From positions 248,001-312,000 of the forward strand of contig CAINNJ010000064.1 of NCBI GenBank assembly GCA_903851195.1: a stretch of 64,000 bases of DNA, written 5' to 3'. Positions within the stretch are counted from its first letter, which is position 1; the number at the start of each line of letters is the position of its first letter. Below the pieces are notes generated by a model. It had not been told where the DNA came from. It was given only the letters and a program-made list of their open reading frames with translations, and did no database searches. Positions 1 through 64,000 of the stretch are shown in pieces. The stretch comes from an uncultured Acidobacteriia bacterium. Its GTDB lineage: Bacteria; Acidobacteriota; Terriglobia; Bryobacterales; Bryobacteraceae. The position numbers and the translations under genes were made by a program.

Positions 1-514
1 CGGACCCGGCCTCGAGCTTGTCCGCGCGCCACGCGCCCGCCTGCACGGAGAGCAGATGCGGAGCCGCCCCGCTGAACGTCACATCCGCGTTGATCTTCCC
101 CTGGAACAACTGGCGCACGGCGGTGAGAGAGCCGTTGGCGGTGCGATGTCCCACCACGTCGCTGACCAGCACGCGGGAAAGCGAAGTCGCCAGTTTGGGA
201 GCGAAGTCGCGAACCTGGTAGGTATGCGGAAACACCACGTAATCCGGCTGGTGCGCGGCGATCAGCTGCCCGAGAGCAAGGCTGTAACCATCGGGCGTGT
301 AGTCCTTCAGCAGCGGGTGGTCCACGGTGTGGATCTTCGCGATCTTCCAGCCCGTCAGCGACTGCGCCGCCGCTTCCGCGCCACTGCCCGGCACGGCCGC
401 AAATACCGGCAGATTCAGTTCGGCGCCGAACTGCTGACCGGCCGCCAGCGCTTCAAGCGCCATCTTGTGCAGTTTGCCGTCCCGCTGTTCCAGTACCACC
501 AGAATGCCGCTCAT
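1..514 (-). CDS. etfA: Electron transfer flavoprotein alpha subunit, N-terminal part (cut by window edge)
   Basis: The frame reads from ATG at 514 to the window edge, about 171 codons, starting MSGILVVLEQ. ETF alpha pairs with ETF beta, binds FAD and passes electrons from acyl-CoA and other dehydrogenases to the quinone pool. Only the N-terminal part is visible; the C-terminal FAD-binding domain lies beyond position 1. Its start codon overlaps the etfB stop as ATGA (511-514), so the two are probably translationally coupled. The alpha assignment rests on position after etfB and the N-terminal pattern typical of EtfA. Confidence 0.85.
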   Translation of the reverse strand, partial: MSGILVVLEQRDGKLHKMALEALAAGQQFGAELNLPVFAAVPGSGAEAAAQSLTGWKIAKIHTVDHPLLKDYTPDGYSLALGQLIAAHQPDYVVFPHTYQVRDFAPKLATSLSRVLVSDVVGHRTANGSLTAVRQLFQGKINADVTFSGAAPHLLSVQAGAWRADKLEAGS

Positions 515-1281
515 ATTACCCTCGCTTCGAACCGGAGTTTTTCGACCAGTTGCGCCGCCGCTTCCTTCGGCGGACCGTCGAACACCTGCGAGCGCTTCGA
601 CTTCTCCGGCAGATAAATCCGCTCCAGCTGCACGGGCGAGGCGCCCGGCGCGGCCAGTTCGTCCGCGGCCAGAACTTTCACTTCCTTGCTGCGCGCTTTT
701 TTGATGCCCATCAGAGTGGCGTAGCGCAGTTTCGTGGCGCCGGACTGGATGGTCAGCAGCGCGGGCAGCGGCAGGTCGACGTGCTGGAACCAGCCGTCTT
801 CCAGTTCGCGCTTGACCCGGATCCCGTCGCCTTCCGGTTCAATGTTCATGATCAGCGTGGCGTGCGGCAGGCCCATGATTTCGGCCAGAATCACACCGGT
901 TTGTCCGTATCCGAGATCGTCCGACTGCAGGCCGGTCAGAACCAGATCCGGCTGCTCGCCGGAAAGTGCCTGCGCCATCATCTGGCCGAGAGACAACGGA
1001 TCGCTCTGGCTGCCTTCTTCGGTTTCAATATGAATCGCCCGGTCCGCGCCTTTGGCGAGAGCCTCGCGAATGGTTTGTCCGGCGCGGTCCGGACCCGCGC
1101 AAAGCACGATGACTTCCCCGCCCTGCTTTTCCCTGAACTGCAGGCCGGCTTCGAGGGCGTAGGCGTCCGGTTCATTAATTTCGTAGGTGAGATCCGCGTC
1201 TTCGATCCAGACGCCGGACGCGTCCACCTTCAGCAGGCTGTCCCGTGCCGGGACCTGCTTGATGGCGACAACGATCTTCAT
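511..1281 (-). CDS. etfB: Electron transfer flavoprotein beta subunit
   Basis: 256 residues, the usual length for EtfB, starting MKIVVAIKQVPARDS. The family binds AMP and forms the ETF heterodimer with EtfA. Residues around 110-135 (DLVLTGLQSDDLGYGQTG) fit the EtfB/EtfA nucleotide-fold core, and the C-terminal part carries the conserved K-KARSKEV region. The ATG at 1279-1281 follows a GGAG that overlaps the end of fabF, with 6 bases between the genes. Placement behind acpP and fabF suggests an operon joining fatty acyl metabolism to respiratory electron transfer; which dehydrogenase feeds it cannot be told here. Confidence 0.93.
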   Translation of the reverse strand: MKIVVAIKQVPARDSLLKVDASGVWIEDADLTYEINEPDAYALEAGLQFREKQGGEVIVLCAGPDRAGQTIREALAKGADRAIHIETEEGSQSDPLSLGQMMAQALSGEQPDLVLTGLQSDDLGYGQTGVILAEIMGLPHATLIMNIEPEGDGIRVKRELEDGWFQHVDLPLPALLTIQSGATKLRYATLMGIKKARSKEVKVLAADELAAPGASPVQLERIYLPEKSKRSQVFDGPPKEAAAQLVEKLRFEARVI

Positions 1282-1287
1282 GTTTGG

Positions 1288-2529
1288 TTACTCCGTGAAT
1301 CTTTTGAAAATGAGCGCGCCGTTGGTGCCGCCGAAACCGAAGGAATTGGACAGAACGTAATCCAGTTTCATCGGCCGCGGTTCATTAGGCACGTAGTCAA
1401 GGTCGCAGCCGGGATCGGGCGTCTGGTAGTTCGCAGTCGGCGGAACGACCTGATTCATCAGGGCGCAAACGGCAATGCCGGCTTCGAGTCCGCCCGCGCC
1501 ACCCAGCAGGTGACCCGTCATGGATTTGGTGGAACTGACCGCGAGTTTCCTGGCATGATCCCCGAACGCGCGTTTGATCGCGACGGTTTCCGCCTGATCG
1601 CCCAGGGAAGTGGACGTGCCGTGGGCGTTGATGTAATCGATCTGCTCGGGGTTGAGTTTCGCGTCCCGCAGCGCGACACGCATCACGCGGAAAGCGCCTT
1701 CGCCATCTTCGGGCGGCGACGTGAAATGGTATGCATCGCCGCTCATCCCGTAGCCGACGATCTCCGCCATAATGGGGGCGCCGCGGCGCCTGGCGGTCTC
1801 GAGCTCTTCGAGTATCAGAATGCCCGCGCCTTCGCCGACGACGAAGCCGTCCCGATCGCGATCGAACGGACGGGACGCATGGGCCGGATCGTCATTGCGC
1901 TGCGACATGGCGCGCATCGCCGCGAAACCACCGATGCCCATGGGCGTGATGCAGGCCTCGGTGCCGCCGCAGATCATCACGTCGGCATCGCCGCGCTGAA
2001 TAATCTTGAACGAATCGCCAATGCAGTGGGCACTGGTGGTGCAGGCCGTCGCGGTGGCCGAGTTCGGGCCTTTCGCGCCGGTGCGGATGGAAATGTAACC
2101 CGACGCCAGATTGATGATGGTGGCCGGAATGAAGAAAGGCGAGATACGGCGCGGGCCGAACTCCAGCAGATTCTTGTGCTCGCGCTCGATAACTTCGAAG
2201 CCGCCGATGCCGCTGCCGATGTAGACGCCCACCTGTTCGGCATTTTCCGGAGTCACCCGCAGGCCGGAAGATTGAAGGGCATCCTCGGAAGCCGCGATGG
2301 CCAGGTGGATGAAACGCCCCATCTTCTTGATTTCTTTCTTTTCAATAAAGCGCGCGGGATCGAAATGCTTGATCTCTCCCGCGATTCGGCAATTGAAAAG
2401 CGACGCATCAAAAGACTGAATTTCGGAGATCCCGCTGCGGACCTCCATCAGGCCTTGCCACGTCTCGGCTGTGGTGTCTCCGATGGCGGTCAGCAGACCA
2501 ACGCCGGTGACTACGACTCTGCGGGGAAT
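1288..2529 (-). CDS. fabF: Beta-ketoacyl-ACP synthase II, apparent ATT start
   Basis: Condensing enzyme of type II fatty acid synthesis, elongating acyl-ACP with malonyl-ACP. Visible motifs are TACTTSAHCIGDSF with the active-site Cys, INAHGTSTSLGD (first catalytic His), TKSMTGHLLGGAGG (Lys and second His) and SFGFGGTNGALIF near the end. No ATG, GTG or TTG occurs in frame between the acpP stop and ATG 2448, which would remove the conserved start of the fold. An ATT at 2527-2529, six bases after AAGGAG (2536-2541), restores IPRRVVVTGVGLLTAIGD and gives 413 residues, the family's usual length. I therefore place the start at ATT; the starting codon is inference, the gene identity is clear. Confidence 0.9.
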   Translation of the reverse strand: MPRRVVVTGVGLLTAIGDTTAETWQGLMEVRSGISEIQSFDASLFNCRIAGEIKHFDPARFIEKKEIKKMGRFIHLAIAASEDALQSSGLRVTPENAEQVGVYIGSGIGGFEVIEREHKNLLEFGPRRISPFFIPATIINLASGYISIRTGAKGPNSATATACTTSAHCIGDSFKIIQRGDADVMICGGTEACITPMGIGGFAAMRAMSQRNDDPAHASRPFDRDRDGFVVGEGAGILILEELETARRRGAPIMAEIVGYGMSGDAYHFTSPPEDGEGAFRVMRVALRDAKLNPEQIDYINAHGTSTSLGDQAETVAIKRAFGDHARKLAVSSTKSMTGHLLGGAGGLEAGIAVCALMNQVVPPTANYQTPDPGCDLDYVPNEPRPMKLDYVLSNSFGFGGTNGALIFKRFTE

Positions 2530-2541
2530 AAGTGACTCCTT
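2524..2541 (-). promoter_or_regulatory. Ribosome binding site and ATT initiation codon of fabF
   Basis: On the minus strand AAGGAG (2541-2536) is followed by six bases and then ATT (2529-2527). This is the only well-spaced Shine-Dalgarno signal matching the homologous N-terminus. AUU starts are known from infC and pcnB of E. coli, where they serve regulation by IF3. Confidence 0.6.
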
Positions 2542-2610
2542 AGGTTCGCTCCGCGGCTCGATGCCCGCTCCGGTGCGGCGGGCTAATGCGGAAGCGCCAG
2601 TGCAAAAACG

Positions 2611-2850
2611 CTATTTCTTTTTCGCTTCGATGTAGGTGATGGCGTCGCCGACGGTCGTGATCTTCTCGGCGTCCTCGTCGGGGATCTCCAGCTCGAAGGC
2701 TTCTTCGAAAGCCATTACAAGTTCAACGATATCGAGGGAGTCGGCACCCAGATCATCGACGAATGAGGCCTTGTTGTCCACCTGGCCCTCGTCAACACCC
2801 AACTGTTCGACAATAATCTGTTTAACCTTCTGCTCTACGGGCGATGCCAT
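2611..2850 (-). CDS. acpP: Acyl carrier protein
   Basis: 79 residues from the ATG at 2850, preceded by GGAGG five bases upstream; a GTG twelve bases further up is in frame but overlaps that signal. The acidic protein carries [18 protein letters not shown], whose Ser receives 4'-phosphopantetheine from holo-ACP synthase. It carries growing acyl chains for FabF, encoded directly downstream. The 81-base gap to fabF contains the fabF ribosome binding site. A possible -10 (TAGAAT on the minus strand, 2922-2927) lies upstream. Confidence 0.96.
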
Positions 2851-3017
2851 AACTTCCTCCACTATACCCTGAATACGCCTCGCATCCGGCCCCGGAGGCG
2901 GGAGAGAGGCGCAAAGCTCTGATTCTACACTATGGACGGAAAATCAGTGTAAAAATCCGCTTTCGCGCTGCCCGCCGGCCTGCCGGCGGACGACGAAGAG
3001 GCCGGACGACGAGGCGG

Positions 3018-3755
3018 GTGTGCCACCATCGGGTCATCGGCACCGCACTCACAGTAGTCCTTGTTTCTCCGCGCAATCCGCTGAACATCGGCGCCGCGGC
3101 GCGGGCCATGGCCAACTTCGGCTTTGACGATCTGCGCCTCGTGGATCCGTACGAGGTGGCCTTCCGCGAGGCCGTGTCCGCGGTGGGCGGCGCGCACGTG
3201 CTGCAAAGCGCGCGGGTGTACGCAACGCTGGGCGAGGCGCTGGCGGACTGCTCGCTGGTGGTGGGAACCACCGCGGGGCAGAAACGCGTCCCGCAGCAGC
3301 CCGTGGATCGCCTGGAAGCCGCTATGCCGCGCGTGCGGCAGAATGCGGGGCGCGCCGCGCTGCTGTTCGGCTCGGAAAAATTCGGTCTTTCCAACGACGA
3401 CATGAGTCACTGCCACGCCCTCATCCGGATTCCCACGGCGCCCGGCACGCCGTCCATGAATCTTGGTCAGGCCGTGGCCGTGTGCCTGTGGGAACTGGTT
3501 CGGGACGATACGGCTGTGGCCGCGGTGAACGCGCCCGAAAAGAAGACGGATTCCGTGTCCGGCGAAGAGGCCGAGCGGCTGACCACCATGCTGCTGGATG
3601 TGCTGCGGGAATCCGGCTACACGAACCGGATTACGGCAGTCTCGACGGATCTGAAAGTCAGACGCTGGTTGCGGAGGCTGCGCATCAGCCGGCGGGATGC
3701 GCCGTTGTTGCTGGGCATCCTGCGGCAGATTTTGTGGAAATTCCGGACCCGCTGA
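3018..3755 (+). CDS. TrmJ/SpoU-type tRNA 2'-O-methyltransferase
   Basis: 245 residues. The SPOUT signature motifs are all visible: SPRNPLNIGAAARAMANFG near residue 17, LLFGSEKFGLSN around 115, and IPTAPGTPSMNLGQAVAV near 140, which together make the trefoil-knot SAM site. Length and the C-terminal helical extension fit TrmJ, which methylates the 2'-O of nucleotide 32 of tRNAs. The start is taken as GTG at 3018; the first few residues before the TALTVVLVSPRNP strand are uncertain. It is divergent from acpP and convergent with mqnD. Specificity (TrmJ versus another SpoU enzyme) is by motif similarity only. Confidence 0.85.
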   Translation: MCHHRVIGTALTVVLVSPRNPLNIGAAARAMANFGFDDLRLVDPYEVAFREAVSAVGGAHVLQSARVYATLGEALADCSLVVGTTAGQKRVPQQPVDRLEAAMPRVRQNAGRAALLFGSEKFGLSNDDMSHCHALIRIPTAPGTPSMNLGQAVAVCLWELVRDDTAVAAVNAPEKKTDSVSGEEAERLTTMLLDVLRESGYTNRITAVSTDLKVRRWLRRLRISRRDAPLLLGILRQILWKFRTR

Positions 3756-3770
3756 TCTTAAAGGAAATAC

Positions 3771-4616
3771 TTAGCGGGCGAATTCGACCTGGATCCGGTG
3801 CGGAATCAGGCCCACTTCGAATCCTTTATCGAACATCAGCTGCGCCGCCTCCGGGATGACCGTGCCCGCATCGACCGTGTAGTGGTTCACATACATGCCG
3901 ACGAACTTTTCGGCCAGGCGCGGCTCCATGTCGCGCGCGAACTGCAGCGCGTAATCGAGCGCCTCGGCGTGGTTGTCGAGAGCGTACTGGATACTGTCTT
4001 TCATCATCCGGCAGCACTCGCTCCTCACATCCTCCGGCAGAGCGCGCCGCAGTACGTTGGCGCCCAGGGGCAGAGGCAAAGAATATTTCTCTTTCCACCA
4101 CTTCCCCATATCGAGCACGCGATGAAAACCCGCTTTGTTATAGGTGAGCTGCGCTTCGTGGATGATCAGACCGGCATCGGTGCCGCCCGCTTGCACCGTT
4201 TCCAGAATTTTGTCGAAGGGGACCGACACCGGAATGATGTCCGGCTCGAAGATTTTCAGCGCCAGATACGCGGTGGTGAGAGTACCGGGAATGGCGATCC
4301 GCTTCCCCTTGATCTCGTCCGGTTCCATGGGGTGCAGTGCGACCACCATGGGACCATACCCATCGCCGATGCTGGAACCCGCCGCCATCAAAACATATTT
4401 ATCGGCGACGTAAGGATAAGCGTGATAAGAAATGGCGGTGAGGTCGTAGACTCCCTCCATCGCTTTCCGGTTCAGGCTTTCGATATCGGACAGCACGTGC
4501 CGAAAACTCAGTTTCGGAGAACGGATCTTCTTGGTAGCCAGCCCATAAAACATGAAAGCATCGTCGGAGTCCGGGCTATGGGCACTAACGATTTCGAAGG
4601 GAGTAGAATCCGGCAT
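3771..4616 (-). CDS. mqnD: 1,4-dihydroxy-6-naphthoate synthase (futalosine menaquinone pathway)
   Basis: 281 residues with the periplasmic-binding-protein-like fold of MqnA/MqnD. The N-terminal SPDSDDAFMFYGL and the mid-protein LPLPLGANVLRRAL are characteristic of MqnD, which converts cyclic dehypoxanthine futalosine to 1,4-dihydroxy-6-naphthoate. This implies menaquinone made by the futalosine route rather than MenFDHCEBA, in line with many Acidobacteriota. No other mqn gene is in the window. The gene is transcribed on the minus strand, downstream of a 450-base region that contains a candidate RNA. Confidence 0.88.
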   Translation of the reverse strand: MPDSTPFEIVSAHSPDSDDAFMFYGLATKKIRSPKLSFRHVLSDIESLNRKAMEGVYDLTAISYHAYPYVADKYVLMAAGSSIGDGYGPMVVALHPMEPDEIKGKRIAIPGTLTTAYLALKIFEPDIIPVSVPFDKILETVQAGGTDAGLIIHEAQLTYNKAGFHRVLDMGKWWKEKYSLPLPLGANVLRRALPEDVRSECCRMMKDSIQYALDNHAEALDYALQFARDMEPRLAEKFVGMYVNHYTVDAGTVIPEAAQLMFDKGFEVGLIPHRIQVEFAR

Positions 4617-4711
4617 ACTGACTAGAGGCAGAATCGTTCAGTATCGCATGCCACAAGGGGTACCGTTTGAGGGAATCGGGAACGCGGCATGGGGGAGGGA
4701 AAGAAGTCGGG

Positions 4712-4950
4712 CAAAAAAACAAGGGCGGCTGTTCCTCAGGTCGTAAGCCAGAAGCCGGATTGCCACCGATCCATATCGCGCGAGGCGCGTGCGCAATTTT
4801 CGCGCAGTTCCCGGTGGTTCTGAAGCTTCATCACTGCCTGCTTACGCACGCCTGACGGAAACGGCCGCCCTCTGGCTGGCACGGTTCGATAGCCACCTCC
4901 CCCCGCGATACGATCGCGGTTCCTGGACGACTCAGGGGCAGATCTAAATA
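4712..4950 (-). ncRNA. Candidate structured RNA (unassigned)
   Basis: The roughly 450 bases from 4617 to 5064 contain no convincing gene. On the minus strand they show a TTATTTAG-like -10 near 4945, a perfect hairpin CCGCGAT-CGT-ATCGCGG (about 4909-4925), a TGCGC/GCGCA hairpin nested in a CCACCG/CGGTGG stem, a long-range pairing AGCCAGA/TCTGGCT, and a GCCGCCC followed by a T-run at 4711-4722. Together these look like a transcribed, terminated, folded RNA of about 220 nt. I do not recognise a 6S, SRP, RNase P or tmRNA core. A 78-codon minus-strand frame overlaps it but resembles nothing. Confidence 0.3.
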
Positions 4951-5064
4951 AAAAAATTCCGCTCCTGGCCATATGTTCGCGCTGCCGTGCCTCAATGTCA
5001 ATGAATTTTAATGTTCCGGAGATGGCATCCCCGACACCGCACTCCGCTCCCGTACACTGGAGTC

Positions 5065-5676
5065 ATGAGAAGACGCGAGTTGCTCGCACTCACGCCGGCT
5101 GTGTTCAGTTCCGCTGTCTTTGTGCAAAGTTGCGGCTCCTCGCCCGAACCGAAGGTGGAGAAGAAGCCCGCCGTGCCGGTCACGGGCCTGCACGCGCTTT
5201 ATGCCATGTACGGCAAGGGAAGGCTGTGGGCTCCGGACATCAAGCTGGTGCGCCTGTCCAGCATCGATATTGCCCAGGTGAAGCGCGAGTCCGGCAAGGC
5301 GCCTGCCTGGCAGGCGATCTTCGCGTCGGAAAGCCTGGGACAGAAACGCGCGTATACCTACTCGGTCTTCGACGCCAGCACGACGCTGCGGGAAGGCACG
5401 TTCCCCGATTCGCCGGCCGCGTGGTCGAATGACAACCGGGCCATCTTAATGGCGGCGATACGGACGGACACCGACAAGGCTTGGGAGACGGCCCTGAAGC
5501 ATGGCGATCAGTACGCGAAAAAGAACCCGGACATGCCGATTTCCTATCTGCTGGAGATGGGCCGCCAGAACAGCGAGCCGCTGTGGCGCGTAATCTGGGG
5601 AGAAAGCGTCACAAGCAGCGCGCTGTCCATTCTCATCGACGCCAGCACCGGCGAGTACCTCGAAACTCTGCACTGA
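5065..5676 (+). CDS. Putative lipoprotein with PepSY-like C-terminus, function unknown
   Basis: 203 residues from ATG 5065. The N-terminus MRRRELLALTPAVFSSAVF ends in VQSC followed by GSSPEP, a plausible lipobox with Cys20. The final 30 residues (WRVIWGE...ILIDASTGEYLETL) resemble the end of PepSY domains, which bind or inhibit proteases or sit in cell-envelope proteins. I do not recognise a specific family. The stop is 25 bases from the convergent methyltransferase gene. Confidence 0.6.
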   Translation: MRRRELLALTPAVFSSAVFVQSCGSSPEPKVEKKPAVPVTGLHALYAMYGKGRLWAPDIKLVRLSSIDIAQVKRESGKAPAWQAIFASESLGQKRAYTYSVFDASTTLREGTFPDSPAAWSNDNRAILMAAIRTDTDKAWETALKHGDQYAKKNPDMPISYLLEMGRQNSEPLWRVIWGESVTSSALSILIDASTGEYLETLH

Positions 5677-5701
5677 CGCCGGGGCTGCACGAACTCGCGA
5701 C

Positions 5702-6622
5702 TTATCCTTTGATGCAGACCGCTGTCAGCGTCTTGCCGTCACTGCAGGGAATCTCGCCGACAATGCGGAGTCCGGCATGGCCTGTGAGCAGCCAGCGGAA
5801 GGCTTCCGGCGTGAACAGATAGCGAAAATTCAGCAGGATGCGCTCGCCGCGCGCCACGGAAAACTCGGAGCCCGCCACCAGAAGGCGCAGGTCGCGGGAC
5901 GCCATGAAGCGCCGGGTAAGCATGAACATGCCGTCCAGCCGGTCGTCCGGACGCTCGCTGAACTCAATTTCCCCATCGTCCGCCAGCACTCCCGCGGAAG
6001 CGAACGGCGCGAAGACAAACCGCTTCTGCGCATCCGAAACCAGGTCCGGAGTGCCGGGATGCAGATGGGCATCGATGATGAGAATATCGCCTTTTTTCAC
6101 ACAATCGGCTACATGGCGGATCTGGTCCATGGGGTCGAATCCGCCGAGCGTGCTGCCCACCATCAGAAAGAGGCGCGGCGCCTCGCTGACATCGGCGGCG
6201 AGCACCATGTGCATGGGGCTGGAAATATCCGCCTTGATGCCGAGAACTTCGCAATCGTCGTCTTCGGCGCCGGCGCAGGCCGTCTCCAGCAGTTGCTGGC
6301 TGGCATCGACCGGAAAATACCGAACTTCCCGCCCCGCCGCGGCAAGGGCGCGGAGCAGGATGCGGTCCTTTTGCGCATCCCCCGCCCCGAAACTGATGAC
6401 GGGCACGGGTCCGTTGAAGACTTTGGTCAGATCGGCCGCGCGCACGGCCAGGCTTTCCCAGGTGGACTGCACGGATTCCGCGGATTCAGCCGACACGTCC
6501 TCCCAGGCTTTCACCGACTGGGGCGTCCAGTAGAAAAACTTCTCCGGCAGATCGCGCGCTTCGATGGACTCGGCGAACTCGGCCGCAATCTCCGCTTCGG
6601 TGAGAAGAACCTCGATATTCAT
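5702..6622 (-). CDS. EgtD-like SAM-dependent methyltransferase (divergent)
   Basis: 306 residues related to the histidine-specific methyltransferase family of EgtD. Visible are the SAM-binding strand VPVISFGAGDAQKDRIL, the following acidic strand RYFPVDASQQLLETA, LFLMVGSTLGGFDPMDQIRH (the strand-4 region of the family) and a C-terminal barrel-like half ending DGKTLTAVCIKG. EgtD makes hercynine from histidine, but this sequence is clearly divergent and its substrate cannot be assigned. A more canonical EgtD lies at 29948-30916. No egtB is seen nearby. Confidence 0.7.
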   Translation of the reverse strand: MNIEVLLTEAEIAAEFAESIEARDLPEKFFYWTPQSVKAWEDVSAESAESVQSTWESLAVRAADLTKVFNGPVPVISFGAGDAQKDRILLRALAAAGREVRYFPVDASQQLLETACAGAEDDDCEVLGIKADISSPMHMVLAADVSEAPRLFLMVGSTLGGFDPMDQIRHVADCVKKGDILIIDAHLHPGTPDLVSDAQKRFVFAPFASAGVLADDGEIEFSERPDDRLDGMFMLTRRFMASRDLRLLVAGSEFSVARGERILLNFRYLFTPEAFRWLLTGHAGLRIVGEIPCSDGKTLTAVCIKG

Positions 6623-6709
6623 TCATCACCAGCTTAACGCTATCGACATACGCAGTATCGACAGACGCAGCCCGATGTAAACAGCCCGGGATTCCGGACG
6701 GCTCCCGCC

Positions 6710-6749
6710 AAAAGCAAAACGCGGACGACCGGTCACCCGGAGTCCGCGT
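6710..6749 (-). terminator. Rho-independent terminator of rpsT
   Basis: On the minus strand ACGCGGAC (6749-6742) pairs perfectly with GTCCGCGT (6726-6719) around a 15-base loop, followed by TTTTGCTTTT (6719-6710). It lies 26 bases past the rpsT stop. Confidence 0.85.
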
Positions 6750-6774
6750 CTGGCCAGCGATAAGGAACGAAGAA

Positions 6775-7053
6775 CTATTTTTGGGTGTCGCCCAGGGCAA
6801 CTTTCACCCGCGTGTGCAGACGGCTCTTGTAGCGGGCCGCCGTGCCCTGCTTGATGTAACCCTTACGGGCGGCTTTGTCGAGCAGCGAGAACGTGGAGCT
6901 GAGAGCGGTCTTGAGATCGCCCGGCTGTTTGGCGGCCAGCGCTTTGCGCATCGCGCGGATCTGGTGACGCAGACGGGTCTTTGCAAAACGATTGAATTCC
7001 GTGCGACGTTCGGTCTGCCGGACACGCTTCAGGGCAGAAACATGATTTGCCAT
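6775..7053 (-). CDS. rpsT: 30S ribosomal protein S20
   Basis: 92 residues, a normal S20 length, beginning [17 protein letters not shown] and very basic throughout. S20 binds 16S rRNA in the body of the 30S subunit and helps early assembly. The frame stays open upstream, but the family's start is the ATG at 7051-7053, preceded by AAGGA about eleven bases away. A strong hairpin terminator follows, so it is probably monocistronic. Confidence 0.96.
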
Positions 7054-7212
7054 TACTTCGATAATCCTTCTTTGATCTGGAACGCGCCGTCTGGCGATCG
7101 GAAACGCACAGCGGTACGCCGTTTTCGCTGGAAACGAATTCTCAGGATAACACACAACAGGCGCGAACTTCCTCGCGGTCACGTGCGTAGTTTCTGAAGG
7201 AAAGACATTCCG

Positions 7213-7407
7213 ATGCTGAAATTTCTTGTCTGGTGCATTCTGCTGGTGGCCTGCTGGCCGCTGGCACTGCTGGCGCTGATTCTATATCCCATTATCTGGC
7301 TGCTGCTGCTGCCGTTCCGGATCGTGGGAATCGCCGTGGGATCGGTGCTCGCCGCGGTGTGGGCGCTGGTGATGCTGCCTGCCCGGATTCTGCGCGGAAT
7401 CGTATAA
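7213..7407 (+). CDS. Small hydrophobic membrane protein, unknown
   Basis: 64 residues, almost entirely hydrophobic, with two or three membrane segments (residues 1-30 and 36-55) and a short basic end [17 protein letters not shown] sits about ten bases before ATG 7213. It lies 27 bases upstream of a DUF4342 protein on the same strand, so the two probably form an operon. No function can be assigned. Confidence 0.6.
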
Positions 7408-7434
7408 CCCGCTATCGTTTGAACAGGAGAAGCT

Positions 7435-7755
7435 ATGGACACACTGCACACCGACAAACTGCACGTCATGGTCGAAGAAATCAAGGTATTCGGTCACGAA
7501 CTGGCCGACAAGGTCAAGACGCTGATTCACGAAGGCAACGTGCGGCGGGTCATCATTAAGGACGAGCACGGAAACACCTTCGTCGAGATTCCGGTGACCG
7601 TCGCGGCAGTCGGCGCGGTTTTCGCGCCCGTGCTCGCCGCGGTGGGGGCGATTGCGGCCATGGCGGCTAAGTTCACCATCGTCGTGGAGAAGTCGGTGCC
7701 CGCTCCGGAGCCCCACTCCGCAACGGCACACGAAAACGTCGTACCTGAAAACTAA
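7435..7755 (+). CDS. DUF4342 domain protein
   Basis: 106 residues. The stretch KVKTLIHEGNVRRVIIKDEHG followed by EIPVTVAAVGAVFAPVLAAVG matches the layout of DUF4342: a short helical start, a basic beta pair and a glycine/alanine-rich hydrophobic segment that is probably membrane associated. The family often occurs with LiaI/phage-shock-like small membrane proteins, which suits the hydrophobic neighbour just upstream; an envelope role is inference. AGGAG lies six bases before the ATG. Confidence 0.75.
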   Translation: MDTLHTDKLHVMVEEIKVFGHELADKVKTLIHEGNVRRVIIKDEHGNTFVEIPVTVAAVGAVFAPVLAAVGAIAAMAAKFTIVVEKSVPAPEPHSATAHENVVPEN

Positions 7756-8663
7756 GGACGGCGCGATCCCGTCACGGAAGATACGAAGGCGGCGCCGACG
7801 ATCAGCACTCCTCCCGCGAGTGCCCCGATCCCCGGCGCCTCACGTGCCAGAGCCCAGGCCCACACCGGATTGAAGACGGGTTCTGCCAGGAGCAGCGTGG
7901 CGGCTTCAAACGCGGGGACGTGGCGGATCGAGCGCGTGAGGAAAACGTAGGCCAGTCCCACCTGAAAGATGCCCAGATAGAGAAGCGCTGCCGCATCCGC
8001 CGCCCCCACCCTGGCGACCGGGAGAGCGGCCGGCAGACACGCCGCGAACGCAATCAGATTCCCCGCGATAACGGCGGCCGCCGCCGGGTTGGCGGTCGTT
8101 TCCGCTTCCGCCCGCTTTCGCCCCAGCCAGCGGAGGCTGGTCAGCGTGCACGCCCAGGCAAAGCCGGAAAGAACGGCCAGCAGGTTGCCTTGGGCGGAAC
8201 CGCCCGCCGGCACACCGGAGACCGCGGCCCGCGAGCCGGACGAAAACAGCACCATCGCAGCTCCCGCACCCACCGCGGCAAACACCACAAGATCGGCCCG
8301 GCGCACCTTTTCGCGCAAAACCAGGGGGCCGAGCACCAGCATGTACAGCGGCGCCGTCGACTGCAGATAGATCGCGTTGGCGGCGGTCGTGAGCTTATTC
8401 GCCAGCGCGAACGAAACCAGTGTCGCGGCGTAGGCGGCGCCGGCAGCCCACGTGCGCCAGGTCCAGCCGCGGCGCGCCTCGGGGAGAAACACCAAAAGAA
8501 CGCCCGCCGCGATACCGGACCGAAATCCGGCCACCTGCCAGCCCGTCAGCGAGCAGGCTTTGATGGCCACGCCGCCCGTGGAAAACAGAAACGCCGAGAG
8601 AAAAAGAAGCAGGCGGTAGACGTTGCGCGGGCTTCCGTCATGTCTGGGTGATATGTGCGGCAA
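7752..8663 (-). CDS. EamA/DMT-family transporter
   Basis: 303 residues, with about ten predicted membrane helices arranged as two EamA repeats of five, the standard layout of drug/metabolite transporters. The first repeat starts RLLLFLSAFLFSTGGVAIKA and the second near residue 155 (GNLLAVLSGFAWACTL). Such proteins export or import small metabolites or amino acids; the substrate is unknown. The start is taken as TTG at 8663 with no strong ribosome binding site, so the first 15 residues are uncertain. It is convergent with the DUF4342 gene (4-base overlap). Confidence 0.8.
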   Translation of the reverse strand: MPHISPRHDGSPRNVYRLLLFLSAFLFSTGGVAIKACSLTGWQVAGFRSGIAAGVLLVFLPEARRGWTWRTWAAGAAYAATLVSFALANKLTTAANAIYLQSTAPLYMLVLGPLVLREKVRRADLVVFAAVGAGAAMVLFSSGSRAAVSGVPAGGSAQGNLLAVLSGFAWACTLTSLRWLGRKRAEAETTANPAAAAVIAGNLIAFAACLPAALPVARVGAADAAALLYLGIFQVGLAYVFLTRSIRHVPAFEAATLLLAEPVFNPVWAWALAREAPGIGALAGGVLIVGAAFVSSVTGSRRP

Positions 8664-8754
8664 ATTTCAACGGTAGCGCGACCCCGCCTATCGCCATATC
8701 CGCTCCGGCGCGGTTAACATAACAGCAGAGAAGAAAGTTTCAGGGAGCCGTCCG

Positions 8755-9621
8755 TTGCACATCATTGCTGAGAAGTCCGACGTGTCGGCGCCAGGAGACG
8801 TCGCCACGGTCCTGCCCGCCGAACCGTTGAAACCCTGGCGACAGACCGTAACCTATCTGTCCCAGACGGAAGTGCATGTTTATGGTCTCGCCATCGCCGC
8901 CAGCGTTCTGCTTAGTTTCTTCCCGTTTCTGATCGTCATGCTGACGCTGCTGCGGAATGTGTTTCACTTTCCCGCGGCGGAGCGGGCTCTGGTTCTGGCC
9001 CTGGGCGACTATTTCCCGGGCGACCTGGGCCTCTTCATCATCCGGAATCTGACCAAAGTGAATCACGGGCGGTTTCAGATTACGTCCGTCATCCTGCTTC
9101 TGTTCACCGCGAACGGCATCTTCGAGCCTCTGGAAGTCGCGCTGAACCGGGCTTGGGGAGTGACGAAAAACCGCAGCTATTTCCGGAACCAGCTGCTCAG
9201 CCTTTTCCTCATTCTGCTCTGCGGCGGGCTGGCGCTCGGTTCGGTGCTTCTGACCGCCGTGAACCAGCGGCTGATCGCGAACCAGTATGGCCTCCACGTG
9301 ATTCCGCCATGGCTGTCACTGACCATTTTCCGCGTGGCCGCGATCCCGGTGACCATCCTCTCTCTGTTTCTCACGTACTGGATACTGCCGAACCGGAGAG
9401 TGCCGGTGCGCCGCGTCATTCCCGTCGCGGCCATCGCGGGAATCGGCATCGAGGCCCTGAAGTACCTGTTCCTCTTCTGCTGGCCCTGGCTGAACCGCAA
9501 GTTCACGAACGAATACGGGCCGTTCTCGTACTCGGTCTCCATCATGGTTTTCGCCATGGGCACCTCGTTGCTGGTGCTGGCGGGGGCGGAATGGTCAGCG
9601 CGCGGCGGGAATCAGGAGTAG
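8755..9621 (+). CDS. YihY/BrkB-family inner membrane protein
   Basis: 288 residues with six membrane helices, the layout of the YihY family (once mislabelled ribonuclease BN). Typical elements are AASVLLSFFPFLIVMLTLLR near residue 50, LLLFTANGIFEPLEVALNRAWG near 125 and the late ALKYLFLFCWPWLNRKFTNEYG region. Physiological function of the family is unsettled. TTG 8755 is taken as start because GGGAG is eight bases upstream and the next in-frame starts would cut the cytoplasmic N-terminus. Confidence 0.85.
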   Translation: MHIIAEKSDVSAPGDVATVLPAEPLKPWRQTVTYLSQTEVHVYGLAIAASVLLSFFPFLIVMLTLLRNVFHFPAAERALVLALGDYFPGDLGLFIIRNLTKVNHGRFQITSVILLLFTANGIFEPLEVALNRAWGVTKNRSYFRNQLLSLFLILLCGGLALGSVLLTAVNQRLIANQYGLHVIPPWLSLTIFRVAAIPVTILSLFLTYWILPNRRVPVRRVIPVAAIAGIGIEALKYLFLFCWPWLNRKFTNEYGPFSYSVSIMVFAMGTSLLVLAGAEWSARGGNQE

Positions 9622-10475
9622 CGGGCGGGCATTCCGGCCGCTTCCGGCATCATCGGCTGGCCGGGCCAGTTTAGCTGCAGGTCGGCCGAGACTTCGTCCA
9701 GCATCTGCAACGTCGTCACCCGGCTTTCCATTGCGAATGCCGTGAGCATCAGATTGTCGCAGACGGAGTTGATCAGGCGCGGAATTCCCTGCGTCCGGCG
9801 GTGGATTTCGAGCAACACATCGGCGGGAAAAACGCGCTGTTCCCGCAGACCCGCGCGACCGAGCCGCGTCGCGATGTACTGCGCCGTCTCGCCCGGCGTA
9901 AAAGGGCGCAGCCGGCAGCGCAGCGCGATGCGTTGCCGCAACTGGCGATACTGATTCTGTTCGAGTTTCTGGTCCAGTTCCGGCTGCCCGGAAAGGATGA
10001 TCTGCAGCAGTTTGCCCCGGCGATTCTCCAGATTGCCCAGCAGCCGGATCTCTTCGAGCACATCCCAGTCGAGGTTCTGCGCCTCATCCACGATGAGGGC
10101 GGTCGTGCGATTCTGATTGGCCCGTTCGAGAAGCATGCCGTTGAGCGCGAAAAGGACTTCCATCTTCGAAGTTCTGGTGCAGGGCAGATCGAAATCGTAC
10201 GCGATCATCTCGAAAAACTGATCCGACGTCAGACGCGAGTTGAAGACGAAGGCAAACGGCGTGTGATGGGAGGAAAGATGGTCGCGCAGGCACTCGAGCA
10301 TGGTCGTCTTGCCGGTTCCGACCTCACCGGTAAGAACAATGAAGCCTTTACGACTCTGCACGCCGTAGATCAGATTGGCCAGCGCTTCCTCATGGTGCGG
10401 ACTCCGGTAGAGAAAGGCCGGATCCGGACTCAGATTGAACGGGTTACCGGATAAGCCAAAAAACGCCTTGTACAT
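9612..10475 (-). CDS. ExeA-type AAA ATPase
   Basis: 287 residues starting MYKAFFGLSGNPFNLSPDP, the signature beginning of the ExeA/GspA family. Walker A is TGEVGTGKTTML (about residues 46-57), Walker B is TALIVDEAQNL (about 125-135), and the sensor region is ILSGQPELDQKL. These ATPases work with type II secretion or peptidoglycan-spanning assemblies; MSHA and exopolysaccharide loci also carry them. Here no secretion genes are adjacent and the peptidoglycan-binding domain of full ExeA is absent, so the role is open. It converges on the YihY gene with a 10-base overlap. Confidence 0.85.
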   Translation of the reverse strand: MYKAFFGLSGNPFNLSPDPAFLYRSPHHEEALANLIYGVQSRKGFIVLTGEVGTGKTTMLECLRDHLSSHHTPFAFVFNSRLTSDQFFEMIAYDFDLPCTRTSKMEVLFALNGMLLERANQNRTTALIVDEAQNLDWDVLEEIRLLGNLENRRGKLLQIILSGQPELDQKLEQNQYRQLRQRIALRCRLRPFTPGETAQYIATRLGRAGLREQRVFPADVLLEIHRRTQGIPRLINSVCDNLMLTAFAMESRVTTLQMLDEVSADLQLNWPGQPMMPEAAGMPARYS

Positions 10476-10671
10476 GCGAGACGTTTCAAGCGTAGCACGC
10501 AGGCCGGAAACGGCAAAAAGCGAAGTACTGTAATGGAATTCGCTTTTCGGCTGTTTAGTAATAAATACTACGTACGCTTCCGTTCGGTGTAACGGCAGCG
10601 CGGGCGGATGCTGTTTACGGGTAAACTGGAAATGTTCGCATACTTGCTTTTCGGGGGCTACCACCGGTTTT

Positions 10672-11691
10672 ATGCAATATCGAGTCTGCCTGGGAACCGC
10701 CGCCGCGCTGGCGGCCGCGCTGTGTCTGCATCCTGTTGTCCGCGCCCAGGAGCCGATCCGGGTCACGGTGAACGATGTCATCGTGCCGGTGACCGTAACC
10801 GACGATAAAGGCCGCTTCGTTTCCAATCTGGAGAAGAGCGACTTCCATCTCTACGACGAAGGCCGGGAACAGAAAATCAGCTTTTTCAGCCACCAGCAGT
10901 CGCAGCCCATCGTGATCGGTTTCCTGCTCGACCAGAGCAACGGGATGAAGATCCACTGGGAAAAATACAAGGAAGCGGCCACCGAGCTGATGCTGAATCT
11001 GCTGCCGCTCGAGAAGAAGTACAGCGGCTACCTGATCACGTACGGAAACGAGCCCGAACTGGTGGCGGATACCAACAGCGATTCCGAAAAGATGGTGGAG
11101 AAGCTGCGGAAGATGAAGCCCGGCGGCGGCGCGGCGCTGTTCGACGCCATTTACATGGCGTGCACCAGCCGCAAGACCATCAAGGGCGAGCCTTACGAAC
11201 CCCGCCGCATCGTGGTGGTGATCGGCGACGGGCACGATACGTCCAGCAAGAAAACGCTGAAGGAGGTCATTGAGATCGCCCAGCGCAACCTGGTAACCGT
11301 CTACGCCCTGAGCACGGTCGCTTTCGGCTTCCACACCGACTCGGAGGACAATCTGGTCCAGCTGACCGAGCAGACCGGCGGCCGTGTCGTGACGCCGCTG
11401 AACGATGTCTATAAGGACATTTCGGGATATCTCTCGACACCCTCCGACGCCGGAAACTACGCCATTACGGTGGGCACCGGCGGGTATACCGCCGAAGTAT
11501 CCAGCGCTATTTTCCGCGCGATCGCAAATCTCGAGGGTGAAATTACAACCCAATATGTGATGCGATACACACCCGATGTGGCGGAAAAGGGCAGTGATCG
11601 ACAATTTCGGCGAATCCGCGTCGCGGTGAATCTGCAAAATGTGACCGTACGGTATCGCAACGGCTACTATCCCTTCGGCCCGCCGCAATAA
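10672..11691 (+). CDS. VWFA-related Acidobacterial domain protein, secreted
   Basis: 339 residues: signal peptide MQYRVCLGTAAALAAALCL...VRAQ, an N-terminal VxVxVTDxxG segment (residues about 28-70), then a von Willebrand A fold. This is the layout of the TIGR03436 family, abundant in Solibacter relatives. The metal site reads DQSNG instead of the usual DxSxS, while IVVVIGDGHDTSS supplies the later metal-binding Asp. The C-terminal half ends GYYPFGPP, typical of the family. Function is unknown; adhesion or protein binding outside the cytoplasmic membrane is a guess. Confidence 0.9.
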   Translation: MQYRVCLGTAAALAAALCLHPVVRAQEPIRVTVNDVIVPVTVTDDKGRFVSNLEKSDFHLYDEGREQKISFFSHQQSQPIVIGFLLDQSNGMKIHWEKYKEAATELMLNLLPLEKKYSGYLITYGNEPELVADTNSDSEKMVEKLRKMKPGGGAALFDAIYMACTSRKTIKGEPYEPRRIVVVIGDGHDTSSKKTLKEVIEIAQRNLVTVYALSTVAFGFHTDSEDNLVQLTEQTGGRVVTPLNDVYKDISGYLSTPSDAGNYAITVGTGGYTAEVSSAIFRAIANLEGEITTQYVMRYTPDVAEKGSDRQFRRIRVAVNLQNVTVRYRNGYYPFGPPQ

Positions 11692-11784
11692 ACAATCCAT
11701 CCCGCGGCACTAGCTCGTTCCGCTCCTCACAAGCCACTATTCCGAAATCCCTCCCGCGCTGTAACATAAGGGAACGGCATTTCC

Positions 11785-12729
11785 GTGAATAGAGCGTTTT
11801 CCATGCTCGCGGCTCCGATCCCGAAGCCACTGCCTGATGAAACAGGCCGGCTCCGGCGGGCGCACTGGTGTCTGATCGAGGTGGCGCGCCCCGGCCACTC
11901 GCCCGTCCCTTTTGCCATTCTTTTCGCCGACAGCGATACGGACTTCCTCTATATTCGGTGCCGGCGGGCCGCGCACCTGACAAATCCGGAAGAAATGGAC
12001 GAACTTTCCGAACAGGAAACGGATATTCTGGAACTGCTGCCGCGGGAACTGGAAATTCGCGCCCGGGAACACGGCGCGGCGGCTTTGCTCGCTGCTCTCG
12101 AGGACTCCCTGAGCGGCTTCTTCCGGATCACCGACCGCACCGCGATTACCTATTCGGGAAATCCGCAACGGGCCACCGACCGGCTTTTCGACGAGCACGT
12201 CGACCCCGAAATCCGCCCGTGGGTAACCCATCTGCCGCTTTACGGACTGCGCGTGGCGGCAACCCGCTTCGGCGAGGGCCACGCAGTCGACAACGGCAGG
12301 CCCGGGGAAGAGGAAGCCTGGCTGCGAATGCCGGAGGGCTTGCGGCTCGCGCCAGGCATGTTCGTGGCGCGCGTCGTCGGCCGCTCCATGGAGCCTCTGA
12401 TACCGGACGGCAGCCTGTGTGTGTTCCGGGCGAACGTAACCGGCTCGCGAAAAGGAAAGTACGTGCTCGTTGAAAAGTTCGGAGAGAACGACTTCGAAGC
12501 GCGCTACACCGTCAAGCGATATACCAGCGAAATCCGGCGGGCGGGCGATCACCGGGCAGATCACCGGGCAGATCACCAGGAAGATGACCGGCAAGCCGAC
12601 AGGGAAGATGGCTGGGAACACAGCCGGATCCGGCTCGAACCTCTGAACCGGAGTTTCGAAGCCTTTGAACTGGGGCCGGACGAGTTCCGGGTGATCGCGG
12701 AGTTCGTGGAGGTTCTGGGGCCTGCCTGA
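11785..12729 (+). CDS. S24/LexA-like serine peptidase with unusual N-terminal domain
   Basis: 314 residues from GTG 11785 (ATG 11803 is an alternative). Residues about 180-305 are a LexA/UmuD-type S24 fold: LAPGMFVARVVGRSMEPLIP holds the nucleophile Ser and YTVKRYTSE the general-base Lys. Unlike LexA, the first 170 residues show no helix-turn-helix and start with a domain I do not recognise (WCLIEVARPGHSPVPFAILF...). Between the catalytic Lys and the last strands lies a tetrapeptide repeat coded by five 12-bp units (12547-12606). Its end overlaps mutY, suggesting coupling between a self-cleaving or signal-sensing protein and base-excision repair. Confidence 0.75.
   Translation: MNRAFSMLAAPIPKPLPDETGRLRRAHWCLIEVARPGHSPVPFAILFADSDTDFLYIRCRRAAHLTNPEEMDELSEQETDILELLPRELEIRAREHGAAALLAALEDSLSGFFRITDRTAITYSGNPQRATDRLFDEHVDPEIRPWVTHLPLYGLRVAATRFGEGHAVDNGRPGEEEAWLRMPEGLRLAPGMFVARVVGRSMEPLIPDGSLCVFRANVTGSRKGKYVLVEKFGENDFEARYTVKRYTSEIRRAGDHRADHRADHQEDDRQADREDGWEHSRIRLEPLNRSFEAFELGPDEFRVIAEFVEVLGPA
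12547..12606 (+). repeat. Five tandem 12-bp units inside the S24 peptidase gene
   Basis: Units GATCACCGGGCA, GATCACCGGGCA, GATCACCAGGAA, GATGACCGGCAA and GCCGACAGGGAA follow one another exactly in frame, encoding DHRA-DHRA-DHQE-DDRQ-ADRE. The first two are identical, so expansion is recent or slippage-prone. The insert is charged and probably a surface loop. Confidence 0.85.
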
Positions 12730-13750
12730 AACTCCGCGTTCGCACGCGCGTCCGGATCCCGTTGCCTTCCGGCGAGCGCTGCTGACCTGGTTTGCCGCTT
12801 CGCGGCGGGCTTTGCCGTGGCGTGTGAACGCGGATTTCTACCGCGTTTGGATCTCCGAGATCATGCTGCAGCAGACGCGTGTCGAAGCCGTCATCCCTTA
12901 TTACGAACGCTTTCTCGGCAGATTCCCCGACATCGCCGCGCTGGCCGCCGCCCCCGAGCAGGATCTTCTCGCGGCCTGGAGCGGTCTCGGCTACTACAGC
13001 CGCGCACGGAAACTGCAGGCCGCGGCCCGGCGCATCGTCCGCGAAGGCATACCCTCCACCTGCGAAGCGATTCGGGAACTGGACGGCGTGGGCCCTTACA
13101 CCGCCGGCGCCCTCGCCAGTATCGTGTTTGGTCTCCCGCACACCGCCATCGACGGCAATGTTCTGCGCGTCATCAGCCGGCTGACCAACGACCCTGCGGA
13201 GATCTCCGCGCCCGCGACGAAGCGGCGTTTTGACGCGGTCGCGCTCACCCTGCTCGATCCGGTCCGCCCCGGCGACTTCAACCAGGCCATGATGGAACTC
13301 GGCGCCACGGTCTGCAAACCCCGGCTGCCGCTTTGCGACGTCTGCCCGGTCCGGACCTTCTGCGCCGCGCGGGAAGCCGGGACGGAGCGCGCACTGCCCG
13401 TGAAGCGGAAGCCGCCGAAAACGCGCGAAGTCCGCCTTGCTCTGGCCCTGTTCCGCAATGGGTCCGGCATATACCTGGTGCAACGCGATGCGGGCCAAAG
13501 CCGTCTTGCAGGATTCTGGGAATTGCCCGCGAAGGAACTGTTTCCGGGTCTGCGCGGCCGCGTGGCGGCGGAATTCTCCCACCAGATTGTGAATGACCGG
13601 TTCCGCGTCCGCGTGAGCGATTGCCGGGTCCCGGCGGAACTGCCGGCGGGGCGCTGGGTGAAGCCGGATGAGATGGACGCCCTGCCTCTGGCGACCATTA
13701 CCCGAAAAGCGCTCTCGGCTGTCCGGAACGCCCCCGGCTTTTCCGCCTGA
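12722..13750 (+). CDS. mutY: A/G-specific adenine glycosylase, apparent CTG start
   Basis: Removes adenine mispaired with 8-oxoguanine. Visible are the catalytic Glu in SEIMLQQTRV, the helix-hairpin-helix LDGVGPYTAGALA, the catalytic Asp in IDGNVLRV, the FeS ligands C-x6-C-x2-C-x5-C (VCKPRLPLCDVCPVRTFC) and a C-terminal NUDIX-like 8-oxoG reader. TTG 12812 would start inside LPWR and lose the first helix. Extending the frame adds FRRALLTWFAASRRALPWR, as in the family, but offers no ATG/GTG/TTG before an upstream stop. CTG 12722, nine bases after GGAGG (12708-12712) and overlapping the S24 stop, fits best (342 residues). Confidence 0.9.
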   Translation: MPETPRSHARPDPVAFRRALLTWFAASRRALPWRVNADFYRVWISEIMLQQTRVEAVIPYYERFLGRFPDIAALAAAPEQDLLAAWSGLGYYSRARKLQAAARRIVREGIPSTCEAIRELDGVGPYTAGALASIVFGLPHTAIDGNVLRVISRLTNDPAEISAPATKRRFDAVALTLLDPVRPGDFNQAMMELGATVCKPRLPLCDVCPVRTFCAAREAGTERALPVKRKPPKTREVRLALALFRNGSGIYLVQRDAGQSRLAGFWELPAKELFPGLRGRVAAEFSHQIVNDRFRVRVSDCRVPAELPAGRWVKPDEMDALPLATITRKALSAVRNAPGFSA

Positions 13751-13825
13751 CGGCTTTGTTTCGAAAAGCGGCTGACGGCTCTTTCCGGAAAAAAGCGGCT
13801 GACGGCTCTTTCCGGAAAAAGCCCC
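13747..13825 (+). repeat. Three direct repeats of 25-27 bp after mutY
   Basis: Units begin CTGACGGCT at 13747, 13772 and 13799; units 2 and 3 agree except for the last bases, unit 1 is diverged. Each contains TTTCCGGAAA or a variant, a short palindrome. The first unit includes the mutY stop codon. Role unknown; neither a clear terminator nor a coding repeat. Confidence 0.7.
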
Positions 13826-13977
13826 GTCACCGAATTTTCGTTCCGGCCGCGGCGAACGGCGCGTCCACAGAGGTAGCGCCCGGCGTGCGTGAGTTAAACT
13901 CTGAAAACCGCTTGCTTATTGGTAATGAAAGACGCACTCCGATTCTTTCGGCAGGGCGTTCAGGAATTTATATCGCA

Positions 13978-15321
13978 ATGTTACAAAAAACGACAACCTT
14001 TGTATTGAAGTTCTCTCTGATTTTGGGCCTTGTTCCGTTCGCGGCGTTTGCCTACCCCGAGGGTCCTCCGGCCTTCCGGACCGGAGCCCCCGGCGACCAG
14101 GGCACCTGTCTCGGGAGCGGCTGCCACTCCGGCTCGCTGAACCCGGCCGCGGGCAGCGTAAAAATCGTTCTTCCCGGGGCCAACACCTACACACCGGGGG
14201 TCAAACAGCACCTGATGGTGCAGATTGTGGACTCCACGAAGCAGAAGTTCGGTTTTGAACTGACCGCTCGTCCGGCCAGTAATATCACTGGCGGGCAGGC
14301 GGGCAACTTCACCTCCAGCGACCAACTGACCCAGGTCATCTGCGCCGACGAGAGCAGCCAGCCCTGCGCGGCGAAATTCGCCCAACAGTTCGTCGAGCAC
14401 ACTTTCGCCGGCTACTCCGCCTCGACCACGGGGGGCTATACCTACCAGTTCGACTGGACTCCTCCTGCCACCGATGTCGGCAACGTCAACCTCTACGTTT
14501 CGTCTGTCGCCGGACCGGGTGGCGCGGCGAACCAGAACAACGCGAACGTCTACACCGCGAGTCTGACCCTGACTCCCGCCGCCGCTCCTGCCAATGCGCC
14601 AGTCATCCCGCCGGGAGGCGTGGTGCCCGTATACAGTACTTCCACGACCGTGCAGCCAGGGTCGTGGTTCTCCGTTTACGGCTCGAATCTGGCGGCGGCG
14701 ACGACGATCTGGAACGGAGACTTTCCCACCAACCTGGGCGGCACCACCGTCAAGGTAAACAACAAACCGGCTTACCTGTGGTTCGTCAGTGCCGGGCAGA
14801 TCAACGCGCAGGCGCCTGACGACACCGCGACGGGCACGGTGCCGGTATCCGTTACCACCGCGAACGGGACGGCGAACACAACCATTACTCTGGCGCCCGC
14901 CAGCCCCTCTTTCCTGCTGCTGGGTGACGCAAAGCATGTCACCGGGATCATCCTGACACCGGACGGGTCGGGTTCTCAGGCAGGCGGCGTCTACGATCTG
15001 CTGGGTCCCGCGGCAACCGGCGCGGGTTTCCGGCCCGCGAAAAAGGGCGACAACGTCGCGCTTTACGGGGTTGGCTTCGGACCTCTTCTGAGTCCGGTTC
15101 CGGCGGGTAAAGTGTATGCGAGCGCCTCCGGCGTGGTGACCCTGCCCACCGTCACGCTGGGCGGTGTGCCGGTCACGGTGGATTTCGCGGGTGTCGTCGG
15201 CGCGGGACTGTACCAGCTCAATTTCAAGATCCCGCAAAACGCTCCCAGTGGTGAACTCGTTCTTGCCGCCACCTCGAACGGGTTGCAGACACAAAGCGGC
15301 ATCCTCATTTCGGTCCAGTAA
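13978..15321 (+). CDS. Secreted protein with choice-of-anchor V-like domain and TIGR03437 C-terminus
   Basis: 447 residues from ATG 13978. A signal peptide (MLQKTTTFVLKFSLILGLV...AFA) precedes a domain starting FRTGAPGDQGTCLGSGCHSG, which resembles the 'choice-of-anchor V' domains with a cytochrome-like Cys/Cys-His cluster; the spacing here is C-x4-CH rather than C-x2-CH. From about residue 215 the protein is of the Solibacter TIGR03437 type, with WFSVYGSNLA, QINAQAPDDT and VALYGVGFGP as landmarks. The family is secreted and of unknown role. It stands directly before a second TIGR03437 protein, so the two may be co-expressed. Confidence 0.82.
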   Translation: MLQKTTTFVLKFSLILGLVPFAAFAYPEGPPAFRTGAPGDQGTCLGSGCHSGSLNPAAGSVKIVLPGANTYTPGVKQHLMVQIVDSTKQKFGFELTARPASNITGGQAGNFTSSDQLTQVICADESSQPCAAKFAQQFVEHTFAGYSASTTGGYTYQFDWTPPATDVGNVNLYVSSVAGPGGAANQNNANVYTASLTLTPAAAPANAPVIPPGGVVPVYSTSTTVQPGSWFSVYGSNLAAATTIWNGDFPTNLGGTTVKVNNKPAYLWFVSAGQINAQAPDDTATGTVPVSVTTANGTANTTITLAPASPSFLLLGDAKHVTGIILTPDGSGSQAGGVYDLLGPAATGAGFRPAKKGDNVALYGVGFGPLLSPVPAGKVYASASGVVTLPTVTLGGVPVTVDFAGVVGAGLYQLNFKIPQNAPSGELVLAATSNGLQTQSGILISVQ

Positions 15322-15386
15322 CACTGGGATCTGAAGAGAGGTATAGAAATCCCGTTCGCGACGGCCCAGAATAAGTACTGGAATCA

Positions 15387-16220
15387 ATGATGTGGCCGGG
15401 TGTTCGGAGCGGGAACCGATTTCGTTTCGGTGCCGCGATCCTCGGGATCGCGGCACTCCCTTCCCTTTTAGCGGCAGCGGTCAATACCTACCCCTCATAC
15501 ACAGCACAAAGTATTGTCAGTACTGCCACCCAAACCGCGCAGGCACTGGCGCCGAACAGTATCGCCACCATTTACGGCGCAAACCTCTCGGATTCCACCT
15601 CGGCGGCGTCCGCCCCGCCCGGTTCCACCCTGCCCATAACGCTGGCGGGTGTCAGCGTCTACGTGAACAGTTTGTTCGCGCATTTATTCTATGTTTCCCC
15701 CACCCAGATCAACTTCCTGATCCCTTACGAACTGATCCCGGGCACGGTCACGATCCAGGTCGCACGCGACGGACTGGCCGGGCCTCCCGTCGAGATTCTC
15801 CTCAACAGCACGGCGCCGGGATTATTCCCCTGGAACGGGAATACGGCGATTGCAACTCATTTGAGCGGAGCGCTGTTGACGTCTGCCGCGCCCGCCGGTC
15901 CGGGGGAAATCGTCATCCTGTACGCGGCGGGACTCGGGCGGGTGAATCCCGACACCACTTCCGGACGTCTGGCCATCTCGGCCGCAACTATTCTGGCGTT
16001 GCCACAGTTGCAGATCCTGTTGGCTGGTTTGGCCGTTCCCGCGCAAAACATTCTTTATGCCGGGCTTGCGCCGGGCTACGCCGGGCTGTACCAGATCAAC
16101 CTGCGGCTGCCCGATACGCTTACCGCCAATCCGGAAATCCGGATCCTGGCGGCCGGTCAGATCAGCCCGCCCTCGATTCTGCTTCCGGCCAACGCCAGCG
16201 CCCCGTCTTTAAGCAAATAG
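15387..16220 (+). CDS. Secreted TIGR03437-family protein
   Basis: 277 residues, a signal peptide (FGAAILGIAALPSLLAAAV) then a single TIGR03437-type domain: NSIATIYGANLSD, SPTQINFLIPYEL, GEIVILYAAGLGRVNP and YAGLYQINLRLPDT are its recurring landmarks. It is a paralogue of the preceding protein's C-terminal half and starts 65 bases after it on the same strand. Two adjacent ATGs (15387, 15390) could serve as start. Function unknown; probably surface or periplasmic. Confidence 0.85.
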   Translation: MMWPGVRSGNRFRFGAAILGIAALPSLLAAAVNTYPSYTAQSIVSTATQTAQALAPNSIATIYGANLSDSTSAASAPPGSTLPITLAGVSVYVNSLFAHLFYVSPTQINFLIPYELIPGTVTIQVARDGLAGPPVEILLNSTAPGLFPWNGNTAIATHLSGALLTSAAPAGPGEIVILYAAGLGRVNPDTTSGRLAISAATILALPQLQILLAGLAVPAQNILYAGLAPGYAGLYQINLRLPDTLTANPEIRILAAGQISPPSILLPANASAPSLSK

Positions 16221-16290
16221 AAACCGGGAGCGACGGCACCGCGTTCTTTCTACAAGCTGCGTTCACTCTACAATAGGGAAGGGTACAACT

Positions 16291-17097
16291 ATGGCCTTAT
16301 ATCCGCGTTCGGGAATGGCGCTCTTTTTCGCGCCGGCTTGTCTGTTTTTGGCCGCCGCCTTATCGCTGGCGGGTCAGGAATCGCCTGAGCGGGAGAAGGG
16401 CGGCACGGCTCCGTACACGGTCGATACCGGTACGCACATTGCACTCGGACTGATCAACAGCGTCAGCACCAAACATTCCTCACCCGGAGACCGGATCTAT
16501 CTGGAAACGGTGTTCCCCATCGTCATCCAGAATCACATCGTGATCCCGCCGGGAAGCTACGTTACCGGCACCGTGACGGACGTGAAACGGCCCGGCCGTG
16601 TACGCGGACGGGGCGAACTGTACGTCCGGTTCGATTCCATTACTCTGCCCAACGGCGTGACCCGCGACTTCCGGTCCCGGCTCGGCGGTATCGACGCGCG
16701 CGGCTCGGAGCACCTCGACAAGAAAGAGGGCATGATCAAGGGCGATTCGAATAAGGGCGGAGACGCCCGGACCGTGGGAGAAGGCGCGGCGGCGGGAGCC
16801 TCCATCGGCGCGATTGCCGCGGCGGCCTCGGGGCATTCCGGGCTGGGAGCGGGAATCGGTGGAGCGGCGGGCGCCGCCGCGGGACTCGCCGGGGTGTTGC
16901 TCACCCGCGGCCCGGACGCGGTCCTCGCCAAGGGCAGCACCATCGAGATGGTGCTCGACCGGCCGCTGGTTTTCGAACCTGCGGAAGTCAACTTCAATAC
17001 GGCACAGAACTCCGGACACTACTCCGACGGCCCCGGCCCCGTGCAACCGAACAAAGGCGGCGGGCTGCAGGCACCCGTCCGGCGGATGCCGTTTTAA
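16291..17097 (+). CDS. Secreted protein with TrbI/VirB10-like beta region and glycine zipper
   Basis: 268 residues with a signal peptide (to about residue 28). Residues about 42-110 (GTHIALGLINSVSTKHSSPG ... HIVIPPGSYVTGTV) resemble the beta-barrel region of TrbI/VirB10-type proteins, a fold also common in stand-alone acidobacterial envelope proteins. Residues about 165-205 are a run of small residues (GAAAGASIGAIAAAASGHSG, then more), a glycine-zipper segment that could insert into a membrane. No other conjugation gene is near, so a secretion role is not supported. AAGGG precedes the ATG and a TACAAT lies at 16269-16274. Confidence 0.65.
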   Translation: MALYPRSGMALFFAPACLFLAAALSLAGQESPEREKGGTAPYTVDTGTHIALGLINSVSTKHSSPGDRIYLETVFPIVIQNHIVIPPGSYVTGTVTDVKRPGRVRGRGELYVRFDSITLPNGVTRDFRSRLGGIDARGSEHLDKKEGMIKGDSNKGGDARTVGEGAAAGASIGAIAAAASGHSGLGAGIGGAAGAAAGLAGVLLTRGPDAVLAKGSTIEMVLDRPLVFEPAEVNFNTAQNSGHYSDGPGPVQPNKGGGLQAPVRRMPF

Positions 17098-17127
17098 ACC
17101 GGCGGAAGCCCGTTTCAAAAAAGATTT

Positions 17128-17652
17128 CTACATCAGGAAGCCGCTGAGAGCGGTTACAATCCCTACCGTCGCGCTGATGATTCCGATCACCGGGAACAGC
17201 TTCGAACGCGCAATGAAGTAGAGCGACGTCAGCACGAGCCCGATTTCCAGCAATCCTTCGCCAAAATCGTAACGCAGCCCCTTCGCCTCGATCTGCTCGG
17301 TCTCCTTTTCCGTTTCCGTGGCCTTTTCCTGGGCTTCTTTCGCCTCCCGGTCGTACCGTTTCTTTTCGGATGCGTACTTTTCGAGCGTCTTGTCCGCGGT
17401 GGCCGATCGCGCCGGCATGGCGTTCAACAGGTCCTCTCCCGTTTCCAGGAGGTGATATTTTGTTTTTTTAGCCTGGTAGTAAGACCATTGATCGTTCGCA
17501 TCGGCTTTGAGCAGCACTGCTTTGGTATGCGCCCTGTGCGAAATAATCGTCACCACGGCCAGCAGAACAGCCAGGATCGACGCCACCACGCCAATCGCTT
17601 TACCCGCCGGATCGTGATGTTCGGTTTCGTGATGAATCTCTAATTCAGCCAT
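17128..17652 (-). CDS. DUF4337 membrane protein
   Basis: 174 residues. One membrane helix at about 18-37, a long charged coiled-coil segment rich in Lys/Glu (about 60-135, e.g. EKYASEKKRYDREAKEAQEK) and two helices at the C-terminus. Order and the NDQWSYYQAKKTK motif match DUF4337, a family of unknown function widespread in Proteobacteria and Acidobacteriota. It converges on the preceding gene and lies 22 bases downstream of a VOC protein. Confidence 0.82.
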   Translation of the reverse strand: MAELEIHHETEHHDPAGKAIGVVASILAVLLAVVTIISHRAHTKAVLLKADANDQWSYYQAKKTKYHLLETGEDLLNAMPARSATADKTLEKYASEKKRYDREAKEAQEKATETEKETEQIEAKGLRYDFGEGLLEIGLVLTSLYFIARSKLFPVIGIISATVGIVTALSGFLM

Positions 17653-17674
17653 ATTGTCAGTTCATTTTACAGGG

Positions 17675-18067
17675 TTAGTCCAGAGGCCGCCCGATTTCCC
17701 AGTGGTGGCCGAACGGATCCACGATTCTTCCGAGACGCCAGCCGTACTGCTCGCTGACCGGCCAGACCACCGTCGCACCCGCGGTGACGGCCCGGTCGAA
17801 AGCGTCGTCCGGATCCGCTACCGTCATCACCATCCTCGCGGTCCCGCCGCGCAGCGTCTCCGGACTGAAATTCTGGTGCTCCGGAGACTCATCGGCGACC
17901 CAGAATTCAGAGGTTCCGACGGCGAGACGCGCCACCACGGCGCCGTCTTCACTGTCGATCCGAAAAAGTTCCGTTGCCCCGAAGGCGGCTTTGTAGAAAT
18001 TGATTGCTTTTGCCCCGTGGCGCACCGAGAGCATGGCGGCGAGCGTGGTGGTGGAATGGTCCGGCAT
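17675..18067 (-). CDS. VOC-superfamily (PhnB-like) protein
   Basis: 130 residues with the beta-alpha-beta repeats of the glyoxalase/bleomycin-resistance fold: AINFYKAAFGATELFRI in the first half and FDRAVTAGATVVWPV...VDPFGHHWEIGRP in the second. PhnB-like members often lack a full metal site and their substrate is unknown. It follows the topoisomerase-helicase gene on the same strand with a 25-base gap. Confidence 0.85.
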   Translation of the reverse strand: MPDHSTTTLAAMLSVRHGAKAINFYKAAFGATELFRIDSEDGAVVARLAVGTSEFWVADESPEHQNFSPETLRGGTARMVMTVADPDDAFDRAVTAGATVVWPVSEQYGWRLGRIVDPFGHHWEIGRPLD

Positions 18068-18092
18068 TCGTTCAGACTACACCGGATGCCGG

Positions 18093-21000
18093 CTAGACGC
18101 GGGCTTCGTTCAGGATGCGGTAAATCTGCGCGCCGTACTTCTCCACCGCCTTGATGCCGATGCCGGGGATGGCCAGCAGTTCGGCGGCGGTCCGCGGCTG
18201 GTTCTCGGCGATCGCGAACAGCACTTTATCGGACATGATGCGGAAGGCCGGCACGCTTTGTTTTTTCGCGACCGCGCGCCTCCATTCTTTCAGCATGGCG
18301 CCCGCGCGGGTTTCTTCCTTTTCCGGCGGCGTCTGGTCGGGCGGCTCCCCCGCGAAGTGCAGGGATTCGTCCGGGGGAAACGGGGCAGCAAAATCGGGCA
18401 CCGGCTCCGGCCGGCTCAATGGAGAACGTGCCGCTTTCTTCTTCACTGCCTTCGTCTTCGGAGCGGACGCCTTCTTCTTCCGTCCCTTCCTCGCGTTTTG
18501 CGGCGCGGCCTCGCGAATGGTCAGTTCGAGCGGCGTGTCCTCATCCACATACTCGGCATCGCGCGTGAGGCTTGCCTTACGGAACGGGATCTGTTTGCCG
18601 TCTTTCTCGAAAACGGAATCGACCAGGCGCACCAGGCCGAGCCGCGCCAGCGAGCCCATCAGTTCCTCAAACCCGTCGCGGCTGATACCGTTGGCGGCGC
18701 ACAACTCGGTGTGCAGTTTGCCCACGGACCGCCCGTTCAGGCGGAGCGAGTCCAGCACATCCCGCGCCACCGTCTGCTCCTGTTCCGTCGCTGGCCGGAA
18801 GCGCTGGGCCACGCAGCTTTCCGGCGCGCAGAAATCGCAGATTCCACAGGGCTTCTGGCTGTCCGCGGTGTCGCCGAAGTGGCGCACCAGGCTCGACATG
18901 CGGCACTGGTTACTCTGCGCATAGCGAATCATCGCTTCGATCTGAGCCTGTTTCTGCTCCCCCTGGGAGATGTAGGAATCGCGCCATTCCGGCGTGCCGA
19001 GGCTCAGGTTATCGGAGGCATCGATGATGACGCCACTGTGTGTCCAGAGCTTTTCCAGCGCTTTCTCGAAGACATCTGCAGGCACGCGGCTCTGCTTCTC
19101 GATCAACTCGCGGGGCTGCGGCTGCGCGCGCAGACCGCTGTAGATGCGGTCCAGCAGTTTGACGTCCGGATAGTCGCGCTCGAAGAAGAAATCGTGCGTG
19201 TGCCGGTCCGCGTAGGAGTGCATCAGGATGGCGCGGCTGGGTTCGCCGTCGCGTCCGGCGCGCCCGATCTCCTGATAGTAGGCTTCGATGCTGCCCGGCA
19301 ATGCGGTGTGAATCACGGAGCGGATGTTCGACTTGTCGATGCCCATGCCGAACGCGATGGTGGCCACGATGACCTCGAGTTTCCCTCCCAGAAATCCATC
19401 CTGCACGCGACGCCGGCGATCGGCATCCAGTCCGGCATGGTACGCCGCCGTGGGGAACTCGCCAGCCAGCAACGCCGCCACGCTTTCGGCCTGCTTGCGG
19501 CTGGGCGTGTAGATGATGGCCGGACGATGGTCGTCGTCGGAAAGCAGTTCTTTCGCCAGGTCCGGCCGCTGCGAGGGATTCGTCTCGACCACTTCAATCG
19601 CGATGTTGGAGCGGCGGAAGCCGTGGATGAAGCTCGCCTGCTGATCGAGTCCCAGCTGGTTGCAGATATCCCGCTGCACCACCACCGTGGCGGTCGCGGT
19701 GAGCGCGATCACCGGCGCGGGCCGGAAAGTCGGCAGATAGCCGCCAAGAAGGCGGTAGTCCGGCCGGAAATCATGGCCCCATTGCGAGATGCAGTGCGCT
19801 TCGTCGATGGCGATCAGAGACGGCTTGCGCTTCGCCAGCATCTCGGGAAAACCGGGCACTCGCAGCCTTTCCGGCGCGATGAAGAGAAACTGCAGCTTGC
19901 CGTTCAGATAGTCGATACAGACCTGCCGGGATGCCGCGCGGTCCCGCCCGGAGTGGATGCACTCGACGGCGAAACCCCGCTCCCGCAGCTTCGCGTACTG
20001 GTCTTCCATCAGCGCGATCAGCGGACTGATCACCAGCGTAGTGCCCCCGCGCGCGAGGCCGGGCAACTGGTAACAAAGCGACTTGCCAGCGCCGGTTGGC
20101 ATGACCAGCAACGCGTCGCGGCCTTCGATCACCGTGCGGCAGACTTCTTCCTGATTCGCCCGGAACGCGTCGAAGCCGAAGGCGCGGTGAAGCAAAGCGT
20201 TGAGCGGCTCGTCAGGTGCAGCGTAAGGCGTTTCCGGAGCGATCGCGGCGGGCGCGTTCAGGGCAAGCGGACGGACATCGCCCTGTCCGGCCGGCTGCCG
20301 GAGCGATGCCGAAGCGGCCACCGGTCCCCCGCCCCCGTTTTGTCTTCGCGGCGCCGCGGGGATGTGCCCGACCTTGCCGACCACCTCGCGCACATAGTCT
20401 TCGATCCCGCGCAAGAACGGTTCCAGCTGAGCCTCACCCCGCTGGATGCGCTTCAGATAGGCCTCCCACTGCCCCGTCATGGCCGGGCTCTTCACTTCCG
20501 GGTGGACCACCTCAATCAGCTGAATGCCCTTGTCCGTCGCCTCCAGATTTTTCGCGTTGCGCACAATGTACTCGCGCTTCAGCAGCACTTCGATGATGGA
20601 GGCGCGGGTGGCCGGAGTTCCCAGGCCGTTCTCTTTCATCGCATCCGACAGCTCTTTCTCATCGAGCGTCTTACCGGCCGTTTCCATGGCCGTGAGCAGC
20701 GTGGCCTCCGTAAAGCGCTTCGGCGCGCGCGTCTTCTTGCGGACGGACTCGGCATCCAGAACATCCTGGGCCTGCCCTCGTGCCAAGCCGGACGGCAGAG
20801 CCTGATCTTCTTCCTGGGCCTCTTCTCCGGCTTTGGCTTTTTTAGCCTTCTTCTTCTCCGTCTGGAAATCGAGGACCTTCCAGCCCACCTGCTGAATCGC
20901 TTTGCCGGAAGAGTGGTAGCGGTCGATCACAGCCGCGCTGGTGATCGCGGTAATGATGGTGGTCACGGACCAGATGTGGTCCTCATGCCAGCAACTCAGC

Positions 21001-22250
21001 AGCCGGCGGCAGACCAGATCGTAGATCTTCTTTTCATCGGGCGAGAGATCCACGCGGTCGGGCGAGGTGACGGTGGGGATGATGGCGTGGTGATCGCTGA
21101 CCTTCGTGTCGTCGACATAGCGACGGCCCAGTGGCTTCTCGCCCGTACCGGGGGCAATCAGTTCTTTGTATGGCCCGGCAATGGTTTGCACGATGCGGGG
21201 CAGCGTGCCGGCGACATCCTGAGAAAGATGGCGGCTGTCCGTACGCGGATAGCTCAGCAGCTTATGGCGTTCATAGAGGGCCTGCGCGACGTCCAGCGTA
21301 TGCTGCGCGCTGAAGCCGAAGAGCCGGTTGGCGTGGCGCTGCAGTTCCGTCAGATCGTAGAGCGGCGGCGGTCCCATGCGCTGCGTTTCCGCTTTCACGG
21401 ACTCGATCGCGGCGGCGCCGGTCCGGGCGCGCTCAACGATCTGTTTGGCCTCCACGCCGTCCGCGGGCAGTCGCGCCGATTTCTGGATCTCTTCCACGTC
21501 GCGGACCCACGTCCCCCGGTAGGCTTCGGCGTCGGGCCGTCCGGTGGGGCGAAAGGTCGCGATCACCTCGATGTAGTCTTCCGGGACGAAGCGGCGAATG
21601 GCCAGTTCGCGATCGACCACCATGGCGAGCGTGGGAGTCTGCACGCGGCCCACGCTTAGTTCATCACCGTAGGTGAGCGTGTAAGCGCGGGAGAGATTCA
21701 TGCCGACCAGCCAGTCTGCGCGGCTGCGTCCCTTGGCGGCGTTGGCGAGCGGTTCGTAGTCTTCGCCGGGTTTCACCGAGTCGAAGCCCTTGCGGATGGC
21801 CTCCGGCGTGAGCGAAGAAATCCAGAGGCGGCTGATGGGCTTCGAGCAGCCCGCGGCTTCATAAATGTAGCGGAAGATCAGTTCGCCTTCGCGGCCCGCG
21901 TCCGTTGCGCAGATGATGCGACCGACGCGCGCCGACGACAGAATCTTCCGGACGACTTCGAACTGGTCTTTGGTCTTTTCGTAGACGACCAGCGGCCAGG
22001 CCTGCGGAAGCATCGGCAGGGACTCCCGCCGCCAGGCTTTCCACTGCGGCTGTATCTCATGAGGCTGCGCGAGAGCCGCGAGATGGCCGATCGCCCAGGT
22101 AACGACGTAGCCGTTGCCATGCAGATAGCCGTCGCCTTTGGTGGTGGCACCCAGCACTTTGGCGATATCACGCGCAACCGAGGGCTTTTCGGCAAGGACG
22201 GCCACGGCCCCGGTCTTTCCCGATGGAGGATCGCCTGCGGTATTGCTCAA
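18093..22250 (-). CDS. Topoisomerase III-RecQ helicase fusion protein
   Basis: 1385 residues in one frame. Residues about 15-650 are a type IA topoisomerase III: VLAEKPSVARDI and DAGREGELIF of the TOPRIM domain, catalytic Tyr334 in LLSYPRTDSRH, and a helical gate ending LKRIQRGEAQLEPFLRGIED. A 30-residue Ala/Gly/Pro linker leads to a RecQ helicase from about 683: Walker A MPTGAGKS (717-724), DEAH (816-819) in IAIDEAHCISQWGHDFRPDY, GRAGRDG, a Zn cluster CGICDFC with an upstream Cys (about 1115-1140), a winged helix, and an HRDC domain (about 1316-1385). Separate Top3 and RecQ proteins cooperate to dissolve recombination intermediates; here they are one chain. The TTG start is uncertain by about 20 codons. 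Confidence 0.93.
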   Translation of the reverse strand: MSNTAGDPPSGKTGAVAVLAEKPSVARDIAKVLGATTKGDGYLHGNGYVVTWAIGHLAALAQPHEIQPQWKAWRRESLPMLPQAWPLVVYEKTKDQFEVVRKILSSARVGRIICATDAGREGELIFRYIYEAAGCSKPISRLWISSLTPEAIRKGFDSVKPGEDYEPLANAAKGRSRADWLVGMNLSRAYTLTYGDELSVGRVQTPTLAMVVDRELAIRRFVPEDYIEVIATFRPTGRPDAEAYRGTWVRDVEEIQKSARLPADGVEAKQIVERARTGAAAIESVKAETQRMGPPPLYDLTELQRHANRLFGFSAQHTLDVAQALYERHKLLSYPRTDSRHLSQDVAGTLPRIVQTIAGPYKELIAPGTGEKPLGRRYVDDTKVSDHHAIIPTVTSPDRVDLSPDEKKIYDLVCRRLLSCWHEDHIWSVTTIITAITSAAVIDRYHSSGKAIQQVGWKVLDFQTEKKKAKKAKAGEEAQEEDQALPSGLARGQAQDVLDAESVRKKTRAPKRFTEATLLTAMETAGKTLDEKELSDAMKENGLGTPATRASIIEVLLKREYIVRNAKNLEATDKGIQLIEVVHPEVKSPAMTGQWEAYLKRIQRGEAQLEPFLRGIEDYVREVVGKVGHIPAAPRRQNGGGGPVAASASLRQPAGQGDVRPLALNAPAAIAPETPYAAPDEPLNALLHRAFGFDAFRANQEEVCRTVIEGRDALLVMPTGAGKSLCYQLPGLARGGTTLVISPLIALMEDQYAKLRERGFAVECIHSGRDRAASRQVCIDYLNGKLQFLFIAPERLRVPGFPEMLAKRKPSLIAIDEAHCISQWGHDFRPDYRLLGGYLPTFRPAPVIALTATATVVVQRDICNQLGLDQQASFIHGFRRSNIAIEVVETNPSQRPDLAKELLSDDDHRPAIIYTPSRKQAESVAALLAGEFPTAAYHAGLDADRRRRVQDGFLGGKLEVIVATIAFGMGIDKSNIRSVIHTALPGSIEAYYQEIGRAGRDGEPSRAILMHSYADRHTHDFFFERDYPDVKLLDRIYSGLRAQPQPRELIEKQSRVPADVFEKALEKLWTHSGVIIDASDNLSLGTPEWRDSYISQGEQKQAQIEAMIRYAQSNQCRMSSLVRHFGDTADSQKPCGICDFCAPESCVAQRFRPATEQEQTVARDVLDSLRLNGRSVGKLHTELCAANGISRDGFEELMGSLARLGLVRLVDSVFEKDGKQIPFRKASLTRDAEYVDEDTPLELTIREAAPQNARKGRKKKASAPKTKAVKKKAARSPLSRPEPVPDFAAPFPPDESLHFAGEPPDQTPPEKEETRAGAMLKEWRRAVAKKQSVPAFRIMSDKVLFAIAENQPRTAAELLAIPGIGIKAVEKYGAQIYRILNEARV

Positions 22251-22349
22251 TCCTCTATTTTAGTGGCAGTGCGGTGTTCGGGGGTAAAACAGGGGGGTAA
22301 AACACGGAAGATGTGCGGGAACGGAGGATGCGTTAGAATGAAGTTTCGT

Positions 22350-22426
22350 GCACCCGTAGCTCAGCTGGATAGAGCGTTTGCCTCCGAAGCAAAAGGTCGC
22401 CTGTTCGAATCAGGCCGGGTGCACCA
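22350..22426 (+). tRNA. tRNA-Arg (anticodon CCG)
   Basis: Complete cloverleaf of 77 nt with encoded CCA: acceptor GCACCCG/CGGGTGC, D stem GCTC/GAGC, anticodon stem TTTGC/GCAAA with loop CTCCGAA giving anticodon CCG, T stem GCCTG/CAGGC around TTCGAAT. It marks the edge of a decayed region and is a typical integration site, though no second copy of its 3' end was found in the window. Confidence 0.96.
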
Positions 22427-22458
22427 AAACCCCGCAAAATCAACAAGTTGGCAAGGGT

Positions 22459-23231
22459 TCAATCAAAAACGGAACCTTTGCCCTTCGAACAAGCGATCGA
22501 GTTTGAACTCCCACAGTTGTAAGGAAGGCGAAATCCGCCTCGCGGAATACCTGACGGCACTGCCGGCTTGCGCAGTGCTTGAATCAAAGCTGCATGCTTC
22601 GCGCAAAGTTGCGCGACGAAATGGGCAGCAAGCAGAGGGATGTCCCCGGTCCGCTCACGCGGCGGAGGCATGCGCAGATGGATTTGCCTCAACTTCTCAA
22701 ATAGATCTTCACGAAACCTCTTCGCCTGCACTTCGGCGAGCAAATCCCGATTTGTCGCGGCGATCAAGCGCACGTTGCTCGTGAACGGCTTTCCCCCTCC
22801 AACCCGCGTTTCCTCGCCACCGTCCAGGACCCGGAGCAGCATCGCCTGAACAGTGAGCGCAAGCTCTCCGACCTCATCCAGAAACAACGTCCCCTCATTG
22901 GACTCTTCGATGAGGCCCGCCCGGTCGATGGCCTCGTTGAAGGCTCCTTTTCTGGTCCCGAAAAGCTCAGATCTCGCAGTTCCAGGGTCGCCGGCGAACA
23001 CGGAGCAGTTAACCGCACGGAAACTGCCCCGAACGCTCTCGTAATGGATGGCGTGTGCGAGAACGTCCTACCGGTCCCGGTTTCCCCGTCGATCAACACT
23101 GTCAAACTGTCTTCCCGCTCAGTTCGGCGCGCGAGGGAAATCAGATCTTTCAGCGCCTGACTGTCTCCCACAAGGACGCCAACATCGGAAATGCCGCGCA
23201 GAACTTCACGCCCTTTCGAATTCAGGCTCAA
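22459..23231 (-). pseudogene. Sigma-54 activator AAA+ domain, truncated and frameshifted
   Basis: Two minus-strand frames together make most of an NtrC-type central domain. The first (from 23231) has VLVGDSQALKDLISLARR and LIDGETGTGR; the second resumes with SVFAGDPGTARSELFGTRKGA, EGTLFLDEVGELALTVQAML and VRLIAATNRDLLAEV. A one-base loss near 23070, just after Walker A (GGTAGGACG where GGTAGGGACG is expected), separates them. The receiver domain is missing and the end after about 22560 no longer resembles the WPGNVREL region or a Fis-type HTH. It cannot yield a working activator. Confidence 0.8.
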
Positions 23232-23505
23232 AGACTCCGGCGACTACCGGACCCGAACGGAGTGGCACGCGTGCGTGGTTTGGACGAGGCTGGCCGGCTG
23301 GGCCGCCAGCCTGAAGAAAGGCGCCTTTATCGAAGTCGAGGGCGAACTCCGGTACCGCGAGTTCCAGCCGAAAGATTCCGACCTCAAAGTCCGCGCCGCA
23401 GAAATCCACGTGACCTCGATCATCACGCTGGATCGTGCGGAGAAGTCCGAGACCGACGATACCGGCGGCGGCGAGTCGCCGACTGACGACGACACTCCTT
23501 TCTGA
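23206..23505 (+). pseudogene. ssb: Single-stranded DNA-binding protein, N-terminally truncated
   Basis: The last roughly 95 residues of an SSB: RTRTEWHACVVWTRLAGWA, SLKKGAFIEVEGELRYREFQ, a central spacer and the acidic tip DDDTPF that binds partner proteins in intact SSB. The first OB-fold strands (the usual MxNRVxLxGN region, about 45 residues) are absent because similarity stops at about 23220, where a sigma-54 activator fragment begins on the other strand. The frame could still start at 23191, but the product would lack half of the OB fold. Confidence 0.78.
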
Positions 23506-23687
23506 ATCTGACCTCAGGGCGTTCACCCGACCAATGGACGCCCTGAACTCTCCGACGAGCCCGCTATGCCCTGGCGGTCACACTTGCGCTTCGTACCAAT
23601 TATGCTTTGGGGGATGCAGTCCGAGAAAGGCTCTGTGCCTCGCGATCACCTGGCGCACCGGCCAGCCAGTCAACCCATCGGCATGCT

Positions 23688-23710
23688 ATTGTGTACACAG
23701 AGTACGCAAT
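23688..23710. promoter_or_regulatory. Inverted repeat, probable toxin-antitoxin operator
   Basis: ATTGTGTAC (23688-23696), five-base spacer ACAGA, GTACGCAAT (23702-23710); 8 of 9 arm positions pair. It ends one base before the antitoxin ATG, as expected for an operator at which a Phd/YefM antitoxin represses its own genes. Confidence 0.55.
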
Positions 23711-23711
23711 C

Positions 23712-23990
23712 ATGGAAACTGAGAAGATCGGTATGCGCGAGTTCCGTGAGAACCTGGCGGGCTATCTGGAAGCTGGTAGGCCTCTTGCCATCACTCGTCA
23801 CGGCGAGACACTCGGCTTCTTTATTCCTGCCCAAAAGAAGAGCCGCAAGGCCGAGGTCGAGGCCATGCGGGCAGCAGCCAGAGAACTCGACACCATGATT
23901 GCAGCCTGGGGCGCGTCCGAAGACGAACTCATGCAGGAGTACAAGGAGATCCGTCGCACCAGCCGCGAGAAGAAACGGAATGCCGGCTAA
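23712..23990 (+). CDS. Phd/YefM-type antitoxin
   Basis: 92 residues from ATG 23712. METEKIGMREFRENLAGYLE and PLAITRHGETLGFFIP match the Phd/YefM fold, whose N-terminal half binds DNA as a dimer; the C-terminal half is charged and helical, the usual toxin-wrapping part. It overlaps the PIN toxin by 11 bases (toxin ATG at 23980), the standard antitoxin-first layout. An inverted repeat directly upstream is the likely operator. Confidence 0.85.
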   Translation: METEKIGMREFRENLAGYLEAGRPLAITRHGETLGFFIPAQKKSRKAEVEAMRAAARELDTMIAAWGASEDELMQEYKEIRRTSREKKRNAG

Positions 23991-24402
23991 AGCGCTGGTG
24001 CTGGACGCCAACATTCTGATTCGCGCGGTACTTGGGCGGCGCGTTCGCCGCATTCTCGAGTCTCACGCCGATACCATTTCATTCTTCATTCCCGAGACAG
24101 CGTACGCGGAAGCCGCGGAACATCTGGCCGCACTGGTCGTTAGGCGCGGTGGCGATCCCGCGAAGGCAGAGCGCTTGTTGCGAGCGATGGCCGGACTCGG
24201 GACCCTCGTGAGTGCGGAAATCTACGCGGAGTTCGAAGCGGAGGCTCAAAAAAGGCTGGGAACCCGCGACCCCGGGGACTGGCCGATTCTGGCCGCCGCC
24301 TTAGCTCTCGGTTGCCCGATCTGGACGGAAGACACTGATTTCTTCGGTTGCGGAGTCGCAACGTGGACATCCGCAAGCATCGACAGCTTCCTCACGAATT
24401 AG
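23980..24402 (+). CDS. PIN-domain toxin (VapC-like ribonuclease)
   Basis: 140 residues with a complete set of PIN acidic residues: LVLDANILIRAV (first Asp), PETAYAEAAEH (Glu), DPGDWPILAAALALG (Asp) and IWTEDTDFFG (late Asp pair). VapC-type toxins cut tRNA or rRNA with Mg2+. Paired with the overlapping Phd-like antitoxin; a degraded second copy of the junction lies 975 bases downstream. Confidence 0.87.
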   Translation: MPAKALVLDANILIRAVLGRRVRRILESHADTISFFIPETAYAEAAEHLAALVVRRGGDPAKAERLLRAMAGLGTLVSAEIYAEFEAEAQKRLGTRDPGDWPILAAALALGCPIWTEDTDFFGCGVATWTSASIDSFLTN

Positions 24403-24801
24403 CCACCCCGCAAGCAATTCCGATTAACGATCTTTCGCAGGCCGCAGCGCCGAAGAAAGTCGGCCGTGAAGCCACTCTCGAGCTCGGTACGCGAGCCCGA
24501 TGTACCCCGTAAATTCTACACCGAGAGTGCCACTGGTCGAGCACCGACGGGCGCCCCCAGTCTCCCGCTTCACGCTGTTCTCCGCGGCACTACCGCAATT
24601 CCCCTATTGAGTTCCGGAAACGCCCCGCTCTTCGCCAGCGCAGCCGGGCATTCCGGCCAGTAGAGCCGGACAAGTTCCAGCCAGCTCTTCATTCGCTCGT
24701 TAACTCCCGGAACAAACAGTCTTCGGTTCGACCGTCATCAGATTCAACAACTTAAGCTCTCTTCTGCCTCAATCTATTTTCTGCCCGCACGCGAATTCCA
24801 G
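24403..24801. other. Non-coding stretch, nothing recognised
   Basis: No frame here shows codon use or residues like a real protein, and no RNA is evident. It separates the intact toxin-antitoxin pair from its decayed copy and is probably part of the same rearranged zone. Confidence 0.5.
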
Positions 24802-24826
24802 ATTGTCTCGACAGTGTCAAGACAAT
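24802..24826. promoter_or_regulatory. 25-bp near-perfect palindrome upstream of the decayed TA copy
   Basis: ATTGTCTCGACA-G-TGTCAAGACAAT, with 11 of 12 arm positions pairing around a single central base. It starts and ends with the same ATTGT/ACAAT-type arms as the operator of the intact pair (ATTGTGTAC/GTACGCAAT). The minus strand also carries TTGACA. Probably the surviving operator of the lost module. Confidence 0.45.
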
Positions 24827-24875
24827 TCATATCCATCCTTGGCGCCGGACTTCAACCTCCCGAATCTGTTTCACC

Positions 24876-25115
24876 GCAGCCTGAGGCGCGCCCGAAGACG
24901 AACTCACGCAGGAGTACACGGAGATCCCTCGCACCAGCCGCGAGAAGAAACGGAAGGCCGGCGAAAGCGCTGGTGCCGGACGCCAACACTCTGATCCGCT
25001 CGGTACTCGGGCGGCGTGTTCGCGGGTTCCGCGAGTCTCACGCCGAGACCATTTCCTTCTTCCTTCCGGAGACTCGGAACGCACTGGAGTCCCGCCCTCT
25101 GCGCGGAGTTCGAAC
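24876..25115 (+). pseudogene. Decayed copy of the Phd-PIN junction
   Basis: Bases 24876-25075 align with 23900-24100 at an offset of 975, covering the antitoxin tail and toxin head. The toxin ATG is AAG here and the antitoxin TAA is GAA, so neither gene can be made as before. After about 25080 an internal part is gone; a short stretch near 25090-25115 matches the later toxin region around 24222. The rest of the antitoxin is absent. Confidence 0.75.
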
Positions 25116-25250
25116 CATGTGTTAGCCGCTTTTCCAACGGCGATCGGCGCTCACCCCCTGGGAATTGGACCCTGAACTAAGGCCCCCATCCGGACTTGCT
25201 CCCTCTCCACCCAAAAAGCCAGGCCGTCGTGCCATTCTTATTGTTCAGCT

Positions 25251-25937
25251 TTGAAGCCACTTTTTCTCACCCTTGATCGAACGCTCGACCCGGAATGGGT
25301 CGAAGCCGCACTGGAACGATTGGCAGGCTGCGCCGGTCCGGTTGTGATGACCGGCTCCCCGGATGTCTTCTGCCAGGGGCTGCCTCTCGAACGCGTCGGG
25401 ACGGGCGCAATTGACGCTCCTGCCGCGGTACATCGCCTGGTACTCCTGCTGGACGCCTTGCACTCCGGACCCTGGCCAGTAATGGCCGTGGTCGAGGGAA
25501 CCGCCCACGGAGGAGGCGTTGGCCTCGCGGCCGTGGCCGATCTGACCATCGCGCATCCGAAAGCTTCGTTCCAGTTGCCCGAAGTTTTGCTGGGCTTGAT
25601 CCCGGCAGCGGTGCTGCGCTCAGTCGCCCACAGAACCGGCTGGGCGGTCGCCCGCCGCATGGCCCTCGGCGATCCGGCGATGAACTCCGCGGAAGCGTTG
25701 CGAACCGGCCTTGTGGATCTTGTCAGCGAAGATCCGCGTCGTGAGATGGAGTCGCGCCTTTCGAGATGGTTGCGCGCCGAACCTGCCGCCATGGCGCATG
25801 TCCGGCGTCTCTCCGCTCAGGGGTGGCCACAGGCTGAAGCGCTGAACGCGTTTGCCGGTCTGTGGGCCGGCCCTGCGCAAGGGCGCATCCGCAGATTCAT
25901 TGCGGGTGAAACACCCTGGGGGGAGGACGAACTGTGA
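25251..25937 (+). CDS. Enoyl-CoA hydratase/isomerase family protein, PksH-like
   Basis: 228 residues, an intact crotonase fold. VVMTGSPDVFCQGLPLERV and VEGTAHGGGVGLAAVADLTIA form the two oxyanion-hole regions, and FQLPEVLLGLIPAAVLRSV resembles the ECH1 (PksH) group, which dehydrates HMG-type intermediates during polyketide beta-branching. The start is TTG 25251. It overlaps a GTG of a broken SDR gene (GTGA) and is followed by a PksI-like remnant, which supports a biosynthetic rather than beta-oxidation role. The subgroup call is by eye. Confidence 0.65.
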   Translation: MKPLFLTLDRTLDPEWVEAALERLAGCAGPVVMTGSPDVFCQGLPLERVGTGAIDAPAAVHRLVLLLDALHSGPWPVMAVVEGTAHGGGVGLAAVADLTIAHPKASFQLPEVLLGLIPAAVLRSVAHRTGWAVARRMALGDPAMNSAEALRTGLVDLVSEDPRREMESRLSRWLRAEPAAMAHVRRLSAQGWPQAEALNAFAGLWAGPAQGRIRRFIAGETPWGEDEL

Positions 25938-26330
25938 GAGTCGCGGTCTCTGGCGGAACGTCGGGCATCGGGGCCGCGCTGGTTCGGGAAGGTGAAGCGC
26001 GAGGCTGGAAGATGATGCCCGGCAGTCGCAGGAACGGACTCGACGTTCGCAGTGAGACCAGCATTGAAGAGTTCTTCACGGAACCCGTGGACGCCGTGCA
26101 CTGCGCCGGAGTATTCATCGACGGCTAATCGTGAACCTCTCGCCCGCTGACGCCGAAGAGATCTGCGCACGAACCTGGACGGGGCCTTCCTTTTCGCGCG
26201 AACAGCCATTCGGAGGGGAGCGCCGTCCGTGCTGTTCATCGGTTCGCTTCATCAAATGCCGTTTCTGCGGGCTCCAAAGCGGCTCTCACCGGTCTCACCA
26301 GCGCGCTCGGACGCGCGGTGTCCCTGCGTG
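25934..26330 (+). pseudogene. Short-chain dehydrogenase/ketoreductase remnant
   Basis: Starts VRVAVSGGTSGIGAALVREG, a good Rossmann TGxxxGIG beginning, then DAVHCAGVFIDG and a stop at about 26126. The homologous reading continues in other frames: LIVNLSPADAEEIC, NLDGAFLFARTAIRRG, VLFIGSLHQ and AVSAGSKAALTGLTSALGRA. At least three frameshifts are needed to read it through, so it is dead. Its beginning overlaps the ECH gene. Confidence 0.7.
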
Positions 26331-26876
26331 AAATTGCGCGCTGCGCCGCGGATGTCCTTGCATCTCCCCTTCGTGAAAATGCGCTGGCCCGGTTGCCCGC
26401 GGATGCCCTCTGCCTTATCCTGCAGGGCGGCAGCGGCGTCTTCAACAGCGGGGCCACGCGCGACGGCCTCATGGATCCTGACCGTCCCATCACGGAGTAT
26501 GTGGGCGAGATCCCCCGAATGATTCTGAATCTGCCGATGCCGACGATCACGGCGATGGCAGGTCACGCCATCGGCGGCGGCCTGCTTCTGGCTTTGGTGT
26601 GACCAGATCGTGCTCGCCGAGGTCCGGTTATACGGAGCCAACTTCATGGGCTTGGCTTTACGCCGGGAAATGGGCGCCACCGTGGCGCTGGAATCGGCCT
26701 TCGGCGGGTATGTCGGTCTGAAACAAGCTCTTTGCCCCCGTGTAACGCGCTTCGTGGATTCCCCCGGGATAGCCGTCCTCACTTACGGGACGCCGCTTCC
26801 ATCTTCCGCTTACACCTCGACTGCGGGAAGGCATTCGAGTGTTCAGGAGCCGGCACAGCTATGGAAACGGGAGTGA
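26318..26876 (+). pseudogene. PksI-like enoyl-CoA hydratase (ECH2) remnant
   Basis: Residues LCLILQGGSGVFNSGATRDG, ILNLPMPTITAMAGHAIGGG and VRLYGANFMGLALRREMGAT match the PksI/CurF-ECH2 type, where an NFMxxGFTPGMG stretch is typical. The reading frame is broken at about 26600: TTGGTGTGACCAG lacks one C needed for VCDQIVLAE. The gene starts within the end of the SDR remnant and loses similarity after GGYVGLKQAL near 26735. Confidence 0.7.
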
Positions 26877-26910
26877 TTGCCTCGGCCCGCCCAGGTCCGC
26901 GAGTGCGCCG

Positions 26911-27265
26911 ATGATTCCGCGACGAGTGCTTATAACCGGTGGTACACGAGGAATTGGCAGGGCATTTTGCCATGGAAGCCGCTCGCTGCGGTGCTCGGGT
27001 CCGTGTGACCCATCGCTGGGGGAGTGTGGATCCGGAAAAACTCGACGGGATTTTCCGCCGGGAAGGATTTCCGACCCCACGAATCGAGGAGTGCGACGCT
27101 TCGGACCCCGAACAGACGAATGCGATGGTAAAACGGCTCTACACCGACTGGTCCGGCCTGAACGGAATCGTGAGTGGTGTGGCTTTCGCCGCACCGGTCG
27201 AGGATATCGGGCGACTTCGGCGAGGCTCTCTAAGGAAGATCCCTCCGGGAATTTTGAATCCTTAA
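26911..27265 (+). pseudogene. Second SDR/ketoreductase fragment, frameshifted and truncated
   Basis: ATG 26911 begins IPRRVLITGGTRGIGRA. An extra T in the TTTT run at 26965-26968 throws the frame; in the next frame it continues AMEAARCGARVRVTHRWGSV and LYTDWSGLNGIVSGVAFAAP. It ends at 27265 after about 115 residues, less than half a normal SDR, without Ser-Tyr-Lys. Confidence 0.68.
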
Positions 27266-27437
27266 TCTACCACCCGTAATCCAGATACCAAATGGTATTT
27301 CAAATGAGAACAGTTGGAAGTTCGATAACTTTGGAGACACAGTTGGGGGCAGGACCAGCGGACCGGCCGGGCGGGAACCACGAACTTCGTCGTCATGCAG
27401 GGCAAGCGGCTGAGTGGGTGGGGCAGGGACGCTGACC

Positions 27438-28349
27438 ATGGCCACGCAAGTTCACGCAATTCAGACTGGCTCCGTCCGGGTGAAGACCGCCCAGTTGCGG
27501 GGCCGGGGGCGGGGCATGGCGCGCCAACTGGCGATCTTCACGGATCCTCAATGGTCGGAGTGGCTGCCCACCTACGCCTTCGTGATCGGGCATGAAGAGG
27601 GAATCTTCGTAGTCGACGCGGGTCAGGGTCTCCATTTGTTGCGTCACCGCCAAAGCATCCACCCCTATCTTCGCTGGGAAGTGGATTTTCGTCTGGATCC
27701 GGAGGAGGAGATCGGCCCGCGCCTGCGAAACATGGGGATCGCTCCGCGAGCGGTACGTCAGGTGTTACTGACACACCTGCATGTGGATCATGATGGCGGG
27801 CTGAACCAGCTTGCGGGGGTTCAAACCCTCGCAACATCCCACGAAATCAAGGCCGCGGGCGGCTGGTCCGGACAATTGCGCGGCTACCTCCCGCATCGCT
27901 GGCCAGGGTCGTTTGAACCCAGGCCGATTCCATTCGAATCGGAACGCTTCGGACCGTTTACATCCAGTTACCGCGTGACGCGGGCAGGCGATGTGGTGCT
28001 GGTGCCGACTCCCGGCCACACTCCAGGTCACGCCTCGGTCCTGGTGGAGATGGGCGATGCGGATAAAACGCTGGTGATGCTCGCGGGCGACGCATCCTAT
28101 ACCGAGCAACTGATGATCGACGGGTTGGCGGACGGAGTGTCCCCGGTGGAATCCGTCACGATCGCTACCCTCAGGAAGATTCGCGACCTCGCGGTGTCGC
28201 GCCGCCTGGTCTACCTGCCCACGCATGATCCGAAATCGGCGGAGAGGCTCGGGAAGCTCCAGCCTGTCTTCACAGAGCCGCATGGCGGCGGATCTAAGAA
28301 AGCCGAATCACCGGATACCGTCGGCCGGATTTCCGCACAATCACATTAA
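27438..28349 (+). CDS. MBL-fold hydrolase, N-acyl homoserine lactonase-like
   Basis: 303 residues from ATG 27438. The metal-binding motif reads VLLTHLHVDHDGGLNQL, with further ligands in PTPGHTPGHAS and AGDASYTEQ, and PTHDPKSAERL near the end; this is the di-zinc metallo-beta-lactamase set as in AHL lactonases and related lactone or ester hydrolases. No signal peptide. It stands alone between the decayed ECH/SDR zone and the halogenase. MBL proteins also occur in trans-AT polyketide clusters, so quorum quenching is only one possibility. Confidence 0.82.
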   Translation: MATQVHAIQTGSVRVKTAQLRGRGRGMARQLAIFTDPQWSEWLPTYAFVIGHEEGIFVVDAGQGLHLLRHRQSIHPYLRWEVDFRLDPEEEIGPRLRNMGIAPRAVRQVLLTHLHVDHDGGLNQLAGVQTLATSHEIKAAGGWSGQLRGYLPHRWPGSFEPRPIPFESERFGPFTSSYRVTRAGDVVLVPTPGHTPGHASVLVEMGDADKTLVMLAGDASYTEQLMIDGLADGVSPVESVTIATLRKIRDLAVSRRLVYLPTHDPKSAERLGKLQPVFTEPHGGGSKKAESPDTVGRISAQSH

Positions 28350-28350
28350 A

Positions 28351-28360
28351 TTAACGTTAA
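28351..28360. promoter_or_regulatory. AT-rich palindrome upstream of the halogenase gene
   Basis: TTAACGTTAA, a perfect 10-bp palindrome in an unusually AT-rich 20-base patch, 55 bases before the halogenase ATG. Possible regulator site or promoter element; no more can be said. Confidence 0.3.
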
Positions 28361-28414
28361 ATCCCTCACTTAAGCCGCGCGATTCACATTCCGGGCATCG
28401 GATACTCGTACTTT

Positions 28415-29910
28415 ATGAAGCAGGTCAAAACCACGGTTCTGGTCATCGGCGGAGGACCCGCCGGATCCACGGCTGCCGCCTTTCTCGCCCGCGAGGGCGT
28501 GAAAGTGGTGATGATTGAGCGCGACATTTTCCCCGCTATCACGTGGGGGAGTCGCTGCTGCCCGCGTGCATGGAGATTCTGGACCTGCTGGACGCAAGCG
28601 AGGTGGTGGCGGAAGCGGGCTTTCAGCGGAAGCCCGGCGCTTATATGGACTGGAAGGGCGAGCAATGGTCGCTGGATTTCGGCGAGCTTTCCGGGAATTT
28701 CTGCTCCAGCTATCAGGTTCCGCGCGCCGAATTCGACCATATTCTCCTGAAGCACTCGCAAAACCAGGGCGCGCTGGTGCATCAGGGCGTGAGCGTGCGG
28801 GAACTGCTGTTCGAAGGCGATCGGCCCGTTTCCGCGGTCTGCGCCTTCGCTTCGGCCGAAGCCGGCACGGCGGAAGCGGAAATGCGGATCGATTTCGACT
28901 ATCTGATCGACGCCTCCGGCCGTTCCGGGCTGATGTCCACCCGCTATCTGAAGAACCGGCGGTTTCACCAGAGCTTTCAGAACGTGGCGATCTGGGGTTA
29001 CTGGTCGGGCGCCATGCGGCCCGAGGCCGTGAGCGAAGGCGCGATTGCCGTGAGCTCCATTCCGCAGGGCTGGCTCTGGTACATCCCCTTCAGCGACGGC
29101 CGCACCAGTCTCGGAGTTGTCATTCATAAAGACCGGTTTCAGGCGCTCCGCAAGACGAAGTCCATGCCGGAAATTTATGCGGACGTGCTTCAGGAATCTT
29201 CCCTCTTTCAGGAAATTGTGGCCCGTGGAGAACTCACCTCGGAACTTCGCGTGGAACAGGATTACTCGTACCAGGCCGACAGGTTCGCCGGCCCCGGCTA
29301 CTTCCTGGCGGGCGATTCGGCCTGTTTCCTCGATCCGCTGCTTTCCACCGGTGTGCATCTTGCCATGTACAGTTCCATGCTGGCGGCGGCGGGCATAGCG
29401 AGCCTGATCCGCGGCGAGGTGACGGAGACCGAAACCGCCGGCTGGTACGACGAGAGTTATCGCGGCGCGTTTCTGCGTTTTATGGTCTTCATCTCGGCGT
29501 TTTATGAGACGCAGTCGCGCGGCAAGCTCGGTTTCTACAAACAGGCGGAAGAGATCAGTCTGTTCGACGCGGACCCGACCAACCTGCGCCGGGCATTTCT
29601 CAACACCGTTTCGGGGATGGAAGACATCGCGTCGGCCGAACAGACGACGGCCCATCTGATGGGCGAAATGTCTCGCCGGATCCGGGAGAATCTTGACCTT
29701 CGCGCCGACAAATCGGTATTGCGGGAGGCGCGTGAGAAGGACCTCACGAAATCCAGCGCAAAGTTCTTCGATTCCATCGAAGGCCTGAGCTGTCTTTCCG
29801 AGTGCGGCGCGGTGGAAGGGTTCTACGTGCGCGTGCGGCCGCGGCTCGGTCTGGCACGCACGGTTTCCCGCCAGCCGGTGTTTGCCGAACCGCAACTCGC
29901 GATGGCATAA
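28415..29910 (+). pseudogene. Flavin-dependent halogenase, one-base frameshift near N-terminus
   Basis: The first frame (ATG 28415) gives TTVLVIGGGPAGSTAAAFLA, the FAD-binding GxGxxG, to MIERDIFP; the second, from about 28535, continues YHVGESLLPACMEILDLLDA to the end near 29910. One C is missing from the CCCC run at 28531-28534. The signature WxWxIP appears as WLWYIP, and FQRKPGAYMDWKG has the K expected in CmlS/CndH-type halogenases; FLAGDSACFLDPLLSTGVHL binds FAD. If repaired, about 499 residues. The rest of the frame is clean, so the break is either very recent or a sequencing error. It ends 37 bases before egtD. Confidence 0.85.
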
Positions 29911-29947
29911 GCGCGCCCGGCGGATCACAGGAATACACAAATCTCCC

Positions 29948-30916
29948 ATGGCATCGTTACTGCAGTTTCAGGATCTTGAGCCCACCGTGGAAGCGATGCG
30001 GGAGGAGGTCGTGCGCGGCCTCCGGCAGACGCCCAAACAGCTGTCCGCCAAGTTTCTTTACGACGGGCCGGGCGCTCTGCTGTACGAAAACATCTGCCGC
30101 ACCGAAGACTATTACCTGACCCGGACCGAGCTGGCGATCATGCGGGATCATATCGCCGCGATCGCCGCCTGTCTGGGAGAAAAGGCGCTGCTGATTGAAT
30201 TCGGAAGCGGCAACAGCCTGAAGACACGGGTCCTTTTCGATCATTTGCCGCGGTTGGCGGGTTATGTTCCTATCGATATCTCGCGCCGGCAGTTGCTCGA
30301 AACCAGCGAGAACATCGCGCGCGACTATCCGCATATCGAAGTGCTGCCGGTCTGCGCGGATTACGCCGGCGAAGTGGAAATTCCCTCGCCCGCGAGCCCG
30401 TTCTCCCGGCGGCTGATTTATTATCCAGGCTCCACCATCGGGAATATGGTTCCGCGCGACGCGGTGAATTTCCTGCGGCGCATGCGCGGGCTTTGTCAGC
30501 CTGGCGATGCACTGCTGATCGGTGTCGACCTGCGCAAAGATCCGGAGATCGTGTGGCGGGCCTACAACGACCGGGATGGCGCTTCCACCCGGTTCCGGAT
30601 GAACATTCTGCAACGGATGAATCGGGAACTCGGGGCCGACTTCGCGATCTCGCAATTCCGGCCCGTCGCCGTTTATAACGAGGTCGTCTGCCGTGTGGAA
30701 GCCGGGCTGATGAGTCTGTGCGACCAGCAGGCGCGCATCGGGGACGAACTGTTCTCGTTCAACGAGGGTGAATTGGTGCAGCTCGCGGTCGCCTACAAGT
30801 ACAGCCCGGAGGGCTTCCGGGACCTCGCTCTGGAGGCCGGATGGCGCGCCGAACAACTATGGACCGATGAGAGGAACTGGTTCAGCGTTCAGTATCTGAC
30901 CGCCATGACGTCCTGA
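29948..30916 (+). CDS. egtD: L-histidine N-alpha-methyltransferase EgtD-like
   Basis: 322 residues from ATG 29948, matching the usual length. FLYDGPGALLYENICRTEDY and YYLTRTELAIM are signature stretches of the family, followed by the SAM site LIEFGSGNSLKTRVL, the acidic YVPIDISRRQL and IYYPGSTIGNM. EgtD makes hercynine, the first step of ergothioneine synthesis. No egtB or other egt gene is adjacent; the only neighbour on its strand is a halogenase, so it may methylate a different amino acid or peptide. Confidence 0.87.
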   Translation: MASLLQFQDLEPTVEAMREEVVRGLRQTPKQLSAKFLYDGPGALLYENICRTEDYYLTRTELAIMRDHIAAIAACLGEKALLIEFGSGNSLKTRVLFDHLPRLAGYVPIDISRRQLLETSENIARDYPHIEVLPVCADYAGEVEIPSPASPFSRRLIYYPGSTIGNMVPRDAVNFLRRMRGLCQPGDALLIGVDLRKDPEIVWRAYNDRDGASTRFRMNILQRMNRELGADFAISQFRPVAVYNEVVCRVEAGLMSLCDQQARIGDELFSFNEGELVQLAVAYKYSPEGFRDLALEAGWRAEQLWTDERNWFSVQYLTAMTS

Positions 30917-31022
30917 ATTCTTCGCCAGGATCACAACCTGGGGGTGTCAGCAAACGACGCGCGGGAAGACGCACCCCGTGTCACTCAGATAAGCGTTCGG
31001 GGCCATCCGGTTCAGAACGCCG

Positions 31023-34000
31023 CTACCACTCCAGCCGGCCGACCAGAATCGCATGCCAGCGCCCGGTGCCGATATCCGAAAAACTCCCGCGCGTGCCGCT
31101 GAACGTCCCGAACGAGGAAGGATCCGTCTTGTTGTAAACCGAGTTCGGCGGATTAAAATTGTGGTACTTATAAACATTATTCACATCGCCGCGCAGCGTC
31201 AGCCGCAGCCTCTCCCGAAGGGTCCACGTCTTCTGGACCGAACTCTGGGGCCAGATAATCCCGGGAGCCTCCAGCGTATTGCGGCCCAGCGTGCCGATGG
31301 TATACGGCGCGGGATAGGCAAAGCCGTTGATATTCAGATAACGATTCTGGGCTGAGAACGGGAACCGGTTGGGGCCGATGTCGACGTGCTCCAGTTTCAC
31401 CTGATCGTCCGGCAGAATCTGATTGGGCCGGTTGCCCACCCCGGGAAGGTAGTTATAAGGGCTGCCTGCAAACGTAACCGTCATCGGCGGGCCGCTCTGG
31501 AAGGTTTGTATCCAGACGATCTCCCATCCGCCCAGCACCGTGTTCATCAGGCCGCCGTGATTCATCCACTTCCGGCCCTTGCCGAAAGGCAACTCATAAG
31601 TGACGTTGCTCACCCAGCGATGGTGCACGTCATAACTGGCGCGGCCTTTCTCCAGATTGCGGCTGTAATAGGAGATGCCGGTCGCGTTGCCGTCGTCGTC
31701 GGCGTTGTCGAGCGTCTTCGACCACGTGTAGAACGAATTCATATTCACGCCCCCGGAGTAGCGCTTCTCGAACCGGAGCGTGGCGGAATGGTAAGTGCTG
31801 TGTCCCAGATTGCTTACCAGATTGATATTCCCGAACTGCGGATAGGGCTTGTAGCTCTGGAAATTCGTCCGGATCTTATCCAGCGTGGCGGTATCGGAGG
31901 GGAAATAACTGATCGGCTGCGTGTTGATATTCCAGGCGTTCATCAGCTTCACCCCGGCGGAGCCCTGATACTGCGCATCCATCAGCCAGGTCTGCTTAAA
32001 CTGCCACTGGAATCCGCCGGACCAGTTCATCACGTACGGCGTGCGCATCTTCGGGTCGAACCAGGTCGCGTTGCGGCTGGCGAAGTTCGTTCCCACGTAG
32101 GGCACGCTCCCGTCCGCAGCCGCGGCGAACGCGATGGCGGGCGGCCCCTGCGAAAGTTTAAACACCGTGCGCGGATCGCCGGTGGGCGCCTGCACGTTGG
32201 CGGTAGCCACGTACTCCTCGAAGTTCTGGTTAATATCGTTCGTCATCAGGTCGCTCGAAATCATCCCGAAGCTTCCGCGAAACACCCAGTTGGGACGGAA
32301 TGTCCAGGCGACTCCGACGCGCGGCTGAAAATTATTCAGATCCTTCGCATACAACTCTCCGGGCTTATGCACGATAGCGCCCTGCAGTCCGCTGATCGGA
32401 TCCGTCGCCGTCGGGTCGAACTGCGACTGCTGTCCGTATTTGGTGGAAAACGGCGACTCGTAAGACCATCGAAGCCCCAGGTTCAGAACCACATTTTTAA
32501 ACGGACGGAAATCGTCCTGCACATACAGGGCATGGCCCCACCACCGCGGCAGCCACGTCGCCTGATTGCGCGTGAACTGCGCGCTCGCGACCGTGCCGAG
32601 CAGGAAACTCGCGAACGTATTCCCGGTGTTCGGCGTAAACGGCAGTTCCGTTCCGCCCATGTTGTAAGTGCCCGACGGCAGGGCTTCCACCAGCGAGTTG
32701 TATCGCGTGCGGACCAGTTCGTAACCGGCTTTCACGGTATGTCGGCCCGCGACCTTAGTCAGATTCTCCTGCAAGGTGAAATCCTCCGCGACATTCTGGA
32801 ACTTCCCGCCCTCGCCGCCGTTGAATCCGGTCACGATCTTCGGAAAAGTAGCGTCGCTCACGTTCGGGATTCCGAGTTTCGCCGCCCAGCCCTGTCCGTA
32901 AGTGGGCGGATCTTTCGTCTCATGCCTCCGGTTGTAGCCGGCGCGGAACTCATTGATCACGGTGGGCGAAAAGGTGTGCGTGTCGGAGATCACCACATTC
33001 GTGAAATCGTTCGGCTGCACGAACACGGGGTCGTAAATGTCCCAGCTGATATCGGTGGAGTAGCGGCCCGGAGCGCGGTTGCGCTGCCGGGAGACACGCG
33101 CGGCAATCCGGTTCTTCACGCTGAACTGATGATCCACCTTGTTGTCGAAACGGTTGAAGTAATATTCGCCGCGTGTAGGCAGCACCAGATCCTGCTGTGG
33201 TCCGGTCGGCGTGATCACACCCGCCGAATTGGGCTGCGGCCACGGTTTGTAAGAAAGCAGCTTCACGCTCACGGGGTCGAATCGGCTTACCGGAATCAGG
33301 TTTCCCGCGAAGGGATCCCGCAGCCATTTACCGGTGGCATCCTGGCGAGTGGTCGCCGGATCGTAAATCGGATATCCTTTGCCGCCCAGCGTGAAGTCTC
33401 CGTTGTACATCGCCGCGGTGGGCACGTTGGTGATCGCGGTTTCCGAAACCTGCTCCTGATGGCGCTGGAATCCGAAGTACCAGAACGTCTTGTCTTTGCC
33501 GTTATAAATCTTCGGGATGTAAACCGGACCGCCTGCCGTAGCCGACATTTCCTGATAATTCCACGGATTGCACGGCAGGCCGACATCGCAGCGCTTGAGC
33601 TGATCGAAATACTGGCGGTGCACCAGCGCGCCGTTCAGGTAACGGTCTTCCACCGAACCATGCAGGGAGTTGGTGCCGCTCTTATACACGGCCGAAAGAA
33701 TGCCGCCGCTGGAATGACCGAACTCGGCGGGCAGACCGGTGGTGAACATCTTGAACTCCTGGATCATGTCGAGCGTGCCGGTCATGATCTTCTGGTCGTC
33801 GTTGACCGCGCCCCGCACCGGTTCCTTGCCGCTGACACCGTCGAGCATCACGCCGAGCGAGCGCTCTCGCTGTCCATCGCCGTGCAGACCGTTGATCACG
33901 TTGAGGCCCGGCATATAGAGCGTCATTCGCTTCAGCCCCTTCTGCATCACCGGAATCTTCACCACCGCGTCTCCATCCATCACCTGGCCCGTTACGGATG

Positions 34001-34373
34001 TCTCCGTTTCCAGCAGCGCGGCGGCGGCGGTGACCTTCACCGAATCGGTGACCGCGCCCACTTCCATCTGCACATCCACGCGCGGAGTTTCATCGATACG
34101 CAGCGTGATGCCGTCGCGCACATAGGTCTTGAATCCACTGGCCTCGATGGTGACCCGGTAAGTTCCGGGAATCAGATTCGGGACATAGTAAGAACCTTCC
34201 GCCGAAGACACGGTCTCCGACACAAACGCGGTGTTGGTATTCAGTACCTTCACCTGCGCGCCGGATATGACGGCCCCGGAGGAGTCGTAAATATTTCCAA
34301 CGATTGTGGCCGTGCCGTTGGTCTGAGCAAGGGCACAGGAAGCTGCGAGGAAAACGAGGATCGAAAGTTTCAT
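31023..34373 (-). CDS. Oar-like TonB-dependent receptor
   Basis: 1116 residues. Signal peptide (to AQTN), a carboxypeptidase-regulatory-like Ig domain (TATIVGNIYDSSGAVISGAQ ... YVPNLIPGTYRVTIEASGFK), a TonB plug (about 110-230) and a very long beta-barrel ending in the aromatic VGRLEW. This is the Oar-like OM transporter type expanded in Solibacter relatives, thought to import oligosaccharides, peptides or polymers. It is divergent from an ECF sigma factor, whose start is about 90 bases away, suggesting control by that sigma. The substrate is unknown. Confidence 0.92.
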   Translation of the reverse strand: MKLSILVFLAASCALAQTNGTATIVGNIYDSSGAVISGAQVKVLNTNTAFVSETVSSAEGSYYVPNLIPGTYRVTIEASGFKTYVRDGITLRIDETPRVDVQMEVGAVTDSVKVTAAAALLETETSVTGQVMDGDAVVKIPVMQKGLKRMTLYMPGLNVINGLHGDGQRERSLGVMLDGVSGKEPVRGAVNDDQKIMTGTLDMIQEFKMFTTGLPAEFGHSSGGILSAVYKSGTNSLHGSVEDRYLNGALVHRQYFDQLKRCDVGLPCNPWNYQEMSATAGGPVYIPKIYNGKDKTFWYFGFQRHQEQVSETAITNVPTAAMYNGDFTLGGKGYPIYDPATTRQDATGKWLRDPFAGNLIPVSRFDPVSVKLLSYKPWPQPNSAGVITPTGPQQDLVLPTRGEYYFNRFDNKVDHQFSVKNRIAARVSRQRNRAPGRYSTDISWDIYDPVFVQPNDFTNVVISDTHTFSPTVINEFRAGYNRRHETKDPPTYGQGWAAKLGIPNVSDATFPKIVTGFNGGEGGKFQNVAEDFTLQENLTKVAGRHTVKAGYELVRTRYNSLVEALPSGTYNMGGTELPFTPNTGNTFASFLLGTVASAQFTRNQATWLPRWWGHALYVQDDFRPFKNVVLNLGLRWSYESPFSTKYGQQSQFDPTATDPISGLQGAIVHKPGELYAKDLNNFQPRVGVAWTFRPNWVFRGSFGMISSDLMTNDINQNFEEYVATANVQAPTGDPRTVFKLSQGPPAIAFAAAADGSVPYVGTNFASRNATWFDPKMRTPYVMNWSGGFQWQFKQTWLMDAQYQGSAGVKLMNAWNINTQPISYFPSDTATLDKIRTNFQSYKPYPQFGNINLVSNLGHSTYHSATLRFEKRYSGGVNMNSFYTWSKTLDNADDDGNATGISYYSRNLEKGRASYDVHHRWVSNVTYELPFGKGRKWMNHGGLMNTVLGGWEIVWIQTFQSGPPMTVTFAGSPYNYLPGVGNRPNQILPDDQVKLEHVDIGPNRFPFSAQNRYLNINGFAYPAPYTIGTLGRNTLEAPGIIWPQSSVQKTWTLRERLRLTLRGDVNNVYKYHNFNPPNSVYNKTDPSSFGTFSGTRGSFSDIGTGRWHAILVGRLEW

Positions 34374-34396
34374 ACGGCTCGTGATTGCCGTATACT
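34368..34396 (+). promoter_or_regulatory. Possible promoter of the ECF sigma gene
   Basis: TATACT (34391-34396) lies 17 bases after TTTCAT (34368-34373). The -10 is good, the -35 weak. Transcription from here would begin near 34403, which favours the TTG start at 34463. Confidence 0.4.
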
Positions 34397-34462
34397 CTAT
34401 ACCACCGTGAAGCCGGGTTCAACGGGGTCGACCGGCGTCCTGATGAACTACACTCAAGAGGC

Positions 34463-35095
34463 TTGCCACCCACCACCCGCGGCGAACCGGAAAGCCGTTC
34501 CGACCAGGACTGGATCAACGATCTTTCCGCCTCCGGACCGCTCCGCGAGCAGGCCCTGACAGAGTTGCGCGCGGTTCTGGTAGCCGGCCTCGCGCGCTCT
34601 TTACGCAGGTTCCCCAACGATTCGCCGCTGATTCAGGACTCCGCCCAGGACGCCCTCGTTCTTATCGTCAGCCGAATTCAGACCTATCGGGGCGACAGCC
34701 GCTTCGTCACCTGGGCTCTCTCGATCGTCATCCGGGTCGCGCTCAGCGAAATGCGGCGGGCCCGCTGGAAAGACGTGTCTCTCGACGAGATGTCCGAAGC
34801 CGGACGCATTCCCCCGCCGGTCAGCGAGGCGTCTCCGGTAAACGTCTCCTATGAACGTTCGCAACTTATGGAAGTCGTCAGAAATGCAATTGAAAACGAC
34901 CTGACGCCGAAGCAGCGCGACGCGATTCAGGCGGAACTGGGCGGCACTCCACCCGATGAGATCGCGAAAAGACTCGGCACCAACCGCAACGCCCTGTATA
35001 AACTTGTTTATGATGGGCGCGTGCGACTAAGACAGGCGATTCTCCGCGCCGGCTGGTCGGAAGATCATATCCGCGGCGTGCTGAACGGAAAATAG
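34463..35095 (+). CDS. ECF-type RNA polymerase sigma factor
   Basis: 210 residues from TTG 34463 (frame open from 34385, but that start would precede the promoter). Region 2 is visible as DSAQDALVLIVSRIQTYRGD and FVTWALSIVIRVALSEMRR, region 4 as LTPKQRDAIQAELGGTPPDE and KRLGTNRNALYKLVYDGRVR. Region 3 is absent, as in ECF factors. It stands divergent to an Oar-like TonB receptor and four bases before a small Cys-rich protein, the classic sigma/anti-sigma arrangement. Confidence 0.87.
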   Translation: MPPTTRGEPESRSDQDWINDLSASGPLREQALTELRAVLVAGLARSLRRFPNDSPLIQDSAQDALVLIVSRIQTYRGDSRFVTWALSIVIRVALSEMRRARWKDVSLDEMSEAGRIPPPVSEASPVNVSYERSQLMEVVRNAIENDLTPKQRDAIQAELGGTPPDEIAKRLGTNRNALYKLVYDGRVRLRQAILRAGWSEDHIRGVLNGK

Positions 35096-35098
35096 CTT

Positions 35099-35329
35099 AT
35101 GAGCGAAACAGACGCCAAACTGAACGCCGTAATCGGCATGGCCATGTCGGTGCTCCCGGAAGAGATCGGATGCGACGACTGCTTCGATTACTTCGCCGCA
35201 TATGCCGACCACCTCACCAATGGCACGCCGGTTCCGGAACCCCTCCGCATGGTGGGATCGCACCTCGAACGCTGCGCCTTCTGCATGGAAGAACTCGAAT
35301 TGCTCCTCGAAGCCATGAAGGCGCGGTGA
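35099..35329 (+). CDS. Small zinc-binding putative anti-sigma protein
   Basis: 76 residues. CDDC near residue 25 and H-x3-CAFC near residues 54-60 form a Cys/His set like zf-HC2 anti-sigma (ZAS) modules, though the order differs (CxxC first, then HxxxCxxC). No membrane helix, so it would be a soluble anti-sigma. Its ATG follows the sigma stop by three bases, indicating one operon. The anti-sigma role is inference from position and motif. Confidence 0.68.
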   Translation: MSETDAKLNAVIGMAMSVLPEEIGCDDCFDYFAAYADHLTNGTPVPEPLRMVGSHLERCAFCMEELELLLEAMKAR

Positions 35330-35338
35330 TAAGACCCG

Positions 35339-35893
35339 TTACTTCTTCCCGGCCGCCTCCAGAATCTCCGCCGAAGTCGTGCGATCACCATGCTGCCCGC
35401 TGACCTTCTCGAACACAATCACGCGGTTCTTATCGAGCACGAAAGTCGAGGGATAAGCCGTCTCCTTCGGGGCGTCCCACCGCAGCCCATAGAGGTTCGT
35501 GAACTTGTAATCCGGATCGAGTAACATCTCGTAGGCCGCCGGGAAGTTCTTGTCCTGCAGGAACTCGTTCGCGCGCTGCCCCAAATCCGCCGCGGGCCCC
35601 GGGTACACCGTCACGACTTTGAGACCTGCCTTCGCGAATTCCGCTTCATTCTTCACCAGGTCCTGCACCTGCCGATTGCAGAACGGGCACTGGTACCCGG
35701 GATATCCGCGCAGAACAACCAGCACCACGCGGGACTCGCCCGTCAGGGTCGACAACCTCACCTCATCGCCCCGGGACGATTTCAGGCTGAAGTCGGGCGC
35801 CTGGCTCCCCTGTGCCGGCGGATGAGCCGGTTCGGCAGCCACGGCGACCGACAACGCGGTCAGGAACATCGGTAGCAACATGCTTCTGGTCAT
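35339..35893 (-). CDS. Secreted peroxiredoxin/TlpA-like thioredoxin-fold protein
   Basis: 184 residues with a signal peptide (MTRSMLLPMFLTALSVAVAA). An AhpC/TSA-type fold follows: APDFSLKSSRGDEVRLSTL, VLVVLRGYPGYQCPFCNRQ with the redox CxxC, and AYPSTFVLDKNRVIVFEKV. The CPFC pair is closer to bacterioferritin-comigratory or TlpA-type reductants than to typical 2-Cys peroxiredoxins. Exported, so it acts on periplasmic peroxide or disulfides. Confidence 0.85.
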   Translation of the reverse strand: MTRSMLLPMFLTALSVAVAAEPAHPPAQGSQAPDFSLKSSRGDEVRLSTLTGESRVVLVVLRGYPGYQCPFCNRQVQDLVKNEAEFAKAGLKVVTVYPGPAADLGQRANEFLQDKNFPAAYEMLLDPDYKFTNLYGLRWDAPKETAYPSTFVLDKNRVIVFEKVSGQHGDRTTSAEILEAAGKK

Positions 35894-35942
35894 AACCGGA
35901 AATGACCGTTCCTGGCCTTCCTATTCCACGCCGCGTTTGAAA

Positions 35943-36818
35943 TCAGGCCTTTGCGGCACTTTGTGCCGGCGAAGCGAGCAGCGCCCGAATCTTCGACGCA
36001 ATGAACCCGCTCTCCTCTTCCAGCGCGAAATGGCCGGTGTCCAGCAGGTGGAGTTCGGCCCCGGGAAGATCCCGCAGGAACGCCTTCGCGCCTTCGGGCG
36101 TAAAGAACGGATCGTTCCGGCCCCACACGATCAGCGTCCGCGGCTGATGTTCGCGGAAATACCGGTGCCATTCGTCGTAAAGCGCCACATTGGACGGATA
36201 ATCGTGCAACAGATCGAGCTGAATCGAGTCGTTCCCCGGACGGTCCAGAAACATCTGGTCGAAGGTCCAGGAGTCGGGACTCACGGCCGCGGGGTTCTTC
36301 GCGCCGTGCGTGTACTGGAAGCGGGTCGTTTCCGCCGCCAGCAGGGAGCGGACGGGTTTTTCGGTCTCCGCGTCGCGGTTCGCCCAGAATGCCTGCATCG
36401 GTTCAAATGCCGCGCTGATCCCTTCCAGATAAGCGTTGCCGTTCTGCACCACAATACTCTCAATCGCTTCCGGATGCCGCGACGCAATGCGGAAGCCAAC
36501 CGGCGCGCCGTAATCCTGCACGTAAATACTGAACTTCGTCAGGCCGAGAACGTGAAACAACAGCTTTTCCACCGTCGCGGCGATGTTGTCGAAGGTATAG
36601 GTGAACGCCGACGCCGCGGGCGCGTCGCTGTACCCGAAACCGATATAGTCCGGCGCAATCACGTGAAAGCGGTCGGCAAGCTGAGGAATCAGGTCGCGGA
36701 ACATATGTGACGACGACGGAAAGCCGTGCAGCAGCACGATGACCGGGGCGTCCGCGGGCCCGGCTTCGCGATAGAACACATTGAAACCGTCGATCGAAAC
36801 GTTGTGATTTGTTGTCAT
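35943..36818 (-). CDS. Alpha/beta hydrolase, haloalkane dehalogenase/epoxide hydrolase-like
   Basis: 291 residues from ATG 36818, with AAGGAA seven bases upstream. The oxyanion motif is LLHGFPSSSHMFRDLIP, the nucleophile elbow VQDYGAPVGFRIA has Asp instead of Ser, and the His is in LLDTGHFALEEE. An Asp nucleophile points to a dehalogenase or epoxide hydrolase. The gene lies divergent to an AhpD-like gene, suggesting a shared control region at 36819-36981. Confidence 0.82.
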   Translation of the reverse strand: MTTNHNVSIDGFNVFYREAGPADAPVIVLLHGFPSSSHMFRDLIPQLADRFHVIAPDYIGFGYSDAPAASAFTYTFDNIAATVEKLLFHVLGLTKFSIYVQDYGAPVGFRIASRHPEAIESIVVQNGNAYLEGISAAFEPMQAFWANRDAETEKPVRSLLAAETTRFQYTHGAKNPAAVSPDSWTFDQMFLDRPGNDSIQLDLLHDYPSNVALYDEWHRYFREHQPRTLIVWGRNDPFFTPEGAKAFLRDLPGAELHLLDTGHFALEEESGFIASKIRALLASPAQSAAKA

Positions 36819-36981
36819 GAGTTTCCTTGTACAGCAGCAAGATGACACAAGCCGCTGAAATGATTCCGCTCTGTCTGATCGGGACCGGCCAAAAAAGTAA
36901 GGCCAAGAAAAGTAAGGTAAGACATCCGCGCTTCATCGCGTCTCCCTTGTGCGGAACTCAAACCGCAATCAGGGAGACAAC

Positions 36982-37545
36982 ATGAAATTTACGGTTCACA
37001 CAATCGAGACGGCGCCCCCGGCCGCGCAGGCCGATCTGCAGGCCGCCCGCAAGGCCAACGGCTTTATTCCCAACCTCCTCGGCATCATGGCGGAAGCGTC
37101 CATCGCGCTGAAAGCCTATATGGAGATGTCGGAACTGCTCGGGAAGTCCGGCTTCACCCCCGTTGAGCGGCAGGTGATGATGATCGCCGGCAGCGTTACG
37201 AACGAATGCGGCTACTGCATTGCGGCCCACAGCACCCTTGCCGTGAAAGTCCGCATGCCCCCGCCGGTCCTCGCGGCCCTGCGCGACGGCAACACCCTTC
37301 CGGATGCCAAACTGGAAGCCCTTCGATCCTTCGTTTCGGAAGTGGTGAGCACGCGGGGACGCGTCTCCGACGCCCGCATTCAGTCGTTTCTCGACGCCGG
37401 TTACACCCGCGCCAATGTTCTCGAAGTCGTCTTCGGCGCCGCCATGAAGACCCTCAGCAATTACACCAACCACATGGCGGAAACGCCCGTCGATGCCGCC
37501 TTTGCGCCGCAGACCTGGACCGCGAACGCGCTCGCCGGAGCGTGA
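36982..37545 (+). CDS. AhpD/carboxymuconolactone decarboxylase-family protein
   Basis: 187 residues from ATG 36982, preceded by GGGAG. The core NECGYCIAAHSTLAVKV has the CxxC-x3-H of AhpD-like proteins, which serve as peroxide-defence reductants or unknown oxidoreductases; FGAAMKTLSNYTNHM is the matching C-terminal helix. A second gene pair with a hydrolase on the opposite strand is common in this family. Confidence 0.85.
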   Translation: MKFTVHTIETAPPAAQADLQAARKANGFIPNLLGIMAEASIALKAYMEMSELLGKSGFTPVERQVMMIAGSVTNECGYCIAAHSTLAVKVRMPPPVLAALRDGNTLPDAKLEALRSFVSEVVSTRGRVSDARIQSFLDAGYTRANVLEVVFGAAMKTLSNYTNHMAETPVDAAFAPQTWTANALAGA

Positions 37546-37573
37546 CAGTTCACCAGATCGGCATCCGGACGTT

Positions 37574-38185
37574 TCAGACGATACCGGAGAAAATGGCGGC
37601 CATGCCGACCGCCGCATGAGATAGCGCGACAATCAGGGTTTTCCGCGTCGAGTGGAACAGCACGGCCCAGATCAGTCCGGCGGCCAGCGTCAGCAAAACC
37701 GTCGCGAAATCCCTGTAGATGATGTGCATGAACCCGAACAGTCCCGCCGATAAAAACACAATTGCACTTTGCGGAATGCGCGCCGCCCGCATCTCCGCGA
37801 ACAGAAAACTCCGGTACACAAACTCCTGCGCCGGCGCCGACACGAAAACGAAGAACAGATAGAAAACGGTGTGGCCGGGCGTAGCCACACGGTGCCCGGA
37901 ATCTCGCAGCAGCACCAGCCCCATCAGAAGCGCCGCCGGAACCACGGACCACGCCGCCAGCGGCCCCAGGCGGGGCCGTGTGAGCCCGAGGTTCACCGCG
38001 GAATGTCTGGTGAATGAAAGTGCCGCGGCCACCAAGGTCATCAGCAGCAGCACATGAAACCGCAACTGAAAGGGGATGACGCCCGACTCCAGCAGCATCA
38101 CCGGGCAAACGTAGATGCCCGCGACAATCGCCGCCGGGCGCAACCAGGCGGGAGTCCTTCGCGTTTTGACGCCGAAATCGTCCAA
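37574..38185 (-). CDS. CPBP-family intramembrane metalloprotease-like protein
   Basis: 203 residues, six membrane segments, with the CPBP/Abi motifs in order: APAQEFVYRSFLF, FLSAGLFGFMHIIY and ALSHAAVGMAA. The usual EExxxR is QEFVYR here, so the first Glu is Gln; the two His-containing motifs remain. Family members cleave prenylated or peptide substrates or act as bacteriocin-immunity proteins. Activity cannot be assured with the altered motif. Confidence 0.78.
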   Translation of the reverse strand: MDDFGVKTRRTPAWLRPAAIVAGIYVCPVMLLESGVIPFQLRFHVLLLMTLVAAALSFTRHSAVNLGLTRPRLGPLAAWSVVPAALLMGLVLLRDSGHRVATPGHTVFYLFFVFVSAPAQEFVYRSFLFAEMRAARIPQSAIVFLSAGLFGFMHIIYRDFATVLLTLAAGLIWAVLFHSTRKTLIVALSHAAVGMAAIFSGIV

Positions 38186-38279
38186 CTTTCATATTACAAT
38201 TCGGTTACTCACGCTCCGTGCGCCACGATCCGGGTGCGCGCCGGATTCCGTGAACGAAGACCCATCGCTCGCCGCATTG

Positions 38280-38285
38280 TAAAAT
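38280..38285 (+). promoter_or_regulatory. Possible -10 element of the glycan operon
   Basis: TAAAAT about 94 bases before the first glycosyltransferase ATG, in a locally AT-richer patch (ATTGTAAAATACAGTA). No clear -35. Weak. Confidence 0.25.
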
Positions 38286-38378
38286 ACAGTACATCGAGTT
38301 CGCTCTCAGCCCGGTCGGTGCCGGCGGAAGCCTGGCCATCCCTGCTCCATCGCCACCGCACCCGACTTCCCGGATCCC

Positions 38379-39251
38379 ATGAATCACCCGAAAGTCAGCG
38401 TCATCGTGCCCGTTTACAATGCCGCGGCGACAATCGCTCCCTGCGTCCAGTCTCTGTTACAACTCGATTATCCGGTCGACCATCTCGAACTGATCCTCGT
38501 GGACAACGGCTCCAAAGACGGATCTCCGGAAATCCTGCGAAGTTTCGGCGACCGCATCCGCGTCCTGCGCGAAGAGAAGCGCGGCGCCTCGGCCGCCCGA
38601 AACCACGGCATCCGGGCCGCTCGATTCCCCCTCGTCGCGTTCACCGACGCCGACTGTATCGTCGACTCCCAGTGGCTGAAGCACCTGGTCGTGCCGCTTT
38701 CCGATCCGGAAGTTGGCGTGAGCGGAGGCGCGGTCCTCGCCCGGCGCCCCTGCAACCGGATCGAAGCCTATGGAGAAACCGTCCACGACAATTTCCGGGC
38801 AATTACCTGCTACCGGCCGGCGTACTGCGATACCGCAAGCTGGGCCTCGCGCGCCGAGGTCCTGCAGCGCCTCAACTACTTCGACGAAACCTTCCTGCGC
38901 GCTCAGGATTGTGAACTCTCCTGCCGTGTGCAGCAGGCCGGACTCCGCCTGGTCTTTGTCCCGGAGGCCATCGTTTATCACCGCAACGAAAGCACGTGGC
39001 GCGGCCTGTTCCTCGAAGGCATGACCCACGGCAGGAACAGTATTCAGTTGCTGGAGCGGCACCGCGAATTCTATGCCGGGTTCGGTTATCGGCCGCGTAA
39101 TCCGGCGCCCTACCGGCAGTTGTGGGGACACATCAAAGACTTCGCCCGCGGGGAAAAGCCGGAGACCGCCGCCTGCAACGTGGTCTTTCAGGCCGGCAAA
39201 CGCCTCGGCCGCCTGGCGGGTTCTCTGCAGGCCGGAGTCCTTCACCTGTGA
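38379..39251 (+). CDS. Family 2 glycosyltransferase
   Basis: 290 residues of GT-A fold. VSVIVPVYNAAATIAPCVQS starts the nucleotide-sugar site, LVDNGSKDGS follows, and the DxD motif is FTDADCIVD; FDETFLRAQDCELSCRVQ is the acceptor-side ED-type motif. No membrane anchor, so probably cytosolic or peripheral. First gene of a seven-gene overlapping run for a surface polysaccharide; its TGA overlaps the next GTG. Confidence 0.9.
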   Translation: MNHPKVSVIVPVYNAAATIAPCVQSLLQLDYPVDHLELILVDNGSKDGSPEILRSFGDRIRVLREEKRGASAARNHGIRAARFPLVAFTDADCIVDSQWLKHLVVPLSDPEVGVSGGAVLARRPCNRIEAYGETVHDNFRAITCYRPAYCDTASWASRAEVLQRLNYFDETFLRAQDCELSCRVQQAGLRLVFVPEAIVYHRNESTWRGLFLEGMTHGRNSIQLLERHREFYAGFGYRPRNPAPYRQLWGHIKDFARGEKPETAACNVVFQAGKRLGRLAGSLQAGVLHL

Positions 39252-40549
39252 ACGGTCCCAACAGTCTGTTGCGCGAAGCCGTGCTGCGGACCAACCCGTT
39301 CTTTCCGTTTTCGCGGCTGAACCGGGAACCTTACCGGTTGGCGATCCGGGCATTTCTGCGGCTTTGCCGCAAATTTCCGGAAATTCGGGGCGTTTATATA
39401 CGCCACGGAATGGCCGGCGCTGGCTGGGTGCCGGGACTCAGCGACATCGACCTTACCGTGACCTTCTCGCCGGACCTGCGCGAAGCCGACGAATTCAGGT
39501 TCCTGACCGCTTTCGCCGAAGAACGCGCGGCCCTGCGGCGCTGGTTCCCCATGCTGACCGACGTGGTGATGCTGAACGAAGCGCATCTGCCTGCGTGGAC
39601 GCGGCACGGAATCCGCGGCCAGGAAGCGCGGCGCTGGCAAGCCCTGTACGGCCCTCCGCCCGCTTGTGAGTACCGCGACGAGGATGCCGCGTACGATCAG
39701 AAAGAAGACGCCCTGATCCGGTACTTCGAATACCTGCTCCCCTGGTACTTCGAACCTCTTTCTTATGTCGGACTGCGGCGCATGCAGCGCGTCGCCTCCC
39801 GAATTCTTCGCCACGCGCCGGCGAATGTGGAATCCTTCCGAAATCCGACAAACGATCCGGCTTTGCTCGTCGCCCGCGTGCTCCTGGCACTCGATCAATG
39901 GATAGGCGCCGCGCCGGGCACGCACGAGCAATCCGTAACCGTTCATCGCGACACTTTTTTTCTGATTCCCGGCGGGCGCCCGAACGAAGACTCGCTGCGG
40001 CAGAGCCTTCTCCATGCGAGGAATTATCACGCGGACGGGAACACCGTCCGCATCGCCACGGGCAGCGTGGCGCGGTACTGGTTCCGCGTGATCAAACCAC
40101 ACCAGCATCACGACTGGACCGCGGAGTCCACCGTCTTACACGGTTCCCATCTCATGATCGGGATCGAACCGCCCGACGAGCGGTCCTGCGCGCGAAGTCT
40201 GCTGCAGTCCGTCTCCGCCGTGCTGGATTTCCCCCAACTCGAAAAGGTCGTCGCGCAGAAACGGCCGGAATGGTTCGCCGAAGATGGATATCGCTCGCTG
40301 TTCGAACGCGGCTGTTATCTCCGGCTCCTTCTGGAGCACGGCTTTCAGTCCCCGCAACACGCCCGGACCATGCGGGAAGCGGAACGCTGTTACCCGTCGG
40401 AGATGCGCGAATTGGCGGAGATCCGGAGCCTCGCCATGGCGGGTAACGGCGCCCTGACGGACTTGCGGTATCGGGCATTTTGTCTGCTCCGGCGAAACGC
40501 TTCGGCCGTCAACGCAGCAATGGGAGAATCCTTAGCCGCATGCAACTGA
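39248..40549 (+). CDS. Nucleotidyltransferase-fold protein of the glycan operon
   Basis: 433 residues from GTG 39248 (GTGA overlap). Near residue 60 HGMAGAGWVPGLSDIDLTV resembles the GSxxxxxxDxD active-site strand of minimal nucleotidyltransferases. The remainder is helical with no recognised domain and no signal peptide; the family is otherwise seen in capsule and O-antigen loci. It may modify or activate a glycan precursor. Function beyond the fold is unknown. Confidence 0.6.
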   Translation: MNGPNSLLREAVLRTNPFFPFSRLNREPYRLAIRAFLRLCRKFPEIRGVYIRHGMAGAGWVPGLSDIDLTVTFSPDLREADEFRFLTAFAEERAALRRWFPMLTDVVMLNEAHLPAWTRHGIRGQEARRWQALYGPPPACEYRDEDAAYDQKEDALIRYFEYLLPWYFEPLSYVGLRRMQRVASRILRHAPANVESFRNPTNDPALLVARVLLALDQWIGAAPGTHEQSVTVHRDTFFLIPGGRPNEDSLRQSLLHARNYHADGNTVRIATGSVARYWFRVIKPHQHHDWTAESTVLHGSHLMIGIEPPDERSCARSLLQSVSAVLDFPQLEKVVAQKRPEWFAEDGYRSLFERGCYLRLLLEHGFQSPQHARTMREAERCYPSEMRELAEIRSLAMAGNGALTDLRYRAFCLLRRNASAVNAAMGESLAACN

Positions 40550-41310
40550 TGGGAAGACCGTACAGGAATCTGGTCCGCGAGATGACCTGGTCGCAGTTCG
40601 CCGTGCGGGACCAGAACTCGGTGCTCGGTCTGGTCTGGAGTTTCCTGCACCCGGCGGTGATGGTCGGCGTCCTGTTCGCGTATTTTCGGGCGAACGCCGG
40701 GAAGGATGTAAAGCATTACGGTATTTATCTTCTTTTCGGCATGATCCACTACACGCATTTCTCGAACACCACCTCCGGAGCGATGAACTGCCTGCACGGC
40801 ATGGCGCAGCTGACCCGCCACACGGTGCTCCCGAAAGAGGTGCTGGTCATCAGTTCCGTGATCGCCGCAAGCATGGAATTCGCCGTTTCCATCGGATTTT
40901 GCGTATTGCTCGCCTGGTTCTCCGGAATTCATCTTTCGTTCGCCGTGCTGGCGCTGCCGCTGGTCCTCGCCCTCCAGATCGTTTTCGCGTTGTGGGTATC
41001 GTTCCTGCTCGCCACCATACGCGTCTTCGTGAAAGATCTGAATCACATCTACCAGGTGTTTCTGCGGCTGCTTTTCTTCACGACGCCTATCTTCTATGCC
41101 GCCGCTTTTCTGCGCAGCCCTTTTGCGCAGCGCCTGCTTCACTTCAATCTGCTGGCGCAGTTGATCGGCTTCTCTCGCAGCCTGGTGATCGGCGGAACGC
41201 AGTTCCCGGTCGCCTTTTTCCTCGCGCTCTGGGCGTTTCATGGTCTCGCCCTCGCGCTCGCCTTCCTCCTCTTTAAATACTGTGAGTCCGGATTTGCCGA
41301 ATATGTCTGA
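40540..41310 (+). CDS. ABC-2 type polysaccharide export permease (Wzm/KpsM-like)
   Basis: 256 residues from ATG 40540, overlapping the previous gene by 10 bases. A short cytosolic start with FAVRDQNSVLGLVWSFLHPA, typical of Wzm-type permeases, is followed by six membrane helices. With the ATPase encoded next it should export a lipid-linked polysaccharide made in the cytoplasm. A complete pathway would also need an initiating transferase, which is not here. Confidence 0.88.
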   Translation: MQLMGRPYRNLVREMTWSQFAVRDQNSVLGLVWSFLHPAVMVGVLFAYFRANAGKDVKHYGIYLLFGMIHYTHFSNTTSGAMNCLHGMAQLTRHTVLPKEVLVISSVIAASMEFAVSIGFCVLLAWFSGIHLSFAVLALPLVLALQIVFALWVSFLLATIRVFVKDLNHIYQVFLRLLFFTTPIFYAAAFLRSPFAQRLLHFNLLAQLIGFSRSLVIGGTQFPVAFFLALWAFHGLALALAFLLFKYCESGFAEYV

Positions 41311-42049
41311 GCGGGATCTCGTCATCCGCCTGCGCAACGTCTCCAAGCGGTTTCCAAAAGGCGACCGGCGCCGCTCCCTGCTCCGCACGCTGCTGGGCCG
41401 CGCCCGCGGCGAACAGAATTCGGAATCCACGTTCGCCGCCCTGAACGACATCGAACTCGACGTTGCGAGCGGTGACCGCGTGGCGCTGATCGGGAACAAC
41501 GGCGCCGGCAAGTCCACCCTGCTGCGGGTCGTCGCCGGACTGCACAGGCCCACCTCCGGAAGCGTACAGGTGAAGGGGGAAATGACGCTCCTGGCCGGCC
41601 TCGGCGTCGGTATGGTGGACGAACTCAAGGTGGAACACAACATTTTTCTCTACGGCGCCATGCACGGCATCGCGCGCGAAGACATGCGCGGCCATCTCGA
41701 CGAAATCCTGGACTGGGCCGAACTCCGGGACTTCCGGCACGCGACGCTGAAAACGCTCTCCACCGGCATGCGCAGCCGCCTCGCTTTTTCCGTAACACGC
41801 TATTTCCGTTCGGACATCTTCCTGTTTGATGAAGCTTTAACGGCCGGCGATAAGGATTTCCGGGAAAAATGCGCGGAAATCTTTACCGGTTACGCCCGCG
41901 CGGGCCGGACCATGCTCGTCGCCTCGCACGACCTGAAGTTCGTGGAACGCCACTGCACGCACGCCCTTTGGCTGCGCCGCGGCTGCCGCATCGGCTTCGG
42001 ACCCGTGGCGGAAGTGATGAGTCTCTACAACCCCGCGGAGCCGAAGTGA
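41303..42049 (+). CDS. Polysaccharide ABC exporter ATPase (Wzt/KpsT-like)
   Basis: 248 residues. Walker A is LIGNNGAGKSTLLRVVAG, the signature region reads TLSTGMRSRLAFSV in place of LSGGQ, as in KpsT/Wzt, and Walker B is DIFLFDEALTAGD. The C-terminal carbohydrate-binding domain of long Wzt proteins is absent, so export does not depend on a terminal sugar modification read by this subunit. Start ATG 41303 overlaps the permease end. Confidence 0.9.
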   Translation: MSERDLVIRLRNVSKRFPKGDRRRSLLRTLLGRARGEQNSESTFAALNDIELDVASGDRVALIGNNGAGKSTLLRVVAGLHRPTSGSVQVKGEMTLLAGLGVGMVDELKVEHNIFLYGAMHGIAREDMRGHLDEILDWAELRDFRHATLKTLSTGMRSRLAFSVTRYFRSDIFLFDEALTAGDKDFREKCAEIFTGYARAGRTMLVASHDLKFVERHCTHALWLRRGCRIGFGPVAEVMSLYNPAEPK

Positions 42050-43167
42050 GCGTAACGAAGACCCGCAAGCGGATCCTGTTCTACGTGCCCGGACTCGAAG
42101 TCGGCGGCACCGAAAAGGTGGTTCACGATCTCGCGACTCACCTGCCGCCGGATCGGTTTGAGCCCTTCGTGACCTGGTGCTCCGTCTGGGGGCCGCTCGG
42201 CGAGAGCCTCCAACAGGCCGGTATCCCGCTCCGGTGCCTGCCCCTGAATAAACCGCCGCGGCTGGCCGAAGTAGTGGCCGGAATCCGCGAAATTCAACCC
42301 GATATCTTCCACTCCTTCAGCCACCACAAACAGGGCACGGACGTGCGGGCGGCGACGGAAGCGGGCGTCCCGGTCATCCTGACCGCACGCCGCGACATGC
42401 GGCTCTGGGATCCCCTGCGCACGCGCCAGCCCTGGGAACCATCGCGGAACGAAAACACCCGGCGCATCACGGTCTGCAGCGAGGCGATCGCCGCGGTCGT
42501 GCGGGACGTCGAAGGCGTGGACGAAGCGAAAATCCGCCTCATTTACAACGGAGTCGACATGCCGGAAGCCGCTCCGGACAGCCTCCCGATCCGCGAGGAG
42601 TTAGGGATTGGCCCGCGTCAGCCCCTGTTCGGCTATGTCGGCAATTACCGTCCCGAAAAAGGCCATGGAACCCTGCTGCGCGCCTTCGGAATGGTGCTCG
42701 ACGCCGAACCGGACGCGCGCCTGATCTGTTGTGGCGGCGGCAAGCCCGAGGTAAAACAACCACTCGACGCCCTTGCCTCGAATCTGGGTCTGGACGGCCG
42801 CGCCTTTCTGCTCGATCTGCAAACGGACGTCAACCGAATTTTTCGCGGCCTCGACGTTTGCGTTCACCCGTCCGACACCGAGGGCTTTTCGAACGCACTC
42901 CTGCAAAGCATGTCCCACGGGCTGCCCATCGTTGCCACCCGCGCCGGCGGCAATCCCGAAGCCATTCTCGATGGCGAAAGCGGTCTGCTGGTGCCTCCGG
43001 GCCAGCCCGAATCCCTGGCGCAGGCCATGCTCACGATGCTGCGAAACAGACAGCTCTCCGAACGGCTGGGAAAAGCGGCGCTCGCGAAAATGCGGGAGAA
43101 ATTCCGGTTTCACCAAATGCTCCAGAATTACACGGCGCTTTACGAAGAGGAGTCCGCCCGCGCATGA
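42046..43167 (+). CDS. Family 4 glycosyltransferase
   Basis: 373 residues of GT-B fold from GTG 42046. FYVPGLEVGGTEKVVHDLA is the N-terminal acceptor-side motif; VGNYRPEKGHGTLLRAF and EGFSNALLQSMSHGLPIVA bind the nucleotide sugar. The usual E-x7-E is E-x7-Q here. It overlaps the following, related GT4 gene by four bases; the two share the VPGGxE start and are probably duplicates. Confidence 0.9.
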   Translation: MSVTKTRKRILFYVPGLEVGGTEKVVHDLATHLPPDRFEPFVTWCSVWGPLGESLQQAGIPLRCLPLNKPPRLAEVVAGIREIQPDIFHSFSHHKQGTDVRAATEAGVPVILTARRDMRLWDPLRTRQPWEPSRNENTRRITVCSEAIAAVVRDVEGVDEAKIRLIYNGVDMPEAAPDSLPIREELGIGPRQPLFGYVGNYRPEKGHGTLLRAFGMVLDAEPDARLICCGGGKPEVKQPLDALASNLGLDGRAFLLDLQTDVNRIFRGLDVCVHPSDTEGFSNALLQSMSHGLPIVATRAGGNPEAILDGESGLLVPPGQPESLAQAMLTMLRNRQLSERLGKAALAKMREKFRFHQMLQNYTALYEEESARA

Positions 43168-45080
43168 GCGAGAGAATTCGGGTTCTGTTACACGTGGATT
43201 CTCTGGTGCCCGGCGGCCTGGAACGAAAAGTCACCAGTCTGGCCCTCGGACTGGACCGAAGGCAGTTTGAACCGATCGTCGCCTGGAGCTGGCAGTACGG
43301 AATTTTTGGCGACCAGCTTCAGGCAGCGGGCATCCAGGTGGTCGAGATCGTGCCTGTCGCCGCCCGGTGCGCCGGCGTAGGCAAGGCCACGGCGCAGATC
43401 CGGCAACTCGCCCCCGACATTTATCACACGTTCAGTTGCCGCCAAAACGCCAGCGATACGCTGGTCGCTCGACGGGCGCGGGTTCCCATCATTATTTCGG
43501 CGCGCGACAACATGCGCCACTGGGCGCCGCGCAGTCCGGCCCGCAACTGGGAGTTCGACCGCAACAGCAGGACGCAGTATGTCACGCCCTGCTGTGAGGC
43601 CGTCGCCGAACTCTGCAGAAGGGTCGAAGGTGTCAATTCGAGGCGCGTGGTCGTCATCCATAACGGCGTCGAGCTTCCGCGGATCTCGCAATCGCCTTCC
43701 ATCCGGGACACGCTTGACCTGCCCCCGAACCCGTTCGTCATCGGCTACGCGGCCCGCTACCAAAAGCTGAAAGCGCATGAGAACCTGCTTCGCGCCCTGC
43801 GAAAAATCGTGGACCGCAGGCCCGACGTCCATCTGCTCTGCTGCGGCGCGGATGACGAAGGCAGGCGCGCGCAGCTTGAAGAACTGGTGGTCCGCCTCTC
43901 GCTCCAAAACAACGTCACGCTCCTCGGCGTGCAGCACGACATGGATCGCTTCTACCGCGGCCTCGATCTCTACGTCCACGCCTCCTCCAGCGAAGCGTTC
44001 TCCATGGCCATCCTCGAAGCCATGAGCCACCGGTTGCCGGTCGTGGCGACACGCGTGGGCGGCACCGCCGAATCGGTTCTGGATGGCGAAACCGGCCTGC
44101 TGGTGCCACCCTCCGACCCGCGCGCACTCTGCGACGCCGTCCTCCGCCTGCGGGACGAGACCGACGTGCGCATGTCCATGGGACTGGCGGGCCGTGACCG
44201 CGTCGCGCGCCACTTTACCGTGGAACACATGGTCGCCGGCTACGAGGCCTTGTACCGCCGGGCCACGAGTCCGCGGGTTCCACCGCTCCCGCCGGATGCT
44301 CCCGCCTTCACCGGCGGTCCGGAGGCGCGCGATCTCCCCGACACCACCATCTTCATCACAACAATCGGCGACGAAGTGAACTTCGCGGATTGCATCGCGC
44401 ATCTGCAGGCACAGACCGTGCGGTGCCCCATCGTGCTCATCGACAGAGTCGCCCCCATGTCGGCCGCCTTCGCCATGATGCACAAGCTCTGCACGACGCC
44501 CTACTATGTGCAGGTGGATGAAGACATGCTGCTGCACCCGCACGCCATCGAATCCCTGCATGACGAACTGGAGCAGGCGCCGGAGGATGTCGCCTTCGTT
44601 TGCGCGGCCCTCTGGGACTGCGATGTGGAGCGCGCCATCCTGGGCGTCAAGATCTATCGTCACGCCATCGTCCGGCAGTTTCCTTACCGAAATGTGATCA
44701 GCTGCGAAGTCCGGCAGATGAACAGCATGAAAGCGGCAGGCTACAAGACCGTGCTGCATTCCACCGATGAAGGCGCGCCCTGCCTGGGTGAACACGGCAA
44801 ACACTACTCCGCCGCCACCATCTTCCAGCGCTGGCAGCGGCTTTTTCAGAAACACGGCAGCATGGGCCACCTGACCTGGCTGGAACCCTGGCCCGTGCGC
44901 CTGCTCGAACGCTATATGCAAACGCGCGAACCGGAACACCTCTACGCGTTCCTCGGCTCCATTTCAGGCATCGCGGGCCGGCCGGAGTTCGATCGGGAAC
45001 TGGACTGGCGCGACGCCAACCCCGCTCTGCAACGCATGAATTTTTACTTTGACGCGCATCTCAACAAGGAGCAAAAATGA
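43164..45080 (+). CDS. Glycosyltransferase fusion: GT4 plus GT2-like domain
   Basis: 638 residues. The first 375 are a GT4 (HVDSLVPGGLERKVTSLAL, AARYQKLKAHENLLRAL, EAFSMAILEAMSHRLPVVA with an intact E-x7-E). After a Pro-rich hinge (about 376-392) a second part runs DTTIFITTIGDEVNFADCIA, YYVQVDEDMLLHPHAIESL, a GT-A-like fold with a DxD-like DED; the end is helical. The second half may be a transferase or a hydroxylase-like partner. Both activities in one chain suggest a disaccharide step. ATGA overlaps on both ends. Confidence 0.85.
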   Translation: MSERIRVLLHVDSLVPGGLERKVTSLALGLDRRQFEPIVAWSWQYGIFGDQLQAAGIQVVEIVPVAARCAGVGKATAQIRQLAPDIYHTFSCRQNASDTLVARRARVPIIISARDNMRHWAPRSPARNWEFDRNSRTQYVTPCCEAVAELCRRVEGVNSRRVVVIHNGVELPRISQSPSIRDTLDLPPNPFVIGYAARYQKLKAHENLLRALRKIVDRRPDVHLLCCGADDEGRRAQLEELVVRLSLQNNVTLLGVQHDMDRFYRGLDLYVHASSSEAFSMAILEAMSHRLPVVATRVGGTAESVLDGETGLLVPPSDPRALCDAVLRLRDETDVRMSMGLAGRDRVARHFTVEHMVAGYEALYRRATSPRVPPLPPDAPAFTGGPEARDLPDTTIFITTIGDEVNFADCIAHLQAQTVRCPIVLIDRVAPMSAAFAMMHKLCTTPYYVQVDEDMLLHPHAIESLHDELEQAPEDVAFVCAALWDCDVERAILGVKIYRHAIVRQFPYRNVISCEVRQMNSMKAAGYKTVLHSTDEGAPCLGEHGKHYSAATIFQRWQRLFQKHGSMGHLTWLEPWPVRLLERYMQTREPEHLYAFLGSISGIAGRPEFDRELDWRDANPALQRMNFYFDAHLNKEQK

Positions 45081-45877
45081 GCCTGCAGGCAAGCCTCGTC
45101 ATACCGGTGCTGCGGCAGCGGGATGCCTGGCTGGAACAGGCAATCCGGTCCGCCCTGGCCCAGACCATTCCCTGCGAAGTGCTGGTCGTAGTCGAGGGCG
45201 AGACCCCGGCTTCGAACCGTCAGATTATCGAACGGATCGCCGACGAGAACAGGACGAACGGCGCCACCCTGCGCCCGTTATTTCACGACAGGCCCCGGGG
45301 CTTTCCGCAGGCCCTCAATCTGGGGATGCGGTCGGCCACCACGGAACGGATCGGGATCCTGCTCAGCGACGACTGGCTCGATCCGAACTGTGTCGCCGAG
45401 TGCCTTGCGCACGACAGCGACATCGTATCCGCCGGCCTCCGCGTCTTTCTCGCCGACGGCGTCACACCGCTCGAAGGCTGTAACCGCCCTCTCCGCATGA
45501 GCCGGTTTCTCTCGCTTCCGACACTCGAAAAAAAAGCGGCCTACCTGTCGCATTTCTTCCTGTTTCAGAAGCGCGCTCTCGAACAGGTCGGCTATGTGGA
45601 CGAAACCATCGGCGACTATCCTGGCATCGACGATCACCACCTGATCTGGACCCTGCTGGAACACCACGCGACCGTCGCCATCGTGGAGAAAAACCTGTAC
45701 AACTACCGCGACCATGATGGCGACCGGCTGACTCTTGCGGACGCGGAACAGGCGGTCCGCAATCTCGAAAAAATTCTGCATAAGCACGGCATGCAGGAGC
45801 CCGAATTTTCTCAGGTCGTGGCCGGGCACCGCCGCTGGTACGGACGGCCGATCCATGAAGTGCTGCGGGAAAAATAG
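45077..45877 (+). CDS. Family 2 glycosyltransferase
   Basis: 266 residues: ASLVIPVLRQRDAWLEQAIR, VVEGETP, a DxD-like LLSDDWLDPN, and IGDYPGIDDHHLIWTLLEHH on the acceptor side. Last gene of the plus-strand glycan run, with an ATGA overlap to the fusion upstream. It converges on the acyltransferase, with six bases between the stops. Confidence 0.88.
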   Translation: MSLQASLVIPVLRQRDAWLEQAIRSALAQTIPCEVLVVVEGETPASNRQIIERIADENRTNGATLRPLFHDRPRGFPQALNLGMRSATTERIGILLSDDWLDPNCVAECLAHDSDIVSAGLRVFLADGVTPLEGCNRPLRMSRFLSLPTLEKKAAYLSHFFLFQKRALEQVGYVDETIGDYPGIDDHHLIWTLLEHHATVAIVEKNLYNYRDHDGDRLTLADAEQAVRNLEKILHKHGMQEPEFSQVVAGHRRWYGRPIHEVLREK

Positions 45878-45883
45878 GGAAGC

Positions 45884-47776
45884 TTACAGCCGGAAATAAG
45901 CTTTCGTATTTCCCAGCACGTAGCGCGCGCCCTCCAGCGTCCAGTGCGCATCGTCCCAGGTCATCGGCTTCTCCGTTCCCGGAACCAGATTGGGACACTC
46001 CGCGCGCGGGCACTCCGCTCTCGCAAGATCCAGGTATTCCGCGCCACCCGCTTTCGCAATCGCTTCCGCCCGAACGGTCAACGTCTTCTCCAGCCCGAAC
46101 ATCCTTTGGCGGCTGGATAACTCCTCAAACTCCCGTAGAGACCGGCTCCGCGCCAGAATCCTCGATTGCGAAACTTCAAGAACCACCTTCGGACCGGCTA
46201 CGACGAGTCGCCTTGCCCCGTGCAACCGGAAGAACGCAATCGTCCCGCTTAAGTAATCCAGGTTCCCTCGGTTCCAAGACATCGCAAGCACCACCGTGTC
46301 GTAAGCGGACCAGTCGATCGACGCTTCGAACAGGTGATGGTTGTAACTCTTACACCGCTTAAAAGAACGGCCGGTCCTGGCCGGAAAGCCCAGCAACGCC
46401 TTACACCCGGGCTCGGTATCGAGTTGGAAGTCGTAGTCGGGATAAGCTGCATGCAGTCCAACGGCCAGGTCGTCCGCGAAGCTGTCGCCCACGATCGCGA
46501 TGCGTCTGGTGGCTCCGGCTTGCCTGCAGGCCCCCGCGGGTGACTTCAGGCATGTCTTGAGAAAACGTCCTCTTTCGTATTCCGCCGCACTCGTGTTGCG
46601 GGAAAGGGCGGTGATTTCCCGCGTCGCGGGTTTCAGTCGCTCCGCATGGAACTTCACGAACAAGGCTGTCGACGCAAGACTCACGGCAAGAACGACGGCC
46701 CGGAGAAACAACCGCCACTGTGCTCCCGCGGAAGATGTCCGCCTGAAAGGTTGCTCGACAAACCGGTATAAACAAAGCGCCAGGAGAAAAGACAGAGCAA
46801 TCAGACCCTCTTTCTCCTCCACCGAAATCGTGCGCAGCTGAAAGTACCGGTAAAACACAAACACGGGCCAGTGAACCAGGTAGAGCGAATAGGAAATCAG
46901 CCCGATTCCGGCCATGAGGGGATTCCGGAGGTTCGCCCCGCTCCATCGGGCGTTGCCGGAAACGATGATCATCCCCGCCGCGACACACGGAATCAATGCA
47001 GCCGCGCCCGGAAACGGCGTGGATTTCGAAAAAGAACGGACGCAATAACCGAGCGCTGCGATTCCGCCGGTCAGAAGGATCTCCAGCCAGGCGTTATCGA
47101 CGTCTTCGAGGAACTCGCGTGCCGGAATCAAAAGCGCGCCGATGCAGAACTCAAAAATACGGAACGGGGTCAAATAAAAGACCGCCGTGGGGTCCCGCTT
47201 CAAAAAATACTGCGCCGCGCACAGCGACAGAAGCGCCACCAGCAGGATAACGCCGAAAACCCGGTTTCTGCCGCGTCTGATCCCTGCTAACGTCCAAAAT
47301 GCCCACAACAGAAAAGGCCAGAACAGATAAAACTGCTCCTCCACCCCAAGCGACCAGAAATGCAGCAGCGGGTTGCTCTCGCTGAATGCATCCCAATACC
47401 CGGCCTGCGTCCAGAAATAAATATTCTGCACTCCGGCTGATGACGAAAGGAGAGATGTCGCATAGCGTTCCAGATCCGCCGCCGAGAACACCAAACAGGC
47501 GCAAGGCAGAGACAGCGCCAGCGTCACGAACATCGCCGGAAAGATGCGGCGAACCCGCCGCCGATAAAAGTTCGCGAAGGAAAAAGCGCCCTGGCTGAGC
47601 TCCGCCAGGATGTTGCGGCTGATCAGATATCCGGAAATCACGAAGAATACGTCAACGCCGACAAAGCCGCCCTCGAATCCTTTCATTCTCGCGTGACAAA
47701 GCAACACCAAAAGAACCGCAACTGCCCTCAGCCCGTCCACCGCGGGCTCGTACTCTCCGGACCTGTATCTCTGCAA
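45884..47776 (-). CDS. OafA-type acyltransferase with C-terminal SGNH domain
   Basis: 630 residues from TTG 47776. The first 360 form the ten-helix acyltransferase-3 domain: EYEPAVDGLRAVAVLLVLLC, GFVGVDVFFVISGYLI, FYRRRVRRIFPA and FWSLGVEEQFYLFWP. The rest is an SGNH esterase-like domain: AIVGDSFADDLAVGL (nucleophile region) and DDAHWTLEGARYV (Asp/His). Such proteins put acetyl groups on extracellular glycans, with transfer across the membrane. It follows the AGE epimerase on the minus strand, two bases after its stop. Confidence 0.9.
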   Translation of the reverse strand: MQRYRSGEYEPAVDGLRAVAVLLVLLCHARMKGFEGGFVGVDVFFVISGYLISRNILAELSQGAFSFANFYRRRVRRIFPAMFVTLALSLPCACLVFSAADLERYATSLLSSSAGVQNIYFWTQAGYWDAFSESNPLLHFWSLGVEEQFYLFWPFLLWAFWTLAGIRRGRNRVFGVILLVALLSLCAAQYFLKRDPTAVFYLTPFRIFEFCIGALLIPAREFLEDVDNAWLEILLTGGIAALGYCVRSFSKSTPFPGAAALIPCVAAGMIIVSGNARWSGANLRNPLMAGIGLISYSLYLVHWPVFVFYRYFQLRTISVEEKEGLIALSFLLALCLYRFVEQPFRRTSSAGAQWRLFLRAVVLAVSLASTALFVKFHAERLKPATREITALSRNTSAAEYERGRFLKTCLKSPAGACRQAGATRRIAIVGDSFADDLAVGLHAAYPDYDFQLDTEPGCKALLGFPARTGRSFKRCKSYNHHLFEASIDWSAYDTVVLAMSWNRGNLDYLSGTIAFFRLHGARRLVVAGPKVVLEVSQSRILARSRSLREFEELSSRQRMFGLEKTLTVRAEAIAKAGGAEYLDLARAECPRAECPNLVPGTEKPMTWDDAHWTLEGARYVLGNTKAYFRL

Positions 47777-47778
47777 AC

Positions 47779-48891
47779 TTAATCCGCCCCTTCCAGCACA
47801 TCCGGAATCAGCATCGCGGCACGCGGCAGGTGGAACGGATCCTTCACCGGCAACGCAATCAGCTCCGTAATCGGGCGCCCCTGCCGGTCGAGGCGCTGCC
47901 GCCACTCCCCCGTCTCCGGCATGCCGAAATGCGCGAAGGCCCACTCATGCACGCGCCGGTACCAGTCGAGACACCACGCCTCGCCCGTAAGCCGGTGCGC
48001 CAGCAAAAGCGCATACAACGCCTCGGTGTGCGGCCACCAGAGCTTTTTCTCGGAGTGCGGCAGAAACGGCTCCCCGCCTCGCGCATCGATGCCGAGGAAA
48101 ATGCCGCCGTACTCCGGATCCCAGCCGGCTTCCAGATGCCGCCGGATCACCTCGGCGCACCGCGCAATCGTCGCCGCATCCCCCCGCCGCCGCGCCCAGT
48201 GCATCACGAACCACATCGATTCGATCGCATGCCCCGGATTCACGAAACTCCCCTCGCTGCCCGGCAGTTCCTCGTAATCGCGCGTCAGGAACTCCGGCAA
48301 TAACCGGCGATCGGGCCGCGCAAACCGATTCATCACGATTCGCGGATACTCATCCTCTCCGCTGACCTCGGTCAGAATCATCGGCACGCCATGCGTCCGT
48401 CTGCCCGGCGGCAACACATACGGAGCGGTCTCCCGGAAATCCGGTTCTTCCACCCGCCGCTTCACGCGCTCCAGAATCCGGTCCGCCTCGCTCCGGAACC
48501 CGGCGTCACCCGCGGCCCGGCAATACTCGCGCAGCGCGTAAACCACGAAGCAATCGGCATAGATGCTGATCGCGCCTTCCAGATGCGCGCCTTCCCGCGT
48601 CGTGCGGTAAACGAAACGGCCCTCCGCGTCCCGGCCGTGCGCGAGCAGAAAATCCAGAGTCCGCCTCGCTTCGGTCAAAAACTCCGGGCGCCTCTCGAAC
48701 CGGTTATAAAGCGCCGACAGCGTCCACGCCACCCGCGCCTGCGACCACGTGTATTTCTCCGTCGAAAGGATCTCGCCTTCCTCCGTCATGCACGAAAAAA
48801 CGCCGCCGTACTCGCGGTCGAGCGCGCGCATCCAGAAGGGAATGATGCCGTCCGCCAGCAGCGTCCGGTATTGGTCTCGCAGGCTCTTCAC
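47779..48891 (-). CDS. AGE-family epimerase/isomerase
   Basis: 370 residues, an (alpha/alpha)6 barrel of the N-acylglucosamine 2-epimerase type. TEKYTWSQARVAWTLSALYN, SFVNPGHAIESMWFVMHWAR and KKLWWPHTEALYALLLAHRL are signature stretches with the catalytic His residues. Members epimerise sugars such as GlcNAc/ManNAc or cellobiose, or act as isomerases. Neighbours suggest supply of sugar for the surface glycan. The substrate cannot be read from the sequence. Confidence 0.85.
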   Translation of the reverse strand: MKSLRDQYRTLLADGIIPFWMRALDREYGGVFSCMTEEGEILSTEKYTWSQARVAWTLSALYNRFERRPEFLTEARRTLDFLLAHGRDAEGRFVYRTTREGAHLEGAISIYADCFVVYALREYCRAAGDAGFRSEADRILERVKRRVEEPDFRETAPYVLPPGRRTHGVPMILTEVSGEDEYPRIVMNRFARPDRRLLPEFLTRDYEELPGSEGSFVNPGHAIESMWFVMHWARRRGDAATIARCAEVIRRHLEAGWDPEYGGIFLGIDARGGEPFLPHSEKKLWWPHTEALYALLLAHRLTGEAWCLDWYRRVHEWAFAHFGMPETGEWRQRLDRQGRPITELIALPVKDPFHLPRAAMLIPDVLEGAD

Positions 48892-48904
48892 TCAATCACG
48901 GCCT

Positions 48905-49876
48905 TCACTCGATCACGGTCCACCGGACCACGCAGCGCTTCTGCGGTCCCCTGCTCACATTTCGCAACACCAGAACCTGCGTATTGCCTTCCCCTGCCTG
49001 CAGCCGCGCTTCCCACTTCTTCGTATCGAAATCCAGCAGCAGTTTCACCGGCGGCACATTCGGAAACACGTACTCGGCATTCTGCGGTATCGGGCCGCCG
49101 GTCGATTCGAAAGTGCCTGCCATCGGTCCGCGATAAACCGCCTGGCCGGCGCCGCGATCGGCGAACTCTCCCACGATGTGCGGCCGCTGCGCCCGGCTCT
49201 CGGTCATGGGTCTCTTCTGCCCCGCATTATCGGCCGCATCGAACTTCAGATCGGACCGCCAGCGCAGCGCGCGATACATCGCCTCCTGGTCCGGCCCGTT
49301 GATGTCCTGACGAAGCAAACTCTCCGCCACAGGCCGGTACCGCGGCAGAATCTGCAGCGCCGTTTTTCTCCACGTCCCGATGTCGGGCATGTCGATCAGG
49401 ATCCGGCAGACCGCCGCAGCCTCGGCGGGCGAAAGCTGCGGTGTGCCCGATCCGCCCATGTCGTCGAGAAACGGCTTCGCGCTCGCCGGATACCGTGCCA
49501 TCAGATCGCCCAGCACCGCCGCGTTCTCTAACGTCCACGCCTCCGGACGGTGCGCCCACGAATACGCCACCACCCCCGACGCCACCCGCGCATCCGCCAG
49601 CGGCGCCATGAGCAACCGCAACCGATCCCGGCCTTCGGCGCCCCAGTGCGCGATCAGTTCGTCGTCCAGAATGTCGCGATACCAATCGATCCAGCTGAGC
49701 AGTTTCTGCACGGTCGCATCGCGGTTCGAGCCATCGGCATTTTCCAGCAACGCCTGAATTTTCTGGCGCGCCGCCGCGGGCGGAAACGGAGCCGCCTTGA
49801 TTTCTTTAAATTGCGCGTGCGCGGCCGCACCCAGCGCGCACCCCAGAAGAAGGCACTTTAGTAAGTTGAATGGCAC
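48905..49876 (-). CDS. Secreted protein of unknown function
   Basis: 323 residues from GTG 49876, with a signal peptide (MPFNLLKCLLLGCALGAAAHA). The middle is helical with Trp-rich turns (LLSWIDWYRDILDDELIAHW), the end is a beta-rich domain (PVKLLLDFDTKKWEARLQAG). No family recognised. It is on the minus strand upstream of the AGE gene (13-base gap), so it may be the first gene of that unit and act in the periplasm on the same glycan. Confidence 0.55.
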   Translation of the reverse strand: MPFNLLKCLLLGCALGAAAHAQFKEIKAAPFPPAAARQKIQALLENADGSNRDATVQKLLSWIDWYRDILDDELIAHWGAEGRDRLRLLMAPLADARVASGVVAYSWAHRPEAWTLENAAVLGDLMARYPASAKPFLDDMGGSGTPQLSPAEAAAVCRILIDMPDIGTWRKTALQILPRYRPVAESLLRQDINGPDQEAMYRALRWRSDLKFDAADNAGQKRPMTESRAQRPHIVGEFADRGAGQAVYRGPMAGTFESTGGPIPQNAEYVFPNVPPVKLLLDFDTKKWEARLQAGEGNTQVLVLRNVSRGPQKRCVVRWTVIE

Positions 49877-49989
49877 TGAATACTTCGATCCGCGCTCCTT
49901 TCCGCAGGTTTCGTCTCTCCAGCGTAATCAATCGCCCCCTTCGTCCGCGGAAAGGCCGGAAAACCACAAACAAATCCGGCCGTAATCTA

Positions 49990-49995
49990 TATAAT
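49990..49995 (+). promoter_or_regulatory. TATAAT box six bases before the cytochrome ATG
   Basis: A perfect TATAAT (49990-49995) lies just six bases before ATG 50002. If used, transcription would begin at or near the start codon and give a leaderless mRNA. No good -35 is visible. Confidence 0.4.
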
Positions 49996-50001
49996 CCGGG
50001 C

Positions 50002-50379
50002 ATGTCGAAAGCTCTCCTTCTATTTGCCCTTCCCCTGATGTTCACCATGCAGGCCGGCGCTCAGGACGATGCTGAGTATCAGGCATGGATGAAATCGATC
50101 CCTCCGAACGTCGGAGCGATTCGTAACGCAACCGACGCCGCCGCGGCCGCCCCCGCCGCCGGCAAACTCGCCGACACCTTCACCCAGGTGGCCGATTACT
50201 GGAAAAAGAAGAACGCCGAAGATGCCGTGAAATTCGCCGAAACGGCGCGCGACGCGGCCAAAGCCATCCAGTCCGGCGATGGCGATAAGGCCGCGAATCT
50301 GGCCAAAATCCAGGCGCAGTGCGGAGCCTGCCACATGGCCCATCGCGAAGGCAGCGCCGGGAATTTCAAAATCAAATAA
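50002..50379 (+). CDS. Small periplasmic cytochrome c (class II-like)
   Basis: 125 residues: signal peptide (MSKALLLFALPLMFTMQAGA), four predicted helices and a single C-terminal heme motif CGACH in IQAQCGACHMAHREGS. A CxxCH near the C-terminus in a helical bundle is the hallmark of the cytochrome c' / c556 group. It would be electron carrier or sensor in the periplasm. No Shine-Dalgarno is visible, in line with a leaderless start. Confidence 0.83.
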   Translation: MSKALLLFALPLMFTMQAGAQDDAEYQAWMKSIPPNVGAIRNATDAAAAAPAAGKLADTFTQVADYWKKKNAEDAVKFAETARDAAKAIQSGDGDKAANLAKIQAQCGACHMAHREGSAGNFKIK

Positions 50380-50381
50380 CG

Positions 50382-52895
50382 CTACTCATACCGGAGCGCG
50401 CGAATCGGGTCGATCCGGCTCGCGCGGCACGCCGGAATCAGCCCCGCCGCGGACGCGGCCAGTGTCAGCATCACGATGCTGATCCCCGCGCTCCATGCGT
50501 CGTTCGGATGGATGCCGTACAACTGAGCCGAGACAAACCGTGCCGCCCCCAGCCCGGCCGGGATCCCGAGCGCCAGTCCCGTCAGAATCAGCGCCGCCAC
50601 CTCCTTCATCACCAGCCAGACCACCGTGCTCCGCTGCGCGCCCAGCGCCATCCGCACGCCCACTTCCCGCGTCCTCCGCGCCACCGCGAACGCCATCACG
50701 CCGTAGAGACCGATGGTCGCCAGCAGAGTCGCCAGCAGCCCGAACCCGGCTGAGAGCAGCGCAATCAGCCGCTCGGTCAGCAACGTTTCTTCCAGCTGAA
50801 TCCCCAGCGTCTTCAGTTCGTACACCGGCATGGTCGCGTCCAGTTTCCGCACCTCGCTCTTCACCGCTGCATAGGCAGCGGACCGCGGCATCTGCGCGCG
50901 CACATAAAACGCCACGCCGTTCGGACCCCAGTTCGGAATAAACACCTGCCGGCGAACGCCCTCGCGAGGCCCTTCATACAGCGAATCCGCCACCACGCCG
51001 ACAATCTCCGTCTCCAGCTTCGACCCCTTCCGTCCGTTTCCCAGATGCCGGCCGATCGCCTGCCGCACGCCCTGCGCGCCCCCAAAGAAATGCCGCGCGA
51101 AAGACTCGTTCACAATCGCCACGTGCGACTTCTCCCGCATGTCCCGACGGTCGAAATCGCGGCCCGCGAGCAGCGGAATCCCCATGGTCTCGAAGTAGCC
51201 CGGCGACACCGAATTCATGTAGGCCTGCATATCCTCGCCGTCCCCAGCCGTGTGCCCTTCCACCTGCGTCGTGCTGTCCCACTCATCGCCGTGCAGCAGC
51301 GCCACCGAGGCCAGCGCCGCGGAACTGACACCCGGCACGGCGCGAAGTCCGCCGATCAACTGCTCATAGAAATGGACCGTCCGCGGCGTGTCGTAACCGT
51401 TCAGCGCCGGCGACACCTGGAACGTCACCAGGTTGCCGGGATCGTGAAAACCCGTCTTCGCCCCCTCCAGATTCGCCAGACTGCGCACAAAAAGCCCCGC
51501 GCCGAACAGCAGCAGGAAGCTCAACCCCACCTGCGCCGCCACCAATGCTTTGCGAAAGAACAGCGACCCGCCCGATCCCGCAATCGATCCCGCCGCGTCC
51601 TTCAGAGTTCCCCACAAATCCGGCCGGCTCGCGCGCAGCGCCGGCAGCAGCCCGAACACGATGCTCGTCACCAGCGTCAGGCAAAGCGTGAACGACAGAA
51701 TTCGCCAGTCCGGCTCCGGCCGCAGCAACAGCGGACTCGATTCCGACGGCACCAGCGCCAGCAGCCCCCGCGTCATCGCCGCCGCCAGCCCAATCCCCGC
51801 AACCCCGCCCGCCAGCGAAAGCACCAGACTCTCGATCAGTAACTGCCGCACCAGTCTCCCGTTCGAAGCGCCCAGCGAGAGCCGCACCGCGATCTCTTTC
51901 TGCCGCGCGAACGCCCTCGCGATCAGCAGATTCGCCACGTTGGCGCACGCAATCAGCAGCACCAGCCCCACCATGCACATCAGCACAACCAGCGCCTTCG
52001 AAAAGCTGTTCCGCAGCTGCGAATAGCCGGTTCCGGCCCGCTCCACCAGAATCGAGCCGCGCAGAAACTGCGTCCGCTCGTACGCGCTCCAGTCCTTCGC
52101 GGCCGGCAACGTCGTTTCATACTCCCGGATCTGGTGGAACAGCACCTGCAGCGGCGCGCGCGCCGTCTCCGCCGTGTAACCCGGCTTCAACCGGCCGAAC
52201 ACCTGGACCCACCGCGTCCGCCGATCCTCCACATCCAGCCAGCTCCATTCCGGCACCAGGTTCGGTTTCATCAGGATCGGCACCCGAATCTGCGGCGCCA
52301 CCGCCGGATCCATCCCCGTGAAGCCCGGTCCCGACACGCCGACAATGGTCATCGGATAGTTGTTCACCAGGATCTTCCGCCCCACCACGCCCTTATCGCG
52401 ATCGAACCGGCTGACCCAGTAGTCGTAGCTCAGCACCACCACCGGATGGCCGCCGAACACCCGATCGTCCTCTTTGGAATTGAACAGCCGCCCCGCCGCC
52501 GCCTTCACGCCGAGCATCGAGAAATAGTTGCCCGATACCATCTCGGCTTCCACCCGCTCCGTCTGGTTGCCCGCGCTGAGCGACGCCGAAACCAGCCGCC
52601 GGCACAGCACCTCCGAAAGCGGCGCACCCTTCTGCTGCAGATCGCGATAAATGGGGTAAGACTGCATCCGGTCCCCCATGTTGCTGCCATTGTGCGGACC
52701 CTTCTGGTACAGCATCACCAGCTGGTCGGGATCCCGCACCGGCAGCTGCCGCAGCATCAGTTGATCCATAATCGTGAAGATCGCGGTATTTGCCCCGATC
52801 CCCAGCGCGAGCGAAAGAATCGCCACGGACGCAAACAGGGGGCTCCGTCGAATCGCCCGCAACGCGAACCGGATGTCCGGCAGGAAACTGGTCAT
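50382..52895 (-). CDS. ADOP-family (MacB-like) ABC permease
   Basis: 837 residues. FALRAIRRSPLFASVAILSL with GIGANTAIFTIMDQLMLRQL is the standard opening of Acidobacterial duplicated orphan permeases. Two MacB/FtsX-type halves follow: a periplasmic domain and three helices (about 300-420), then a second set to the end, ACRASRIDPIRALRYE. These permeases resemble MacB and LolC but lack a dedicated ATPase beside them; their role in the lineage is unproven. None is adjacent here either. Confidence 0.9.
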   Translation of the reverse strand: MTSFLPDIRFALRAIRRSPLFASVAILSLALGIGANTAIFTIMDQLMLRQLPVRDPDQLVMLYQKGPHNGSNMGDRMQSYPIYRDLQQKGAPLSEVLCRRLVSASLSAGNQTERVEAEMVSGNYFSMLGVKAAAGRLFNSKEDDRVFGGHPVVVLSYDYWVSRFDRDKGVVGRKILVNNYPMTIVGVSGPGFTGMDPAVAPQIRVPILMKPNLVPEWSWLDVEDRRTRWVQVFGRLKPGYTAETARAPLQVLFHQIREYETTLPAAKDWSAYERTQFLRGSILVERAGTGYSQLRNSFSKALVVLMCMVGLVLLIACANVANLLIARAFARQKEIAVRLSLGASNGRLVRQLLIESLVLSLAGGVAGIGLAAAMTRGLLALVPSESSPLLLRPEPDWRILSFTLCLTLVTSIVFGLLPALRASRPDLWGTLKDAAGSIAGSGGSLFFRKALVAAQVGLSFLLLFGAGLFVRSLANLEGAKTGFHDPGNLVTFQVSPALNGYDTPRTVHFYEQLIGGLRAVPGVSSAALASVALLHGDEWDSTTQVEGHTAGDGEDMQAYMNSVSPGYFETMGIPLLAGRDFDRRDMREKSHVAIVNESFARHFFGGAQGVRQAIGRHLGNGRKGSKLETEIVGVVADSLYEGPREGVRRQVFIPNWGPNGVAFYVRAQMPRSAAYAAVKSEVRKLDATMPVYELKTLGIQLEETLLTERLIALLSAGFGLLATLLATIGLYGVMAFAVARRTREVGVRMALGAQRSTVVWLVMKEVAALILTGLALGIPAGLGAARFVSAQLYGIHPNDAWSAGISIVMLTLAASAAGLIPACRASRIDPIRALRYE

Positions 52896-52979
52896 AAACG
52901 AAATACTGCCGTCGGACCGATTGGTTACGAAATTACCTGGCGTCCGCGGGCTTAGTTATACAATTCGAAGGCGAAAGTC

Positions 52980-54476
52980 ATGAAGACGCTCTGGTTGTTC
53001 CCCGTGCTGGTTTCCACCGCCACCGCCGCCGGACCCGCGCTGCAATGCACGGATCTGGCCGCCAAACCCTTCGGCAAGGACGTCAGGATCGTCTCGGCGA
53101 CCCTCATCCCCGCCAAAGACTCCCTGCCGGAACACTGCGACGTCCGCGGCGTCATCTGGCCCGAAGCCGGTTTCGCCATCAAACTCCCCACCGCCTGGAA
53201 CGACCGGTTTCAGATGGTCGGCAACGGCGGCACCGCGGGCACCATCAGCATCGGAGCCGTGGACGGCGCCGTGCGCAAGGGCTTCGCCGCCGCCTCTACC
53301 GATACCGGACATGACGCCGCGAAAGAACCTCTCGCCACGTTCGCCTACGTGACCCCGCAGAACCCCGAGGGTCATCGTAAATTCCTCGATTTCGCGTATC
53401 TCTCGGTTCACGAAACCGCCGTCCTCGCGAAACAGGTGATCCGGACCTACTACGGTTCCGCGCCCCGCTACTCCTACTGGGTCGGCTGTTCCACCGGCGG
53501 CCGGCAAGGCCTGCAGGAAGCCCAGCGCTATCCCGAAGATTTCGACGGCCTCGTCGTCGGCGCCCCCGGCCTCTACAACACCGGCAACTCGATGCGCCGC
53601 ATCTGGATCGGCCAGACCCAAACCGGCGACGGCGCCATACCGGCCGAAAAACTCCCCCTCATCACCAAAGCCATCTACGAAAAATGCGACGCCCTCGACG
53701 GCCTGAAAGACGGCCTGATCGACGATCCCCGCCGCTGCCCGTTCGAGCCCGCCCGCGACCTGCCGAAATGCGCGTCCGGAAACGGCGCCGATTGCTTCAC
53801 CGCGGCCCAGCTCGACGCCCTCACGAAGATCTACGGCGGCCCGCGCACCTCCGCCGGCAAACAACTCTTCCCTGGCGAACTGGTCGGCAGCGAACCCGTG
53901 TGGCCCGACAATTTCATCCTGCCCGACAAAACCGTGCTGCCCCGCGCCGAGAGCCAGATGAAATACGAAATGCTCGATCCCGCCCCCGGCCCGTCCTGGA
54001 CTTTCCGCCTGTTCAACTTCGATTCCGATCCCGCCCGCCTGTCGAAAGCAGCCGCGGAACTCAATGCCCTGAACACGGATCTGTCCCCCCTGAAGAAACG
54101 CGGCGGCAAAATCCTGCAGTATTCCGGCTGGGCCGATCAGCAGGTGAATCCCCTGCCAGGCCTCGACTATTACGAAACCGTCAGCCGCAAATTCGGCGAC
54201 GCCGCCACGCGCGATTTCTACCGCGTCTTCATGGTTCCCGGCATGTTCCACTGCAACGGCGGACCCGGCTGCAACACCGCCGACTGGCTCACCGCCGTGA
54301 TGAACTGGGTGGAAAAGGGAACCGCCCCCGCGCAGCTGACCGGCGCTCACATCGAAAGCGGCAAGACCACCCGCACCCGGCCGCTCTGCCCGTATCCGCA
54401 GGTCGCCCGCTACAAAGGCATGGGAAGCACTGACGAAGCGGAAAACTTCACTTGCGTGGCACCGAAACCGGAATAG
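52980..54476 (+). CDS. Tannase/feruloyl esterase-family protein
   Basis: 498 residues with a signal peptide (MKTLWLFPVLVSTATAAG). The nucleophile motif is VGCSTGGRQGLQEAQRYPED, the acid and base are in QYSGWADQQVNP and MVPGMFHCNGGPGC; conserved Cys pairs and CFTAAQLDALTKIYGGP complete the family pattern. It hydrolyses ester bonds of phenolic acids in plant or tannin material and acts outside the cytoplasm, fitting a polymer-degrading soil lifestyle. Confidence 0.9.
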   Translation: MKTLWLFPVLVSTATAAGPALQCTDLAAKPFGKDVRIVSATLIPAKDSLPEHCDVRGVIWPEAGFAIKLPTAWNDRFQMVGNGGTAGTISIGAVDGAVRKGFAAASTDTGHDAAKEPLATFAYVTPQNPEGHRKFLDFAYLSVHETAVLAKQVIRTYYGSAPRYSYWVGCSTGGRQGLQEAQRYPEDFDGLVVGAPGLYNTGNSMRRIWIGQTQTGDGAIPAEKLPLITKAIYEKCDALDGLKDGLIDDPRRCPFEPARDLPKCASGNGADCFTAAQLDALTKIYGGPRTSAGKQLFPGELVGSEPVWPDNFILPDKTVLPRAESQMKYEMLDPAPGPSWTFRLFNFDSDPARLSKAAAELNALNTDLSPLKKRGGKILQYSGWADQQVNPLPGLDYYETVSRKFGDAATRDFYRVFMVPGMFHCNGGPGCNTADWLTAVMNWVEKGTAPAQLTGAHIESGKTTRTRPLCPYPQVARYKGMGSTDEAENFTCVAPKPE

Positions 54477-54608
54477 TCCGGAATGCCGCGCAAACGTTGA
54501 TCTTTCCGTGTAATTAATTTACGATTGGAAGTCTATGGAGCCGATACATTCCCCGGCTTTAACGGCGAGTGTCTGCGTCTCCGCGCGGAGCGCCACGCCG
54601 GCACGCGC

Positions 54609-56666
54609 ATGATTTTTTTCCTGCCGATTCTCATGTCCGCCGCCTCGGTAACGGCGGTGACCGTCATGGAACGCAGACGCGTGCGCCTGGCGGCCAAAAC
54701 TCTGCCGGTCTCGCAGCCCGCGCCCGTCGGCATGCAAGCTCCTGCCCCGCCAGCCTCGCCAGCGCTCGATGTCGCGGATGACAAGGGTATCCGCCTTCGC
54801 GCCGGCTTCGTCGGTTCTACTCTCCCTCATAGTGACGACGAAAAACGCGAACTGGCCGCGCTGCGCCGTGGGTCCGTGGGCCTCGGCCTGAGCACGGTCG
54901 GCGTTTTCTTTCCGCCCCTGCAACTGGCCGGCATCGCCCTGACCATGCCGGAGATCAAAGACGAATTCGCCGACGCATGGCACGCCCTGGTTCACGAACG
55001 CCGCATCCGTTCTTCCATGGTGAGTTCCGCCTTCGTCGTCGGCTCCGTCGCGGGCGGCTACTTCTTTACCCTCACCGCCGGAGGCTGGCTCATCGGTCTG
55101 AACCGCTGGCTGGCGGCCAAAGCGGAACGCGAATCCAGACAAGGGCTCGTCGAAAACTTCAGCCGGCTGCTGGACGACGTTCGCGTGGTGTACGACGGCA
55201 GCGAGACCGACATCCCCGCCGAACAGGTTCGCCCCGGCGATGTGGTCGTGATCCGCGCGGGCGCGACAACGGTCCTGGATGGCGTCGTCCTCGAAGGTTT
55301 TGCTTCCGTCGACCAGCATCTCCTCACCGGCGAACTGCAGCCCGCCGAACTGGGTCCGGGCGACCGCGTCACCGCCTCCACACCCGTCCTCGCCGGCCGC
55401 GCCCTGGTGCGCGTGGAACTCCCGCGCGCCGGCATCACGGCCCCGCGCCTCGGCCACGCCGTCGCCGATATCGACGGCTACAAAAAAGACCTTGCCGAGC
55501 GCCTCGAAACAGCCAGTGACAAGGCGGCCTTGCCCTCCCTGTTCCTCGGCCTGGTCGCCGCCCCCTTCGTGGGACTCGGCGGAGCCATGAGCATGCTGAT
55601 GGTCTCCGCCGCCTACCGCATGAAGCTCTACAGTCCGTTGAGCATGTTGCGGCAGATGGACCTCGCGGCCGGACGGGGCATTCTGGTCAAAGACGGCCGG
55701 GCTCTCGAACGGGCGCGCACCGTCGACACCGTCGTCTTCGACAAATTCGCCGTGCGCTCCATGGAGCAGGCCCAGGTGGTCAATATTCACTCCTGCGCCG
55801 GTTTTCTGGATCCCGAAGTGCTTCGCCTCGCCGCCGCCGCCGAAACGAACCAGACGCATCCGCTGGCGCGCGCCATCCTCGCCGCCGCGGAAGCCCGCAG
55901 CATCGCCCCGCCCGTTGTGGACCACTCCGAATATGTGCCCGGCTTCGGTATCGAAGTCCGGCTTGGTGGCAGGACGGTCCGCGCCGGAAGCCGGCGTTTC
56001 ATGGCGGCCGCCAATCTGACCGTGCCGCCGGCCATCGACCGCGTGGAAGCCGACGCCCGCCGCAACGGCCACTCCGTCGTCTATGTCGCGGCCGATGGCT
56101 CACTCGCCGGCGTGATCGTCCTCGAGCGCGTGCTGCGTGAGGATTGCCAGACCATGATCGTGCGCCTGCGCTCGCGCGGCCTGAAAATCTGGCTCCTCTC
56201 CGGCGAACCCGAAGAAGCCACCAAACAGATGGCCTCCCGCATCGGCGCCGACCGGCATTTTTCCGATCGGTCCACCCAGGAGAAAGCCGCTCTCATCAAA
56301 CAGTTGCAGCAGGAAGGCAGCAAAATCTGCCTGGTGGGCGATGGCGTCCGGGACGCCGCCGCGCACAAAAGCGCCCTGGTCTCCGTCTCCCTGCGCGGCC
56401 CGGCCACCATCGCCGAAGACGGCGCGCAGATGGTGATTCTCCGCGGAGAAATCACGCAACTCCGGCAGGTCTTCGGTCTCGCCACGGAATTCGCGATCAG
56501 CAGTCAGGCCCTGTCGTTTGCGTCTTCCCTGCCCAGCTTCGTCATCGTCGGTGGCACCATCTTCTTCGGATGGGGCCTGCTGACCAACATGCTCCTCTAC
56601 CAGGTCTCCATCCCCTTCACGCTTCACAGGATGGCGAAAACGGCGCGTTCCCGTCAGACCCGCTGA
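54609..56666 (+). CDS. P-type ATPase-like protein with degenerate catalytic motif
   Basis: 685 residues from ATG 54609 (TTG 54525 is possible). Layout is P1B-like: N-terminal membrane helices, an actuator domain with LTGELQP (TGE kept), two helices, a P domain and an N domain with the NQTHPLARAI (HP) motif, then GDGVRDAAA. The phosphorylation motif DKTGT is DKFAV (Asp378-Val382) in TVVFDKFAVRS, and the metal-binding CPC helix reads MSMLMVSAAYRM. The Asp itself remains. The N-terminus has no metal-binding domain. It is probably inactive in transport or has another role; full-length conservation argues against a simple pseudogene. Confidence 0.82.
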   Translation: MIFFLPILMSAASVTAVTVMERRRVRLAAKTLPVSQPAPVGMQAPAPPASPALDVADDKGIRLRAGFVGSTLPHSDDEKRELAALRRGSVGLGLSTVGVFFPPLQLAGIALTMPEIKDEFADAWHALVHERRIRSSMVSSAFVVGSVAGGYFFTLTAGGWLIGLNRWLAAKAERESRQGLVENFSRLLDDVRVVYDGSETDIPAEQVRPGDVVVIRAGATTVLDGVVLEGFASVDQHLLTGELQPAELGPGDRVTASTPVLAGRALVRVELPRAGITAPRLGHAVADIDGYKKDLAERLETASDKAALPSLFLGLVAAPFVGLGGAMSMLMVSAAYRMKLYSPLSMLRQMDLAAGRGILVKDGRALERARTVDTVVFDKFAVRSMEQAQVVNIHSCAGFLDPEVLRLAAAAETNQTHPLARAILAAAEARSIAPPVVDHSEYVPGFGIEVRLGGRTVRAGSRRFMAAANLTVPPAIDRVEADARRNGHSVVYVAADGSLAGVIVLERVLREDCQTMIVRLRSRGLKIWLLSGEPEEATKQMASRIGADRHFSDRSTQEKAALIKQLQQEGSKICLVGDGVRDAAAHKSALVSVSLRGPATIAEDGAQMVILRGEITQLRQVFGLATEFAISSQALSFASSLPSFVIVGGTIFFGWGLLTNMLLYQVSIPFTLHRMAKTARSRQTR

Positions 56667-58168
56667 CCGGCCATCTGCCTTCCGATCAGCGCCAGATCCG
56701 CCGCTTCCGGCGTGGTCTCGAACACCAGCTTCCCTTCGCTCATCACGAAGATGCGATCAGCCAGTTCCAGCAGCTCATCCAGATCCTCGCTGATCAGTAA
56801 CACCGCCGCCCCGTCGTTGCGGGCCTGCAACAACTGATCGTGGATAAAATCCACCGCCTTGAAATCCAGCCCGAAACACGGATTCGCCGCCACCAGCACC
56901 CGCACCTTCCCGCTCGAAAGTTCCCGCGCCAGAATCGCCCGCTGCACGTTGCCGCCGGAAAGGTCGCCGATCGCCAGTTCTCCCTCGGGCGGCCGCACCG
57001 AAAACTTCCGGATCATCTCCCGCCCGAAATCCGCGATCGCCTTGCGGTCCAGCAGGAACCCGAACTTCTGAAACGGTGGCCGGTCGAAGAGCCGGAACGC
57101 GATATTCTCCGCGACACTCATGCGCGGCGCCGATGCATTGCGCAGCGGTTCTTCGGGCAGGATAAAAAAACGGTGTTGCAGCAGCATCTCGCGCGTCGGC
57201 AGATGCCGCTCGCCATCCACCGTGATCGCCCCGGCCGTCATCTCGCGCTGGCCCGCAATCGCCTCCAGCAGTTCGCGCTGCCCGTTCCCCGAAACCCCCG
57301 CGATCCCCACAATCTCGCCTTCGCGCACCGTCAGACGAACCTCCTTCACGGCCTCCACGCCGCTGTCGCCCACCGCGCCGATCCCGTCGAGATACAACAC
57401 CGGCCCGCCCGGACTGCGTGTCTTCCCCACCTTCCGCTCCGCGCGCGCCTCGCCCATCATCATTTCCGCCATCCGCGCGGAATCCAAGTCCGCCGTGCGG
57501 CCCGCCCCGGCCTGCTTTCCCCGCCGCAACACCGTCACGCCGTCGCAAAACGCGAATACTTCCCGGAATTTATGCGTAATCAGCAAAACGCTGAGTTCGC
57601 CCCGATCCACCATGCGCCGCAACAGCCCGAGAACCTCGTCCGCCTCCTGCGGCGTCAGCACCGATGTCGGTTCATCCAGAATCAGAAAGCGCGTCTCCAG
57701 ATAAAGCTCTTTCAGAATCTCGACTTTCTGTTTCTGCCCCGCCGAAAGCGTGGAAATCCGGCTGTCCGGATCCACATGAAACGGCGCCTGCTTCAGAAAC
57801 TCCGCCAGCCGGACGCGCTCCGCTTTCCAGTCGATCACCATCGGCAGATCCGGCCTCGCCAGCACCAGATTCTCCGCCACCGTCATCGAAGGAACCAGCG
57901 TGAAATGCTGAAACACCATGCCGATCCCGTGCCGCCGGGCCTCTTTCGGAGATCCCACCCGCAGCGGCTCGCCATTGACCTTCACCACGCCCTGGTCCGC
58001 CGGATAAAACCCCATCAAACACTTGACCAGCGTGCTCTTCCCCGCGCCGTTTTCACCCAGCAGCGCATGGAAGACGCCGGGCGGCAGATGCAGGCTGACG
58101 TTGTCCACGGCCTTCAGCGCGCCGAATGTTTTGGTAATTCCGACAGCTTCGATATCGGGCGGCTTCAT
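56654..58168 (-). CDS. Double-domain ABC ATPase of a BMP-type nucleoside/sugar importer
   Basis: 504 residues, two nucleotide-binding domains as in RbsA or NupA/YufO. Domain 1 has GENGAGKSTLVKCLMGF, LSAGQKQKVEILKEL and FLILDEPTSVLTP; domain 2 has a degenerate Walker A (GVSGNGQRELLEAI) and LSGGNVQRAILAREL. This drives the two permeases encoded upstream. Its end overlaps the convergent P-type ATPase gene by 13 bases. Confidence 0.9.
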   Translation of the reverse strand: MKPPDIEAVGITKTFGALKAVDNVSLHLPPGVFHALLGENGAGKSTLVKCLMGFYPADQGVVKVNGEPLRVGSPKEARRHGIGMVFQHFTLVPSMTVAENLVLARPDLPMVIDWKAERVRLAEFLKQAPFHVDPDSRISTLSAGQKQKVEILKELYLETRFLILDEPTSVLTPQEADEVLGLLRRMVDRGELSVLLITHKFREVFAFCDGVTVLRRGKQAGAGRTADLDSARMAEMMMGEARAERKVGKTRSPGGPVLYLDGIGAVGDSGVEAVKEVRLTVREGEIVGIAGVSGNGQRELLEAIAGQREMTAGAITVDGERHLPTREMLLQHRFFILPEEPLRNASAPRMSVAENIAFRLFDRPPFQKFGFLLDRKAIADFGREMIRKFSVRPPEGELAIGDLSGGNVQRAILARELSSGKVRVLVAANPCFGLDFKAVDFIHDQLLQARNDGAAVLLISEDLDELLELADRIFVMSEGKLVFETTPEAADLALIGRQMAGQRV

Positions 58169-58175
58169 CGTGTTC

Positions 58176-59105
58176 TTACTTCTTTCCCAGGGCGCCCGGC
58201 ATGCCCGTCAGGCTGCGGTTCGGCGAGCACGTCGCAATCATCACCGCCAGAGTCAGCAGATACGGCGACGCATTGAACAAGTGGTAATAACCATTGATTC
58301 CCAACGACTGCAGCGACGGCCCCAGCGCCTGCGCGCCCCCGAACAGCAGCGCGGCCGCCAGACATCGCCGCGGGCTCCACCGCGCGAAAATCACCAGCGC
58401 CACGGCCATCAGCCCCTGCCCCCCCGAAATCCCTTCCGACCAGATACCCGGAAAATACAGCGTCAGATGCGCCCCGCCGATCGCGGCCAGCCCACCGCCC
58501 GCCGTGATCGCGAAAAAACGCACCCGGTTGACATCGATCCCCAGTGCCCGCGCGGCCTGCGGATCGTCGCCCGTCGCCCGGATCTGCAGCCCCCAGCGCG
58601 TCCGCGTGAATACCCAGTGCAGCAGGAAACTCAGCGCGATCCCCACGAAGAACAGCGGACTGATGCGCAAGGCCGAAGCCACCGCCGGCGTGTGACTCCA
58701 GCCGCCCAGATTCAGAAGCGGCAACTGCGGCGCCATCGGGGCCACGAAGCGCTTGCCGAAGAAGAACGCGAGACCGCTGCCGAACAGGATCATCGCAATC
58801 CCCGCCGCCACATCGTTCACCGCCGGCTGCTGCGTCATCCACGCATGCAGAGCGCCCAGCAGCAGCCCCGCCGCCGCCGCGGCCAGCACACCCAGCCACG
58901 GAGACCCGGTCAGATCCGAAACCCCGAACGCCGTCATCGCTCCCATCAGGAGCACGCCTTCCATCCCGAGATTGATCTTGCCGCTCTTCTCCGTCAGGCA
59001 CTCGCCCAGACTCACGAACATATACGGAATGCTGCCCCGCATCGCGCCCCCGCACAGCGCGACCACCAAGCCCCACCCTCCCAGACTCTCAGGCGGCAAC
59101 TGCAT
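58176..59105 (-). CDS. ABC importer permease (YufQ/NupQ-like)
   Basis: 309 residues with eight or nine membrane helices. KSGKINLGMEGVLLMGAMTA carries the NLG-EG motif of BPD-type permeases for simple sugars and nucleosides; the partner lies upstream and overlaps by 17 bases, the ATPase starts seven bases after it. Works as one half of a heterodimeric permease. Confidence 0.87.
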   Translation of the reverse strand: MQLPPESLGGWGLVVALCGGAMRGSIPYMFVSLGECLTEKSGKINLGMEGVLLMGAMTAFGVSDLTGSPWLGVLAAAAAGLLLGALHAWMTQQPAVNDVAAGIAMILFGSGLAFFFGKRFVAPMAPQLPLLNLGGWSHTPAVASALRISPLFFVGIALSFLLHWVFTRTRWGLQIRATGDDPQAARALGIDVNRVRFFAITAGGGLAAIGGAHLTLYFPGIWSEGISGGQGLMAVALVIFARWSPRRCLAAALLFGGAQALGPSLQSLGINGYYHLFNASPYLLTLAVMIATCSPNRSLTGMPGALGKK

Positions 59106-60138
59106 TCGCTTTGCCTCCCGGAATCTTCAAACGACCGTACACCGTATCGCTCAGCAGGATGAACAGAAACAGCGTTCCCTCCAGCACCGTGATGGTGGCA
59201 TCGGGGAGATCGTGCGCCCGCTGCAGCATCCCGCTGCCCGCGACCAGACCACCCACCAGCACCGAGAACAGCATCACGCCCAGCGGCGACTGCCGCGCCA
59301 GAAACGCCACCAGAATACCCGTGTACCCATACCCGGCATTCAGCGATTCATTCCCGCGCCCGTGTACCGCCGCCACTTCCACCATGCCCGCAATGCCCGC
59401 GCACGCGCCGCCCAGAAATCCTGCCATCACCACCAGCCGCCCCACCGGCAGACCCACCAGCTTCGCCGTGCGCACATTGCCCCCGGCTACTTTCATCGAA
59501 AAACCGAACGTGGTGCGCTCCACCAGAAACCACGCCACCAGGCAGCCGATCACGCCGAACAGCAGCCCGTGGTGCACATGAGTTCCCGAGAAGAAGCCCA
59601 ACCGGTGATCCAGCGGAAGCGGGAACGTCGCCGGACTGTTGAAGCTCGACGGATCCCGCAGCGGCCCCTCGATCAGCTGGTTCATCAAGGCAATTGCCAG
59701 ATAATTCAGCAACAGTCCACTGATCACCGCACTCACACCGCGATAATGCTGCAGCGCCACACTGAAAGCGATCCACAGACCGCCGCACAGCATCGCCGCC
59801 AGCACCATGAAAGTCAGGCTCACCAGCGAAGGCATTTGCGCAGTCGACAGTCCTGCCGTGATCGCGCCCAGGCCCCCCACCACCACCGCCCCTTCATTGC
59901 CGATCACGATGATTCCCGCGCGTGCCGGCAGCGCGGTGCAAAGGCCGCAGAGCAGCAGCGGAGACGCGCGCACCAGCGTGTTCTGCCACGAATACCAACT
60001 CCCGAAACCGGCCTTCCAAAGCGATGCATACACGCCTAACGGATTCACGCCCAGCGCGGCGCAGAACACGCCGAACACAAGCATGGCGGCGGCCACCGCG
60101 CCCAGTGGCACGAACAGATCGGGCCCTTTCAGCTTCAT
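59089..60138 (-). CDS. ABC importer permease (YufP/NupP-like)
   Basis: 349 residues from ATG 60138 (ATGA overlap with the binding protein). About nine membrane helices; ARAGIIVIGNEGAVVVGGLG is the family's version of the cytosolic EG loop, GGNVRTAKLVGLPVGRLVV a typical coupling region. Pairs with the next permease. Confidence 0.87.
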   Translation of the reverse strand: MKLKGPDLFVPLGAVAAAMLVFGVFCAALGVNPLGVYASLWKAGFGSWYSWQNTLVRASPLLLCGLCTALPARAGIIVIGNEGAVVVGGLGAITAGLSTAQMPSLVSLTFMVLAAMLCGGLWIAFSVALQHYRGVSAVISGLLLNYLAIALMNQLIEGPLRDPSSFNSPATFPLPLDHRLGFFSGTHVHHGLLFGVIGCLVAWFLVERTTFGFSMKVAGGNVRTAKLVGLPVGRLVVMAGFLGGACAGIAGMVEVAAVHGRGNESLNAGYGYTGILVAFLARQSPLGVMLFSVLVGGLVAGSGMLQRAHDLPDATITVLEGTLFLFILLSDTVYGRLKIPGGKANAVAA

Positions 60139-61241
60139 CGCGCGCTGCCCTCCACGCCTTCCACCAGGTAATCCATGCGATCGAGTTCCACATCCGCCAC
60201 GTTGAGCGTGGTGCCCGCGGCGATCTGAACCTTCCCCTGGTTGTCCCGAACCGGTCCGCGATAGATGCCGAGCGAGCCGTTCAGAATGCCCGCCTTCGCC
60301 GCCGCGATACGCTCCCGCGCCGTCTGCGACACCGAAGGACCGTATGGCGAGAGCTTGCAAAACTCATCTTTCAGCGTGCCCGTCAGACGCCGCGGAATGG
60401 TCCCGTTGGTCACCGACAGCCCGTCCCGCGCCATCTGCGCCACGCGTTGATAAACCGTGCCCCAGGCCCACTGCGCGCCCGTCAGAAAACCCCGCGGCGC
60501 CATACTCGACTGATCGAACTGATAGCCGCAGCCGAACACCCCGCGCCGTTCCGCCGTCTGCACAATCACGCGCGGCGAACCGGTATGTCCGGTCAGCACA
60601 TCGATCCCCTGATCCACCAGACTGCTGGACGCCTCGGCCTCCCGCACCGGCAAAACCCAGTCGCCCGTGAACACCACCTTCGTGGTGACCCGCGGATTTA
60701 CGCTGCGCGCCCCCAGCGTGAAACTGTTGATATTGCGCAGCACCTGCGGAATCGGTTTCGCGGCCACGAAGCCCAGCTTGCCCGTCCGCGTCGACATCCC
60801 CGCCAGCATCCCGGACAAATACTCCACTTCGTCGATAAAACCGAAATAAATGCCGATATTCTTCGGGTGTTTCTTCTCGTCGTAAAGTCCGCCGCAGTGA
60901 AAGAACTGCACGGACGGATTCTCGCGCGCAATATCCACCGTGAACGGATCGAAATGGCCGAACGAAGTCGCGAACACCACCTTCGCCCCGTCCTGATAGA
61001 TCATGTCGCGCATGGACTCCCCGGCGGCCACCGTCTCCGGCACGCTGGCTTCTTCCACGGCCTTCACCCACGGGAATTTTCGCAGTGTCGCCTTGCCTTC
61101 CGCATGGGACTGGTTGTAACCAAGATCGTTCTTCGGGCCGTTGTAGATGAAGCCGATAACCAGCGGATCCTGGGCGTGCTCCGCCGCCAGCAGCGGCGAA
61201 CCGGCCATCGCCGCCAACAGTTGCCGGCGCGTCACGGACAT
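60135..61241 (-). CDS. BMP-family substrate-binding protein
   Basis: 368 residues. MSVTRRQLLAAMAGSPLLAA is a Tat-like export signal (RRQLL). The rest matches the BMP/Med family of nucleoside and related binding proteins: VIGFIYNGPKNDLGYNQSHA and FFHCGGLYDEKKHPKNIGIY. It delivers its ligand to the permeases encoded next. Overlaps AtzE by ten bases. The ligand is inferred only from the operon partners: a ureide or nucleoside-like compound. Confidence 0.88.
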   Translation of the reverse strand: MSVTRRQLLAAMAGSPLLAAEHAQDPLVIGFIYNGPKNDLGYNQSHAEGKATLRKFPWVKAVEEASVPETVAAGESMRDMIYQDGAKVVFATSFGHFDPFTVDIARENPSVQFFHCGGLYDEKKHPKNIGIYFGFIDEVEYLSGMLAGMSTRTGKLGFVAAKPIPQVLRNINSFTLGARSVNPRVTTKVVFTGDWVLPVREAEASSSLVDQGIDVLTGHTGSPRVIVQTAERRGVFGCGYQFDQSSMAPRGFLTGAQWAWGTVYQRVAQMARDGLSVTNGTIPRRLTGTLKDEFCKLSPYGPSVSQTARERIAAAKAGILNGSLGIYRGPVRDNQGKVQIAAGTTLNVADVELDRMDYLVEGVEGSAR

Positions 61242-62632
61242 GACACCGGCGCCGAGACCGCCCCGCGCGACTGCAGTTCCCACGCCACCCGCAGCAACTT
61301 CGCCTCCTGATACGGCGCGCCGATCAGTTGTACGCCCACCGGCATCCGCCCCGGCACATGCACCGGCACCGTCACCACAGGCAAACCGATAAAGGAGATC
61401 GGCTGCGAAAAGATACCGAGATTGGCGCGCGATGGCATGGTCTTCCCGTCCAGCACAATCGTCTCCTGTCCCGCGCGTATCGCCGGGCAAGGCGTGGCGG
61501 GCGCCAGAATGACGTCCGTATTTTTGAAAACTTCCCGCATTTGCTCGCGATACCAGGTTCGAAACCGCTGCGCGAAACTCACCCACGCCGCAGGGACCAG
61601 CGTCCCGGCCAGAAACCGGCTTCGCGTCAAAGGATCGAACCGTTCCGCCTGTGTGCGCAGATCGTTCAGATGATGATTGCCGCCCTCTGACGCCGTAATC
61701 ACATACGCCGCGGCACGCGCCCTCGCGGCTTCGGGCAATTCCACCACGTGGCTCGCGCTTAGCGAAGCGGCCACGGCGGTCACGGCCTCGAACACCGCCG
61801 GCTCACCCTGTTTCATGAAGTACCCGCCCGCCACGGAAATGCGAAGTCCCTCCGCGCCTTTCGTTAAGTCGGACAGACAGAACTCCTGCGGCAGGTCGCT
61901 GCAGACCGGGTCGCCGGGATCCGGCCCGTTCAACACGTCGAACGCCGCCGCCAGATCCTCCGCAGACCGCGCGAAAGGACCGATGTGGTCCAGACTTCCC
62001 ACAAACAGGAACGCCCCTCTGCGGGAGATCCGTCCGTAAGTCGGTTTCAGCCCGAAAACACCGCAGAAAGCCGAGGGCACCCGAATCGACCCGTTGGTGT
62101 CGGATCCCAGCGTCAAAGGCACCAGACCCGCCGCCACCGCCGCCGCCGAGCCCCCCGAAGATCCGCCGGCCACACGGCTCAGGTCATGCGGATTCTTCGT
62201 AACACCGTAATGGCTGTTCTCAGTCGTGAACCCATACGCGAACTCGTCCATGTTCAGCGCGCCCAGCAGCACGGCCCCGGCCTTGCGCAGCGCTGCCACC
62301 GTCGCCGCGTCTCGCTCCGGCGCCGCTGCACTGGCGCGAATCACCGAACCCGCCAGAGTCGGCAAGCCCTGAATATCGAGCAGGTTCTTGACCGCGTAAG
62401 GAACTCCGGCAAGAGGCCCGGGATCTTCGCCGCGGCCAATCGCCGAGTCCACCGCCGCGGCCTCCTGAAGAGCCCTTTCCGCGGTTACGGCCGTAAAGCA
62501 GTTCAGGGTGGAGTCCGCGGCTGCGATCCGGCTCAGCGCGGCCTGTGCCACCGCGACTGCCGTCGTCCGGCCCGACTTGACCGCGCCCGCGATAGCGACC
62601 GCGCCCTGTTCGCCCGATAAGAAGTCCGTCAT
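61232..62632 (-). CDS. AtzE/HpxY-type amidase (GatA family)
   Basis: 466 residues with the amidase-signature Ser-cisSer-Lys triad: Lys in PYAVKNLLDIQG, the serines in AGGSSGGSAAAVAAG and GSDTNGSIRVPSAFCG. Of the family, AtzE removes an amide from 1-carboxybiuret and HpxY works in oxalurate breakdown; both need a small GatC-like partner (AtzG/HpxX). Here the partner is fused to the protein encoded just before. ATGA overlap with the fusion gene. Confidence 0.85.
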   Translation of the reverse strand: MTDFLSGEQGAVAIAGAVKSGRTTAVAVAQAALSRIAAADSTLNCFTAVTAERALQEAAAVDSAIGRGEDPGPLAGVPYAVKNLLDIQGLPTLAGSVIRASAAAPERDAATVAALRKAGAVLLGALNMDEFAYGFTTENSHYGVTKNPHDLSRVAGGSSGGSAAAVAAGLVPLTLGSDTNGSIRVPSAFCGVFGLKPTYGRISRRGAFLFVGSLDHIGPFARSAEDLAAAFDVLNGPDPGDPVCSDLPQEFCLSDLTKGAEGLRISVAGGYFMKQGEPAVFEAVTAVAASLSASHVVELPEAARARAAAYVITASEGGNHHLNDLRTQAERFDPLTRSRFLAGTLVPAAWVSFAQRFRTWYREQMREVFKNTDVILAPATPCPAIRAGQETIVLDGKTMPSRANLGIFSQPISFIGLPVVTVPVHVPGRMPVGVQLIGAPYQEAKLLRVAWELQSRGAVSAPVSCP

Positions 62633-63183
62633 GGTTTGAATACCGTCGCCGCTTCCACTTCCTGCTGCAGGGGAAACTCCATCAGAAACCGCGCGATGTT
62701 CCGGATGCCGTTCAGGTCGTCGCTTACCGCACTACGGTTCGCCGGATGCACCGGAACACCGATCTGCCCCGCCGCCGCGTCCAGATAAGAAGGCGGCCCC
62801 GGCAGCAGCGAAACATGCGCGGAGACAATCTTCCAGCCCTCCGGAAACCGATACCAGAACTGCGTCTGCCGGCCGTGCCGCTCCGTGCCGTCCATGGGCC
62901 GTACAAACTCCAGATTCACGATACCGGCCGAGGTCCCCAGCGTGAGGATCTCCAGATGGGAGATGGTGCGGTCGAGATTGACGCTCGGGCGTCCCTGCCG
63001 GAACGCCCGAATCTCCTCCGCCCCGTGCAGGTTTTCCGTTACGCCGTACCGTATGGCGTGAGCGGATTCCCAGAAGAACGTATTCAGTGTGGCGACGTCG
63101 TTGCCAATCAGGGCCGCTTCATAACGCGTATGAAGCGCCGTGATTTCCGCCACCACGGCGGGGTCGTTGATAAGAACCGTCAT
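62629..63183 (-). CDS. HpxZ/AtzH-HpxX/AtzG fusion protein
   Basis: 184 residues. The first 128 are a SnoaL-like AtzH/HpxZ domain (DUF3225): TRYEAALIGNDVATLNTFFW, TISHLEILTLGTSAGIVNLE, QTQFWYRFPEGWKIVSAHVS. From residue 133 the sequence (YLDAAAGQIGVPVHPANRS ... FLMEFPLQQEVEAATVF) matches AtzG/HpxX-like DUF4089 proteins, the GatC-type subunit that AtzE needs. The subunit is normally separate. The stop overlaps the AtzE start, so both should be made in equal amounts. Confidence 0.78.
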   Translation of the reverse strand: MTVLINDPAVVAEITALHTRYEAALIGNDVATLNTFFWESAHAIRYGVTENLHGAEEIRAFRQGRPSVNLDRTISHLEILTLGTSAGIVNLEFVRPMDGTERHGRQTQFWYRFPEGWKIVSAHVSLLPGPPSYLDAAAGQIGVPVHPANRSAVSDDLNGIRNIARFLMEFPLQQEVEAATVFKP

Positions 63184-63194
63184 CTGAGAGACTC

Positions 63195-64000
63195 TCAGAA
63201 CTTATAAGACATCGTCAGACTGAGAGTTCGCATCGCACTCGGTTTAATAAACACATCCCAGAACAAGTACTGAGAAGTGAAGTAATTCGAGTTCGTGAAG
63301 TTGTTCGCCGCGAGGTTAACCGAGTAGTTCTTATGGGACCAGAAAACCGATCCGCGCCACACCGCGTAAGAAGGCAGCATCACGGGCGTCAGGAATCCCG
63401 CCTGCACCTTCTGCACCCAGGTGGTGCCGAGCGTGAAACCAAAATCCCGAACCGGCGTGTAGGTGCCGAAGGCGCTGATCACGACAGGCGGCTGACCCGC
63501 CACCTTCACGGGCGCTTTGATGTTGAAGATCGAAGCATCGCCGATGAACCGGCCGCCGTAAGCCTGCTGCGGCGTCAGGCCCAGAACCTGCGGAGGAATG
63601 CCCAGCAGGAACGGGATATTCAGTTGCTCCGGCTTCTGCCAGGTATACGCGCCGGTGATGCTGAAATTCCGCGTCACGGCTGCGCGCACTTCGCCTTCCA
63701 GACCCTGCGTGCGGAAGTAGTCGATGGAGCCGCTCTGGGAGTTGAAAGACGAGTGCTTCTGGTGGTAATACGAGAGCGAGGCGAACAGCTTGTTATCGAG
63801 CGCGCTCACCTTGCCGCCGGCCTCATACATGTTGGAAGGCTGAATCCAGGTCTTGTTCTGCAGCTGCGAATAATCGAGTTCGCCGCCCTGGCCGAGATCG
63901 AGGTACCGCGAGGTCGCGTAGGTGAAGTAAGGAGCCAGATGGAACGGCAGCTTGTAGCTCACGCTGGTATTGAACGTGGCTGTGTTCCCGGTGTCCGTGC
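63195..64000 (-). CDS. TonB-dependent receptor, C-terminal part (cut by window edge)
   Basis: About 268 residues to the stop, an outer-membrane barrel end: alternating strands with aromatic edges (SLSYYHQKHSSFNSQSG, GAYTWQKPEQLNIPFLLG, WSHKNYSVNLAANNFTNSNY) and final TLSLTMSYKF with the Phe signal. The FhuA/siderophore-type barrel differs from the Oar-like receptor at 31-34 kb. It ends 11 bases before the HpxZ-HpxX gene on the same strand, so the operon probably starts with it. Confidence 0.88.
   Translation of the reverse strand, partial: TDTGNTATFNTSVSYKLPFHLAPYFTYATSRYLDLGQGGELDYSQLQNKTWIQPSNMYEAGGKVSALDNKLFASLSYYHQKHSSFNSQSGSIDYFRTQGLEGEVRAAVTRNFSITGAYTWQKPEQLNIPFLLGIPPQVLGLTPQQAYGGRFIGDASIFNIKAPVKVAGQPPVVISAFGTYTPVRDFGFTLGTTWVQKVQAGFLTPVMLPSYAVWRGSVFWSHKNYSVNLAANNFTNSNYFTSQYLFWDVFIKPSAMRTLSLTMSYKF

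Follow-up and report, generated by a model that had tools for sequence, protein, structure and literature searches.

A Bryobacteraceae gene line joining a TonB-dependent receptor, an AtzH-AtzG fusion, AtzE and a BMP transporter behind a conserved leader RNA, and its possible role in acylurea uptake

The window, a 64,000-nucleotide stretch from an uncultured Acidobacteriia bacterium, ends in a line of seven minus-strand genes. They encode, from the upstream end, a TonB-dependent receptor with CarboxypepD_reg, plug and barrel domains (874 aa in full; 63195-64000 in the window, truncated by its edge but complete in the contig, with the start at 65819), a fusion of AtzH (NTF2-fold decarboxylase family) to AtzG (GatC-like subunit family; 184 aa, 62629-63183), an AtzE-type amidase (466 aa, 61232-62632), a BMP-family periplasmic binding protein (366 aa, 60135-61235), two ABC permeases of the BPD_transp_2 type (59089-60138 and 58176-59105), and an ABC-type ATPase carrying two ABC domains (504 aa, 56654-58168). 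Read from the ATPase to the receptor, the junctions are a 7-nt gap, a 17-nt overlap, three 4-nt overlaps and an 11-nt gap. The BMP gene has a GTG start, with an ATG present at 61241, and a P-type ATPase/HAD gene (54525-56666) meets the end of the line tail-to-tail. Beyond the window, with contig coordinates carried on, the same strand holds a conserved leader RNA at 65867-65981, two hairpins on its 5' side (P0a and P0b, 65987-66027), and a promoter-like site that is a pattern match only (66031-66059); a pattern search before the receptor gene gave no sigma-54 site. The line is confirmed as real, and its order is not due to chance, since it recurs in relatives with each protein 48-91% identical. 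An earlier sequence-only reading had counted six genes while naming seven; those it listed are all present on the minus strand, and the close packing it described is seen at every junction.

That reading had also pointed to gene order in other Acidobacteriota, and there the order does recur. The AtzH-AtzG fusion was found in 12 of the 257 genomes of the order, one of them holding only a contig-cut end, and the receptor gene lies directly upstream of it in 11/11 testable genomes. Nine fusion carriers have the BMP transporter after AtzE, and no BMP match was found in the other three (G411, G461 and G588). Allophanate hydrolase, which had been expected near the operon, adjoins the ATPase gene in two relatives (G413 and G498) among the seven operons with sequence there, but the window's own operon has no AtzF; in this genome (G000) the enzyme is encoded elsewhere, beside urea carboxylase, with its C-terminal domain at C8. 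This domain occurs in 11/12 fusion genomes versus 62/245 others (Fisher p 5e-6, kinship uncorrected).

The leader stands before the receptor gene in 11 of the 257 genomes, one copy each, with one copy being a remnant. This 115-nt RNA combines a multi-branch fold with two compensating 5' hairpins and an anti-Shine-Dalgarno (anti-SD) strand. It is 67-86% identical to the G000 copy, versus 44-56% for the upstream flank, and by crude global alignment it is more conserved than both this flank and the receptor coding stretch in 8/8 pairs with G000. Pairing in P0a and P0b is kept while their arms change, as seen in a position-limited search with shuffles, the limits having been set after the hairpins were seen by eye and the shuffles keeping base content, not dinucleotides; without position limits, the search picked different hairpins in several leaders. 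The element itself shows little letter variation; 3 of 31 pairs are changed on both sides, a count reached by 27 of 500 shuffles. The covariation score is 0.107, against 0.101 with partners slid by +3, an arrangement in which only 35% of cells pair, and single-sequence folding z-scores range from -0.3 to -3.1. The unpaired letters are strongly conserved over the 11 genomes, and pairing of the anti-SD strand excludes the closing helix. The anti-SD:SD duplex has an energy of -11.1 kcal/mol for cognate versus -9.4 for swapped partners; it reaches -9.1 kcal/mol or better in 9/11 leaders (-6.0 in G461 and -4.7 in G535), and only 8/11 have a cognate pairing stronger than the mean of the swapped duplexes.

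No tandem repeats were found in the leader, and six of the 11 leaders, scanned against Rfam with E up to 1 or 10, gave no relevant match, guanidine classes included. Among 80 loci scanned with the leader, the five strong matches are copies of training genomes, and no match above noise was found before a second AtzHG-AtzE copy (L024), a Verrucomicrobial operon (L134) or the Proteobacterial clusters. A distant match in G038 (23 bits) was rejected as chance; it overlaps the start of a same-direction reading frame, by eye a winged-helix regulator, and has many broken pairs. In translational riboswitches, too, unpaired letters are typically conserved and pairing of the anti-SD strand is incompatible with the closing helix, and we regard the leader as a candidate translational ON riboswitch that may sense a ligand. 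Its occurrence in one gene context only would also suit a structured RNA that is no riboswitch, binding a protein or setting mRNA stability or basal translation; the conserved unpaired letters and the mutually exclusive pairings speak against this alternative, which we consider possible but doubtful.

AtzE lies above both curated cut-offs (NF006631, 708 vs 461 bits; TIGR02715, 686 vs 426) and is 54% identical to AtzE of pADP-1. The AtzH part of the fusion matches PF11533 at 165 vs 27 bits, and the AtzG part (fusion residues 133-182) matches PF13318 at 40.5 vs 24 bits. All nine AtzH pocket residues named in PMC6219798 are kept in the window protein as well as in ten related fusions. Since all nine are also present in an enterobacterial HpxZ, they cannot separate AtzH from HpxZ, and the fusion also exceeds the cut-off of the HpxZ equivalog (149.8 vs 135 bits). 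A tree of AtzE with 54 rows, from which matches of <400 query residues and duplicate loci had been removed, placed the acidobacterial enzymes outside both the pADP-1/beta clade and the enterobacterial one and gave no decision as a substrate test. The fusion and the amidase could be HpxZ, HpxX and HpxY of an oxalurate/allantoin branch, in which imported oxalurate would yield oxamate; the three protein families are those of the enterobacterial hpxXYZ genes. Unlike hpxWXYZ, the line has its own receptor and BMP importer, and no HpxW/gamma-glutamyltransferase-like gene was found among the flanking proteins scanned. Moreover, allophanate hydrolase, which oxalurate would not need, is part of the operon in two relatives and linked to the fusion by its domain in 11/12 genomes, and we rate the oxalurate reading as rather unlikely. 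According to PMC6219798, gene neighbourhoods say little about what AtzE/AtzH (HpxY/HpxZ) enzymes act on in nature where they do not belong to the cyanuric acid pathway.

The binding protein carries a Bmp domain (PF02608, 114.9 vs 24.1 bits), is encoded with the ABC permeases and the double ATPase, and has an N-terminus resembling a twin-arginine signal. Its closest solved relative is AtzT (E 1e-64), which binds guanine and 2-hydroxyatrazine (PMC6834077, in part). Five guanine contacts of AtzT are kept (Tyr45, Ser97, Phe98, Asn169 and Trp194, with the aromatic clamp) and three are replaced (Glu165 by Gln, Asn218 by His and Asn220 by Gly). The Gln and His are common to 17/18 Proteobacterial BMP proteins compared besides AtzT, which have Asp at the Asn220 position; two of the three changes are the same as in biuret-cluster proteins. 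Because three guanine contacts are replaced, nucleosides are unlikely ligands, and the nucleoside-like compound suggested earlier for the operon was rejected. The full receptor matches the plug (PF07715, 41 vs 23.9 bits) and barrel (PF00593, 49.5 vs 27 bits) models but no NCBIfam family at E 1e-10, and its window part stays below the cut-off of the siderophore receptor model TIGR01783 (36 vs 223 bits). A relative of it in G420 precedes genes for a xanthine permease and an 8-oxoguanine deaminase, both above cut-off. Together with the ligands of AtzT, this would fit a receptor and BMP protein that import oxidised purines or nucleosides, with AtzE acting late in their breakdown. Against such scavenging stand the replaced contacts and the lack of any purine enzyme among the operon neighbours scanned; in addition, all 14 genomes tried match the deaminase model at E 1e-60, but only G420, which has no fusion, lies above its cut-off. 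We judge it unlikely. TonB receptors in general mostly serve large or scarce compounds (PMC11658791), which speaks against the acylurea reading favoured below.

Parts of the line have been described elsewhere. Published examples include clusters in which AtzG, AtzE and AtzH occur with ABC transporters and allophanate hydrolase (PMC6219798) and BMP transporters beside biuH/trtA/atzF (PMC12625717), and in pADP-1 a BMP transporter adjoins atzDGEHF. The sequence-only reading had known no such combination; this holds for the dedicated receptor, as no TonB receptor within such clusters was found among the matches listed in open-licence PMC, but not for the rest. The protein line is a variant on described Proteobacterial AtzGEH, BMP-transporter and allophanate hydrolase clusters; new are the AtzH-AtzG fusion, the receptor and, above all, the leader RNA. 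Like atzRSTUVW/atzDGEHF of pADP-1 (Pseudomonas sp. ADP, cyanuric acid), it has AtzE, AtzG and AtzH in one operon, a BMP-type ABC importer next door and an allophanate hydrolase in the genome (PMC6219798, PMC6834077, in part). Unlike pADP-1, it has AtzH and AtzG fused and placed before AtzE, AtzF outside the operon, no AtzD found, a different BMP pocket, an RNA leader instead of AtzR and a TonB receptor where pADP-1 has AtzS. AtzS, which gave no Pfam hit, was reportedly described as an outer-membrane protein by Platero in 2012. The accessible part of PMC6834077 presents it as part of the transporter.

The beta-proteobacterial atzF/atzE-atzH/BMP/formamidase/biuH clusters (L144, Hydrogenophaga) share the AtzE-AtzH-BMP-permease-permease-ATPase order, with 48-59% identity per protein in L144, and the Gln and His of the BMP pocket. 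L144 differs from the window in that its permease and ATPase genes are separated by BiuH (413 vs a cut-off of 370) and formamidase (548 vs 406), with a gene for a GntR-type regulator lying beyond; its fetched stretch has no receptor or fusion and no leader match. The triuret pathway (trtA-trtB-biuH-atzF with bmpA-nupABC, including plasmid examples) shares the BMP importer and the allophanate end (PMC7948467, PMC12625717, in part), and in guanidine carboxylase/allophanate operons under guanidine riboswitches, genes for the use of a small nitrogen-rich compound are likewise preceded by an RNA switch (PMC12186494, PMC12508155, PMC11410670, in part). In contrast to the latter, the six leaders scanned match no Rfam family. 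With respect to the triuret pathway, no BiuH- or TrtA-like protein was found in the window genome at E 1e-10, which speaks against biuret or triuret breakdown by these enzymes there; TrtA is a BiuH homologue. The BiuH model matched 7/14 genomes and 11/14 controls below its cut-off. AtzD was found in 0/20 genomes, a weak result with a silent control, and cyanuric acid as substrate is rejected only weakly on this ground. With no BiuH/TrtA match at E 1e-10 and no AtzD found, the window genome would seem to lack a known source of carboxybiuret, which counts against the acylurea reading.

Taken together, we favour, with a probability of about 0.5, a single operon, under a leader-RNA switch, through which the cell would take up an acylurea-type nitrogen compound and hydrolyse it in the direction of allophanate. 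The most likely ligand would be an acylurea of the triuret/carboxybiuret kind. Transcription would probably start from a promoter ~240 nt before the receptor gene and yield one transcript. The receptor would carry the compound over the outer membrane, and the BMP protein, permeases and ATPase over the inner one. AtzE would be bound to the fusion through the latter's AtzG part and would split off a terminal amino group as ammonia, and the AtzH part, kept within that complex, may receive the unstable N-carboxy product directly and decarboxylate it; allophanate hydrolase, from the operon in two relatives and from elsewhere in the window genome, would finish the pathway. With ligand present, the closing helix of the leader would form and the anti-SD strand would be occupied, turning translation on; with the helix open, this strand would pair with the ribosome site and turn translation off. 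More tentatively, the leader may represent a new class of riboswitch that responds to the imported acylurea itself (triuret, carboxybiuret, biuret or close kin, left from oxidised purines) and turns on translation of the dedicated receptor. That its conservation reflects only recent common descent of one operon is very improbable, even with all 11 copies coming from one order, given the 8/8 comparisons with flank and receptor and the changing but paired arms of P0a and P0b.

The leader is an orphan structured RNA that occurs with a single operon of limited chemical scope, which makes the search for its ligand tractable: the candidates for this 115-nt RNA are a few ureides and purine breakdown products. 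The AtzH-AtzG fusion offers a test of the hand-over of an unstable intermediate. If the acylurea-sensing role is true, the leader would, as far as we know, be without precedent as an RNA sensor for these ureides, and so would the receptor as a TonB receptor with demonstrated uptake of one. The RNA ligand, if found, would name the natural substrate of AtzE/AtzH enzymes beyond cyanuric acid degradation and would show by what route Acidobacteriota in soil might obtain nitrogen from oxidised purines.

The window (G000:C64:248001-312000, from a genome, G000, of 7.72 Mb) carries seven minus-strand genes that encode a double ABC ATPase, two BPD_transp_2 permeases, a BMP-family binding protein, an AtzE amidase, an AtzH-AtzG fusion of 184 aa, and a TonB receptor. 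Neighbouring genes are separated by no more than 11 bases or overlap by no more than 17. The receptor (874 aa; CarboxypepD_reg, plug, and barrel domains) extends past the window edge to coordinate 65819, and upstream of it is a divergent carboxylesterase gene. After the ABC ATPase gene lies a convergent gene for a P-type ATPase/HAD protein of 713 aa (window 54525-56666). Tannase/feruloyl-esterase genes flank the operon on both sides (window 52980-54476, and positions 6805-9782 of L004, a G000 stretch reaching beyond the window edge), one of them adjoined by a gene for a LigAB-type ring-opening dioxygenase; the flanks are an aromatic-compound degradation neighbourhood.

A search with the fusion matched 17 of the 257 genomes examined from its taxonomic order: 11 have the full fusion, five a stand-alone HpxZ, and G407 a partial fusion, cut by a contig end to the final 38 residues; the 11 and G407 are hereafter the 12 fusion genomes. 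Across an even draw of 396 phylum genomes, a full-length fusion match was found in G000 alone, a strong HpxZ-type match in seven genomes of another family, and ten further matches were weak. The sequence-only reading had taken the genes for one operon; their arrangement recurs in relatives within the taxonomic order, where the receptor gene immediately precedes the fusion in 11/11 fusion genomes whose contigs permit the check. With three candidates scored per genome, the receptor was matched at E 1e-100 in 12/257 genomes, i.e., the 11 receptor-fusion genomes and G420; no second match to receptor residues 131-737 was found in G000 at E 1e-10. The G420 locus (L195:7166-12505, G420:C180), in which a 54% receptor relative is followed by xanthine permease and 8-oxoguanine deaminase genes, both over curated cut-offs, is a purine version of the receptor line.

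The BMP protein was matched in 10/257 genomes, nine times within this operon; the tenth, in G608, is a 43-44% relative in a different gene order. This distant importer (L085:5143-10158, 35-43% identity) is arranged ATPase-permease-permease-BMP, and no close AtzE match was found near it. Three fusion genomes have no BMP match: in G588 and G461 other genes come after AtzE, and the G411 contig stops inside AtzE. AtzE is followed by a BiuH-like cysteine hydrolase at two places, in G461 (284 bits) and on the Verrucomicrobial contig L134 (277 bits); both scores lie below the cut-off of 370. L134:1558-8269 encodes a receptor, the fusion, AtzE, this hydrolase, and a 525-aa protein that lacks any Pfam match and is membrane-like by eye; a similar protein begins in the G461 stretch L054.

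AtzE scores over its curated profile cut-offs and shares 54% identity with its counterpart on pADP-1, the Pseudomonas sp. ADP plasmid with atz genes. A single FastTree run on 54 AtzE-like sequences, some of them distant amidases, gave a tree (rooted at the midpoint) whose acidobacterial members belong to neither the pADP-1/beta clade nor the enterobacterial one. The nine AtzH pocket residues named in PMC6219798 are all kept in the window fusion and ten related fusions, and two are changed in the L134 fusion. One enterobacterial HpxZ likewise retains 9/9, and therefore these residues give no verdict on the substrate. A second fusion-AtzE pair of G000, at C33 (L024:9898-11873; 66% and 77% identical to the window pair), has no such receptor, transporter, or leader RNA beside it; because it groups with the window's genus in the tree, it is probably a paralogue. 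This pair has a promoter-like site (TTGATC, TATAGT) similar to the one upstream of the receptor.

The sequence-only reading had proposed looking for an allophanate hydrolase just outside the window. Such a gene adjoins the ATPase gene in two of the seven operons with sequence there: G413 has an allophanate hydrolase (797 bits; cut-off 511), and G498 an amidase that carries the C-terminal domain of allophanate hydrolase; in G000 the gene is elsewhere, at C8, beside urea carboxylase, and therefore has a second use there. The C-terminal domain occurs in 73/257 genomes, comprising 11/12 fusion genomes (the exception is G563) versus 62/245 others (p 5e-6, uncorrected for kinship), and, inside the window's genus, 6/6 fusion genomes versus 6/13 others.

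The best solved match of the BMP protein is AtzT, the BMP-type binding protein of Pseudomonas sp. ADP (E 1e-64), which according to PMC6834077 binds guanine at 110 nM and 2-hydroxyatrazine at 2.2 uM. Of the residues named for AtzT, all nine acidobacterial operon BMPs retain Tyr45, Ser97, Phe98 (Tyr in three), Asn169, and Trp194, but have Gln, His, and Gly in place of Glu165, Asn218, and Asn220. At these three positions, 17 of 18 Proteobacterial BMPs besides AtzT have Gln, His, and Asp (Ser, His, and Asp in L117), as does the G608 protein. Because three AtzT-named positions differ, with Gln and His matching the Proteobacterial BMPs, the residues point to a ligand of the biuret-cluster type and away from a purine. 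The Asp-to-Gly change speaks against a ligand identical to that of the biuret-cluster BMPs; the check for a BiuH or cysteine hydrolase beside the BMP gene covered four loci, L144, L174, L175, and L176. L174:5755-17496, from an Enterobacter plasmid, has the order atzF-BMP-permeases-formamidase-cysteine hydrolase-ATPase-cysteine hydrolase-GntR, flanked by IS1 transposase genes, and is possibly a mobile biuret/triuret-type cluster.

In how it would work, the operon resembles the import-and-hydrolysis lines of pADP-1 and of beta-proteobacteria (PMC6219798, PMC12625717), and it uses the same enzyme and transporter families; it departs from them in that AtzH and AtzG are fused, a receptor belongs to the operon, and an RNA leader precedes it. 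Its proteins are filed as a variant of the AtzGEH-plus-BMP kind. Neither BiuH nor TrtA was found in G000 (profile search at E 1e-10), nor was AtzD, in a search whose control was silent. Among ranked matches in open-licence PMC text, none linked a TonB receptor to AtzE/AtzH/HpxZ, and none linked a riboswitch to biuret-type ureides.

Comparing the regions upstream of the receptors revealed a conserved stretch, the leader RNA (L004:3368-3482, window-coordinate 65867-65981). Its end lies 47 nt upstream of the receptor start, and 11 genomes contributed to its alignment (A4). A search model, R1, was built from ten leader copies; stricter filters applied in both R1 searches, since each covered more than 40 genomes. 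Over the 257 genomes, R1 gave 11 matches, one place per genome: the ten copies used for training, plus G495, an independent match at 112.6 bits. In G495 (L194:1968-2666, G495:C45) the leader precedes a receptor-like remnant of 176 aa that carries the type of domain found at the receptor's N-terminus, and the 12-kb stretch examined there has no fusion, AtzE, or BMP match. The leader is present in 10/11 receptor-fusion genomes; R1 finds none in G412, where the receptor match starts only near residue 186. Over 267 phylum genomes, R1 found G000 plus one weak place, which was rejected as a leader. Six of the 11 leaders, scanned against Rfam, had no relevant match, and the leader is filed as an orphan RNA.

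In the consensus fold, GGYC and GRCC form the closing helix; inside it lie a CCCA:UGGG stretch and three hairpin arms. When the near-identical G415 was omitted, the consensus energy was reached by 1/300 column-shuffled alignments for A4 and 0/300 for a second alignment (z -4.1 and -4.6). Inside the element, 93.8% of cells pair, and 2/500 shuffles reached the covariation score, in a MAFFT alignment that has the closing helix out of place in some rows; just 3/31 pairs change on both sides, which 27/500 shuffles reach, and sliding the partners by +3 gave a score of 0.101 versus 0.107 observed, with 35% of cells paired. Two hairpins just 5' of the element occur together in 10/10 distinct leaders with changing arms, and their total score was 281.5 versus at most 156.5 in 400 shuffles, within position limits chosen after looking; they give stronger structural support than the pair changes within the element. 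Identity to G000 is 67-86% in the element (eight comparisons) and 44-56% in the flank before the promoter (global alignments); the latter is, by estimate, about the level of unrelated DNA in such alignments.

In its first strand, the closing helix carries the complement of the ribosome site: GUCCCC (site GGGGAC) in G000, G411, and G415, and CCUCC (site GGAGG or close to it) in most other leaders. Cognate anti-SD duplexes averaged -11.1 kcal/mol versus -9.4 when swapped; the cognate duplex was better than its own swapped mean in 8/11 leaders, and in 9/11, when 9-nt stretches of the element were ranked against the leader's own ribosome site, the anti-SD strand came in the top three. The exceptions with a weak duplex are G461 (-6.0 kcal/mol) and G535 (-4.7 kcal/mol), and in the folded model of G535 the ribosome site is paired in a local hairpin. 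A closed helix would free the ribosome site; from this complementarity we therefore infer an ON sign for the candidate riboswitch, whereby ligand binding would switch translation of the receptor on.
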